Below are positions 1 through 64,000 of a DNA stretch of 64,000 nt, piece by piece; positions within the stretch are counted from its first letter, which is position 1; each line of letters begins with the position of its first letter. The notes beneath the pieces are model-generated. The model saw only the letters and a program-made list of their open reading frames with translations. It was not told where the DNA came from and did not search any database. The position numbers and the translations under genes were made by a program. The DNA comes from Dictyostelium firmibasis (Eukaryota > Evosea > Eumycetozoa > Dictyosteliales > Dictyosteliaceae): contig CM069765.1 of the NCBI GenBank assembly GCA_036169595.1, positions 6,234,501-6,298,500 of the forward strand, given 5' to 3'.

Positions 1-814
<814 letters not shown>

Positions 815-1288
815 ATGAGATCAATCCTTATTTTATTAGGTTTATTATTAACTATTGCATTTGCTTCAGCAAGTTTTCCATATCAATGTGGTCAACAAAG
901 TTGTCAATATGGTCAAGTTTGTAGAATTGATAATGGTGTTTGTGGCTGTATTCCAGTTAATGACTGTCATGAAGTATCATTATCTTCAAAAGTTATTGGT
1001 AGTTGGGTAGATGGTTCACGTGGTAATAAAAGATATACTCAATATGATATTACAATTACAAATAATTTAAACACAAATATTAAACAAATTTATATTTCAA
1101 CTGATTACACATTAAGATTAAGAGATAGCTCAAATAATTCAATCTGGAATGTTAACCTTTTACCAAATGGTATTCTCACTCTCCCATCATACCAACCATC
1201 AATCAATGCACATGCTAGTTTTACTTTTGGTTTCATCCTTGAAGGCACTCAACCAGCCCATTTAAATGTTTTATCTGTTTCTTTCTAA
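815..1288 (+). CDS. Small secreted protein with CBM49 carbohydrate-binding domain
   Basis: A 157-aa single-exon protein. Residues 1-19 form a clear signal peptide (basic start, long Leu/Ile core, Ala-Ser-Ala cleavage region). A short Cys-rich segment with six Cys (about 25-51) follows. The C-terminal ~100 residues (about 58-157) match the CBM49 pattern: a Lys-Val-Ile-Gly-Ser-Trp start, a Tyr-Asp-Ile-Thr-Ile-Thr-Asn strand, a Trp-Asn-Val motif, and an Ala-His-Ala-Ser-Phe-Thr-Phe-Gly-Phe strand near the end. CBM49 domains bind crystalline cellulose and occur in many small Dictyostelium secreted proteins, so a role in the extracellular matrix, stalk or spore coat is likely (inference). The start is the first ATG after the TATA-like box at 735. 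No catalytic domain is present. Confidence 0.88.
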   Translation: MRSILILLGLLLTIAFASASFPYQCGQQSCQYGQVCRIDNGVCGCIPVNDCHEVSLSSKVIGSWVDGSRGNKRYTQYDITITNNLNTNIKQIYISTDYTLRLRDSSNNSIWNVNLLPNGILTLPSYQPSINAHASFTFGFILEGTQPAHLNVLSVSF

Positions 1289-1985
1289 ACATTTTAAATT
1301 AATCTCTATTTTTTAATAAATTCAATTGAATTTTCAAATTATTAAAAAAAAAGAAATTTTAATAATAGGATTTATTATTATTTTTATTTAATTTTTTTCT
1401 CAAAACAAATTTTTTTTTTTTTTACATGAACACAATGAAAAGTTTTTGTTTTTTTAAAAAAAAGTTTTATTTAACAATTTTTATTTCAAAAAAAAAAAAA
1501 AGTTGGCTATTTAATTTTGATTTAATATTTATTATTTTTTACCCTTGAAAACAATTTCCCAAATAAGAATTTTTTTTAAAAAAAAAAAAATAAAAAATTA
1601 AAAAAATAATTTTTTTATAAGCACCCCTTTGGTGTTTGGTGGCCTTAAAAAAAATGAATTCTTGGGATAACTATAAAAATTTTTTTAATAAAATTTTGAA
1701 TAACATTGTGTTTAATTAATATATCAAAATTTAATCTATTATCATATGTATTTATACATATATATTTATATATTTATATATATATATATATAAATATATT
1801 TATATATATATTTATTTTTACTCTAATTTTCTCCAATTTTTTTTTTCTAAACAAACATTTTAATAAAATTATATTATTAAAGTAATTATCAATCTTTATT
1901 AAAAAGAGAGTATTAAAGCCATTCATTAATAAAAATTTCCTATAAACACTAATAATAAAATTAGTAAAAATTCAATAAGTTTATC
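1289..1985. other. Intergenic, AT-rich, with a TA-rich near-palindrome
   Basis: No coding signal is seen. Positions about 1747-1815 are an almost pure TA tract arranged as a near-palindrome, which could extrude a hairpin. A small GC-richer patch (about 1620-1645, CACC followed by GGTG) is unexplained. Confidence 0.45.
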
Positions 1986-2648
1986 ATGGAAATAAACAAT
2001 ACCTACAGATTTGGGTATATAAAAAATATATTCAATAGATTTAATACAAAACAACATTTTGAAACAATTCAAAAAGTTTGTAAATATTTTTCAAGATTTT
2101 TAATTCTCATATTATTTTTTTGGAGACCTTTCAATTCAATTTGTTTATTATTTATTTATTTTTTATTTTATGTTAAAGTTGGTATTTGTTCAAAAAATCA
2201 AATAAATATAAATAATTTTACAAACTATAGCCTTGAAGAAAATCAATATTATTTTAAAATTGGAAGAAAAAGAACCAGATTTCATATAGCAGAAGTTATA
2301 TCTCAAGTTGTTTATCAAGAAATTGCAGGCCCTGTCGTAAATATCCACGGTTTCCAAATTACTTGTCTCCTGGAAAGAGGTCATAATAATTTTTATTTTT
2401 TAAAAATTTATAACCAAAACACTAGGGATTTATATAGTATTCATCGGTTTGTGAAGGGTGAAAATTGCTATATATATGGCCATTGTCAAAAAATTGTATT
2501 TTCACTGAAAGGTTTCCATCCATTAGTTAACATTCACTACGGAACAGTACACGGACGTGAGAGAATTAAAGGTATATTTTCGTTATTATATGGTTTGACA
2601 AGATATAGTAATTTAAAGAAAGTGTTCAATTCTCTATTTAATTGCTAA
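1986..2648 (+). CDS. Membrane protein, divergent member of a local three-gene family
   Basis: A 220-aa single-exon protein with no recognised domain. Residues about 34-66 form one or two hydrophobic helices, followed directly by Lys-Val-Gly-Ile-Cys-Ser-Lys-Asn-Gln. The same layout (hydrophobic pair, then Ile-Gly-x-Cys-x-x-Asn-Arg) occurs in the two downstream genes at 3137-4169 and 5259-6304. This gene is therefore a distant, shorter paralogue. It appears to lack the separate 37-codon first exon of the other two; I saw no good donor/acceptor pair upstream. The rest is polar with many Tyr/Phe/His and probably lies on one side of a membrane. Function is unknown. Confidence 0.6.
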   Translation: MEINNTYRFGYIKNIFNRFNTKQHFETIQKVCKYFSRFLILILFFWRPFNSICLLFIYFLFYVKVGICSKNQININNFTNYSLEENQYYFKIGRKRTRFHIAEVISQVVYQEIAGPVVNIHGFQITCLLERGHNNFYFLKIYNQNTRDLYSIHRFVKGENCYIYGHCQKIVFSLKGFHPLVNIHYGTVHGRERIKGIFSLLYGLTRYSNLKKVFNSLFNC

Positions 2649-3136
2649 TTTGTAAATAAAAAACTCTTAAAATTAATTTTTTTTTCCTTTATTTTTTTTT
2701 TATTTTTTTTTATTTTATTTTATTTTTCTTTTTTTTTTCAATATCTATTATTTTTTTTTTATAAGAAAACCAATGTTTTGAAAAAAAAAAAATTTAAAAA
2801 AAATTCAGTTAGAAGATATGAAAATCGAAGTACAGAAGGAATTGAAAAAAATAAACATTGGTAACTTCAAAATTAAAAAAAAAAAAAAAAAAAATTAAAA
2901 TTTAAAGTTATGACTATTCGATTTAACTTCCCCACCAAATAAAGTTTTTTATTTTTTTATTTTTTTTATTTTTTTTTTTTTTATTTTTTTATTTTTTTAT
3001 TTTTTATTTTTATTTTTTTATACCAAATGCATTTCAAGTAAACTAAAAAAAACAAATTGGTTGAAGTGAGCTATTTAGAAAAAAAAAATATTAAAAAAAA
3101 AATAATTAATAAATAATAATAAATGTTTAAAAAGTA
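2649..3136. other. Intergenic, homopolymer-rich
   Basis: Long T and A runs separate two paralogous genes. No ORF, RNA or repeat family was recognised. Confidence 0.5.
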
Positions 3137-4169
3137 ATGGAAAAATGTCTTATTATGATATATAATAACAAATATTTATCTAAAAGATATGAATTAGTTA
3201 ATGAATCACCTAAATTTGAATATATATTTAAACAGGGTATTATAGTGGTAAGTACTATTAATTAAATAAATAAATATGTATATATACTATATCATTTACA
3301 TATAACAAAATTATTTTTTAAAGGCTCAAATAGAACTATCAAAAGGAATTATAATATACTCTGATGGTTTTAAAGAAAAAAAATATGCAAAAGAGAATTG
3401 TGCAAAAAAAGCAATCGAATATTTAGGAAAATTGGAGAAATCAAAAAAAAAAAATAATATTATTAAAAAAAGTTTAAAACATTTCGTTACTCCGTTTTGT
3501 TTATTTGTTTTATTAATATTTTTGGATTTAGATTGTAATATTTTTTTAAAGATTTTAATAGTTTTGGTTTGTTTATTATTTTTTTCCCCATTTCTTTTTG
3601 TTAACTGTAAAATTGGAGAATGTGTTTCAAATAGAGTTACAGTTAGTAAAACACCTAAATTTATCAACAATTTCCCAAAAGAATATTTATATCATGGTGA
3701 CTATTTAATAATAAAAGAAAAGCTTGAGAAAAATTTAAATAATTCATCTTATTTTGAAGCAAAGGTTACAGATTCAATAGTTTTAGACTCAGTCATATAT
3801 AATAACCGATATCCAACATATACTCTATCGATAGGAGACGTTATTGGTATATCAAAAGAAAATGATAAAAGTTCCATAGACTTGACAACTTATCAAGAAG
3901 ATGGGAAACCAAAAAGATATATTAACTATAGCGTACCCGAATTATCCTATTGTATTCCAGATTTTAATGCATATTATGTCTTTTCAAACAAAGGATATCA
4001 TTATCTTTCAAGAATGTATTTTAGAACAATTACATTATCTCCAATTTGGTGGTATTTAACAGTTTTATCGATTTATATTACATTTTTTAAAACAGTTTTT
4101 TATGAAAGGTTAAGAAAGAACTATCAATTCGATTCTAGTCTAGGTTTTGACAATTTTAAAAAAATATAA
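3137..4169 (+). CDS. Membrane protein of a tandem paralogous pair, first copy
   Basis: Two exons, 3137-3247 (37 codons, starting MEKCLIMIYN) and 3324-4169, encode 318 aa. The donor is GTAAGT, the acceptor AAAG, phase 0. A long hydrophobic region of about 50 residues follows a Lys-rich stretch, then an Ile-Gly-Glu-Cys-Val-Ser-Asn-Arg motif, and a second hydrophobic patch lies near the C-terminus (Trp-Tyr-Leu-Thr-Val-Leu-Ser). The protein is closely related along its whole length to the gene at 5259-6304. Shared blocks include Tyr-Pro-Thr-Tyr-Thr-Leu, Asp-Gly-Lys-Pro-Lys-Arg-Tyr and a C-terminal Gly-Phe-Asp-Asn-Phe-Lys. Both genes have an identical first-exon length, so this is a tandem duplication. 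No known family was recognised. It converges on the GNAT gene 60 bp downstream. Confidence 0.75.
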
Positions 4170-4229
4170 TAAAAAAAAACATAACATCTAATAAAATTTC
4201 CAAATTAATTTTATTTGTTTATTAATATT

Positions 4230-4835
4230 TTAAAAAGATATTTCATAAACATTTCTTAAATATCCTAAACAATATTTTTGGGATATTTTTTTAAACCCAA
4301 CTTTTTCAATGATTTTTTGAGAACTAAAATTATCTACTCTAGCAGTTGCAATAACTCCCTTCAATGATTCACCATTCAATTTAATTCCTTCACTAATTAA
4401 AATATTTGAAAAGTTATGTACAACATTATACATCATTTCATAACCGTAACCTTTATTCCAATGATTTTTATGAATTGCGATAGATAACTCTGAAATACCA
4501 TTATTATCTGAATGAGCTAATGATATAAAACCGATAAATTCTCCAGTTTCTTTTAGAAACACTTTAAATGGTGCAAATGGATCTTTGTTTTTTAACCTTT
4601 GAATCCATACTTTAAGTCGTCTTTGAATTTCTTCATCAGATAATGGAACACCATAAGAATACTTTTCGATTGTTTCTTTATGTTTTAATATAGTTTGAAA
4701 TAATTTTAAATCTTTTTCATAATCATCCAAACTTTTAAGAATTAATCTATTTGTTTCTATTTCGATTTTAAAATAGTTTTCACCAACATTAGTATCAAAA
4801 TTAATAATACAATTATTAAATCTAAAAATTTTCAT
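4230..4835 (-). CDS. GNAT-family N-acetyltransferase (RimJ/RimL-like)
   Basis: A 201-aa single-exon protein. The fold follows the Acetyltransf_3 (RimJ/RimL) pattern: an early strand with Thr-Asn-Arg-Leu-Ile-Leu-Lys (about 28-34); a Phe-Lys-Val-Phe...Phe-Ile-Gly-Phe-Ile-Ser strand pair (about 90-105); the acetyl-CoA loop region with His-Trp-Asn-Lys-Gly-Tyr-Gly-Tyr-Glu (about 125-133), where the Q/RxxGxG/A motif is represented by Asn-Lys-Gly-Tyr-Gly; and a late Asp-Asn-x-Ser-Ser-Gln-Lys-Ile-Ile-Glu-Lys-Val-Gly-Phe helix-strand. Such enzymes transfer acetyl from acetyl-CoA to an amine on a protein or small molecule. The substrate cannot be told from sequence. It lies antisense between two paralogous membrane-protein genes. 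Bacterial RimJ-like proteins look similar, so an old transfer is possible but not shown. Confidence 0.82.
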   Translation of the reverse strand: MKIFRFNNCIINFDTNVGENYFKIEIETNRLILKSLDDYEKDLKLFQTILKHKETIEKYSYGVPLSDEEIQRRLKVWIQRLKNKDPFAPFKVFLKETGEFIGFISLAHSDNNGISELSIAIHKNHWNKGYGYEMMYNVVHNFSNILISEGIKLNGESLKGVIATARVDNFSSQKIIEKVGFKKISQKYCLGYLRNVYEISF

Positions 4836-5258
4836 AGTATTTATTTTTTATAAAGTGTAAAATAGTTATTTAATTTTTTTTTTTCAATTATTTACCCCTC
4901 ACCCCCCCCCCTTTCTATTTATTTATTTATTTTTTATTATTATATTTTAAAATAAATTTTATTAATTTTGAAAATATTTTTGAAATTATTTGATTGTTAA
5001 TTTGATGAAAGAATTTTTAAATATCAGATCACACAATTTTGTAATGTTTTTTTTTTTTAATTATTTAAAAACTTAACTAAAAAACTAAAAAAAATCAACA
5101 CGTTTAAGTTGAACTCAAAATTTTTTTTTTAATACCACACCCACAACCAAATATAGTACCTCGATTTATTTTTTTTATTTCAATAAAATTTCAACCCTTT
5201 TTTTTTAATAAAAAATGAATTTAAAAAGTTTTTTTTATTATAAACATTAATAAAGGAA
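4836..5258. other. Intergenic, with a poly-C run
   Basis: Contains a run of ten C (4902-4911) just upstream of the minus-strand GNAT gene, unusual in DNA this A+T-rich. It may act as a promoter element or a polymorphic run. The remainder is T/A homopolymer. No gene is seen. Confidence 0.5.
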
Positions 5259-6304
5259 ATGTCTAGTTATCTATACCAAGTATTTAATAATAAACATCTT
5301 TTAAAAAGATATAAATTTGTAAATGATTTTCCAATATTTGAATATTTACTAAAAGGTGATAAATTTATTGTAGGTATTCAATAAAAATAATTAAATCGAA
5401 AATAATATTATTTTTTTATAATAACTTGATTATATAGGCACAATTACAATTATCCAAAGGTTTTTATATTGCTTCTGGTATTTTCAAAGAAAAAAAATGT
5501 GCTAAAGAAGATTGTACTTTAAAGGCTGTGGAGTATATTAAAAAATTGGAAGAATCAATTAGAATTAGAACAGCGAGGGTTAAAATTATTCAAAAATATG
5601 TACTTCCACCCCTTTTATTATTATTTTTATTATTTTTTATCAATTTTAAATATAATTTTCTTATAAAGATTGTAGTGCTATTGGTTTGTTTATTTTTTTC
5701 CTCTCCATTTTTTGTTATTAAAAATGATATTGGAATTTGTACTGGAAATAGAGTTATTGTTAGAAAAACAGACATGTATAATAATATTTTTTTAAAAAAT
5801 GTCTATTATACAAATAAAGGTGACTATTTCATTATTAGAAGTAATGTACATTATCATATAAATAATCAATTTTATTTTGAAGCAGTAATTTCTGAAGAAA
5901 TTGTATTGGACTCGGTGATCTTCAACGAAAAATATCCAACATATACATTACCCATTGGGATAGGAATAGGTATTACATTTTCAATACAAAAAGACAGCTA
6001 TTTCATTGATCTGATATCCTATGAAGCAGATGGAAAACCAAAAAGATATGTAAAACATGATATTCCTCAATCCTCATTTGCTGTTTCAAATGAAGATAAA
6101 TATCGAGTATTTTCAAAGAATGGTTGTCATGTGGTTAAAAAAAGATTCGTTTCAAAGGTTCCAAAAATGCACGCTTATGATTGGTACTTTACCGTTTTAT
6201 CAATTAATATTGGGTACATTAAAAGCCTTTTATTAGCTTTCAAAAGCAATGATGAAATCAATTCAACAATGGGTTTTGATAATTTCAAAAGAGTTACTAA
6301 ATAA
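5259..6304 (+). CDS. Membrane protein of a tandem paralogous pair, second copy
   Basis: Two exons, 5259-5369 (37 codons, starting MSSYLYQVFN) and 5438-6304, encode 325 aa. The first-exon length equals that of the upstream paralogue, and Lys-Arg-Tyr and Phe-Glu-Tyr positions are conserved between them. The donor chosen is ATT|GTAGGT, because the next codon set must start Ala-Gln-Leu at 5438. Features are a basic helix, a hydrophobic double span (about residues 90-130), the Ile-Gly-Ile-Cys-Thr-Gly-Asn-Arg motif, Asp-Gly-Lys-Pro-Lys-Arg-Tyr, and a C-terminal Trp-Tyr-Phe-Thr-Val-Leu-Ser span before Gly-Phe-Asp-Asn-Phe-Lys-Arg. Function is unknown. It looks like a Dictyostelium-restricted family (inference from not recognising it). 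Confidence 0.75.
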
Positions 6305-6549
6305 AAATATTCTAGCCTTTTTTTTAATTTCCTTTTTTTTTTTTTTTATATGGGTAAAAAAGTGTAATTTCATTGTTATTGAGTCAGTTTATTATTAAAT
6401 ATAATGAGTTTATAAAAAATTTACTCTTTTTCTAACTAGAGGGAAGATTGGGAACAGTAAGAATAAACAATAAAAAAAAAAAAAAAATAAAAACAAAAAC
6501 CTTTTTAAAATATATATGGTACAAAATAATAAATCAATCAAACGATTTA

Positions 6550-8014
6550 TTAGATCAAAGATTTTTGGAATAGTTGAGGAACATTTTCAACCAATACTAA
6601 CTGGAATGGGAGTGGTTCAATTAATTTTACTTTAGTTGGTTTTGGTTTAATAGCGGAAGTTGTTTTAATATTGTTATCAATTGAGGTGATAGGGCTTGAA
6701 GATGTTGGAATTGGATTACTCACTAAATTTTGAATTACTGAATCTATTCTAGGGGATCTTGTATTGAATTTTAGACCCTTCAACTTTTGTAATGGAGTTT
6801 GAATGGAAGCTAAAATATCAGAAATGTAACTATTGGATTGAGCTGGTGTTAATGTTGGGAAATTTCTTTCCAACACAGCGAGATTGAGCATATTTATAAT
6901 TGCATCTGGTATATTTGAATTATTCATTGAAATGAAATGGTTTTTTGCAATGATAAACTTTTGTCTTGCTTTTTCAATCTCACCCATGCTGAAATAAAGG
7001 TGACCAAACTCTATTACAAATCTTGTCCAATCCATGTGGTTTGGTGTTGGATTAGAATCTATGGAATTTAAATAGTTTGTCAATATTTTTGCACCAGCAT
7101 TTAAAAAATCTCCACTCTCTTCGATTTGATTCGATAATCTATACACTTGTCCTCTATTAAGACAACATCTTGCTAAATTTAATTGTTCCTTGGGAAATGC
7201 TAATAAGTAATTGTGTGCTTTTGCATGGTAATTACTTGATTTATCGTAATAACATAACTCTCTATAATATTCGCCAATATTTGAGAAAATTGATGGTAAT
7301 AAAAAATCGCTAAAAAAAAAAACAAAAAAAAATAATTTTAATAAGTATTTTGTTCAGTAATTAATAAATAATAAGGATATTTACAGATTATAATCTTTAG
7401 CTATTTTCTCTGCTTTAAAGAAATATAAAGCAGATTCCTCAAATCTACCTTGTCTTAATAATGATAAACCTAAATCATTTGTAGACTCTGCTATATTCTT
7501 TACATTTCTATCTATACCATCAATTGCTTCACTTCTACTTAATGAATCCTTTAAAAAGCTTTCACTGATTGAATAATATCCTTTTTTTAATGAAATTAAT
7601 CCAAGTGCGTATGTTGGATAAGCATATAAAGATGATGATAAATCAATTTTTCTATTTGAAAAAAAAAAAAAATTAGATTATTGTAAAAGAAAAAAAGAAT
7701 AAAAAAAAACAAAGTAATAAGAGTGTATATATTTACTTCATAAGATCTTTAATAGATGATACAGCAAAATCTTCAGCTTTTTTAAATAAACCTCTATCTA
7801 AAGATTCTGTGGCTCTAAATATTGAATGACGTGTTTTATTTACTTCTTTAATAGAATCTATATGACCAAATTTCTTTTTTAATGGGAAATTTGGTTTTTT
7901 TGAAGGATGTTGTGGTGTCGAAAGTGATGAATAAAACCTAACAAAGAATTCTTTTGGTTGAATGCTTAATGTTTGAGAATTGAAACCTGTTTTAATAAAT
8001 TTAGTTATATTCAT
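6550..8014 (-). CDS. Mitochondrial TPR-repeat protein
   Basis: Three exons on the minus strand (8014-7737, 7651-7385, 7309-6550) encode 434 aa, and phases agree at both junctions. The N-terminus is a typical mitochondrial presequence: basic and hydroxylated, no acidic residue in the first 20, ending near Phe-Val-Arg-Phe-Tyr-Ser-Ser. Residues about 75-330 contain successive helix pairs of tetratricopeptide type: Ala-Leu-Gly-Leu-Ile-Ser-Leu-Lys-Lys-Gly; Leu-Gly-Leu-Ser-Leu-Leu-Arg-Gln-Gly-Arg-Phe-Glu-Glu-Ser-Ala; Ile-Gly-Glu-Tyr-Tyr; and Phe-Gly-His-Leu-Tyr-Phe-Ser-Met-Gly-Glu-Ile-Glu-Lys-Ala-Arg. The C-terminal ~90 residues are Pro/Ser-rich. Partner and role are unknown. A TTC19-like role in respiratory-complex upkeep is one possibility but is not shown. 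Confidence 0.72.
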
Positions 8015-8507
8015 TTTTATAATTTTTGAAATCTAATATTCTCTATATATATTTATTGATTTTTTTTTGTTTTTTTCGCTATTGTTTAATTATATGAAAG
8101 TTATAGTTTTTTTTTATTTTTATTTTTTGTATATATGAAATGTAGTTTATTTATATGTATCTATTGAAAAAATTATTATTTATCTTTTATTTTACACTAT
8201 TTATTATATTATTATTTTTTTTGAGTTTTGTGAGGTAGTGAGAAATTTTTAAATTAACAAGAAAATGAGACATTTAAATTTTAAAAAATAAAATTAAAAT
8301 TAAAAAAAAAAAAAAAAAAAATTAAAAAAAATAAAATTAAAATTCAATTTTAAAAAAAATAAAAAAAAAATAAAAAAAATAAAAAAAAAACAAATTTAAT
8401 TATCACATGTTTATCAGTTTTTCACCCCTTTGATAGTTTGTAAAATTGTCTTTTTTAACAATAAATTTGTTTTAATATAAAATAATAAGAAATAAATATA
8501 ACCATAC

Positions 8508-8538
<31 letters not shown>

Positions 8539-8823
8539 GAAAAAAATAGATTTTACTTTTTTTTTTTTTTTAAAGTGAAAACAATTTTTTATGTTTTCAT
8601 AATAAATGATCTCTTTTTAAAATGAACATTAATTTATACAAATATTTTTTTAAATTTGGTTATATTGGCCATTTTAAAAAGATATTTAATATAAATTTTT
8701 TTAATTTCCTTATTTTTTTTTTTTTTTAGTTTATTTTTTTTTTTTAATTTATATTTTTTTTTTTTTATTTTTGAAAAAAAAAAAAGTTTGTGCATTTTCA
8801 AAAAAAAACGAACTATTGTTTAG
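8015..8823. other. Divergent intergenic region
   Basis: Promoter space between the minus-strand TPR gene and plus-strand atpaf1. It consists of A and T homopolymers with no coding or RNA signal recognised. Confidence 0.5.
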
Positions 8824-10053
8824 ATGATTCCAATAAATAGATTATCCACAGTAGGATCTTTATTAAAAAAGACTACTAATTCAACCACCTCATTAATAAG
8901 TTCAAGTAGATCATCAACAAATAATTTAATTTCTAATAACAATAATAATATGGTTCAAAAAAAGAAAGTAACACAACCATTGTCAACAAAAACCAATACA
9001 GTGTTTAGAGCAACAACTTCAACAATGACAGTTACACCAATGTCACAATGTGCACAAGCATTAATTGGTAATAGATTCTATACAACCAAATCAGATTATA
9101 AATCAGACAAACCATACTTGGGTCCACCAGGTAAATTAAATGAAGTAGTAAAGATTGAATTAATGGAAAAGGAAGATGCTGCCACTGTCAAAGATATTTG
9201 GTTACAATATCATTTAAAAAAAGATTGTCTTTGTGCTGTAATTCCAAAAGAAATTTATAAAAAATTAATTGAAAGATCAAAAGCATGGTAAGATAGAAGT
9301 TTTTTTTTTTTTTTGCATCTATTATTATTCACCCAACAAAATTTATTAATTGAATTTTTTTTTATTTTTTATGTATTTTTAACCTTTGATCTATAATAAT
9401 AATGATAATTAATAATAATGATAATTAATAATAATGATAATGAATAATAATGATAATGAATAATAATGATAATCAATAATAATGATAATCAATAATAATG
9501 ATAATGAATAATAATGGTGATATTGATATACATAGCCCCCTTTTTATTTTCCCACTTCCAGGTGATAAAGGTTTCATTTCAATTTTATATCAAAATCAAG
9601 GTGATCATTTTGTTTTCACCTATTTAGAACAATATAAAAAACATACAGTCAATGCTGTACCATGGATGGTTGCTTCGCATTATATCGATTTTATCGATTC
9701 CAAAGGAATCGTTTTAATGAGAGCTGAACCAAATTTGTAAGTTATTTAATAATTATAATTAATGATTATCCAATATATATTAATAATATTATTACAAAAA
9801 AAAAAAAAAAAATTATAGAGAAGTATTAAATAATACACAAGCTCAATATTTATATAATCAACTCCAAACTTATCTCTTGGATGATAATAAATATAAAATT
9901 ATGCAAACATTTACCAATCGACCTAATGAATTCGATTTCAATGATGTCATAAAGAATATGGATAGTATGTCACTTTTGGATGACAAACAAGCCCAATTAA
10001 TTTCAAATGTTATTGAATTCCAAGAAAAAGAAGCTGAAATAGTTAGAAAATAA
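8824..10053 (+). CDS. atpaf1: ATP synthase F1 assembly factor 1 (ATP11 family)
   Basis: Three exons (8824-9287, 9536-9736, 9819-10053) encode 299 aa. ATPAF1/Atp11 binds the free F1 beta subunit in the mitochondrial matrix and prevents aggregation before alpha-beta assembly. The first ~90 residues are Ser/Thr/Asn-rich and basic, suited to a presequence. The ATP11 domain starts near residue 100 with a Leu-Asn-Glu-Val-Val-Lys block, then has Ile-Trp-Leu-Gln-Tyr-His, Cys-Pro-Leu-Phe-Ile-Phe-Pro-Leu-Pro (straddling the first junction), a Tyr-Gln-Asn-Gln-Gly-Asp-His strand, and Gly-Ile-Val-Leu-Met-Arg-Ala-Glu. These are hallmark positions of the family. All phases agree. Intron 1 carries a 16-bp minisatellite. 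Confidence 0.88.
9395..9516. repeat. 16-bp minisatellite in atpaf1 intron 1
   Basis: Seven head-to-tail copies of AATAATAATGATAATN fill 9395-9506, followed by a partial eighth copy. The last base of successive units reads T, T, G, G, C, C, G; otherwise the units are identical. The array ends about 20 bp before the acceptor of the intron. Confidence 0.9.
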
Positions 10054-10369
10054 AATAAAAAAAAAAAATCCTTGTTTGGGAAAAAGATTATAATTATTAA
10101 AAAAAAAAAAAACTTGAACCATACCAAACAAAACACTATTATAAATTTAAAAATATCTTAATTTGGGTTATAATTTTTAATTATCTTAATTATTTTTTAA
10201 TTTTTTTTTTAATTTTTTTTTTTTTTTTTTAATTAATTAAATTATTAAAATGGAAGTATAAATAGCTTTTTTTATTATATTTTTTATTCATTTTTTTTTT
10301 TTAGATTATTTCAAACAGTATTATCTTTTTTTCAATAAAAACAATAAATATAATAATTGATAATAGATT

Positions 10370-11310
<941 letters not shown>

Positions 11311-11386
11311 TTTGTATTTTTGGGTGAAAAAAATTAAATAAAATAAAATAAAAATGGTTTATTTTAATTTAATTTATTAAAAAATT

Positions 11387-13354
11387 TTAATATGGATTGT
11401 CGCAATAAGTTGCTAATTTACCAAATTTTAATAATGCATGCTGAATGATTTTGGTATATTTTGAAGATACATCCCAGCAATTATTCATTGTTAATGATTG
11501 GATTGTATTATTTGATTGAATTGCAGCCAAAAGTTTAGCAAGTTCTTGGTCGGTTATTTTACAAGGTAATGGGTTGAAACTAAAATCTAAATGAATCAAA
11601 GTATCATTATGAGATAGTATTTGAGTTAGTAGTTCCAAATTATCATCTTGATAAGATGGTGAGTCTTTTTGTAATACACCTGCAATATAAAGGAATTCAA
11701 TCGTTTTATTATTTACAATTGGATCAACAAGTGAGAGAGTTGATGATGGACTTTTACAATCGGATTTATTTAAATTCAAAGTTTTTATAGTTGGATGATT
11801 CCATAGTAACACCTCTCTCAACGAATCCAATTCATCCAGTTCATTAATGATTGAAACTGAAACCACATTTAAATTGAAACGAATTGAGTTGAATAATCGA
11901 TTCGAATAGGGATGATTTAAACTAACGATTTTAATCTCTAAATCCAATGACGGTTTTTCACTATTATTATTATTATTAAAACTATAAAATCCACCATCCA
12001 TGGTATCACCTTCTAAATGTAATTCTAACTTTTTCAAGTTTTTACATTTATTCCATATCATTGGTATACATTCTCTATCATTTTCGATAAATGATTTAAT
12101 CATCATCTTTCTAACTGAATAATTAAAATTGTTTACTGATGTTATATATTCATCATTACTATTATTATTATTATTATTAATATCATCATTTAATTTAACA
12201 ATGAATGTAAATTTCTCTAAATTTTCTTGACAACCTAAAAAATTTAATACACTCGATACATTTACAGTTTCATCTGGCATTATAAGTTTAAATGATCGTA
12301 AAGATTTCCAATTTGATATTAATTCAAAAACTCCATCTAGATAATACCAATTTGATGATTCTGAAAATGGTTGATTATTAGTTTTATCATCCTCATCTTC
12401 CCACAATACACCATTATCGGGTAATTGATTACTATTATTACTACTGGTTTTATTATTATTTTTTATAAGGTGATGATTTAAAAATTTCGCATTTAATTCA
12501 AAATTTGTTAAACTACTACCCTCACCACCATCACCACCAAAACCATCACCATCACCATTATCATCACAATCTAAATCACCAAATCTACAATTTAATTTTT
12601 GTTGACTTTCAATTATTAATGTGATCATATTTAGTAACATTTCATAATCGATATTTATATATAACAGTTTAATTTTCCTTAAAGTTTTCGATAGTTGAGG
12701 TATTAGATCTAATGATAGAATTTGATTTTGGAAACAACTAGCCAATGTTAGAGTGTCCAATACTTGTAGTGATTTAATAGATTGTTGAATATCTTTAATA
12801 TTGATATCACATTCATAGAGAATGGTTGTTAATGTCAATGACTTTAACGATCTCTTAATGAGCTCTTGGTAGTTTGTTAGAATATTACAAAACTTTTGAT
12901 ACTCTTTATTATTGAAAACACCGAAACTTGCATTTTCGGTATTCTCTGTTAATAAAATTGTACCACCATAATCGATTTTACCAGATCTAAATGATATAGT
13001 CTTTATACGATCTACAATGAGAGGTATTGATTCAGTTAGTTGAGGAGATAGGAAATCATCTTTGAATATTGATTTCTGTTGATGAAATGGAAATTTAATA
13101 TTGTTTATTGGTAATCCAAATTTTTCAATCCATTCAACCACATATCCTAATACGTCCATATTGATGATTTCAATCCTTGGGAATGTTAGATTTGGTATTA
13201 TCTCTCTCCTCCATTCTTTACATATTAAATTCAATTTCATTATCGAATAATTTAAAAACAATGTACCATTCTCTTGATCTCCATAACTTTCATAAAATGA
13301 TAAATAATCATTTAATATCTTTTTAATTAAATATTTTTGATTAATTATTACCAT
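11387..13354 (-). CDS. Leucine-rich, F-box-like protein
   Basis: A 655-aa single-exon protein. The N-terminal ~60 residues resemble the F-box-like start of a large Dictyostelium group: Met-Lys-Leu-Asn-Leu-Ile-Cys-Lys-Glu-Trp-Arg near residue 40, with Leu/Ile-rich helices before it. The body is rich in spaced Leu and reads like irregular leucine-rich repeats. The clearest are at the end: Leu-Ile-His-Leu-Asp-Phe-Ser-Phe-Asn-Pro-Leu, then Ile-Gln-Ser-Leu-Thr-Met-Asn-Asn-Cys-Trp. Low-complexity Asp/Gly and Asn insertions occur around residues 260-330 and 395-405. A substrate adaptor in ubiquitin ligation is plausible if the F-box is real, but that is inference. It converges on the poly-Asn gene with 76 bp between stops. 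Confidence 0.6.
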   Translation of the reverse strand: MVIINQKYLIKKILNDYLSFYESYGDQENGTLFLNYSIMKLNLICKEWRREIIPNLTFPRIEIINMDVLGYVVEWIEKFGLPINNIKFPFHQQKSIFKDDFLSPQLTESIPLIVDRIKTISFRSGKIDYGGTILLTENTENASFGVFNNKEYQKFCNILTNYQELIKRSLKSLTLTTILYECDINIKDIQQSIKSLQVLDTLTLASCFQNQILSLDLIPQLSKTLRKIKLLYINIDYEMLLNMITLIIESQQKLNCRFGDLDCDDNGDGDGFGGDGGEGSSLTNFELNAKFLNHHLIKNNNKTSSNNSNQLPDNGVLWEDEDDKTNNQPFSESSNWYYLDGVFELISNWKSLRSFKLIMPDETVNVSSVLNFLGCQENLEKFTFIVKLNDDINNNNNNSNDEYITSVNNFNYSVRKMMIKSFIENDRECIPMIWNKCKNLKKLELHLEGDTMDGGFYSFNNNNNSEKPSLDLEIKIVSLNHPYSNRLFNSIRFNLNVVSVSIINELDELDSLREVLLWNHPTIKTLNLNKSDCKSPSSTLSLVDPIVNNKTIEFLYIAGVLQKDSPSYQDDNLELLTQILSHNDTLIHLDFSFNPLPCKITDQELAKLLAAIQSNNTIQSLTMNNCWDVSSKYTKIIQHALLKFGKLATYCDNPY

Positions 13355-13799
13355 TATTTATTGATATTATTACTATTATTATTTTTTTTTAAAAAAATTA
13401 TGAATATATTTATGTGTTAAAAAAAAAAAAAAAAAAAAAAAGTGTGTTGTTTTTTATGGTGTTATAATTTAATAATAATATGTATGAACTTATTTATTAT
13501 TTTTACAAAAAAAAAAAAAAAAAATTTAAAAAACAAAAAAACAAAAATAAATGAAATTCAAAAAATGAAAAATAAAAATAAAATTAAAAATAATTATAAA
13601 AATAAAATTAAAAATAAAAATAAGATTCAAAATTAATCTTTGTTGATTAATTAGGACCCAAAAAAATAAACCAAAAAAAAAAAAGAATGATTCGAAAGAT
13701 AGTCTTTTTTAAAAAATAAATTTATTACACCAAACACACTGTATAGGTGTATTTATTACTTATATTTATATACACAACATTTTAAGTTTATCAACTAGT

Positions 13800-14484
13800 T
13801 TAATAAATATGTATTATATTATATAAAAATCTGTTGAATGAAAAAAAAAAAAAATAATAAAATTAGTAATGTGGAAAAAAAATCGGAAATAGTTTTTTTT
13901 TTTTTTTTTGTTTCTAACTTACGTCCAAAATAAAATATATGGCTAAAAGTAATTAATTTTTTTAAAAAAAAAAAAAAAAAAAGTTAGTGATATCAGTGAA
14001 TACATCTTTTTTTTTAAAACTATTAAAAATAAACATACCATCAAACCTGCACCAATACTATCAAACCAAATCGATTTTGGATTTGGGAAATATAAATGTA
14101 AATTCTTGTTCTCTTTTAATGTAAATAGTGAACAAAAAGTAATATATACAAAAATATAAAACAAGAAACCATATACTCCTGAAAATCCAATTACACCTGC
14201 AATTGCTCCACCTAAAATTGAAATTGGAATTTGACTGAAATTTGTAATTTAAAGGGTCCAATTATTCAATTATTTAATTAATTAGTTAAAAAAAAAGAAG
14301 TGTGTCAACAAATAATTATCAATAACATAAAAAAAAATTTTTAAAAAAAAAAAACATACCAAAATGAAACAGTTTTATTATTTCTTTGAATGTACTCCAT
14401 TTCATAATGCTCTGGTACAGTTGAAGCAGCTTGAGCTTCTTGTTGTTGCTGCTGTTGCTCTTGCATTTGTTGTGGATGTAACAT
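13800..14484 (-). CDS. emc6: ER membrane protein complex subunit 6
   Basis: Four exons on the minus strand (14484-14360, 14234-14039, 13942-13923, 13830-13800) encode 123 aa. EMC6 is a core transmembrane subunit of the ER membrane protein complex, which inserts tail-anchored and multi-pass proteins. After a Gln-rich N-terminus the family pattern is clear: an Asn-Asn-Lys-Thr-Val-Ser segment, Gly-Ala-Ile-Ala-Gly-Val-Ile-Gly-Phe-Ser-Gly-Val-Tyr-Gly-Phe, a Leu-Tyr-Phe-Pro stretch, and an end reading PYILFWTFLYNIIHIY. That end is nearly the terminal helix of animal EMC6 (FWTFLYGMVHVY). The ending exists only if the 20-nt third exon and the 31-nt last exon are both spliced in; their donors and acceptors are consensus and phases fit. 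Human EMC6 has 110 aa. Confidence 0.85.
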
Positions 14485-14763
14485 CTTTGAATTTATATAT
14501 ATAAACAACCACAAAGATTTTTAATATAAAATGAAAAAAAAAAAAAAAAATGAAAATGAAAAAAAAAAGAAAATGAAAAAAAAAAAAAAATGAAAATTTT
14601 TTTTTTTTAACAAACGAATATACAATTAGTAAGCTCGCATGTGTCAATTAATGGTTTTAAACTCTAATTTATTGAATAAAGTTTATTTTTATTTTTTTTT
14701 CATTTATTGATTTATTTTTTTTAATTTTGTAAATTTTTTATTATTATTTTTTTTTTTTGGTAT

Positions 14764-15810
14764 TTATAATTTAAAACCACTATGAATACTACAAATACCA
14801 AAAGTTAAATTTTTGTATGTAACTTGTTTGAAACCAGCATCTTGAATCATTTGAACAAAATTTTCTTGATCAGGGAATTTTCTAATACTTTCTACGAGAT
14901 AAGCATAAGAATCACGATCACCAGAGATTAATTGACCCATAACAGGGATAACATTGAAAGAGTATTGGTCATAGGCAAATCTCAATAATGGGTTTGGAAC
15001 TTGACTAAACTCTAAACATAAAAATCTACCACCTGGTTTTAAAACTCTATAGGCTTCTTTTAAAACTTGATCTATATTCGTACAATTTCTAATACCAAAT
15101 GAAACGGTATAACAATTGAATGTATCATCTTTGAATGGTAATGCCTCACTATTACCTTGAACCCAATCTATTGATGGATCACTTTGATCAGTGTATCCTT
15201 TTGTTAATCCTCTCTTTTTACCTTCATTCAACATTGATTGATTAATATCAAACACTGTTGCTGATGATGGTAATGATGATGATTTCAATGTTTCACTACT
15301 ACCATTCTTTATTATATTTGGGAAATAATTTGGTGATGTTTTAATTTTATCTAAAAATCTAAATGATATATCACCTAATAATGATAAATAATAAATAATA
15401 TAATAATTTTTATAATAGTATTAATATACTACTAAACTTTAGAGGAATTATTATTAAAAAAGAATAATAATTAAAAAAAATATATATATATTACCTGTAC
15501 CACCAGCAACATCTAATAAATGAGAACCTGGTGTTGGATTTAATGTATTGATTAATTCATCTTTCCATAATCTATGAATGCCCATACTCATAACATCATT
15601 CATTAAATCATAGTTTGATGAAACATTATCAAATACTTCTTTAACCATTGATTCTTTATCATCTTTATTTACTGTTTTAAATCCAAAATGAGTTTTTTCA
15701 TTGCCATTTTCACCTGTGTTGTTTGTGTTTGTTGTATTATTTGTACTATATAATCTTGATCCAATTGATGATCTTAAATATCTTACTGATCTACCTAATG
15801 ATTGTAACAT
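14764..15810 (-). CDS. coq5: 2-methoxy-6-polyprenyl-1,4-benzoquinol methylase (COQ5/UbiE)
   Basis: Two exons (15810-15495 and 15374-14764, phase 1) encode 308 aa. COQ5 carries out the C-methylation step of ubiquinone synthesis with S-adenosylmethionine in the mitochondrial matrix. The N-terminus ([11 protein letters not shown]) is a presequence. UbiE signature blocks are present: [14 protein letters not shown]; the SAM-binding Asp-Val-Ala-Gly-Gly-Thr-Gly-Asp-Ile (completed across the junction); Ala-Leu-Pro-Phe; Phe-Gly-Ile-Arg-Asn; and Arg-Val-Leu-Lys-Pro-Gly-Gly-Arg-Phe. Length is close to human COQ5 (327 aa). The family usually acts in a COQ complex on the inner membrane. Confidence 0.93.
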
Positions 15811-16134
15811 TTTCGTCTTTTATCTTTTATTCTTTATCTTATTTATTATTTATTTATTTTTGAAATAATAGTAGAGTAAAACAAAAAATAAAAAATTACA
15901 CCACACCAAATAAATTTTTATGAAAGTTTCACCTTTTTTTTTTTTTTTTTTTTTTTTTATTTTTTTGCAGATTCGCTTAATTTTTTTTTATTTTATAATT
16001 TTTTTTATTTTATAATTTTTTAATTTTAAAAAAAATGAAAAAAAAAAAAAAAAATTATTTTTTTAGTCATCACCACCTTTTTTTTTTTTTTTTTTATTTT
16101 TGATTTGTCACACAAACCATACAAATAAAAAAAG

Positions 16135-16915
16135 ATGAAAATCAATAAATTAATAATTTTCGCATTAATTGTTATATTATTTTCACTTGTGTCATTATCA
16201 ATTTCACAATCAAATGTATGGTCTTAAATTTTATTTTATTATTATCTTTTATTTATTATATTTTTTATTATAATTTGTGATCTTCATTCATATGAAAATT
16301 GACATTTTTTTTTTTTTTTTTTTTTTTTATTTTTGTTTTTATTTTTGTTTTTGTTTTAGGATATAACAACACAAACAGATGATGATGAAGAATTTATAAA
16401 TAATGACGGCGGTAGTGAAGCACCAGAGGACAAAATTCCACCAACAAATGATAATAAAATTCCATCAATACCAAAGAAACCAAATAATTGGATCATGGAA
16501 AGTTGTTTCATTTTATTGATTATTGGATATGTTGCCAACTATTTCATTGGATCAAAATCAAATCGTGAATTGATTCAATTATGGGGAGCTAAATTACAAC
16601 CAGTATTTATGTCAAATTTTTTCAAAACAGGTAATAAAGGTGATTTCACAATTTTAAAGGTGAACCCATCTTCATATTCATTCATTGCAACTGGTAGAAC
16701 CAATTGTTTCGGTTTACAAGCTACATTGGATTTAAAGAAAAGACATGATTTATTCTCTCTTTTATTAGACTTTATCGGTTATGGTAATCCTGATCGTATG
16801 ACTCTTGAAATAGCAATGAATAAAGAAACTATGGATCCATTAATATTTGCATTGGTAAAAGTAAAAGCATTAAAGAATTTTAAATCTGATAATAATGATA
16901 TTGTATGTATGAAAA

Positions 16916-16952
<37 letters not shown>

Positions 16953-17686
16953 AAAATTAATAATTTTACTAAACCTATAATTAACAATAATAATAATAAT
17001 AATAATAATAATAATTAAAATAAAAAAATAAAAATAAATAGGATTTATTCTGTTCAAGATATACAGGATCTAGTATTAGTTCTTTATCACCAAATTTTGG
17101 TGTTTTGTGTGATACTGATATCCTTCCATCATTGTTATTAAAGAGTGAAGCAATTCAAGTAATTAATCAAAATGAGAATTTAATTGAATCTATGCATTTC
17201 TCTGATCATAGTTTAATTAATCCAAAATATCCAAAAACACTTAAATTTGTTTTCAAAATTCCAAAATCTTCTGAAATGGATAAATTGGTACTTTTAACTA
17301 AAATGGCAATTCATTACATTGATGTAGTTGCCAATCTTGAGTTACCAAAAAATGTAACTATTAAATTATTCATTTATTTTTAATGTTAATATTAATTTAA
17401 ATACTAACAATTAAAAATTAAAAAAAATAAAAAAAATAAAAATAATAAACAGTACAAAGCAAAAGCAGATAAACTCAGAGATAAAGCAAAAGAAAAAATT
17501 GAAAAACAAGCCCAATTAGAAAGACAAGAAGAGATTCAAAAAAAGAAATATGAAAAGAAATTAAAAGAAAAAGAAGAAATTGGTAAATTGACTCCTGAAC
17601 AACAAAGAAAGAGAAACGAAAAAGAACATCAAAAACAACTAAAAAAGAGATCTTCTGGTGGTAAAACAAAGGTTATGTTGGGTTAG
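16135..17686 (+). CDS. ccdc47: CCDC47/calumin, PAT-complex ER membrane protein
   Basis: Four exons (16135-16215, 16360-16902, 17042-17353, 17453-17686), all phase 0, encode 389 aa. CCDC47 partners Asterix in the PAT complex, which shields polar helices of multi-pass proteins at the translocon. The protein starts with a signal peptide, then a short acidic luminal segment (Asp-Asp-Asp-Glu-Glu), one transmembrane span (Phe-Ile-Leu-Leu-Ile-Ile-Gly-Tyr-Val-Ala-Asn-Tyr), and the conserved cytosolic domain with Ser-Met-His-Phe-Ser-Asp and Ala-Ile-His-Tyr-Ile-Asp. It ends in a Lys/Glu/Arg/Gln-rich coiled coil with Gln-Gln-Arg-Lys-Arg and a basic tail, as in animal CCDC47. Animal forms are longer (about 480 aa), mainly through a larger acidic luminal part. 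It is divergent from coq5. Confidence 0.85.
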
Positions 17687-17880
17687 AGCTTTTTAAAGAA
17701 TTTATTTACTTTCAAAAAAAAAAAAGAAACAAAGAAAAAATAATAAAACAAAAAAAAATGATTTAAAAAAACTATCCATAGGTTAAAAAAAAAAATTACT
17801 ATTAAGTATAATACTTTTTTTATATTTTTTTTAAAAAAATATCTTTATTATTATTTTTTATTTTTTATTTTTTTTTTTTT

Positions 17881-19155
17881 TTAAACGAAACCCCATGCAT
17901 TTAAAACGAAGTTATTGGCTAGTGATAGAGTAAAAAAAAAAATTTTATTAGTATTTTTAGTTAATTGGGTTTTTATAAAAATAAAAAAACCAAACATACC
18001 TTTTTGAGTTTTAACCCATTGATTGTTATAAGTTGAATAGGTTTGCATGTATGGGTTTGGATCAGAACCATCCATAACGAATTGATAAACTCTTGGTAAA
18101 CTGAAATCACCAAATAAAGAACCATAGTAGTGTTTTCCAACTAGTTGTAAGGACCAATAGGTATCGACGAGTTGAGAATTTGAACTTAACCAGAAGAATT
18201 GATATCTACCATAAAAATCTGCGTAACTTTTATTTTGGAGAAAAACAAGACATAAGGTAGCTTTTTGTTGTGGAAGATAGGTTAACATGTATGGAGCAGA
18301 GAATGGAACCCATGGATATGCAACACCTGTAGCTTGGTAGTTGTATCTATTGACGACGACTCCGTCTAAAGTATAGTAGTTACAATTGGTTAAGCCAGTG
18401 CTGTTTACGAAACAAACTGCATAGTAGTTATTGTTAGCAATGAATGTACCAGTAGCATTTGGGTAAACATTTGGAATTTTATCAATAACTTTATAGTTAC
18501 TATCTGATGCTGAAAGTTTAGTAACATAGAGATAACCATCACCAGTAGTAATAGTGGCGAAAATATTGTATGGATCAGCAGTTTGATCATATGCAAGATT
18601 GCCAAGATTCATATTCATAACTTTTGAACTGTTGAACAATTTCCATGTGTTTGTGTCTACTGTATTCAAGTGTCTTTTATAGTTTATAAAAAAAAAAAAA
18701 AAATTTGTTAATAAAAAAAAGAAAATTATAGTTGTATTTTTAGATATCATATACATACACAATTCCACTTGACTAGTTATCATATAATTCAATTTTTTAT
18801 AAAAAAAAATAAAATATATATATTAATTAAAAAATCTTTTTTTTTTTTTTAAAATTTTTTTTTTTAATAATAAATAAATACATACTGCTTCAGTTGCAAT
18901 ATATGAAATTAAACCAGTTGCAGGGTTATAAGTGCTTGAAGTAGCACCGGTGCTATTGTATGTTTCAGTTGTGTTTGATGTGAAATAAAAACCAGTGTTG
19001 ACGAAATTAGCAGTTGAATTGGCAGTATTTAAATCAATAATACCAACAGTAGCGAAATTAGTGGTGGCATCATTCCAGATAGCAAAAGCTTTTTGTGCAG
19101 TAATTGGTGAAAAAATGATTGCCAAAGCAGCAAAAGTTAATAAAAATTTATTCAT
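17881..19155 (-). CDS. Secreted protein of unknown function, with a 14-nt micro-exon
   Basis: Four exons on the minus strand (19155-18886, 18772-18759, 18673-18000, 17918-17881) encode 331 aa. Residues 1-20 are a signal peptide (MNKFLLTFAALAIIFSPITA). The mature protein is rich in Asn, Thr, Tyr and Ser with many Asn-x-Ser/Thr sites and short repeated strand-like motifs (Asn-Thr-x-Thr-Trp-Lys-Leu; Gly-Tyr-Leu-Tyr-Val), suggestive of a beta-propeller-like extracellular protein. No named family was recognised. A direct joining of the first and third exons would break the frame. The 14-nt exon TCAAGTGGAATTGT, flanked by AG and GT, restores it and gives Ser-Ser-Gly-Ile-Val-His-Leu-Asn-Thr. The upstream region has a GC-containing patch near 19300 but no clear promoter motif. 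Confidence 0.7.
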
Positions 19156-19990
19156 TTTATATATTTTATAGTTGTTGCTTAATGATAAGAAAAAAAAAAA
19201 AATGAAAAAAAAATTTTTAAATACTGAAGTAGTTGTGTATAAAAAAGCTCAAACTCAAGAAGAGGAAAGCCTGTTTTTTATTTTTTTTTTTCGACCCAAA
19301 AACTGCAAAAAGGTGGGAATCATAAAAAAACGCTTTTTTTTTTTTTAATTAAAAACAATTTTTTTATATGTCACATATGGCGATAAAAATAAAAATATGT
19401 GTAATCTTTACAAAATGATGTAGCTCGATATTTTTTATTTGGTGTAAATGGTTTTTTTTTTTTATTTTTTTTTTTTTTTAAAAAATCGTTGTATCCTCGA
19501 AAAAGGTTTTTATTTAATAAAGTTGACAAAATTGCACAACCATTTACGAAAATAATTCACACCACAATAAAATGAAAAATATCAAAAACAGAATAGCAAT
19601 CAAATACTGTATTCTTAGAAAACCACTTCCTAATAATGTGATGGTATAATTTTTCATATAAAATTAAAATTTCATAAAAGAAAAAATAATAATCACTAAA
19701 AAAAAAAAAAAAAACATATAAAAAAACCCAATAAATAAACTTTAACAACCATTTTTTAAACATCTTCATAGGTAAAAAAAAAAAAAATTTAAACATCCTT
19801 ACAAGAACTGGATCATTTTAAATGATATTTTCTTTGCATTTTTTTTTTTACCTATGACAAGACACAAGATTTATAAGTTTTAAATTACGAACTTCGTTTT
19901 TTTTTTTCTTTTTACCTAAAGGAGGACTATCAACTGTGTTTTTTGATTATTTGTTGATACAATTTATATATGAAATCAATCACCTACGGG

Positions 19991-20032
<42 letters not shown>

Positions 20033-20131
20033 TATTGGGATTAGAATTTCTAATCACCATGTTTTTTTTTTTTGTTGTTGTTTTTTTGGAAGTCGAGCTT
20101 TTTTCCGGTTGATTATGAGGTGTGTTATTTA
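19156..20131. other. Gene-free AT-rich stretch
   Basis: No convincing exon is seen. The region consists of long T runs with short GC-richer islands. The string CCTACGGGCA occurs at about 19984 and again at about 20340, bracketing the two short SINE-like copies, which suggests repeat debris. Confidence 0.45.
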
Positions 20132-20221
20132 TGACCACGTTACTTCGTGGTCTGACCTAAGGCTCGAACCAAGGCCACGGAGACTGTGTGATTCAGCGCA
20201 GAACCACTACGTATAGCCTCC
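20132..20221 (-). mobile_element. tRNA-derived SINE-like repeat, head-only copy (S7)
   Basis: Read on the minus strand it has the tRNA-like head (GTAGTGGTTCTGCGCTGAAT...), a B-box-like GGTTCGAGCCT and the hairpin CCACGAAGTAACGTGG. The loop is AAGTAA in place of the AATTAA of the copies near tRNAs. The AT-rich middle, 3' palindrome block and poly-A tail are missing. It looks like an older or separate subfamily. Confidence 0.6.
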
Positions 20222-20240
20222 AATAATGAGGGTTTAATTA

Positions 20241-20336
20241 TGACCACGTTACTTCGTGGTATGACCAAGACTCGATCCCAAGGTCTTGACCACGGAGGCT
20301 TGTGATTCAGCGTGGAACCACTACGCTAAGCCCCCC
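20241..20336 (-). mobile_element. tRNA-derived SINE-like repeat, head-only copy (S8)
   Basis: On the minus strand it starts at GGGGGGCTTAGC, carries an exact A-box match (TAGCGTAGTGG against TRGCNNAGYNGG) and a weak B box (GGATCGAGTCT), and ends with the hairpin CCACGAAGTAACGTGG. It shares the AAGTAA loop with S7, 20 bp away in the same orientation, so the pair may be a duplication. Confidence 0.62.
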
Positions 20337-20382
20337 AGACCTACGGGCAGAGCTATTTTTTTTTTTATGCTAACGAGTGGTG

Positions 20383-20930
20383 GTGCCACTTTCAAATGTT
20401 AACACCCGTATCAAATATCATTATTTGTAATTAACATCAAAAATCACCAACCACACGACACATTATTTCTCATTTGTGTACAGATTACAAACAACTATCA
20501 CTTTTTATTTCTAAAAAAAATAAAAAAAAAAATAATAATAAATAATTAAAAAATATCGACCAAATGAAAAAAAACGCAGTTTTTTTTCATTTTCGTTGTG
20601 CCACTTTCAAATGTTAACACCCGTATCAAATATCATTATTTGTAATTAACATCAAAAATCACCAACCACACGACACATTATTTCTCATTTGTGTACAGAT
20701 TACAAACAACTATCACTTTTTATTTCTAAAAAAAATAAAAAAAAAAATAATAATAAATAATTAAAAAATATCGACCAAATGAAAAAAAACGCAGTTTTTT
20801 TTCATTTTCGTTGTGCCACTTTCAAATGTTAACACCCGTATCAAATATCATTATTTGTAATTAACATCAAAAATCACCAACCACACGACACATTATTTCT
20901 CATTTGTGTACAGATTACAAACAACTATCA
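20383..20930. repeat. 215-bp tandem repeat, about 2.5 copies
   Basis: Units begin with GTGCCACTTTCAAATG at 20383, 20598 and 20813, exactly 215 bp apart. As far as I can read, the first two units are identical, and the third matches for about 117 bp before diverging. The unit is non-coding in all frames. It has a GC-richer half (TTAACACCCGTATC, ACCAACCACACGACAC) and an A/T-rich half. Such identity in AT-rich DNA means a recent duplication or active homogenisation. Confidence 0.92.
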
Positions 20931-21005
20931 ACAATTCATTTTTTCAAATTCATTTTGATACTCTTTTTTTTTTAGAATAAAGGAAATTTTGCAAAAAAAA
21001 TCCGG

Positions 21006-21039
<34 letters not shown>

Positions 21040-21139
21040 AAAAAAAAAATGAAAAATAATTAAAAAAAAATAATCAAATTAAAATATCAAACTAAAAATA
21101 TCAAAAAAAAATATCAACCCCAAAGTATCAATTCAAAAA

Positions 21140-21250
21140 GGTGCTGGTTTGAATGTTAACACAAGTATCAAATATCACTGTTTGTAATTAACACCAAATG
21201 TTACCAGCCAGATAAAGACACATTATTTCCCCTTTGTGCCACACACTCAA
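21140..21250. repeat. Diverged relative of the 215-bp repeat
   Basis: This stretch retains GTTAACACAAGTATC, a TTTGTAATTAACACC block and GACACATTATTTC in the same order as the 215-bp unit, but with many differences. The tandem repeat therefore belongs to a dispersed, older family. Confidence 0.6.
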
Positions 21251-21445
21251 AACATTAATTTTATACATTAATTGAGCCTGTAAAAAAAAAAAAAAACAAT
21301 AAACACGAGTTCTATTCTCGAGGAGAGACAGCCTAAAAAACTGTGATATTCAATTTAAAAAAAAACAAAAAAAAAAAAAAAAAATAACGAGTGGTATGGG
21401 GTTCGAACTCGGAACTGATCATTTACGAACCCTGCCTAAAAATAT

Positions 21446-21527
21446 CGACATCGGCAGGGTTCGAACCTGCGCCTCCGAAGAGAATTGATTTCTAGTCAAT
21501 CGCGTTAGACCACTTCGCTACGATGTC
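21446..21527 (-). tRNA. tRNA-Ser (anticodon AGA)
   Basis: An 82-nt class II tRNA. The acceptor stem GACATCG pairs with CGATGTC, with discriminator G. The D arm is GCG/CGC. The anticodon stem ATTGA/TCAAT encloses the loop CTAGAAA (anticodon AGA). The long variable arm is CTC-TTCG-GAG, typical of serine tRNAs. The T arm GCAGG/CCTGC has loop TTCGAAC. There is no intron. It reads UCU/UCC after A34 deamination. A SINE-like cluster starts 35 bp upstream of its 5' end. Confidence 0.95.
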
Positions 21528-21561
21528 CTTTGATGATTTTGAAATTTTTTTACACATATTT

Positions 21562-21625
21562 TAATGATGGAAAAAAAAAAAAAAAAAAAAAAAAATAATG
21601 ATGGGTTAAAAAAAAAAAAAAAATT
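21562..21625 (+). repeat. Two TAATGATGG plus poly-A units before a SINE-like copy
   Basis: TAATGATGG followed by about 25 A (21562-21595), then TAATGATGGGTT and about 15 A ending in TT (21596-21625). The same TAATGAT recurs at 21626 and 21827, flanking SINE-like copy S1. The units look like extremely truncated insertions (only tails) into the same target, or tail debris. Confidence 0.6.
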
Positions 21626-21634
21626 TAATGATGG

Positions 21635-21826
21635 GTGGGGGTGGCTTAGCATAGTGGTTTCGCACAGAATAACACAGCCTCCATGGCCTTGGTTCAAGTA
21701 TTGGTCATACCACGAATTAACGTGGTCACAGAAAAAAAAAATATAGTAAATTAAAATAATTAATAAATAAAAACTAGATTCGAACACATCCAATTGGATG
21801 AGGTTATTAAAAAAAAAAAAAAAAAA
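21635..21826 (+). mobile_element. tRNA-derived SINE-like element, full copy (S1)
   Basis: In 5' to 3' order: the head GTGGGGGTGGCTTAGC; an exact A box (TAGCATAGTGG); a B-box-like GGTTCAAGTAT about 45 bp on; the hairpin CCACGAATTAACGTGG; an AT-rich middle (about 21732-21775); GATTCGAACA next to the perfect palindrome CATCCAATTGGATG; then AGGTTATT and about 18 A. It is flanked by TAATGAT on both sides (21626-21632 and 21827-21833), a 7-bp direct repeat that fits a target-site duplication. It lies upstream of tRNA-Ser with its head toward the tRNA. Confidence 0.72.
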
Positions 21827-21835
21827 TAATGATTT

Positions 21836-22008
21836 GTGGGGAGCTTGGTTTCACACTGAATAACACAGCATCCTTGGCCTTAGTTCAAGTCTTGGTCCTA
21901 CCACGAATTAACGTGGTCACAGAAAAAAAATTAAATTAAAATAAATAATAAATAAAAACATGATTCGAACACATCCAATTGGATGAGGTTATTAAAAAAA
22001 AAAAAAAA
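21836..22008 (+). mobile_element. tRNA-derived SINE-like element, older copy (S2)
   Basis: The same architecture as S1, but the A box is eroded (GGGGAGCTTGGTTTC) and the B box reads TAGTTCAAGTC. The hairpin, the CATCCAATTGGATG block and a 15-A tail are intact. It lies further from tRNA-Ser than S1 and is more diverged, as expected if new copies insert between the tRNA and old copies. Confidence 0.68.
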
Positions 22009-22810
22009 TTTATTGTGTAAAAATAATAAAAAATTTATCCTGAATATATATATATATAAACAGCTAAAACTGTAATAACAAATTCAAAAAAATTTTAAAA
22101 TTCACAAAAAAAAAAACAAAATTTATCTAATATCAACTCTGTAGTATGTATGTAAACAAACATAAAAGAATCAAACCTTAAAATGGTCTGCAACTCGGGG
22201 GTAAAACATCTTACAATTAGTGGGTCATACAACAACAAATTAACTTTCTGAATGATTAAATGATTGACGACTTCTTTAAGTCTTGGATCCAACAAACCAA
22301 CAAACTAAAACCAGATACACAAAAGGAGAAATCAGAAAGATCTTGGTTTCAACTTCAACATCCAAATATTAAGGCTAGCAATAGCAAAATCATAGGTTTA
22401 TCACAACTCAACCTTTTATTTATAAAATAAATAAAAAATTGAAAAAAAAACAAATAAAAAAGATTTTGTATAATGCTTCAGTATCAATTATCACTATTTT
22501 TATAACACCATGTCCCCAACCTAGGTGAGAAAAGATAACATAGATAATAGAATTGAATCCAATTCAAAATAATAATTAAATTAAATAAAACAAAATTTAA
22601 AAAAAATAAAAAAATTAATAAGACTAAAATATCAATAAAAAATCGTTGGAGAACATTTTACTTTAAAATAATTTCAACATTATGGGGGGGCACAATTTTC
22701 CGTTGTATTATTTAAATTGTTTTTATCTCCTTTTGATAATCGATATAGGTTTAGTGCGAATTAAGAACAAAATTCCTTTAAAACAATAATGACAACGTTT
22801 ATTTAATCAT
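22009..22810. other. Intergenic, no gene recognised
   Basis: Slightly less A+T-rich than other gaps, with scattered GC-containing stretches (22180-22400, 22500-22540). One short minus-strand open frame (22095-22295) has no family match and no convincing start. A run of seven G is at 22684-22690. Confidence 0.4.
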
Positions 22811-23448
22811 TTATTTTTTTGGGGCGGCTTTCTTGGCAGCAGCTTTCTTCTTTTCTTTGATTTCTCTTTTGGCTTGTTCGGCAGCAGCTTGTTTGACTTC
22901 TGGTTTTTGGGCACGTTTTTGTTGGATGACTTCTAATGAAGCACCGACGATGTTTCTTTCGACTTTCTTGGTCTTTCTGGCCTTCTTTTTGGCTGAAACA
23001 TCAGTGGTGGTGTTTTTGTAGATTCTACGGTAGACAATTGACCATCTAATATCTCTTGGGTTGATCTTTCTGAAGAAGAGAGATTCACATTTAGTGTTGA
23101 TAAAGTGGAAAACTTTAGAGTCACCTCTAACGAATTTCATACCTATAACATTTGAATTTGATTAATAAAAATTCTACTATATCATATCCTAATCCTAATC
23201 CTATCCTATCCTATAACCTATATACATACCACGAGCTGGGTAGATTTTGAATTCACTGTAGTTGCAAAGAGAGGTCCTGAAATAAAAAATTTGATTAATA
23301 ACTGCTTAAAAATTTTTTCAATCATGTATCCTCACTCTTATTAATCATCAATAATCTTTAATAATCATCATCAATCTTAATGATAAACACAATATAATAT
23401 TGAATATAAGGGGTGATATGTGATATTATAACACGTGACATACTTCAT
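22811..23448 (-). CDS. rpl24: 60S ribosomal protein L24 (eL24)
   Basis: Three exons on the minus strand (23448-23444, 23276-23230, 23142-22811) encode 127 aa. The first coding exon is only five nucleotides (ATGAA). The assembled start MKTSLCNYSEFKIYPARG matches the eL24 start (Cys-x-Phe/Tyr-Ser-Gly/Glu-x-Lys-Ile-Tyr-Pro). The middle has Lys-Val-Phe-His-Phe-Ile-Asn-x-Lys-Cys-Glu-Ser, Asn-Pro-Arg and Trp-x-x-x-Tyr-Arg-Arg. The Lys/Ala-rich tail is shorter than the human one (157 aa). eL24 sits on the large subunit near the 40S interface. The zinc-finger partner cysteines of archaeal L24e are reduced, as usual in eukaryotes. It is divergent from the chaperonin gene; 383 bp of shared upstream DNA. 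Confidence 0.95.
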
Positions 23449-23581
23449 TCTGTGATTGGGTAGCTACTAACAAATAACAAAGTGAAAATTTTCAATTTTT
23501 TTTGACCGTGGCACTAGTTTTCGAAAAAAAAAAAATTTTTTTGAAAAAAAATCAAAATTTTTCGTTATCATCATTTTTTAA

Positions 23582-23612
<31 letters not shown>

Positions 23613-23831
23613 TGGTTTAAAATAGATAGTTGTTTCCCAATATTTTAATAAAACTAAATTTTATATATTTTTATTTTTTCTTCTTTTTATTTTTTTTTAC
23701 ATCTTTTTATTTTTTTTTTTTTGTATTATTTTTTTTAATTCTTTTTAATTTTCATCTTTTTTTTTTTTTTTTTTTTGTATTATTTTTTTTTTTTCAATTT
23801 TTTTTTTTTTTGAAAAAATTTAATTTTTACA

Positions 23832-24012
23832 ATGAATAGTTATCAAGAATTAAAAATAATTTATAATATAACAAAACTATTAGAATCAAGTTTTGGTATT
23901 CATGGTAAATTGAAATTAATATCACAAATTTTTGATCATAAGGATGATGAGGGTGAGAATGATGTTATTAGCTCAACACAAAAAATTATATTTACAAATG
24001 GTAAATTTCCAC

Positions 24013-24056
<44 letters not shown>

Positions 24057-24152
24057 GTATGAATATTAATTTATAATTTACCAATGTATACAATATCGTT
24101 CTTTTGTTTTTTTTTTTTTTTTTTTTTTAAATCTTTTATTCTTATTTTTTAA

Positions 24153-24190
<38 letters not shown>

Positions 24191-25439
24191 CTCCAAACAA
24201 AAAAAAAAAAAAGATGGATTATCAATTTTAAAATCATTAAATAATGATTCACCATATTATAAAATTATATTACAACAATCAAACTATATAAAAAATAGAT
24301 TTGGAGGTGGTGTTTCACAATATATTATATTAACTAATAATATATTAAAAAGATCAATAAATTTAATAGACAATAAAAGTTCATCATCATCATCATCATC
24401 ATCATTATTTTCATCATTTTCAATAAATCAAATATTGAATACATTTCAAGAATGTAGATTATTTATTAAAAATAATTTTAGTCAAAAATTTATTATCAAT
24501 TTAAAAGATCATGAAATTTTTAAAAATGATAAATTATTAGTATCAATTATAAAAACAAATTTATCAAAAAATATTTTATCGATTTATAGTGAAAAAATTT
24601 GTATAATCTTTAAAAAATTAATTAAAATTTTACCAAATTTAAATAAAGATAAAATTAAAATTAAAACTATAGTTTCAAGTAATGAAGATGAAAATGAAAA
24701 TAATATTAATAATGATAGTTATGGTGATTATGAAGAAAATAATGAAATTGAAATTAAATTATTAAATGGAATTTTAATTAAATCTAAATTTTCATTTGCA
24801 GGTAGAGATAAATTGATTAAAGTTATTGAAAATCCTAAAATATTATTTTTAGATTATGAAATTGAATTAAAACATCAAAAAGAGTTTGCAAATATTGAAG
24901 TTTCAAATGTTGATGATTATCTAAAATTTATCAATGCTGAGAAATCATTAATTTCAAAACAATTGGAGAACATATACAATTTAAATATAAATTTAATATT
25001 AAATAAAAAAGTGATTGGTGATTTAGCAATTCAAGAATTTGTAAAAAAAAAAAATTATAAAATTAATTGTATTGGATCAATAAATAATATAAATGAATTT
25101 GAATCAATAAAGAAATCAATTGGTGGTTGCACTCAATCAAGTTTACAAAATCTATCATTGGATTCATCATTTTATGGTACATGTAAAAAATATAAACAAA
25201 TAGTAATTGGTAAAAAATCATTCGAGCTATTCAAAGGTTGTCAATCAAGTGACACTCAAACTATTTTATTAAAAGGTTCAAGTAAAAAATTCTTAAAAGA
25301 GGCTAAATTAGGTTTAGAATCATTATTAACAACTTTTAGATCAATTATAATTGATGATGATTTTAAATTTGTTGGTTCTTCTTCAAATTTTGAATTTATA
25401 ATAATTAATTTATTAAATCAATTAATTTGTAATAAAAAG

Positions 25440-25516
<77 letters not shown>

Positions 25517-25844
25517 GAAATTACCATCAAATTTAATTAAAGAAATTTTAATTATAAAATCTTTACAAAAATCAATCAAAGATATTATAAAATTATTGGT
25601 TTTAAATAGTAATTTAAATTTAGATTTAATTGACCAACTATTTCAAAGTAATAGTAGTGATGAAGAAGATGATGGTTTTGACCAAAATTCGTTGGTTGAT
25701 TTAAAATCGTGTATTAATATCGAAAATAATAGTATTGGAAATATTTTGGATTTGAGTTTATTTGAACCAAAATCAATGAAGCTATCTATTTTAAACTCTT
25801 CAATAGAAACAAGTTGTATCCTATTAAAAACCATTAGAACTTAA
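23832..25844 (+). CDS. mkks: Chaperonin-like protein, MKKS/BBS6 type
   Basis: Two exons (23832-24000 and 24214-25844, phase 1) encode 599 aa. It is a divergent group II chaperonin-like protein. The start has Phe-Gly-Ile-His-Gly-Lys-Leu-Lys (CCT Tyr-Gly-Pro-x-Gly equivalent) and a Leu-Ser-Ile-Leu-Lys-Ser-Leu...Pro-Tyr-Tyr-Lys-Ile-Ile-Leu segment. The late apical/intermediate part has Ile-Gly-Gly-Cys-Thr-Gln-Ser-Ser, Ser-Phe-Tyr-Gly-Thr-Cys-Lys-Lys-Tyr and Leu-Leu-Lys-Gly-Ser-Ser...Glu-Ala-Lys, which line up in order with human MKKS. The CCT nucleotide motif Gly-Asp-Gly-Thr-Thr is not seen, as in MKKS, so ATPase activity is doubtful. A poly-Gln tract (about 466-491) from CAA repeats interrupts the equatorial part. 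In animals MKKS helps assemble the BBSome; Dictyostelium has no cilia, so the role here is open. Confidence 0.72.
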
Positions 25845-26417
25845 AAAAAAAATAAAAAATAAAAAATAAATAAATAATTCGTACATCCGCTTTTTTTTTT
25901 AAAAATAAATGACAAAAAAAAAAAAAAAAAAATAAGAGACAATTTTAAAAAGAAAAAAAATAAAAAAAAAAAAAAAAAAAAAAAAAAATAATTATATAAC
26001 CTCTAACCTTCTAACAAATAAGATATATTTTTTTATTTTTTATTTTTTTTTTTAAAATTTAAATTCTGTTTCATTGAAAAGTAGGATGATTACTTTTGTT
26101 TTAGTTCCTATTAAATTATTTTTTGAAATCGAAGATTAATATCTAAAAATAAAAATAAAAATAGTTGATATCATTTTCATTATTTATAGATTTTAATTTT
26201 GTGATTTTTTTTTTCTCAAAAACTATTGTTTCTTTTTTTTTTTTAAAAATAAATACAATTTTTTTTTTTTTTTTAAAAATAAATACAATTTTTTTTTTTT
26301 TTTTTTATTTGTTTTTTTTTACTTTTTTTTTTTTTGCTTTGTTGTGTTTTTAAAGAACCATACACTTCGAGATGATGGAATTTAACGTGATTATATGTGA
26401 AAATTTAGTTTTTGATT
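25845..26417. other. Intergenic between convergent genes
   Basis: Long A and T runs, with TTTTTTTAAAAATAAATACAATTT repeated about twice around 26230-26290. No gene is recognised. Confidence 0.5.
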
Positions 26418-26990
26418 CTATAATGCTTTTAAGAGAATTAAAACACCCCAAATGATAGACCATAACCAACCAACGAATGGTAAACATAATTGCAAAATAC
26501 CGATGAGAACACACCAAATATTACAATCATCGAGGGCACCTAAAATAATTGTACCAATACCAAAGACTAAATAATAATAATAATAATAATAATGATTTTA
26601 AAAAAAAAACAAAAAATTAGTATTAAGATTTTTTTTTTTTTATTTTCGAGCGAATTTTGTTTTTTTTATTTTTTTTTTGGGATCACCTTATAATTTTCAA
26701 GTTAAAAATATACGCGAATAAATAATATAAAAATAAAATCCTAATAAAATATTTTGAATTTAAATAAGATTAAAATTACTTACGGAAGAAATCTAAAATA
26801 CCACATATAATCATGACATTTTTTTCCAAAGTTGGAATAGCTGATGGCCTGATCAATCAATCAAAAAAAAAAAAAAAAAAAATTTTTATTTCATAAATAT
26901 TAATATCAAGATAACTATTTTATATAAAAAAAAAAAAAAAAAAACTATTAATCTAGATCATACTTACATAAAATGTTCCTTTGCACCCAT
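26418..26990 (-). CDS. Stum/SPEC3-like small membrane protein
   Basis: Three exons on the minus strand (26990-26968, 26848-26784, 26566-26418) encode 78 aa; phases 2 and 1 agree. The assembled sequence follows the SPEC3/Stum family along its length: Ala-Ile-Pro-Thr, then a first span (Ile-Ile-Cys-Gly-Ile-Leu) running into Phe-Gly-Ile-Gly-Thr-Ile-Ile-Leu-Gly-Ala, a short Cys-containing linker, and Gly-Ile-Leu-Gln-Leu-Cys...Val-Gly-Trp-Leu-Trp-Ser-Ile-Ile-Trp-Gly. The family motif is GWxxSIxWG. Drosophila Stum is needed for mechanosensory transduction. The amoebal protein is just the membrane core, without the long N-terminus. Function here is unknown. Confidence 0.75.
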
Positions 26991-27176
26991 TTTGTTTTTA
27001 ATTTATATTTATTTATATTTTTTTTTTAAATGATAATAATAATAAAAAAAAAAAAAGAAAAAAGTTTTTTTATGCTTTTAAAATCAAAAAAATAAAAAAA
27101 AATAAAAAAAATTAAAAAAAAAAAAAAAAAATTAAAACAAACAAAAATCAGTTTTTACAACAGCTTTCATTTTCAT

Positions 27177-27212
<36 letters not shown>

Positions 27213-27424
27213 TGTAAAAATTTTTTAAAGTGGTTCTTTGAAACCTAGTTTGTGTGCAGAGTTTTGTACTGATTAAAATAGAAAAAAAAAAAAAAAAAAA
27301 ATAAAATTTAAATTAAAATAAAAATTAAAAATTAAAAATTATAAAAGTTTTATAATATAATTAGTAATCAAAACAACCACTCCCACATAAATTTTTAAAA
27401 GAAAATTTATTTATATCTTCAGGA

Positions 27425-27456
<32 letters not shown>

Positions 27457-27633
27457 TAAAATAAATTAAAATTAAATTGTAATCATCATTTATAATAATT
27501 TAATTTATTTATAAATAACTTTTCTTTCTCTTTTTTTTTTAATAATTAATTTTAAAATTTTTAAAATTTTTTTTTTTTTCTCTCTTTCTGTCTTTTTTTA
27601 CTCTTCTTTTTTTTTTTTTTTTGAATTTCTAAT
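26991..27633. other. Intergenic homopolymer tract
   Basis: Runs of A and T, with no coding or RNA signal seen. The likely promoter of the Stum-like gene lies just above 26990. Confidence 0.5.
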
Positions 27634-27867
27634 TTACCAGAATTGCGGTTTGGGTATTTTTGAAAAGGACTCACCAGGGTTCCTCGGGACAATTGCTAAA
27701 AAAAATAAAAAAAACCGTTAAAAATAATTTTATCGTGGTAAATTGATTTATTTTTTATTTTTATTTTTTTTTTTATTTTTTTTATTTTTTTTTATTTTTT
27801 TTTATTTTTTATTTTTTTTTTTTTCTCAACCTTTGTCATTATAAAACAAGATTTGGTTGGTTTTCAT
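27634..27867 (-). CDS. Possible tiny two-exon gene, or terminal exon of a longer gene
   Basis: On the minus strand a GC-richer block after a TTTTTTTTAG acceptor (27695-27634) reads IVPRNPGESFSKIPKPQFW and then stop, a composition typical of a real protein end in this AT-rich genome. An upstream ATG block (27867-27831, reading MKTNQILFYNDK) has the right phase to join it, giving 32 aa, but its donor would be GTTGAG, poor for this organism. The downstream exon is more believable than the upstream one. No family was recognised. Confidence 0.35.
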
Positions 27868-28153
27868 TTCTTTGTGTCAAATAGAATATCCTTTTGGAAA
27901 TAAAAGTGTTTTTATTTGAATTTTTTTTTTATTTTTAGTTTTATTTTTTAAAAAAAAAAAAAGAATACGATGGTTTAAAAAAAAAAAAAAAACAAAATAT
28001 ATCCCAAAATAAATTAAAATATCTTTTTAACAGGATATCCAAAGTTAGTGATATATAGGGTCCAACAAAAATATTGGATAAATTTTTTTTTTTATTTCTG
28101 TTCAAAAAAGTTTTATATACAAATCAAAATAAAAATGTTATTACTGTGTTCAT

Positions 28154-28375
28154 TTATTTATTTAATTCTTTGTGAGCTATAATAATTCCCTTTATTTTGG
28201 TTGATTTTGATTCATCAGACTCAGGTGTTTCATTGTAAATATTTTTTTTACTTTGAATTTCTTGTCTAATGATTTCAGGGTCACGTTTGGGTTTCAAAAG
28301 ACTTTTATTGTTAGTCAAGTGCTGATGATTGATACGCTCAAACTCTTTATGAAATAGAGTAGGTGGTACAAAGGA
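28154..28375 (-). CDS. Exon-like open frame, terminal exon or relic
   Basis: Seventy-three codons without a stop follow a TAG acceptor on the minus strand and end at TAA. The stretch begins SFVPPTLFHKEFERINHQ and later has KPKRDPEIIRQEIQ and a charged tail. The codon usage and composition (Pro, Glu, Arg, His) differ from random AT-rich DNA and look coding. I found no convincing upstream exon: an ATG frame near 28640 on the same strand (MKFMDFSDYGDKSF) cannot be joined cleanly. It may be a degenerating gene or a gene with unusual splicing. Confidence 0.4.
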   Translation of the reverse strand, partial: SFVPPTLFHKEFERINHQHLTNNKSLLKPKRDPEIIRQEIQSKKNIYNETPESDESKSTKIKGIIIAHKELNK

Positions 28376-29462
28376 CTACTTTAAAATTTTTTATTTATTT
28401 ATATAGTCACAAATTTTTTGTGTGTTAAAAAATAAAAAAGAGATGATGATCGAGGAATCTGAAAATAAATGTTGTTTTCAAAAATCAAATTTTAATAATA
28501 ACCAAGGCCAACAATATCCATAGTTAATGTAACAATCAATGGAAAAAGTGGTGGTAATAATCAAATGATTAAATATTATTGCCAATACCCAACGATTTTT
28601 TTTTTAAAAAACTTTTATCACCATAATCGCTGAAATCCATAAATTTCATTGTTGCATTTTTTAGTATAATAACAATATACAAATAGAAGTAAAATATTTG
28701 TTATTTATTGAAAGGATATTATAACAAGATCAAAAAAAAAGAAATATGTAAAAAACAACGACAATTGAGTGGTAGTGTATGATATAGTGATATTTTCACT
28801 GTTTTTGTGAAAAAAAATATAAAAAAAAAATTATTTTTTAAAAATAATATTCAACCAAAAATTAAAATTAAAATAAAAATAAAAATTAATAAATTATAAC
28901 ATGTATTATGATGATTCGTACCTATTATTATTTTCTCTTTTTGAATTTTACATTTATAAATATAATTGTAAATAGAGTTTAGCTACTATTATATATTTTT
29001 AATAGTGGGGGTGGTGATAAATCATAATGATTTTAATAAATCATAAAAAAAAAAAAAATTATAATTACACATCAGCCGTTGTATTAATAAATAAAAATAA
29101 ATTTTTTTAATAATTATGATGCTCTTTTTTATTTTAAATAAAAATAATAATAATTATAAAAAATCAAACTCTTTTTGGTGTGTAGTATTAATTGGGAGGA
29201 ACAACCCTACCACTCCAGTGGGTGTATAAATAAAAAAAAAAAATATTAAAGTTTTTGATTGTTCTCATCAATTTAAATTATATAATAAAAACTATGTACA
29301 TCACACTTCCAATTATATTCACACTTTTCTATTTTTCATTTAATACAATTAAAAATTACAGGAAAAGAAGACATTGATTTCTTACATTGTACTTAAGATA
29401 GAAAAAAAAAAAAAAAAACAAAAAAAAAAAAATGAATCTCCATTTCTTATCATTTTAAAAAA

Positions 29463-29496
<34 letters not shown>

Positions 29497-29932
29497 GACA
29501 ACCATTTCAAATATTATACTAAAATTTAATAGATATGGGTTTCAATTTTTTACTTAAACAATAAATAATTTAAGAGTAGAAGAATCTTTTTAAAAAATAT
29601 ACCATTATTAATAATTAAATTTTTAGGTTGGAATTGTTTTAATAAGAAAAAATACAATGGAATTTGCATTTATTTAAATTAGTGAATTTATTTTAATATT
29701 TTATTTTTTTTATTTAATTTTTTTTTATTTATTTTTTTTTTTTGACTTTAACACAAACTGCGCAAATTAACAACCACATATTACAAAAATACCCATTTTT
29801 TTTTTTTTTAAATTTTTTTTTTTATTTAATTTTGTTTTATTTTTTTTTTTCTCCTATTATTATTAGATTTTTAACTATTTTATAATCACAAGGTAAATAA
29901 AGATTTATCCTTTTTTTTTTATTTTTTTTTTT

Positions 29933-29967
<35 letters not shown>

Positions 29968-30001
29968 TTTTCATTCAAATAATAATCCAATTTTTTTTAG
30001 A

Positions 30002-30044
<43 letters not shown>

Positions 30045-30179
30045 TTTTTTTTCAAGAAAACAACATCAGATTCATTTTAAACAAAATAGGATATTCCATT
30101 GTATAATAGTAGTAAAAAAATCAAATTGAAATAACTTATATTTTTAAAATTGTACTATAACCATTTAGGGGATAATTAT

Positions 30180-30213
<34 letters not shown>

Positions 30214-30370
30214 TTAATAATAATAATAATTAATAATAATAAAAATATAAAAAATAAAATAGAGAATAAAATAATTATTTCCCCCAAAAAAAAAAAAAAA
30301 AAAACCAAAACATAATACAGCACAAAAAAGAAAATAAAAAATATAATAGTAATAAAAATCAGAATACAAA
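28376..30370. other. Long gene-poor interval
   Basis: About 2 kb of mostly homopolymer and AAT-type sequence, with an AAT run at about 30179-30240 close to the C2-DENN gene start. The only patches that stand out are a GC-richer block at 29176-29226 and the short open frame after it, listed separately. Confidence 0.45.
29294..29377 (+). CDS. Possible 27-residue membrane micropeptide
   Basis: An ATG frame in good context (AAAACTATG) encodes a hydrophobic segment (MYITLPIIFTLFYF) followed by a basic tail (KNYRKRRH), then TGA. It lies 70 bp after a TATAAAT and a GC-richer GTGGGTGT block, so a small transcription unit is possible. Very short open frames are common by chance, so confidence is low. 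Confidence 0.22.
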   Translation: MYITLPIIFTLFYFSFNTIKNYRKRRH

Positions 30371-33300
30371 ATGTCAACAACAACACCACCAGTATCACCA
30401 AGACCAAATTGCTCGAGGTTAACAACATTAATGATTGAGGGTAAATTTTTAACACAACAATCAAATCCTTACATATCCGATTAACTCACAAACTAACTTT
30501 GTCAATAATAATTATAATAATAATAATAATAATATTAATAATAATTACAGGACTTCAAGCAAAGAATATAACAGATAAAGATACATTTATAAAGTTTTCA
30601 GTTGATGGGAAGAAATTTAAAACAAAAGTACATAAAAAAACACAAAACCCTTCATGGAGCGATAGATTTACAGTGTAACTATTTTACATAACCAAGTTTT
30701 CTTTTACTTTTTTTCTTTTTTTTTTTATTAATAAAAGATTTTAAATTTTATACAGAACAACAACAGAACCAGTAGATCTTGTTTTATTTCAAATATATAG
30801 TCAAAATATAATTGGTAATGATGTACGAATTGGATCAATAAAAATACCAATTGTATCACCAATAACAACCATACCATCACTAATAACAATTACAGATATA
30901 AAAACTAATGGCGAGGATCAAGCTACGACACCAACACCAACAACAGCAACTACACCATCAAATACACCAACACCAACAACAACAACAGCACCAATAGCAG
31001 ATGTAACATCGCCTTCATTGATAGCTACATCACCATTATCACCATCACCATCATCACCATCATCAAATGAACAAACATTAACAAGTGCACAAATATCATC
31101 ATCCCCTTCAATTTCAAATAATATGAATAATGTTGGTGGTAATAATAGAAATAGTACAATGATAAATAGTAGTAGTATCGATGGTATAGTGTCAATGAAT
31201 AATAGCTCAATAACATCGGAATCATCAACAGTATTTGAAACATTTACAATTGATTGTTGGACAACTGTAGATAGAGATGTAAAGCCATCATCAAATTCAC
31301 CTCAAAATATATCAGAGTTACGTGTAAAGATAACAGTTAAAATTAGGGACATTTATTTCGATACTGATACAAATACAAATAGTACTCAATCAATTGAAGA
31401 TGGTAGTAGTAGTGGTATAGTTGGAGGAGGAAGTAACAACAATAACAACAATAATATAAATGGTGTTCAACCACCATCAAAAGATTATAAACCAGAACCT
31501 GTAAATCCAAAAGAAATGTCTTTTATTGGTAAGGGTGGTAGCCAAATTTTAAAGTTAAAAAAGAAAATAGCTTCAAGAATAGATAAAACAACAATATCAT
31601 CATCGTCATCATCAAAAAATCAAAACCAAAATCAGAATAATATAAATGGCAATAATAATAATTATAATGGGGGTAGTGGTAATATGACACCAAGTAGTAG
31701 TGACCATAGTAATATAGCGGGTCAATCAGCACCAACTACACCACCATTACACTCACAGTCATCACAATCATCACAATCATCAACAGTAACAACAGTACCA
31801 CCATCACCTGTACCACAAACAAATATAGCGACAAATACAACACCAACAACTACAGCATCAGTTGCAGGATCACCAAATGTACAAACAACAAATAGTTCAG
31901 CATCTTTTTTATTAGTGAATAAAGATAAAGATGCGGCAGCAATTGAAAAAGCACGTAAAGAACAAGAGAGAAAGATCATTGAGGAACAATTAGCAAAGGA
32001 GCAAGAGTCGGAGAGAATTGAGAAAGAGAAGGCGATGGCACGTGAAAAACTAAGACAATTGGAACAAGAAGAGATTCATAAAAAGATTGAAGCTGAGAGA
32101 AGGGAAGCTCGTAAAAAAGAGAAAGAGGAAAAGAAGAAACTTGAGAAAGAGAAAAAATATGTACCAGATAGACCGATTGACTATTTCTTTGTTTGTGGTT
32201 TATCATCTACTAAAAATCTCGATCCTTTGGATCAATTGAATGAACAACAGTTTCATAATAGTCATAGAGGTACATCTGGTAATACCACTACAACAATACT
32301 ACCCTTACCATTGGAGAAATCATATAAAGCAGAGCTATTGGATTATTATCCACACAAAGAAGAAAAAGATTTAATTAAAGAAAGTGTTCTACCAAAACAT
32401 ATTTGGATGTATTGTTTTCCACGTGGTATCAATTTTAAAACTGAACAACCACAACCATCTTTCTTTCCTTTCGTTTTGACTAATGAAACTGGTCAACGTT
32501 TCTATGCCTCTTGTTTAACTTTTTATGAACAGGTTAATGATTCAATTTATCAAGAGTTACATAAAGAAACTTTGGAGTCTAAAAATTTTAATAGTTTGAT
32601 TTTAAATAATAATAATAATAATAATAGTAATAATAATAATAATAGTAATAATAATGAACAAGGAAATAGTGATAATAATAATATTAATATTAAAGAAAGT
32701 CAAGAAAAAGATATTGAATCATTATTAAGAGATTCAACAATTTCTGAAGCAAATGCAACCGCTATATCACCAACAATTTCCTCATCTTCTTCAAATTCTT
32801 CAGCTACAACTTCTCCAATTATTGGTAATTCTCAGACAACATCACCTCAAGATTCAAAGTCAGCTGCTGCAACAACTACCACAACACCAACTACTACTGT
32901 GGCTATGGCCAATTCAACAACAAATAATCCAGCAACAAGTAATACCACAACATCATCGACAACAACAGCAACAACAACAACAGTTGATGATTTTCCAAGC
33001 AAACTATATGCACCAAAGTGTATTTGCGTTTTATCACATTTTCCATTTTTTAGTTCATTTAGAGTTGCATTGAATGAAATTTATCATCGAGCATTTTTTA
33101 ATCCATCACCAATTCCAATTGAAAGATATATATTCAATTTAGTTAGTGAAATACAATTACCAAAACCCGGAAAGAATGGGGTTGCATTTAGTCTTGGTGG
33201 ATTAAATCAATGTCTATTAAAACAACCGGATCCATGTCTATTACCAGAACCTGATCTCTCCTATAGAATGCTATTCCTAAGTTTAGATATTAAAAACGTT

Positions 33301-36300
33301 TTGTCATTGATAAAATGTTTATTGTTGGAGGAGAAGATCGTAATAATCTCATCACAATATACTTTGTTAACTTATATTTGTGAGATTATAACCACTTTAG
33401 TACATCCATTATTGTACACTCATATCTATGTACCAGTATTACCAGAGGTTCTAGTTGACATAGCCGGTAGTACACCATTCCCATTCATAATGGGTATACA
33501 CAGATCATATGCCGATCGTATCTTATCCAAAGAAGATCTTTTAAATGAATTGGTCATTGTGGATCTTGATAATAATTCAATCAATATACCAACCTCTACA
33601 AAAGATATTCAATTACCAGAGAAAGAAACTCAAATCTTAATTAATCAATTGAAAAAAGTGGTACAATTTGAAATATTATCTTCGGATTTACCAAATTTTA
33701 ATCCAAATACCTTATCATCTATTAGAACTACAAGTGGTAGTGATTCAATTGGTATTGGTAATAATAGAAGATCAACAACAACCACAACAACTCAAAATAA
33801 TTCTTCACGTAATTCAACAAATAACTCTCCGAATAGTTCACAACAACCACCACCATTACCAACTATATCATCAAATCCAGATCAACATATTAGATTCTCA
33901 TTTTTACAATATTTTTGTAATTTATTACATGACTATAGAAAGTATTATAAATATTTAAGAGTTTTCCCACAACCTATACCAATTTTCAATAATGAAGAAT
34001 TTATTAAATCTAAAGCTGTTGCCTCTAGACCATTCATTTCATTGTTTATTAAAACTCAAGCATTCATTTACTTTTTAGAGCAACATAGTTGGCCAACAAA
34101 GAATTTATTTGATTATCTTGTCCATTCAAAGAGATACCAAAAGTGCTCAATTGATGAACTTCAACAACAGTATCAATCACAAATACCATTGGCATTGGGT
34201 TTAATTGACCCATCGACTGTAAATATCATTCAATCGTCAAACCCATCATCAATTAAATCCTCACATTATAGTAGCTATCAATCGGTTTCATACCCATCAC
34301 AACATAACTCAGCACTTAAAGAATATACCAAATTCCCAACACCTTTGAAACTAGAGCTATTTGGTTCAATAACTTCATCACCATCACCCACTTCTTCAAC
34401 ATCAACTTCTCTAACCTCCTCAAGCACTTCATTATTAAATCAAGATCAATTAAAACCATTCTATGATATCTACAATGAACCATCTTCACAAAGTACTAGT
34501 ACAAGTAATGGTCCATCAATCGGTGGACATGTATCAACATCAATAACTTCAACAAGCACACAATTTTCATTTAATGAAGATCAACATAAATCATTCGTTA
34601 TTTTAATTGAAAAGTTTTTAGATAAAATCTTTAGTGATCAAGTACCAATCGATGATATTCAACAGATTTATGATGTTTTACAATTTGATTATGGTAGACA
34701 TATTTTTGGTAAATTATTATTAAATCATCATAGACAAAATTATGTTGGTTCAAATGTTTCACAAATGAGTTTACATAGTGGTGGTAGTAGTGGTGGTAGT
34801 GCGGTTAGTACTAATGGTAGTGGTAGTAGAAGTGGTAGTAGAAGTGGTAGTATTGGTAGTAGTATAAATCATAGTAAAACTAAACTATCAGATTTAGTAT
34901 TCAATTGTTTAATTGATATCATTAGATTTGCATTACGAGAATGTAATACTCAATTAGATTTCATATCATCTCAATTATTTTTAGAATCAATTTTCGTTTA
35001 TCATAGAATTTTTAAGGGACAAAATGAATATTTACACGAAAAATTACAAACGAATATTGACCTATGGCAAAATCAAAAGTTTTGGGAAAAACTATTCTAT
35101 GATCATATCGAAGCCAAATGTAAGACACTCTATGGTGTTGGTAATTCAATGTTGATTGAAATGGTTGAATGGTCCATAAGGAATGATGAGACTAAAAAGG
35201 AATTGATAAAACAAGAGGAGGATGTGGCATTCTCACTATTATCTAATCAAACTTTTAAAATGATAACCCTAGGCTCAACACCTGACTTAGTACGTAGATT
35301 TGTTAATAGAATGTGTGCATCTGTGAATTTAGATTCGGATACAATGTTACAGGTTGTATCGAATATGTCAAGAGCAAGAGAATTGTCCGATCTTGATAGC
35401 ACAGTAAACAATAGTATAAACTCCACTAAACTACAGGATAACAACAATAACAATGAATTAGTTCATCGTAAACATATAATGAGTGAAAAAGAAGACTCCT
35501 ATCAATTAATTACAAAGATTGGTAACAGTGGTAGTGGTAATGGTGGTAATGGTGGCAAAGATTCAAAGAAGGGTGGCAATGAGATATTTCAAAATATTTT
35601 TGATGAGAAGGGTCATGTTTCATTGAATAAAATTATGAATATTAAATCCACTTGGGAGGAGAGTAAGTCAAGTAAAAGAAAAGACTCTACAAAACATAAC
35701 AATATATCTATTAAGGAAATCTCTGAAAGTCGTGGTGACTATGTTGTCAAGCTATTCTCTGGTCATTCGGAGGGTGTTTTATGCTCAACCGTCTCACAAC
35801 GTGAAAATAATCTATTGATTACAGGTTCTGCCGATTCAACTTTAAAAGTTTGGGATGTAACAACTACAAAGTGTATCAATACCCTATGTCACAATGGTTG
35901 GGTGACAACATGTGAAATTATGGGATCCGATGGCTCAAAGTTAATAAGTGGCTCCTACGACAAAACTATAAAGTATTGGGATCTACAGAAAGGTCAAAAA
36001 ATTAAATCCTTTAGAGGTCATAAAGGTTCGATCACTTGTTTGGCAAATCAAGATTCAAATATATTTGTATCGGGTTCCTACGACAATAATATCAACGTTT
36101 GGGATACTCGTAGTCATAAACCTGCAATCACATTGTTTGGTCATCAACAAGCGGTGATGTGTTTGGATGTGAACGATCAATATCGTGTCATCTCTGGCTC
36201 AAATGATTCAAACATTAGAGTTTGGGATATACGTACCAGTACAAGTACAAACGTTTTGTCTGGTCATAGTGATTGGATTAAATGTTTAGAGGTCGATTCA

Positions 36301-36771
36301 AATGATACTTTAATAAGTGGTTCTTGTGATGGTAGAGTTAAAGTTTGGTCATTGGATAATGGGGAGTGTATAAAAACTCTTCAATCACATAGTGGAAGTG
36401 TTAATTCAATTTTGGTCTATGGAAAAGTCGATAATGATGGTACAACAGCTCCAAAGAAATTCTTGACAGCAAGTTCCGATTCAACTTTAAAGGTTTGGGA
36501 TTCAAACTATGGTGAGTCTTACCATTGTTTGGAGGGTCACACAGATGAAGTTGTAAATCTCTCTAAATTTATCAATAATTTCGTGGTTTCCACTTCCTTT
36601 GATGGTACAGTTAAACTATGGGATGTTGATAATGGAAAATGCAAAAGAACACTTTATAATCATTCAAATCGTATCTCTTCTCTAACAACTTATGGCTCCT
36701 CAATTGTAACTACCTCTTGGGATAAAAACGCCAAAATTATTCAATTTAATTTAGATTTTAGAGGAAGATAA
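30371..36771 (+). CDS. Large C2-DENN-WD40 protein, probable Rab GEF (DENND3-like layout)
   Basis: Three exons (30371-30440, 30551-30674, 30756-36771) encode 2069 aa. The domains in order are: a C2 domain (about 18-110: Phe-Ile-Lys-Phe-Ser-Val-Asp-Gly, Lys-Thr-Gln-Asn-Pro-Ser-Trp); Ser/Thr/Asn-rich spacers; a strongly charged coiled coil (about 453-533); and a tripartite DENN module. The upstream DENN starts at Asp-Tyr-Phe-Phe-Val-Cys-Gly near 537. The core (about 815-1014) has Leu-Ser-His-Phe-Pro-Phe-Phe-Ser, Leu-Leu-Glu-Glu-Lys-Ile-Val-Ile-Ile-Ser and Pro-Phe-Pro-Phe-Ile-Met-Gly. The downstream DENN is about 1107-1204. A C-terminal beta-propeller of eight WD40 repeats (about 1727-2069) follows. 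DENN domains activate Rab GTPases; DENND3 (Rab12 GEF in animals) also pairs DENN with WD40. The C2 domain suggests lipid or Ca2+ binding. The Rab target is unknown. Confidence 0.85.
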
Positions 36772-37417
36772 AAAAAACAATAATAAAAAAAGTAAAAATA
36801 AAATTATATTTTTTAAAAACCAATCTTTTTTTTTTTTTTTTCCGTTTGGACAAACTCGTTTTAATATAAATTTAATGAATATAAAAAAAAATAATAAATT
36901 AAATCACTCAGTTACAGGAGAAATATACTCCTCAACCAAATAATCAATAGATAAGATTAATAATAAAATCAACGATATGGTTGACTAATGAATAATAGAT
37001 ACTGTTTGGAACAACCAAGTGCGGACATTTACCAACAATGTTAATATTATTACAAAAATAATTTAAACTATTACTTTTCCTCTCTCAAATTTTCGAATTA
37101 ATTTGAATTTTTTATTTTTTTAAAAAAAAAGGTGAAAAAAACAATTATTTTTTTTTTATTTTTTTTCTTTTTTTTTTTTTAAATTAATTTTTTTTATTTT
37201 TTTTTTTTTTTTTGTATATAATTATTTAATCACACACATAAACAAAACACATCAGATAAAAATGGGTCATGATATTAAAGGTAATAATTGATTATTTAAC
37301 TCATTCTTTGCTAGCAAAAATAAAAAAAATAAAAATAAAAAAAAAAAATGAATGCCACTAACATATCCATTATTCTTATCTAATTAAAAATAATTTTTAT
37401 CATATAGCGTAAGATCA
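36772..37417. other. Intergenic with a possible upstream exon for vps55
   Basis: Mostly homopolymers. A strong-looking start, AAAATGGGTCATGATATTAAAG|GTAATA (ATG at 37262), resembles a first exon but cannot be joined to vps55 in frame with the visible splice sites. It may be an upstream ORF in the 5' leader. Confidence 0.4.
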
Positions 37418-38156
37418 ATGTTCATATTGTAAAAAAAAAAAAAACAAAGAAAAAAAGAAATAAAATATTTACACACATCGATATTTTATTATTATACTAT
37501 TTTTAGAATTATTGGTTTTTCTTGTGCATTTGCAGTAGGTTTATTATTTAATATTTTAGCATGTATAGTTTCACACTCTGGATATCCAATTATAGTTGGT
37601 ATGTATAGCAATATTATTATTATTGTGAAAATGAATGAATAAGAGAGAGAGTGAGTTGACTAATATTATTTTAAAAAATAGTTGCTTCATATTTTCTTGC
37701 GCCATTCCCAAATATATTATGTAGAAATAGAGATAGTTTTTCAAGCGAAAAAGGGTTTGTATTATATACTATTGACAATTAATAATTATTTTAATGAAAT
37801 AAAAAAAAAATTATTGAACTAATTCTTTAATTAATTTTGGAATATAAAAAATAATAATACAATAATATTAAAACAGAACTTTTGAAGATATTGGATTATT
37901 TTTAACAGGTTTATTTATTACATCTGGATTTGCAATTCCATGTATTTTAGCCCATTCAGATATTGTAGGTTTTTTTTATAATATATGGGTAATGTTAACA
38001 TAACTAATCTTTTTTTTTTATTTCTTAAAAAAAACCATTTAGATTTCTGGTAAAGCACTTGCATTTTCAATGGCAGGTGGTGTTACAGTCTACGCAACAA
38101 TTATTACATTCCTCTGGTTCTTTAACAGACACAGCGATGAGGATAATAACTGGTAA
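37418..38156 (+). CDS. vps55: VPS55 / LEPROT endosomal sorting protein
   Basis: Five exons (37418-37428, 37507-37598, 37682-37754, 37877-37988, 38043-38156) encode 133 aa with consistent phases. The four hydrophobic spans and key motifs match Vps55/LEPROT: Phe-Ala-Val-Gly-Leu-Leu-Phe-Asn-Ile-Leu-Ala-Cys; Leu-Ala-Pro-Phe-Pro-Asn; Phe-Leu-Thr-Gly-Leu-Phe-Ile-Thr-Ser-Gly-Phe-Ala-Ile-Pro; a Gly-Gly-Val-Thr-Val-Tyr span; and an acidic Asp-Glu-Asp-Asn-Asn-Trp tail. Yeast Vps55 (140 aa) works with Vps68 in late-endosome to vacuole transport. The start is uncertain: this ATG gives a slightly short N-terminus, and an ATG at 37262 looks like a genuine first exon but is out of phase by one nucleotide. 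Confidence 0.82.
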
Positions 38157-38296
38157 AAACCATTAAGAATAATATAATATAAAAATCAATATAGAAAAAA
38201 AAAAAAAAAACAAAAAAAAAAAACAACTGTAAATTTTAATAAAAAAAAAAAATATAACAAAACAAAAAATAGATTCAATTTATTTTGGTGGTTTTT

Positions 38297-38420
38297 GCAT
38301 CGTCACAGTGGCACTGATGCCTTTCCTTAAGTTTTTAAAACATTTTTTTTTATTTTTTTTGATAATTTTGAGAAAAAAAAAGAATCGAAATCCACCATCA
38401 TATTAAAAAGGTGACGATGC
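38297..38420. promoter_or_regulatory. Inverted pair of GTGACGATGC motifs upstream of grp94
   Basis: GCATCGTCAC at 38297-38306 and its exact reverse complement GTGACGATGC at 38411-38420 lie 104 bp apart and 124-247 bp before the grp94 ATG. They are the main GC-rich islands in an AT-rich promoter. The TGACG core resembles bZIP sites used in unfolded-protein responses (ATF6, XBP1 and Hac1 sites contain TGACG). A role as an ER-stress element is inference. The stretch after the first copy (CAGTGGCACTGATGCC) also holds a short palindrome. Confidence 0.5.
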
Positions 38421-38470
38421 ATTAGTTTTTTTTAATTTTTTTCAATTTTTTTTTGGATGATTTTTTTACT

Positions 38471-38503
<33 letters not shown>

Positions 38504-38543
38504 CATCAATTGTACATTAAATTTAAAAACATATATAAAAAAG

Positions 38544-38814
38544 ATGAAAAGTATCACAAAAATATTTTTAATTCTTGGTTTATTTGCATTCCTCTTAGTT
38601 GCATTTGCACCAAGTTCAAGTGTCGCAACCGTTAATCTTGAAAGTGATGGATACACTGCAGCTGAAGCAAAATTGATCGAGGAAAAGGGTGAAAAATTCA
38701 CTTTTCAAACTGAAGTCAATAAATTAATGAATATTATCATTAATTCTTTATATTCCAAAAAAGAAATCTTTTTAAGAGAATTAGTTTCAAATGCATCAGA
38801 TGTATGAATTATTT

Positions 38815-38860
<46 letters not shown>

Positions 38861-40943
38861 TTTATTGTTTAAATGGATATTAATTCAGTTATTCACTTTT
38901 TTTTTTTTTTTAAATTAATAATAGGCATTAGATAAAATTAGATTTTTAGCATTAACTAATGCAGATTTATTAGGAGAAGGTGAACAATCAAATTTGGATA
39001 TTCATATCAAGATTGATAAAGCCAACAATGTTCTCCATATCACAGATAAAGGTATTGGTATGACAAAAGAGGAGTTAGTTAAAAATTTAGGTACTATTGC
39101 CCAATCAGGAACCAAAGAATTCATTAAAAAGGTTAGTGATTCAGCAGAATCATCAAATTTAATTGGTCAATTTGGTGTTGGTTTCTATTCATTGTTTTTA
39201 GTTGCTGACTCTGTAGTTGTTACCTCAAAGAGTAACGATGATGACCAATATGTTTGGACATCAGATTCACAATCTTCATACACCATTGCCAAAGATCCAA
39301 AAGGTAATACCCTTGGTAGAGGTACTCGTATCAGTCTTCACATTAAAGATGACTCAAAGGAATTCTTAGATCAACAAGTCATCAAACAACTCGTTAAGAA
39401 GTATTCCCAATTCATCAATTTCCCAATCTATTTATACGTCTCTGAAGAAGTTGAAGTTCCAAAAGAAGAACAAGAACAACCAATCTCTGATGAAAAAGAC
39501 ACTGAAGAAGAAACCACCACCACCGAAGAAGGTGAAGAAGAAACCGCTCAAGAACCAGTTGAAGAGGAAAAGAAAACTAAAACCGTTTACAAATGGGAGG
39601 AATTAAATGATTCAAAACCATTATGGATGAAAGCAGCCAAAGATGTTAGCAAAGAAGAGTACACTGAATTCTTTAGATCATTAAGTAAAACTCAAGATAC
39701 TCCAATCACCTATTCACACTTTAAGACTGAAGGTGATACTGAATTCCGTTCAATTCTTTACATTCCAGAGAATCCACCATCAAATATGTTTGATTTAGAC
39801 GCTGCTGGTAGTGGTCTTAAATTATTTGTTCGTCGTGTTTTCATTACCGATAATCTCAAAGAGTTGGTTCCAAATTGGTTAAGATTTTTAGTTGGTGTCA
39901 TTGATTCTGATGATTTACCATTGAATGTCTCTCGTGAAATGTTACAACAAAATAAGATTTTAGAAGCCATTAAAAAGAAGGTCATTGGTAAATTCATTTC
40001 AATGGTCAAAGAATTATCTGAGGAAGAAGATAAAACCAAATATCACGATTTCTTCAAGAAATTCGGTTCCTCATTGAAATTGGGTGCCATCGAAGATCAA
40101 GCCAACAAGAAACGTTTAACTAAATACCTCTTATTCCCATCAAGCAAAGAGGAGTTAACTTCATTCGCTGACTATGTCGGTCGTATGAAGGAAGGTCAAG
40201 ATCAAATTTACTTTATCACTGGTAAATCAAAGGACTCTGTTGAAGCTTCACCACTCATTGAACAAGCCATCAAAAGAGGTTATGAAGTTTTATTCATGGT
40301 TGACCCAATTGATGAATACTTAGTTCCACAATTAGATAAATTTGATGATAAATTCAAATTCACAAATCTTGCACGTAGTGGTGTCAAATTCAATGAAGAC
40401 AAAGAAGAAGAGGATCAACGTAAACAAACCGCCGAGGAATTTAAACCACTCATTTCTTACCTCAAAAAGACTCTCTCTGATAAATTAGAAAAAGTTGTCG
40501 TTTCAAAGGTTTTGGCTGATTCACCAAGTATCTTAGTTTCAAATTCTTGGGGTGTAACTGCCAATCAAGAACGTATCATGAAGGCTCAAGCTCATCAATC
40601 AAACTCTCAACCACAATTCAACTCAAAGAAGATCATGGAAATTAATCCATCTCATCCACTCATTAAACAACTCTTAAATAGATTGAATGAATTTGGTGAA
40701 GAAGATGAATCCATCAAAGTTAGTGCACACGTTTTATATGAAACCTCTGCCCTCACAGCTGGTTATTCCATCGATAATCCAACAAACTTTGCTGATTTCA
40801 TCTACAAATTAATGATGATCAATGGTGAAAGTTTAGCTCAAACTAATTTTGAAACCGTTAAAAATGAAAATTCAGGTCCATCTGTTTCTATGGGTGATGA
40901 CGATCAAGATTTCCAACAACCACCATCTCACGATGAACTTTAA
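38544..40943 (+). CDS. grp94: Endoplasmin, ER Hsp90 (GRP94)
   Basis: Two exons (38544-38801 and 38925-40943, phase 0) encode 758 aa. GRP94 is the ATP-dependent Hsp90 of the ER lumen. It has a signal peptide (about 1-28). The ATPase domain carries Leu-Val-Ser-Asn-Ala-Ser-Asp-Ala-Leu-Asp (split by the intron), Asp-Lys-Gly-Ile-Gly-Met-Thr, and Gly-Gln-Phe-Gly-Val-Gly-Phe-Tyr-Ser. A Glu/Asp-rich charged linker (about 240-290) follows, then the middle domain with [10 protein letters not shown], the dimerisation domain, and the retention signal HDEL. Codon usage shifts to more C-ending codons (ACC, ATC, GTC), as in strongly expressed Dictyostelium genes. Two inverted GTGACGATGC motifs upstream may drive stress induction. 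Confidence 0.97.
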
Positions 40944-42259
40944 AGGAATAAAATTAAATAAATAAGAAAAAAAAAAAAGTAAAAAAATTTAAATTTCTTT
41001 GTTTTTTTATAATATAACTTTTGTGAAAGTTTTTCCTTTTTTTTTGAGTTTTTTTTTTTTTTTTGTCCTTTGGATGATTAATTAAGTTTTATAATTTATA
41101 TTTCTTCGCACTTTAACTCTCGAAAATAATAGAAAAAGGAGATAATTTAATTAGTCGTACGATATTATTATTAATAAATATTAATTTCAAGTAATAAAAA
41201 AAAAAAAATAAATAAATAACAAATAATTTTCAAGAATGGATATTTATTTCTATACAATTCTTTTTATTATTTTATTCACCATTGATAGCGTCGATAAAAC
41301 ATTAATATAATAAAAATAAAAAAAAATTAAAAAAATAAAAATAAATAAAAATAAAAATAAATCTCTGGATATTAATGAAGGGTTAATGGGGGTTTAATAA
41401 TTTTTTTTTTTATATTTTTAATTTTTTTTTTAAAATTTTAAAAAAAAAGGAAAATGAAAGATATATAATCTAAATTCCAATCAATACTTTAAAATCTAGA
41501 TTGGGTTTTTGATTGACTATCGAAGTTTTCATTTTTTTTTTATCCCGATTGCATTTTTTTCTATTTTTATCCATTTAATTAATTTGGTAAAAAAAAAAAT
41601 TACATATAAGAATACCTATTATTATTTGAAATATTAATTTATTATTACCATTTTTTTATTTTTTTCATTTTTCTTTTTTAAAAAAGGATGTTTTGGTTAT
41701 CTTTTTTATTAAATGTTTTAAAACTGTTGAATGTTTTTATTATTTATTGATGAAGTTTTGGGCAAAAATTATTTAATTAATTTTTTTGACGTCTTTTTAT
41801 TTTAATAGACAAATAATTTAAAATTTTTTTTGATCTTATTTTCATTTAATTTAAATTATTAATAATTAAACACAATTACTATTTATGTATTTGAATAAGA
41901 GAGATTGGGGTATGTAACAACATATATAACTTGGTTTAAAATTATTAAAATTTTTTTTTTTCCAAATCTACTCATTGTGTTTTTAAAAAAAAAAAAATAA
42001 AATTAAAAAAATATACATATTAATAATAAAAATATAAAAAACTTAATATTATTTTTTTATTAAAATTATTATTATTATTTTTATTATTATTTTTATAATT
42101 ATTTCTATTATTATTAATTTATTTTTTTAAAAAAATTTAAAAAAAAATTTTAAAATAAAAAAAAATCAAATATAAAAAAACCAAATTCTTTTAAAATTAT
42201 TTTATTAATTAAACAATTTACAAGTGTTCAATTCCATTAAAAAATTAATTAAAAAAAAA
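40944..42259. other. Intergenic, nothing recognised
   Basis: About 1.3 kb of AT-rich DNA without a credible exon, RNA or repeat. A slightly GC-richer patch (about 41100-41160) lies soon after the grp94 stop and may belong to its 3' end. Confidence 0.5.
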
Positions 42260-42320
42260 ATGTCAATTTTTAGTAAGTTTAGTTATTTACCAATAAATTA
42301 AAAAAAAATTAAAAATATTA

Positions 42321-42354
<34 letters not shown>

Positions 42355-42522
42355 GAATCTTTATCATCAATTCAAAACTGTTCAATAAAATCAAATAAAT
42401 CATTTGATTTTATATTAAATAATAATGTCTCAAATCAAACTTTGAATGAATCGTCAAGATGGAATCCAAGAGAGAGTGTTGTATTTGTAAAACAGGGAGG
42501 AAAAGATCGTATTGCAGCATAA
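42260..42522 (+). CDS. Small two-exon Ser/Asn-rich protein
   Basis: Exons 42260-42272 (13 nt, ATGTCAATTTTTA) and 42356-42522 join in phase 1 to encode 59 aa, starting MSIFKSLSSIQNCSIKSNKS and ending KQGGKDRIAA. The donor is GTAAGT, and the acceptor follows a long A run. The short first exon and a start of the type Met-Ser-Ile-Phe-x-Ser-Leu-Ser-Ser-Ile recall the many tiny hssA-like Dictyostelium genes, but the Gly-rich body of that family is absent, so membership is not claimed. Function is unknown. Confidence 0.55.
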
Positions 42523-42716
42523 CTGACCATAAATTTAGAAACAATTTTTCAAACATATTTATCAAACTAAACACCATTTTTTGATTAATAAATATATAAA
42601 TTTTTATTTAAATATTTTAAAAAATATAACTCTCATTTGGGAATTATTGTATATGAATTAATAGATTGAGTAAAAGAGTGATTAGTTTTTTTCAAAAAAA
42701 AAAAATGCTAACATTT

Positions 42717-44046
42717 TTAAAAATGAGCATTACCAATCATGTGTGAAATTTCAGCGGCTAAACGTTTAGCATCATTTTGACCTTTCTTATCACTTAATCT
42801 TCTTTGACGTTCTTTTTCCTCTAAGTTATGAGTGAATTTGTTGAATTGAGATGAACCTTTGAAATCACTACCTGAAATGTTTATTGATTTACCACCCATA
42901 CCTTTGAAATAATTACCAAATGATTTGTTAACGCTGAATCCACCAAAGGAATCATTTTGTTTACCGAAACGGTCTAATTTGCTCTTGCTGGTAGTGAAAC
43001 CTTTGGTAATGGTAGAATAGTTGAAGCCGGTATGACGAAGTCTAGCAGCACCACCAGAGTGTTTAATTAAATTAGAAACTTTCTTGGCAAGAGCTTGTTG
43101 TTGTCTTTGTCTACCTTTATCTCTAATTCTTGCTTGACGTTCACGTTCTTCAAGGTGAATTATCTTTTCAACTTCACGACCACCTCTTCTCAAGGTTGAT
43201 CTTGGATTCATACCAAGTGATTTAATATAACGACTTACTTTAAGGGCATTTTTCTTCTTTTCAGCTTCACCTTTTGTATCTCTAATTCTTCTATCACGTT
43301 CTTTAAGTTCTAATTGTTTAACCAATCTCAAATCAGCTGCACTTGGTTTACGATAGAGGGTATCGTTTTGGTTGCCCATTTTTGAGCCATATAATGAACG
43401 ACCACCACCCCATTTACGACCTAACATTGGATCAGATTCCTCCATTCTTCTTCTTCTTTCCTTTTCTTCCAAATCAATTACATTTCTCTTATTACCATGT
43501 TCTTCACGACCCATTAATGAAATATGTTGACTAGTTTTACCTCCAGTCTTTGGAATTAATAATAATAAAACTCCACTTTGGAATTTTGCTTGAATTGATG
43601 ATCCATCAATGCCTAAAAATCGAATTAAGAAAAAAAAAAAGGTTAATTTATGTTTTTTTTTTTTTTTTTTTCTATTTTAAAATAATAAAAAGACAAAGAA
43701 AATTACCTTCTGGTAAAGCAACAGCACGATGGAATTCACCACCAGAATATCTTTCTCTTCTATGATATTTCCATTCATCAGTTGTATGTTCCATCTTTTG
43801 ACCTTTGATGGATAAGAAACGACCATTTACTTGAACTTCGATCTCATCCTTGTTGAATGATGGCAACTCCAAGATGATTTTGTAATAATCTTTGTTTTCA
43901 CAAACATCCATTCTTGGCTTCCAACCCCAATCCATTGAGGATGCAGCAGTTGGTGCTGGCCCTGTCCAATTTTTTAAAGTTTCATCCAAAGAATGTTTTA
44001 AGTTACTTAATTCTTCAAATGGGTGAGTTAACCAATTAATGCTCAT
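42717..44046 (-). CDS. Hsp20-domain protein fused to charged repeats
   Basis: Two exons on the minus strand (44046-43707 and 43612-42717, phase 1) encode 411 aa. Residues about 40-142 are an alpha-crystallin domain: Trp-Lys-Pro-Arg-Met-Asp-Val-x-Glu, Tyr-Tyr-Lys-Ile-Ile-Leu-Glu-Leu-Pro, Phe-His-Arg-Ala-Val-Ala-Leu-Pro-Glu-Gly, Ile-x-Ala-Lys-Phe...Gly-Val-Leu. Ordinary small Hsps stop soon after this. Here some 265 further residues carry four copies of a charged motif (LEEKERxRR or LELKERDRR) starting at about 161, 214, 267 and 377. Copies two to four run on through Asp-x-Lys-Gly into a helix ending Ile...Gly. The repeats look like basic amphipathic helices. Symbols such as hspK exist for Dictyostelium small Hsps, but I cannot assign one. 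Confidence 0.82.
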
Positions 44047-44774
44047 TTTTTTTTTATTTATTTATATTGTTGAAAATATATTATTATTATTATTATTTGT
44101 AGTTTTTTTTTTTGAAATTTTAAAAAAAAATATAATTTAAATTATTAAATTAATAAATAAATAGTTTTTTTTTTTTTATTATTATAATTGATATTTTGAA
44201 TAATGAATAATTTAAATAGTAATTATTTAGAATAAGAATTTTTTTTATTTTTTTATTTTTATTATTTTTTATTATTATGAATTTCTTTAATTTATCGGAA
44301 ACACACTATGGTTAAAGAGTAGTTTAGTAAATATTGAATTGTGTAATTTTACTAATTTACTTTTATTTTTTTCAATAAATCGAATTTACCCCCTCTTCCC
44401 ACAACATAACGAAATTTAATTATTTTTATTTTAAAAATATCTTTATATATGGGAAATTTTCTTAACACCCCCCCACACAAATTAAATTAGTTTTTACATT
44501 AATTGGATAAAGATAATAATTTGTTTTTATTTGAAACTTTAATAAAATTTTTTTACCACTTTTTTTTTTTTTATTTTTTTTTACCACATTTTCCTATGTG
44601 AGAACAATTTTTGATTCTGAATTGCTCATCAAGTTAAAAAAAAAAAAAAAATAAAAATAAATAAAAAAAAAAAAAAATTTGTGTTACAAGTACGATTGTT
44701 AAATTATTTTTTAATTATTATTATTTACATTTATTTTATTATTATTTTTATCATTTATCATATATTCGCTAATT
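44047..44774. other. Intergenic between hsp20 promoter and the EF-hand gene end
   Basis: AT-rich, with a run of eight C near 44466 and TTTTACCAC repeated near 44555-44590. No clear heat-shock element array was found by eye, and no ORF is credible. Confidence 0.45.
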
Positions 44775-46882
<2,108 letters not shown>

Positions 46883-46980
46883 TTTTTTCTCTCAATAAAT
46901 AAAAATAAAAACAAAAAACAAAAAAACAAAAAACAAAAAAAACAAAAAAAAAAAGAGGATTATAATAATATTCACACAAA

Positions 46981-47013
<33 letters not shown>

Positions 47014-49218
47014 TTCAGTTATAAATTTAATTAAAAAAATTGAAAATTGAAAAATTGAAAAATTGAAAAATGAAAAAAAAAAAAAAAAAATCAAATTTAA
47101 TTAAATTTTAACTGTTGTGAAAATATTTTATAATTTTTTATTTTTTTTTTCTGGTTGGGTGATTTTAATTATTAATAAATAACTTTGCAGTGCTCTCACA
47201 AAAATGAGATATCAAATGGGTTTTTTTTTTTTTTTTTTTAAAAAAATGAAAAAAAATTAAAAAAAATAAAATTTGATCAAAATTTTTTTTTAATTTAATT
47301 TTATAATATTTTTCTTAATTTAATTTTTTTTCTTAATATTAATTTTTTTTTTTTTTTTTTTTTTTTCATTTTTCAATCATTCATTATCACAATCTAATCA
47401 TTATTACATATCAATCTTTGTTTTTTTATTTTTTTATCTGTATATTTAATTTTTTTAAATTTTTTTAAATTTTTTTTAAACTTTTTTTTTTTTTTTATTT
47501 TTTCCTTCTTTTTCTTTTTATTTTTTTTTTTTTTTTTTTTTTTTTTCCAATTTTTCTTTTTTTTTTAATTTTTCTGTATTTATTGTATATAATATTTTTT
47601 TCATATTTTTTAAAATACATAACCTATTTTTCTTTTTCTTTTTTAAGCATTTCCTTAGATTTACTAGTAATTTGGTAGGTGATCTATTTATTAATTCAAT
47701 ATAGCAATATTATTATTATTTTATTATTATTTTATTATTTTATTATTATTTTATTATTTTATTTCATTTACTTTTATTTTAAAGTAAAAACTCAATTTTT
47801 TCTTTTTCAAAATCTTTAAATTCAAATAATAATAATTCATATGCAACGGATATATTCAAAAAATTATTTGTAATTTTGTTTTTGTTTCTTTTTATTACTA
47901 TTTTGAATATACCCCTAAATTCATTCAAAAAAAAAAAAAATAAAAAAAAATTAATAAAAATAAAAATAATTAAAATAAAAAACCATTATTATAAATTAGA
48001 TACGGTAAGAGAATTCTCTGTTGTAATATATAAAAGTGGTAATTTCTTTATTATAATAATTAAAACCAAAAAAATAAAAAAAAAAAAAATAAAAAAAAAA
48101 AAAAAAAAAAAACAAAAAAAATAGAATTTTTTACCAAGCTTACATGTAATGTGTTTTTTCGTGTTAATAATATTTTTTGAGTGTGTTTATAATTGTGTGT
48201 TAATATAAATGTGGTAATTTTTAAAGAAATAATAATTTGACATTTATTTTAAAAAAAAAAAAAATTTATCTGTAAAAGTAATTAATACATGGGGAATTTG
48301 GGTATCTAATGTTTATATTGGTATTGTTTTTTTTAAATATTTTCTAATTTTTATCTATCTCTGTCTACATGTAACGAATATATAATTTGGAGGGTTCTAT
48401 AGATTCCAAAAAAAAAAAAAAAAACACAAATATTAGTTGGTAATGACTATCATCACAACATTTTTTTTTTTTTATTTTTTTTTTTTTGTTTTTTGTTTTT
48501 TGTGGAAATTTAAAAAAAATATCAATTTTTTGAAATTTAAATATTAACATTTTTTTAAATATTTTTTTTAAATATTTTTTTTATATATTTTTTTTTATTA
48601 TTTTTTCTTTATTTATTTTTTCTCAATATTTTAGTCCACCAATCTAACATTTTTTAAAAAAAAAAAAGACCTCACCCACATTTATCTTTATTTATCATAA
48701 ATTTAAATAATAATATTTTATTAAATATACCCATTTTATTTTATTTTTCCCATATTAAATTAACCATTTGTCATCAAAATAATTTTATAATAATTTAATT
48801 TAATTTTTTTATTTTTTTAATATTAATTATTTTTTTTATTTTTTTTTATTTTTTTTTATTTTTTTTATTTTTTTTAATATATATTTTAAAAAACCTTTTT
48901 TTAATATTTTTGTTTTTTCTTTTCATTTTTGTAAATATAATAATAATAATAATAATATCCTTTTTAAATAATAATTAATTTTTTTTAATAATAATTTTTT
49001 CCAAATATTTTGTTTTTTTTTTTTTTTAAAAATCTTTTTTTATAAAATAAATAATTTTTTAATTTGTTGTATATAAAAATATCTTTTTTTTTTCTCTTTT
49101 AAATAAATAATATATATATTATATAATTATTTATTAAATTTTATTTTATCTTTTTTTTTTTATTTTAAATAATCTACCAATTAAACCCTTATCAAAAGTA
49201 ATATATACATAAAAAAAA
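46883..49218. other. Long divergent intergenic region
   Basis: About 2.3 kb between two divergent genes, dominated by T and A runs. I saw no exon, tRNA or repeat family. Short GC-richer spots (47180-47215, 47660-47690, 48120-48200, 48280-48320) have no clear meaning. Confidence 0.5.
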
Positions 49219-49962
49219 ATGGAATCATCACCACCAAGATTTGGCCTCGACTGTAGAAATAGAAACAAAAAAGATGTAAATATTAGAAAACTAAAAGAAA
49301 TCCAAAAAGTTGATAAATTAAAAAAACTTGAAGTTAAAAAATTGGAGGAGCAAAAAAAGTTGAAGGAACAAGAAGAGAAGCATAGACTCACTTTGATCCG
49401 TTTAGCCAGGGCCACTCCTCAAATCAATACCAATAGTAATAATAATAACAATAATATAAAATCAAATCGTCCACCATTAATCTATGGCGAGGATAAAGAT
49501 AAGAAATCCCTATTCCCAGAACCACAAGATTATGATGTTGACGAGCCAACCTATGAAACCTCTTTCTGTGTTAAACTCGGTCCAAACGGTGTTTTCCAAC
49601 ATGAACTTCGTTTCACCAACGCTAATGCCAGAGAGAATTCCGACATCCAAAAGGCTATCGAATTGAGTCTTAAACAAACTGATGTCGTCATTGTAAAAAA
49701 TCCAAATGATGATATTGAAAATGACTTTGTTGTTTTCAATGACCAACCAGATGAAAAGGAGAAAGAATTGGACCATTGGGAACTCATGGATGAATGTAGC
49801 TCCTCCTTAGTTAACCTTGTCACCACTCCCTATAACTTTTCAGAAATTGAGTTCCCACGTCTCACCCAATGTTCAACTCAAATGTTATTGAAAAAGAATT
49901 TAACCCAAAATAATCCTTGGTTAAATTCAAAGTCATTAATTGCAACTATTTCTCAAAAATAA
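49219..49962 (+). CDS. Coiled-coil protein with a ubiquitin-interacting motif
   Basis: A 247-aa single-exon protein. Residues about 18-60 are a Lys/Glu/Leu-rich coiled coil. A UIM-like helix lies at about 140-154 (NSDIQKAIELSLKQT), with the diagnostic Ala-x-x-x-Ser pattern and flanking hydrophobics, but a weak acidic lead-in. After it come an acidic stretch (Asp-Asp-Ile-Glu-Asn-Asp) and a moderately hydrophobic C-terminus with Glu-Phe-Pro-Arg-Leu. A strand-rich block before the UIM (Ser-Phe-Cys-Val-Lys-Leu-Gly-Pro-Asn-Gly) may be a small folded unit. Ubiquitin binding is inferred from the motif alone. The upstream intergenic region is long. Confidence 0.65.
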   Translation: MESSPPRFGLDCRNRNKKDVNIRKLKEIQKVDKLKKLEVKKLEEQKKLKEQEEKHRLTLIRLARATPQINTNSNNNNNNIKSNRPPLIYGEDKDKKSLFPEPQDYDVDEPTYETSFCVKLGPNGVFQHELRFTNANARENSDIQKAIELSLKQTDVVIVKNPNDDIENDFVVFNDQPDEKEKELDHWELMDECSSSLVNLVTTPYNFSEIEFPRLTQCSTQMLLKKNLTQNNPWLNSKSLIATISQK

Positions 49963-50482
49963 TTCAATTAAAAACATTTGAATAATATTTTTTTCATTTT
50001 GAATAAAAAAAAAAAAAATTTAATGGGAAAGGGATTAATAAAAAAAAAAAAAAAAAAAAATAATATAGCTTCAATCCAATTGAAATAACAATAAAGACAA
50101 AAAATATAATAATATAAATATAAAAAAATAATATAAATAAAATAAATAAAATAATAAATCAAATAAAAAAAAAATTAAAAAAATAATAAACCACATAAAA
50201 AAAATAATAAAAATAAATAATAGAAATAATTTCAAATAGAAAAATAATAATAAAAAAATAACATAATAAAAAAAAAAAAAAAAAAATTACCCAATAGAAG
50301 ATATACTTAGTAAAAAAAGAATTTAAAAAAAAAAATAAAAAAAAAAGAAAACCACAGGTGTATTGACTATTCACAAAATTTTACAAAATTTTAATTTTTT
50401 CTTTTTTTGAATTCGTTTTCTTCAATAAAATTTTTTTTTTACTTTTTTTATTTTTTATTTATTACAATTTAAAATCATAATA
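49963..50482. other. Intergenic A-rich stretch before rpap1
   Basis: Almost pure A/T with short ATAATAAATA repeats. No gene was recognised. Confidence 0.5.
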
Positions 50483-55451
<4,969 letters not shown>

Positions 55452-55614
55452 TTTTAGAAAAAAATAAAAAAATAAAAATTTATTAAAAAAAAAAAATTCA
55501 CATTGAAATTAGTTTATTAATATTTCGGTTGCACGCTTTGATTTGTAACAAAAAAAAAAAAAAATAAAAAAAAAAAAATAAAAAACAAAAAAAAAAATTT
55601 AAAAAAAAAATTAA

Positions 55615-55646
<32 letters not shown>

Positions 55647-55725
55647 CTCTATTTCATATATTTAATAAAAAAAAATATAAAAAAATACTACTTTATTATT
55701 ATTTATATATTTATATTTAAATGAT
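55452..55725. other. Short intergenic A-rich gap
   Basis: 274 bp, nearly all A/T. Contains an out-of-frame ATG at 55721 (ATGATATGA) five bases before the CLASP start. Confidence 0.5.
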
Positions 55726-58140
55726 ATGAAAACATCAAGATTATCAACTGTACCAACATCATCATCATCATCATCATCATCTTCTTCAACCTCGGGTAGC
55801 AGTGGTGGTACCACTAATACAGTAGGTTCAAGATTATTTACATCAACCAAAGTTGATACTTCACCATTAGATGTAAGTGTTTATATTTTTTATTTTTTTT
55901 TTTTATTTTTTTATATTTTTATTCTATTTTTTATTTTTTTTATAAAATAAAATTTTATTTTTTTTATTTTATATTTTATTAAAATTTTTTATTAAAAACA
56001 TATTAATTTAATAAAATATTATTAAATTTTATTTTTATTTTTTTATTTTTATTTTTTTTATTTTTTTTTTTTTTAATATTTTTTTTTTATTTTTTTTTAT
56101 TTTTTTATTTTATTTTTTTATAATTAACTAATTAAAATCTAAATAAATAGTTTGAAAATGAAAAAGAATTACAAAAGAAATTAGATGATATTGTTAGTGA
56201 TTTTAAGAATAAGGATAAAGAGTGGACATTTAGATTAAAGTCATTACAAATATTGCAAAGGATTATAAATGGTAATGGTATTGAATTTAAAGGATGGAGT
56301 TCAATGTTAAGGACTATATCACCAGCATTAATTGAACAATTGACAGAGTTAAGATCTACCATCGTTAAGGAAGCATGTGCTAGTGTGAGTTTATTAGGAT
56401 TTAGAATGAAATCAAAGTTTGAACCATTCGCATTACAATATACACAAGCATTGATCAGAATGGTACCAGTGAAAACAACGATCATATCAGAATCTGCACA
56501 TCAAACACTTAAAGACATTTTAGAGAGTGTTGCAACAAAGAATCTATTACAAACATTCTTGGATGCATCATTGGATCAACATAATGAACAATTACGTAAA
56601 AGAGCATCAGAATACATTTACATCGTATTAAGTAGAGCGATTGAAAACGATGGTATGTTATTGGTAAGTAGTGTACCAGCTTTGGAGAAATCCATTCAAA
56701 AGCTACTGATCGATGGTGCCAGTGAAACTCGTCAAATGGCGCGTTATTGTTTTTGGGCTTACACAGAGTTGAATGAAAAGAATGCAACAACACTATTCTA
56801 CACTCATTTCACTCCAACCACTCAAAAGAATCTTTTCACCGTTCAAGAACACTTGAAAGGAGACCAATTGGAATTTTGTGAAAAATTAAAAACCTCCCTC
56901 TACGAGGAGGAACAACACCAAAAAATGGTTGAAGATTCAAATGATTTAGATTTAGATTTTAATGATTTTAAAAAAGATTCATCATCAACAACAACATCAT
57001 CAAATGACAACTCAACTAGATCTAAAACTCCAACAACTGGTAGAACTGCATCTGGTTTAAAAATAAGATCAACCCCTTCAACACCAGGCAGTACAGGTAA
57101 GATTGGTGGTGCTACATCTTCAACAGATAAAATAAGTTTAAGATCAGGTTCATCATTAGGTAGTAGAATTGATAGTGGTGGTGGTAGTGGTGGTGTTGGC
57201 GTTGGTAGCTCAATAAAAAGACCTTTGGATGCATCCAATATAATAAGAAGTAAATCAAGTTTAGGTACAACAAGAAAAGATGTTATTGCTGGTGGTAGTG
57301 GTATTAGTGGTTCATCCAGTACTATTGGTGGCGGTGGTGGTGGTGCACCTAGTATGCAATCACCATTATCAAAGACACCAACAACAATGATAACTAAAAC
57401 CGCATCATCATCAAGTCCAAATTTAGCGACAACAACTCAATCCGGTAGATACAGTAGCATTGGAACCAGAGCAATTACAACCTCTTTATCTAAACAATCA
57501 TCAAGCTCAAATTTAACGAGATCATTACCACCAATTAACAAATCACCTGTTTCTCCACCAAGCCCAGCTCCACCCGCACCGACTTTAACAAAATCAAAAT
57601 CAACACCATCTTCACCACTTTCAACCCCAACTTCTTTGAAACCAGCTACAACCACCAATACAATATCAACACCAACAAGAAGAATATCTTCAAGTACTAC
57701 ATCTTCACCTATTGGTGGTAGTAGTGGTTCAAATTCAACAACTTCTTTAAAAAGACCTCCAACTTTATCCTCGACACCTAAATCATCATCAACAACAACA
57801 ACAACAACATCATCATCAACCAAAACGCCATCAACTACAACCACAACCACCACTCCAAGTGCAACTAAAAAATCATTTATTACAAAAACCACTTCAGATG
57901 AAAATGACAACACAAAACCAACAACAACAACACCAAAACCCACAAATAAAACAACAACATCATCATTATTATTATCATCAAAGAGAAGATCTGACAATGT
58001 AGATGAAATTGATTTAGAGTCATTGGAAATTAGTTTAAATCAAGACAATAAATTAGCATTTAATGAGATTTCCGATGAAATGTCAAATAATTTAAGAGAT
58101 GCCAAAAAAGGTTTATCTTTTTATGAAAAAGGTAATTATA

Positions 58141-58212
<72 letters not shown>

Positions 58213-58598
58213 TATTATCATTGGATATTAAAAGAAATTAATGTTAATTTTTTATTTCCTTTTTTTTTTCAATAGAATTAACATTGGACGATTTAGAAAA
58301 TAATAATAATAGCAATAGTAATAGTAATAGTAATAGTAATAATAATAGTAAAAGAAGTAGTGTATCATCATTTACCAATAGTATAAAAGAATCAACCACT
58401 GCTGATGTAGATTTTAATTGGCTAGAAGATTCTGTGCATGATAGTTTAATTGATGAAGACGTTTTAGATTTTGATGGAAATAATAATAGTACTTATATTC
58501 CAAGAAATAATATAATTAAAGAAGAAGAATATGAACAACAACAAAAAAGAGAACAACAAGAAGTTTTGGATGAAGACGATGACGAATTAATGTTTTAA
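55726..58598 (+). CDS. CLASP-family microtubule-associated protein (TOG domain)
   Basis: Three exons (55726-55872, 56151-58131, 58276-58598) encode 816 aa. After a Ser-rich N-terminus, residues about 50-290 form one CLASP_N/TOG domain of HEAT-like helix pairs: a Trp-Thr-Phe-Arg-Leu-Lys-Ser-Leu-Gln start, the diagnostic Leu-Arg-Ser-Thr-Ile-Val-Lys-Glu-Ala-Cys, Lys-Arg-Ala-Ser-Glu-Tyr-Ile and Arg-Gln-Met-Ala-Arg-Tyr-Cys-Phe-Trp. TOG domains bind tubulin; CLASPs stabilise microtubule plus ends and attach to kinetochores. The remainder is a long Ser/Thr/Pro-rich, basic, probably disordered stretch suited to microtubule binding, then an acidic Asp/Glu tail. Only one TOG-like domain is evident, where animal CLASPs have more. 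Intron 2 starts with an AAT run. Confidence 0.82.
58141..58211. repeat. AAT array in CLASP intron 2
   Basis: About 23 copies of AAT/TAA just inside the donor of the second intron. Confidence 0.9.
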
Positions 58599-59123
58599 TA
58601 ATAATATATTAAAATTTTAAAAAAAAAATTCTTATATCCAATTTTATAATAAATAATAACAACACATAACATTACAATGTACATATATCTATATTTACAA
58701 TATACAATAGTAAAAAATAAATAAAAAATAAATAAAAAAAATAATAATAATAAAATAAATGATAAAAATGAATCATGGTAATAAAAATAAAGGAACTAAT
58801 TAAATCAAATCCCCTTTTATTGGTCTCAAGGTTGTTTAACTGAAAAAAAGTTAAATCGAACTTCGACCCTTTTAAAGGCGAATTTTACTGCAATAAAATC
58901 GAAAATTAAAAAACAGAAAAAAATATATTAAATTAATTAAAAAAAAATCCAATTTCTTGACATAACTGCCTAAAAAAATATTAATTCCAATTTAAAACTT
59001 CAAGAAGAACCTATAGAGGTTGCATTGTGAGAGAAAAAAAATTGAAATTTGGTTGAAATTGTAACGAATGTTAACGACAAATTTTTTTTTATTTTTTTTT
59101 TTTTTTTATTTTTTTTTTTTACT

Positions 59124-59164
<41 letters not shown>

Positions 59165-59507
59165 AAACTTGATATTTTATATATAAATAATTTCCTTTTT
59201 TTTTTTTTTAAATTAATTAAAAACAAGTATGTTATTTTATTTTTATTAAAAAAATAGTTTATAATTTTTATTTTTCCTATCTTTTATTTATTTATTTTTT
59301 TTGTATAAACCGTGTGTGTTTTTTTATTTATTTTTTTTATCTATTTTTTTTTAAAATTTTTTTTTTTTTTTAAAATTCTTAAATAACACAACTAACTTTT
59401 TTTTTTTTAAAAAAAAAAATAATATTATTAAAAATACATAGGGTTTTTTTTATTTATTTTATATATAATTATTTTTCAATTACAAACATTAGCACATAGA
59501 AAACAAA
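58599..59507. other. Intergenic, dnaJ promoter side
   Basis: AT-rich. A GC-containing patch (about 58815-58880) includes TTAAATCGAACTTCGACCC and GGTCTCAAGGTTG, which might be repeat or tRNA-like debris. No gene was recognised, and long T runs precede the DnaJ gene. Confidence 0.45.
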
Positions 59508-60888
59508 ATGCCCGACACCAAATTTTATGATATATTAGGAGTTGCACGTGATGCATCAGAAACTGATATTAAAAAGGCATACCGTAAATTAGCCATTAAA
59601 TATCACCCAGATAAGAACCCAGATCCAGCTGCAGTAGATAAAGTAAGGATTACTTAAACAAATCGTTTTTTTTTCCCTTTTTTTTTTTCTTCTTTTTTTT
59701 TATTTTCTTTTTTCTTTTTTTTCATTATCTTTTATTTTTTATTCATATTAATTTTTTATTTCAATTAATTTAATTTAGTTTAAAGAAATTACAGTTGCAT
59801 ATGAAGTTTTAACTGATAGCGAAAAGAGAGACATTTATGATAAATATGGTGAAGAAGGTTTAAGAGAAGGTGGTGCAGGATTTTCAGCAGATGATATCTT
59901 TTCACAATTCTTTGGCGGCGGCGGTGGATTTGGTGGATTTGGTGGACGTGGTGGTAGACGTGGACCAAGAAAAGGTGAACCACTCCAACATAATCTTAAA
60001 GTTACTCTCGAGGATTTATACAAAGGTAAAGTTCAAAAGCTTGCCTTACAAAAGAGTAGCAAATGTCCAGATTGTCAAGGTAAAGGTGCCACAAGTAAAG
60101 ACGCAGTCAAGAGATGTGATGATTGTAATGGTAATGGTTTCAAGGTTATTCACAGACAAATCGGTCCAGGTATGGTTCAAAAATTACAATCACAATGTCC
60201 ATCATGTAAGGGTGAGGGTAATGTCATCCGTGACAAAGATAGATGTCCAAAATGTAAAGGTAACAAAACCATTCAAGAGAAGAAAACACTCGAAGTAAAC
60301 ATTGACAAAGGTATGAAACATGGTCAAAAGATTGTTTTCCCAGAGGAAGGTGACTACGAATCACCTGATATCGTACCAGGCGATGTTATCGTCGTTCTCA
60401 TCCAAAAAGAACACCCAGTATTCCAACGTGAAGGTGATGATCTCATCATGGAGCATGAATTAACTCTTTTAGAGGCTTTAACCGGCTTCACCTTTTACAT
60501 CACTCACTTGGATGGTCGTGTCATAACCGTAAAGAATCCACCAACTCAAATCATAAAACAAGGTGACATCAAATGTATTCATAACGAAGGTATGCCAGGT
60601 TACAAGAGACCTTTTGAAAAGGGTAGACTCTTTGTCAAATTTAATGTTGTCTTCCCAACTTCAGGTCAAATCACCCCTGAAAACGCTAAACTCTTGGAGA
60701 AAATACTTCCAAAACCAAAACCAGTTCAAAAACCAGAATCACACGACGGTTTAGATGAAGAGGCAGTTTTACACGATTTCGATCCAAAACAACAACAACA
60801 TTCACATGGTAGCAGATCCTCAGCTTACGAAGATGACGACGACGATCAACATGGTCATCCACAAGGTGTTTCTTGTGCCCAACAATAA
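59508..60888 (+). CDS. Type I DnaJ/Hsp40 with CaaX tail (DnaJA/Ydj1 type)
   Basis: Two exons (59508-59642 and 59779-60888, phase 0) encode 414 aa. It is a co-chaperone that delivers substrates to Hsp70 and stimulates its ATPase. The J domain (about 5-70) has the His-Pro-Asp motif (Tyr-His-Pro-Asp-Lys). A Gly/Phe-rich region (about 82-110) follows. Four zinc-binding repeats come next: Cys-Pro-Asp-Cys, Cys-Asp-Asp-Cys, Cys-Pro-Ser-Cys and Cys-Pro-Lys-Cys. Then come the two C-terminal beta domains and an Asp/His-rich tail. It ends Cys-Ala-Gln-Gln, a farnesylation CaaX box like that of Ydj1 (Cys-Ala-Ser-Gln), pointing to attachment to the cytosolic face of ER membranes. The codons are biased toward the highly expressed set. 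Confidence 0.95.
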
Positions 60889-60890
60889 AA

Positions 60891-60891
<1 letters not shown>

Positions 60892-60921
<30 letters not shown>

Positions 60922-60946
60922 CAAAACAAAACAAAACAAAACAAAA
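60892..60946. repeat. AAAAC pentanucleotide array after the dnaJ stop
   Basis: About ten copies of AAAAC begin three bases after the TAA, within the presumed 3' UTR. Confidence 0.92.
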
Positions 60947-61808
60947 AAATTAGTTTAAAATTTAATTAATTTTATATATAAATAATAACATTACGAATTT
61001 ATTTATGTGTCTAATGTAGAAAAATAAAACAAATAAATAAAAATAAAAAAAACAAACAAAAAAAAAAATAAAAAAGGGCAAACATTTATCATAATACGAC
61101 TGCAAAAAAAAAAAAAAAAATATTTCAATATGTTTCAAATAGGGATTTTATTCAGTGTTTAAAAAATTATTAATTAAATTCCAGTGTAGTTTCATTTTTA
61201 TAGTTTTTTAATTATTTTAAGGTTGGGTTGGCCATCAGTTTAAAATTGTTTAAATTAATTTGGCTGGATATCAATATTTTCTATTGATTGGCTCAAAATT
61301 ACATTTTTATTGACATAGGACTTCACCGTAACCAATTTGATTGTATTTTGAACGAATTTTTATTTTATAACCTCATCCCTGATATGTTCGAATCATAATT
61401 TTTTTATAATTAGTTTAAAATATGTTATTTTATCAATTTGAGTATATTTCAATTGAAATATTTTTAAAACTTGGAACAATAGATTTGGTTTAATATTGCT
61501 ATCTTTCATCCTTCCTCCACCTATTTTCTTTTATAAAAAATTCTTGCTTTTTTTACTGTTCAGTATATACTCTTGAGTTATCCAAAGGATTGAATTTATA
61601 TTTACTGATTATTTCTAACCAATATTCTTTTGGTTTTGAATTATTAACCAAAATTTTTTTATTATTAACTTACCTGCCTCAAAACTTGAATAAATAAAAA
61701 CATAAAAAATAATACAAAGAAATCAAATAAAATTACAAAAGGAAGTCTATATTATAATTGTCATTTTTTACTAAATTTTTTTCATAGCTTAATTATTTTT
61801 TTAGATAA
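60947..61808. other. Intergenic, less homopolymeric than average
   Basis: About 860 bp with fewer homopolymers and more mixed sequence (for example 61200-61360, 61500-61690) than other gaps, but no frame looks coding. It may be old repeat DNA. ACCTCATCCCTGATATGTTCGAATCATAA (61370-61398, split here as two blocks of interest) resembles the 3' block of the SINE-like family. Confidence 0.4.
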
Positions 61809-61871
61809 TTTTTTTTTTAATAACTTCATCCAATTGGATGTGTTAGAATCATGTTTTTATTAATTTTTTTT
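61809..61871 (-). mobile_element. tRNA-derived SINE-like element, 3' fragment (S3)
   Basis: Only the tail remains: a poly-T (poly-A on the element strand), AATAAC, the CATCCAATTGGATG palindrome and GTGTTAGAATC. It is the furthest copy from tRNA-Arg in this cluster and the most truncated. Confidence 0.62.
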
Positions 61872-61873
61872 CC

Positions 61874-62046
61874 TTTTTTTTTAATAACCTCATCCAATTG
61901 GATGTGTTCGGATCATGTTTTTATTTATTAATTATTTAAATTTAAATTTTTTTCTGTGACCACGTTAATTCGTGGTATGAACAAGACTTGAACCAAGGTC
62001 ATGGAGACTGTGTTATTCAATGTGAAACCACCATGCTAATCCCCAC
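61874..62046 (-). mobile_element. tRNA-derived SINE-like element, full copy (S4)
   Basis: A complete unit on the minus strand, but with a mutated head (GTGGGGATTAGCATGGTGG) and a GGTTCAAGTCT B-box-like site. The hairpin CCACGAATTAACGTGG and the CATCCAATTGGATG 3' block are intact. It is more diverged than S5 and S6. Confidence 0.7.
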
Positions 62047-62055
62047 TTTTTTAGC

Positions 62056-62236
62056 TTTTTTTTTTTTTTTTTTAATAACCTCATCCAATTGGATGTGTTC
62101 GAATCTAGTTTTTATTTATTAATTATTTTAATTTAAATTTTTTTTTTCTGTGACCACGCTAATTCGTGGTATGACCAAGACTTGGCCATGGAGGCTGTGT
62201 TATTCTGTGTGAAACCACTATGCTAAGCCCCCCCAC
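62056..62236 (-). mobile_element. tRNA-derived SINE-like element with B-box deletion (S5)
   Basis: A complete unit except for a short internal deletion that removes the B-box region (the plus strand reads GACCAAGACTTGGCCATGG, lacking GAACCAAG). The A box TAGCATAGTGG is exact. The hairpin spacer has GCTAATT in place of GTTAATT. TTTTTTAGC precedes its tail and recurs after its head, which fits a target-site duplication. Confidence 0.7.
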
Positions 62237-62250
62237 TTTTTTAGCTAAAT

Positions 62251-62430
62251 TTTTTTTTTAATAACCTCATCCAATTGGATGTGTTCGAATCTAGTTTTTA
62301 TTTATTAATTATTTTAATTTGAATTTTTTTTTTTTCTGTGACCACGTTAATTCGTGGTATGACCAAGACTTGAACCAAGGCCATGGAGGCTGTGTTATTC
62401 TGTGTGAAACCACTATGCTAAGCCCCCAAC
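62251..62430 (-). mobile_element. tRNA-derived SINE-like element, youngest-looking copy (S6)
   Basis: A complete unit on the minus strand: head GTTGGGGGCTTAGCATAGTGG with an exact A box, GGTTCAAGTCT B-box-like site, hairpin, AT-rich middle, GATTCGAACA plus CATCCAATTGGATG, and tail. It is flanked by a 14-bp direct repeat, TTTTTTAGCTAAAT, at 62237-62250 and 62435-62448. Its head ends 49 bp before tRNA-Arg. Confidence 0.75.
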
Positions 62431-62479
62431 TATTTTTTTTAGCTAAATACTAGCTATTTTTTTTTTAAAAAATATCAAA

Positions 62480-62552
62480 GCCCGTTTAGCAAAGTTGGAA
62501 TTGCGGCAGCCTTCTAAGCTGCAGGTCGTGGGATCGAGACCCACAATGGGTG
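62480..62552 (+). tRNA. tRNA-Arg (anticodon TCT)
   Basis: A 73-nt tRNA. The acceptor GCCCGTT pairs with AATGGGT (two G-T pairs), with discriminator G. The D arm is GCAA...TTGC. The anticodon stem GCAGC/GCTGC encloses the loop CTTCTAA (anticodon TCT). The variable loop is AGGTC and the T arm GTGGG/CCCAC has loop ATCGAGA. There is no intron. It reads AGA, the main arginine codon in this genome. A SINE-like cluster lies just upstream. Confidence 0.94.
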
Positions 62553-63232
62553 TAATTTTAACGTTGTCCGTCAAAATCCGAACTTCGGAAAAATAATGTC
62601 CAACTATCGACCTTGGTTCGAATCTTGGTTTTGCCACAAAATAATAATTAATGTCAAACTCTCGACCCAGGTCCTTTGAATACAATTAAAAAAAACCTAT
62701 GGGATTGCCAACATAACCTCAACCTTTTACTAAAACCATCTTTCCTTAAACTTTAACACAAAAAAAAAAAAAAAATAAAAAAAAATAAACTATTTCTATA
62801 TAGTTAAAAAAAAAATACAAAAGATTCTATCGTTACCAAAGAGTTACTCTGAAATAAAAAGAAAAAAAAATACTTGATTGTATTGCATTCACTATTTATG
62901 AAAAAATAAAAAATTAAGGTATTTTCTTCACAGTAAACAAAAATTACAAAATATACAATAATAGATGAACATATAATTACTCCCCCCATTTTTTCCAAAG
63001 ATGTTCAAATAAAAATTAAAAAAAAGTAAAAAAATAAAATTAAAAAAAAATAAAATTTTATTTATTTGTTTTTTTTTCACAAATAAATTAATTTTGTTTA
63101 TTTTTTTTTTTATTTTATTATTTTTTTTTTAATTTTATTAATTACTTTAATTCCGTTTTTCCTAACAAATATTCATACATATTTAATTAAAAATAATAAT
63201 AAAATAATATAAAAAAAAAAAAAAAAAAAAAA
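62553..63232. other. tRNA-flanking and promoter region
   Basis: Just after tRNA-Arg (62575-62690) are tRNA-T-arm-like strings (CCTTGGTTCGAATCTTGG) and the palindrome TCCGAACTTCGGA. AATGTCNAACT plus CTCGACC/ATCGACC is repeated twice (about 62596 and 62651). These look like further tRNA-like repeat debris. The rest is homopolymeric DNA leading to the decarboxylase gene. Confidence 0.45.
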
Positions 63233-64000
63233 ATGTCTTTACATCATGTTAATACAAATAAATATAAAGGATATTACGATCCATATGCATTAGCAGTGGC
63301 AACAAAAGAAATAGCTAAATATACCATTAATGAAGAATCAAATAAACCAGAGGTTATTAGAGGTATAAAATATATAGAAATTAAATATATAAAAAATTAA
63401 ATATTAACCAATGTAAAAAAAAAAAAAAATAATAAAAATAATAATAATAATAATAATTGATTTACCAAAAGACTTAATAATTGATGAACTATTATTGGAT
63501 GGTAATGCAAAGCAAAATTTAGCAACTTTCTGTCAAACTGATTTGGATAAAGAAATACATACATTAATGGATAAATGTATTGATAAGAATATGATTGACA
63601 AGGATGAATATCCTCAAACTGCCGAGATTGAAAGCCGTTGTGTTCATATATTAGCAGACTTATGGAATTCACCAGAAAGTGGGGATACAATTGGTTGCTC
63701 TACAACAGGTTCAAGTGAAGCTGCAATGTTGGGTGGTTTGGCATTGAAATGGAGATGGAGAGAAATGAGAAAGAAACAAGGAAAACCAAGTGATAGACCA
63801 AATCTTGTAACAGGTCCAGTTCAAATTTGTTGGCATAAATTTGCCCTCTACTTTGATATTGAGCTAAGAGAGGTACCAATGGAGCACGGTCGTTTTATAA
63901 TGACACCAGAGGAAGCCATTAAACGTTGTGATGAGAATACTATTGGTGTTGTTCCAACATTGGGTGTAACTTTCACACTTCAATATGAAGATGTTAAAGG
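63233..64000 (+). CDS. Glutamate decarboxylase, 5' part, cut by the window end
   Basis: Exon 1 is 63233-63362 and exon 2 starts at 63472 (phase 1) and runs off the window. The visible ~219 residues align closely with the bacterial/plant GAD type (E. coli GadB): [15 protein letters not shown]; Glu-Tyr-Pro-Gln-Thr; [13 protein letters not shown]; Trp-Arg-Trp-Arg; Val-Gln-Ile-Cys-Trp-His-Lys-Phe; and Asn-Thr-Ile-Gly-Val-Val-Pro-Thr. These are PLP-enzyme substrate and cofactor regions; the PLP lysine lies beyond the window. It converts glutamate to GABA and CO2. In Dictyostelium, GABA acts as a developmental signal in sporulation (recalled from the literature). The species has more than one gad gene, so no symbol is assigned. 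Confidence 0.93.

Follow-up and report, generated by a model that had tools for sequence, protein, structure and literature searches.

In Dictyostelium firmibasis, a short repeat with a tRNA-like head, here termed SINE-A, tends strongly to lie about 48 bp upstream of tRNA genes and antisense to them, often carries target duplications, accumulates in ordered stacks, and shares its spot and its target words with TRE5-like elements. SINE-A is very probably a tRNA-headed SINE copied by the reverse transcriptase (RT) and endonuclease of the TRE5 clade, with this machinery docking about 47 bp upstream of tRNA genes. The window analysed is a stretch of 64,000 nucleotides (contig CM069765.1, positions 6,234,501 to 6,298,500), and the genome searched comprised 31,455,843 bases in 12 contigs of the D. 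firmibasis assembly.

Structure of SINE-A

SINE-A is about 170 nt long plus an A-tail, with tRNA-like A and B boxes at its head. Its 25-nt core, searched with up to three mismatches, gave 428 matches genome-wide, and the reversed control gave 0. In the consensus, built from 126 copies of at least 100 nt each, the A box agrees at 11 of 11 bases (position 8) and the B box at 9 of 11 (position 52), and the A-to-B spacing of 44 is the commonest value among 75 tRNAs of the fetched stretches (28 of them). No TTTT occurs within the consensus, and the 16 nt around the A box are identical to a tRNA-Trp gene (p 0.003). The head gave no match to the Rfam tRNA covariance model; SINE heads are often missed by this model, so the criterion was not taken as defining. 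Since ORF inspection found no ORF2 with APE and RT in SINE-A, the family was not filed as TRE5. With its promoter boxes, A-tail and duplication, 5' truncation and non-coding dispersed copies, SINE-A is classed, as judged from its sequence, as a tRNA-derived SINE.

SINE copies at the tRNA genes of the window

The copy S6 is the newest member of a stack upstream of tRNA-Arg, within which the target word recurs (Table 1). The 14-bp repeat bracketing S6 lies exactly where the original prediction had placed it (62237-62250 and 62435-62448), and S6 is indeed upstream of the tRNA start at 62480; its head, however, ends with a C-run at 62427 and faces the tRNA gene across 52 bp, instead of ending at 62430 across a gap of 49 bp as had been proposed. 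The extra bases at the 5' junction (62428-62434) are perhaps non-templated. The duplication rule applied to the sampled copies tolerates no more than 4 bases between the repeat and the head, so that S6, with 7, was scored at 7 nt and because of these seven junction bases is not among the 54 duplication-positive copies described below; its 14-bp repeat was established by direct reading, not by the rule. Within 61300-62700, RF00005 at E≤5 matched tRNA-Arg as its sole hit and left the SINE heads unmatched. From S4 through the repeat that follows S6, there are two ORFs of at least 40 aa, 44 aa each, one of which extends 5 bases beyond the repeat.

Table 1 Mobile elements, target words and tRNA genes at tRNA-Arg and tRNA-Ser in the window.
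Feature	Position	Strand	Details
SINE-A copy S6, tRNA-proximal member of the stack	62251-62427	-	A-tail 62251-62259, body 62260-62427
Distal target duplication of S6, TTTTTTAGCTAAAT	62237-62250	.	Direct reading
tRNA-proximal target duplication of S6, TTTTTTAGCTAAAT	62435-62448	.	Direct reading
7 extra bases, 5' junction of S6	62428-62434	.	Outside repeat and consensus head
tRNA-Arg(tct), target gene	62480-62552	+	ARAGORN; Rfam RF00005, 59.2 bits
SINE-A copy S5 including A-tail	62057-62234	-	92% to S6
Further target-word copy TTTTTTAGCT, between S4 and S5	62047-62056	.	Direct reading
SINE-A copy S4	61874-62044	-	89% to S6
SINE-A remnant, tail part only	61797-61865	-	90% over 70 nt
SINE-A remnant, tail part only	61355-61418	-	80% over 70 nt
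tRNA-Ser(aga)	21446-21527	-	ARAGORN; Rfam
SINE-A copy upstream of tRNA-Ser, 112-115 bp away	21640-21818	+	Sequence match
Second SINE-A copy upstream of tRNA-Ser	21846-22003	+	Sequence match
SINE-B copy, two related monomers, own 3' tail, 11-bp duplication	19993-20336	-	Downstream of tRNA-Ser, tRNA orientation
TRE5-like element: ~215-bp A-module repeats, TRE5-like 3' end, A-tail	20382-21384	+	
SINE-C fragment, B-box-like motif, split by TRE5-like insertion	21385-21420 (limits approximate)	-	

SINE-A is also present upstream of tRNA-Ser, where members of two further families, SINE-B and SINE-C, and a TRE5-like element built of A-modules (A-module element) lie on the other side of the gene. At E≤5, Rfam recovered two true tRNAs, and all other matches scored below the gathering scores of their families. 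Between tRNA-Ser and its SINE-A (21560-21650), two A-runs are bounded by target-like words, repeats of TAATGATGG; they resemble A-tail-only insertions, and the innermost TAATGATGG repeat ends about 44 bp from the tRNA. Similar A-run patterns, judged by eye, occur at C1:125912 and C1:7472924, where SINE-A lies 67 and 79 bp from the tRNA.

Position of SINE-A relative to tRNA genes

The census was based on 100 exact-core copies among the matches listed (of 428), chosen regardless of tRNAs and forming 80 clusters; 72 copies are on contig C1, 12 on C3, 11 on C4, 5 on C2, and 0 on C5 and C6. Sampling by exact core favours young copies, and some of the fetched surroundings extend no further than about 620 bp towards the tRNA. 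A tRNA start lies 40-60 bp from the SINE-A head, head-to-head, in 45 of the 80 clusters, against about 0.02 clusters expected by chance from the 379 tRNAs annotated in D. firmibasis (PMC11193728) and 31.46 Mb, orientation ignored. The anticipated peak near 50 bp upstream of tRNA genes is thus clear. Another 8 clusters have a tRNA within 130 bp, and 1 more has a tRNA-Arg remnant at 48 bp. Head-to-head orientation holds for every one of the 53 clusters that have a tRNA at up to 130 bp, and in 36 of the 52 having a tRNA within 90 bp the distance is 44-50 bp. Two distances of 21 and 22 bp reflect poor head alignment and become 41 and 43 bp when BLAST ends are used. In a position-only check around 54 nuclear tRNAs, found among the 63 best-scored Rfam matches of 2401 candidates, 13 of 14 copy-tRNA pairs within 1.5 kb were upstream and antisense, with core midpoints at 83-146 bp in 11 of these 13.

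In the remaining 26 clusters, the next feature on the tRNA side is another SINE-A copy (5), a head-to-head SINE (1), a TRE5-like 3' end (5), an LTR-like end (11) or unclassed (4). By these motif rules, which matched nothing when applied to the 45 positive clusters, another mobile element stands in between in 22 of the 35 clusters outside 40-60 bp. No tRNA was seen beyond the LTR-like end in most of the 11 clusters concerned (e.g. C1:52752, C1:775105 and C2:1359975); nine of these ends start with TGTRAY, 33-53 bp away. We take them to be LTRs from their look, perhaps DGLT-A-like and inserted later between SINE and tRNA. One unclassed cluster, at C1:1942416 (L065), has SINE-A in or beside an ORF of the TRE5 clade; the copy has a 12-nt duplication, no tRNA was seen nearby, and the insertion is possibly off-target.

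Sister families and SINE heads as possible insertion targets

SINE-B consists of two monomers homologous to the SINE-A head (scores 111 and 101, null ~14, p 0.001) and a tail unrelated to that of SINE-A; its 3' end has 136 matches genome-wide. For 23 of 24 SINE-B heads, drawn from stretches fetched for SINE-A or tRNAs, the nearest tRNA on either side lies behind the head in the same orientation, at 56-158 bp in 16 of the 23. Around the 54 tRNAs, 14 of 15 SINE-B tail-tRNA pairs (from 100 of the 136 tails) are likewise downstream and same-sense. A shared word of 9-16 nt stands at both ends of 9 of the 11 SINE-B copies with readable tail and flank, a count made without a shuffle control. SINE-C has 46 genome matches, including loci L050 and L036 and C1:6255894-6255918, which is 21394-21418 (-) of the window; 8 of 10 SINE-C-tRNA pairs are same-sense with the SINE 54-185 bp downstream. 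SINE-C has a motif resembling a B box, but an A box at tRNA spacing could not be convincingly made out.

TRE3 of D. discoideum is reported to insert 40-150 bp downstream of tRNA genes in the same direction (PMC5911963), and SINE-B and SINE-C lie on the TRE3 side and in the TRE3 orientation. Unlike TRE3, both are short repeats, and SINE-B showed no detected 3' similarity to the ends of the TRE3-like families F1 and F2 (p 0.89 and 0.40) or to that of the TRE5-clade family F5 (p 0.52). The SINE-B tail was also considered as the 3' end of a TRE3-like family, with matches near TRE3-like ORFs, and was rejected as such for families other than the 1146-aa one: in the fetched copies it belongs to SINE-B. 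In these copies the tail is sometimes truncated beside the A-run of another element. Such 5'-truncated tails fused to another element's A-run were seen at L043 (C1:179895), C3:2754854 and C2:137014, with the same breakpoint CCTCATAATCAAC twice, and could result from template jumping between A-tails.

Three divergent head pairs without a tRNA member and no more than 120 bp apart occur in the fetched stretches, at 44, 45 and 47 bp, the distance at which tRNA-involving head pairs also peak. The pairs are SINE-A with SINE-A, SINE-B with an A-module element, and SINE-A with an A-module element; the second is that of the window, where the TRE5-like element (20382-21384) and the SINE-B copy stand head-to-head, the 5' end of the former 45 bp upstream of the head of the latter (20336 and 20382). 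These three cases suggest that the Pol III factors of tRNA genes may also assemble on SINE heads.

The SINE-A head is by sequence a good Pol III promoter, and SINE heads carry insertions at the tRNA distance in the same three cases, as would be expected if SINE-A targeted itself, its tRNA-like head, as DNA or RNA, binding the Pol III machinery whatever enzyme inserts the element. Yet the homologous SINE-B head lands downstream in tRNA orientation (23/24 heads; 14/15 tail-tRNA pairs), which makes self-targeting very unlikely. Since the two heads are related but their sites differ, the head does not appear to set the side, and the tail or another non-head part would have to choose the partner.

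Relation to TRE5-like elements

TRE5-A of D. discoideum inserts at 47±3 bp in 59.2% of natural copies (n=98) and 80.2% of new copies (PMC5391098), in the orientation opposite to the tRNA gene (PMC5911963). SINE-A is like TRE5-A in its 47±3 bp window, opposite orientation, target duplications and oligo(A) tail, as well as in extra 5'-junction bases and tandem insertion at one site, features described for TRE5-A in the same two reports (PMC5391098, PMC5911963). Unlike TRE5-A, SINE-A is only ~170 nt long, lacks RT and APE, and has a Pol III-type head.

Several L1-type RT families are present in the D. firmibasis genome: F5 and F3 are 47% identical, and F1, F1b and F2 form another group. The F1, F1b, F2 and 1146-aa families contributed 30 ORFs; a known tRNA could be placed within 5.5 kb of 10 of these, and 10/10 are downstream of it in the same orientation. 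At least one known tRNA lies within 5.5 kb of 4 of the 11 F5 ORFs, in relations that are upstream-antisense (two), upstream-same (one) or other (three). The RT stretches of the TRE3-like families (L013-L037) are ~99% identical within families, so the L1-type machinery looks recently active.

TRE5-like elements occupy the same spot as SINE-A. At four tRNAs, an antisense element has its 5' end 46, 47, 48 or 48 bp upstream of the gene; the ends measured are those of A-module elements, which have a TRE5-like 3' end, and not of autonomous F5 copies. At the tRNA-Ala, tRNA-His and tRNA-Asp loci, thus in at least three of the four, the A-module element and the SINE-A copies behind it occupy the same target word. 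At L100 and L105, SINE-A lies between an A-module element and the tRNA with the target word shared, so SINE-A arrived later there. F5 3' ends directly adjoin SINE-A heads at L081 and L106, and at L044 one lies nearby with an LTR-like piece between. The F5 3' end at these three loci carries GGGTTCTATCCCC, which resembles a B box.

For SINE-A the comparison of 3' ends took in F5, F1, F2 and the A-module element, and for SINE-B F5, F1 and F2; the 1146-aa and 1159-aa families stand outside both. The SINE-A 3' end has no significant similarity beyond the A-tail to the TRE5-like ends of F5 and the A-module element (p 0.33 each), and its values against the TRE3-like ends of F1 and F2 (p 0.10 and 0.06) are unconvincing. 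Sharing of 3' sequence between LINE and SINE was therefore rejected for both SINE-A and SINE-B, as neither tail bears a convincing likeness to the 3' ends compared. The likeness to TRE5 3' ends that the original prediction had proposed to look for did not appear, the ends compared being the TRE5-like ones of this genome and not the TRE5-A sequence of D. discoideum. L1-type partners need no shared 3' sequence, so the missing likeness does not refute a link to TRE5; because the 3' ends are dissimilar, the link to the enzyme rests on the target site. The earlier proposal that the SINE uses the TRE5 RT and tRNA-targeted integration is thus borne out in its targeting part, by the site peak, the duplications and the shared spot; as for the enzyme, we infer that the TRE5 RT moves SINE-A, with no help from 3' likeness.

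The relation to TRE5 could also be one of descent. TRE5-A.2 and SINE-A are both non-autonomous and use the same site; TRE5-A.2 lacks ORF2, is described as derived from TRE5-A.1 and is reported to be mobilised in trans (PMC5391098 for the last two), whereas for SINE-A such mobilisation is inferred and derivation from TRE5 was undetected. If SINE-A were a deletion derivative of this type and not an independent SINE, its TRE5 site and orientation would follow, and such derivatives are present in D. discoideum (PMC5391098). A tail without significant similarity to F5 or A-module 3' ends and a tRNA-like head common to SINE-B speak against such descent, which is even less probable than self-targeting by the head.

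Insertion marks and growth of stacks

The target duplication of S6 is no isolated case, duplications being common in the family. They reach at least 8 nt in 54 of 88 testable SINE-A copies, compared with a mean of 4.2% and a maximum of 11.4% in 200 flank re-pairings; the test required a TTATTA(n) tail, and 12 of the 100 copies were left out with an unrecognised tail or too little flank. The commonest length is 12-13 nt. Among 55 tRNA-proximal copies, 8 are 5'-truncated, starting at query positions 15-46 with at least 14 head bases missing, and their junctions lie at 41-52 bp in 6 of the 8 and at 73 and 80 bp in the other two. As truncated copies mostly keep the junction distance, it is set for the most part by the target and not by the element. 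Target words vary between loci, and the tRNAs targeted cover many isotypes.

Stacks of two to four copies occur at 19 of the 55 tRNAs with a near SINE-A copy. Mean divergence increases with rank from the tRNA, being 1.8, 3.0, 4.9 and 5.9% (n 19, 19, 8 and 2), and among 29 adjacent pairs the proximal copy is less diverged in 22, more diverged in 5 and tied in 2 (p=0.0015). Adjacent copies share derived changes at 0.032 (n=29), compared with 0.081 for copies of different stacks (one-sided p 0.96). As neighbours share no extra derived changes and an age gradient is present, the stacks are best read as repeated insertions, the newest beside the tRNA. Target duplication and 5' truncation are marks of target-primed reverse transcription, and together with the gradient they point to repeated target-primed insertion at one spot. 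The duplication likely restores the target word at the same distance, hence the reuse of the spot.

Random insertion followed by selection, with copies surviving mainly beside tRNA genes in a gene-dense genome, would accord with the gene density of 70.6% given in PMC11193728, but leaves the 43-56 bp peak, the single orientation and the reuse of one target word within a locus unexplained, and is less credible again than the two preceding explanations. Least probable of all is that the stacks are tandem duplications, produced by recombination or replication slippage, and that the family spread with duplicated tRNA genes: the copies do lie head-to-tail with near-identical spacers, but neighbouring copies show no greater likeness than copies from separate stacks, 5' truncation varies within a stack, TRE5-like elements are interleaved, and target words differ by locus at tRNAs of many isotypes, the shared-change test ruling out tandem duplication as the origin of the stacks.

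Proposed mechanism and significance

In the reading that we favour, copying by TRE5-clade machinery, Pol III would transcribe SINE-A RNA from the A/B-box head, and the RT and endonuclease of a TRE5-clade L1-type retrotransposon would copy this RNA into the genome. The docking site of this machinery would lie about 47 bp upstream of Pol III promoters, both those of tRNA genes and others such as SINE heads, and docking would most likely go through TFIIIB, a role suggested by published work on TRE5-A together with the three insertions 44-47 bp upstream of SINE heads. Insertion of SINE-A would be antisense to the tRNA and would leave a target duplication and an A-tail, and the restored target at the same distance would let the next insertion hit the same spot, so that stacks would grow from the tRNA-proximal end.

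We are aware of no SINE that lands at a set position with respect to Pol III genes. The L1-dependent SINEs, Alu among them, have a Pol III head, an A-tail and no 3' sequence in common with their L1 partner, but Alu is dispersed throughout the genome, whereas SINE-A favours a single position with respect to tRNA genes. Short, internally deleted derivatives of R2 are non-autonomous with a fixed genic target, but are LINE-derived and rely on target sequence; the target words of SINE-A differ between loci, and its head is independent of a LINE.

An open-access literature search, conducted mostly at the level of titles and listings, recognised no tRNA-gene-targeted SINE, and the term SINE is absent from the main text of two papers on dictyostelid transposons (PMC5006619 and PMC5633606). 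The default RepeatMasker counts in PMC4683709 give 88 and 57 'SINEs' in D. discoideum and D. purpureum, and these counts name no family or position. D. firmibasis transposons were annotated by tblastx against D. discoideum Repbase entries (PMC11193728), an approach unlikely to reveal non-coding SINEs. SINEs and TRE5 targeting are each known; to our knowledge, a SINE with TRE5 targeting and a family pair split by its tail are new.

With their related heads, unrelated tails and opposite tRNA sides, SINE-A and SINE-B form a natural swap experiment on template choice by L1-type machinery. There is about an even chance that recruitment of either TRE5-type or TRE3-type machinery depends on the 3' tail alone, which would thereby determine whether insertion is upstream-antisense or downstream-sense, while the heads, as Pol III promoters, create a new docking site about 45 bp upstream at each insertion and enlarge the target pool for SINEs and TREs. 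In addition, the stacks tend to be age-ordered, so that past insertions are recorded beside a tRNA gene, and the insertions 44-47 bp upstream of SINE heads suggest that Pol III factor occupancy of SINEs may be read from the genome alone. A TRE5 retrotransposition assay already exists in this group of amoebae, and these ideas would be testable there.
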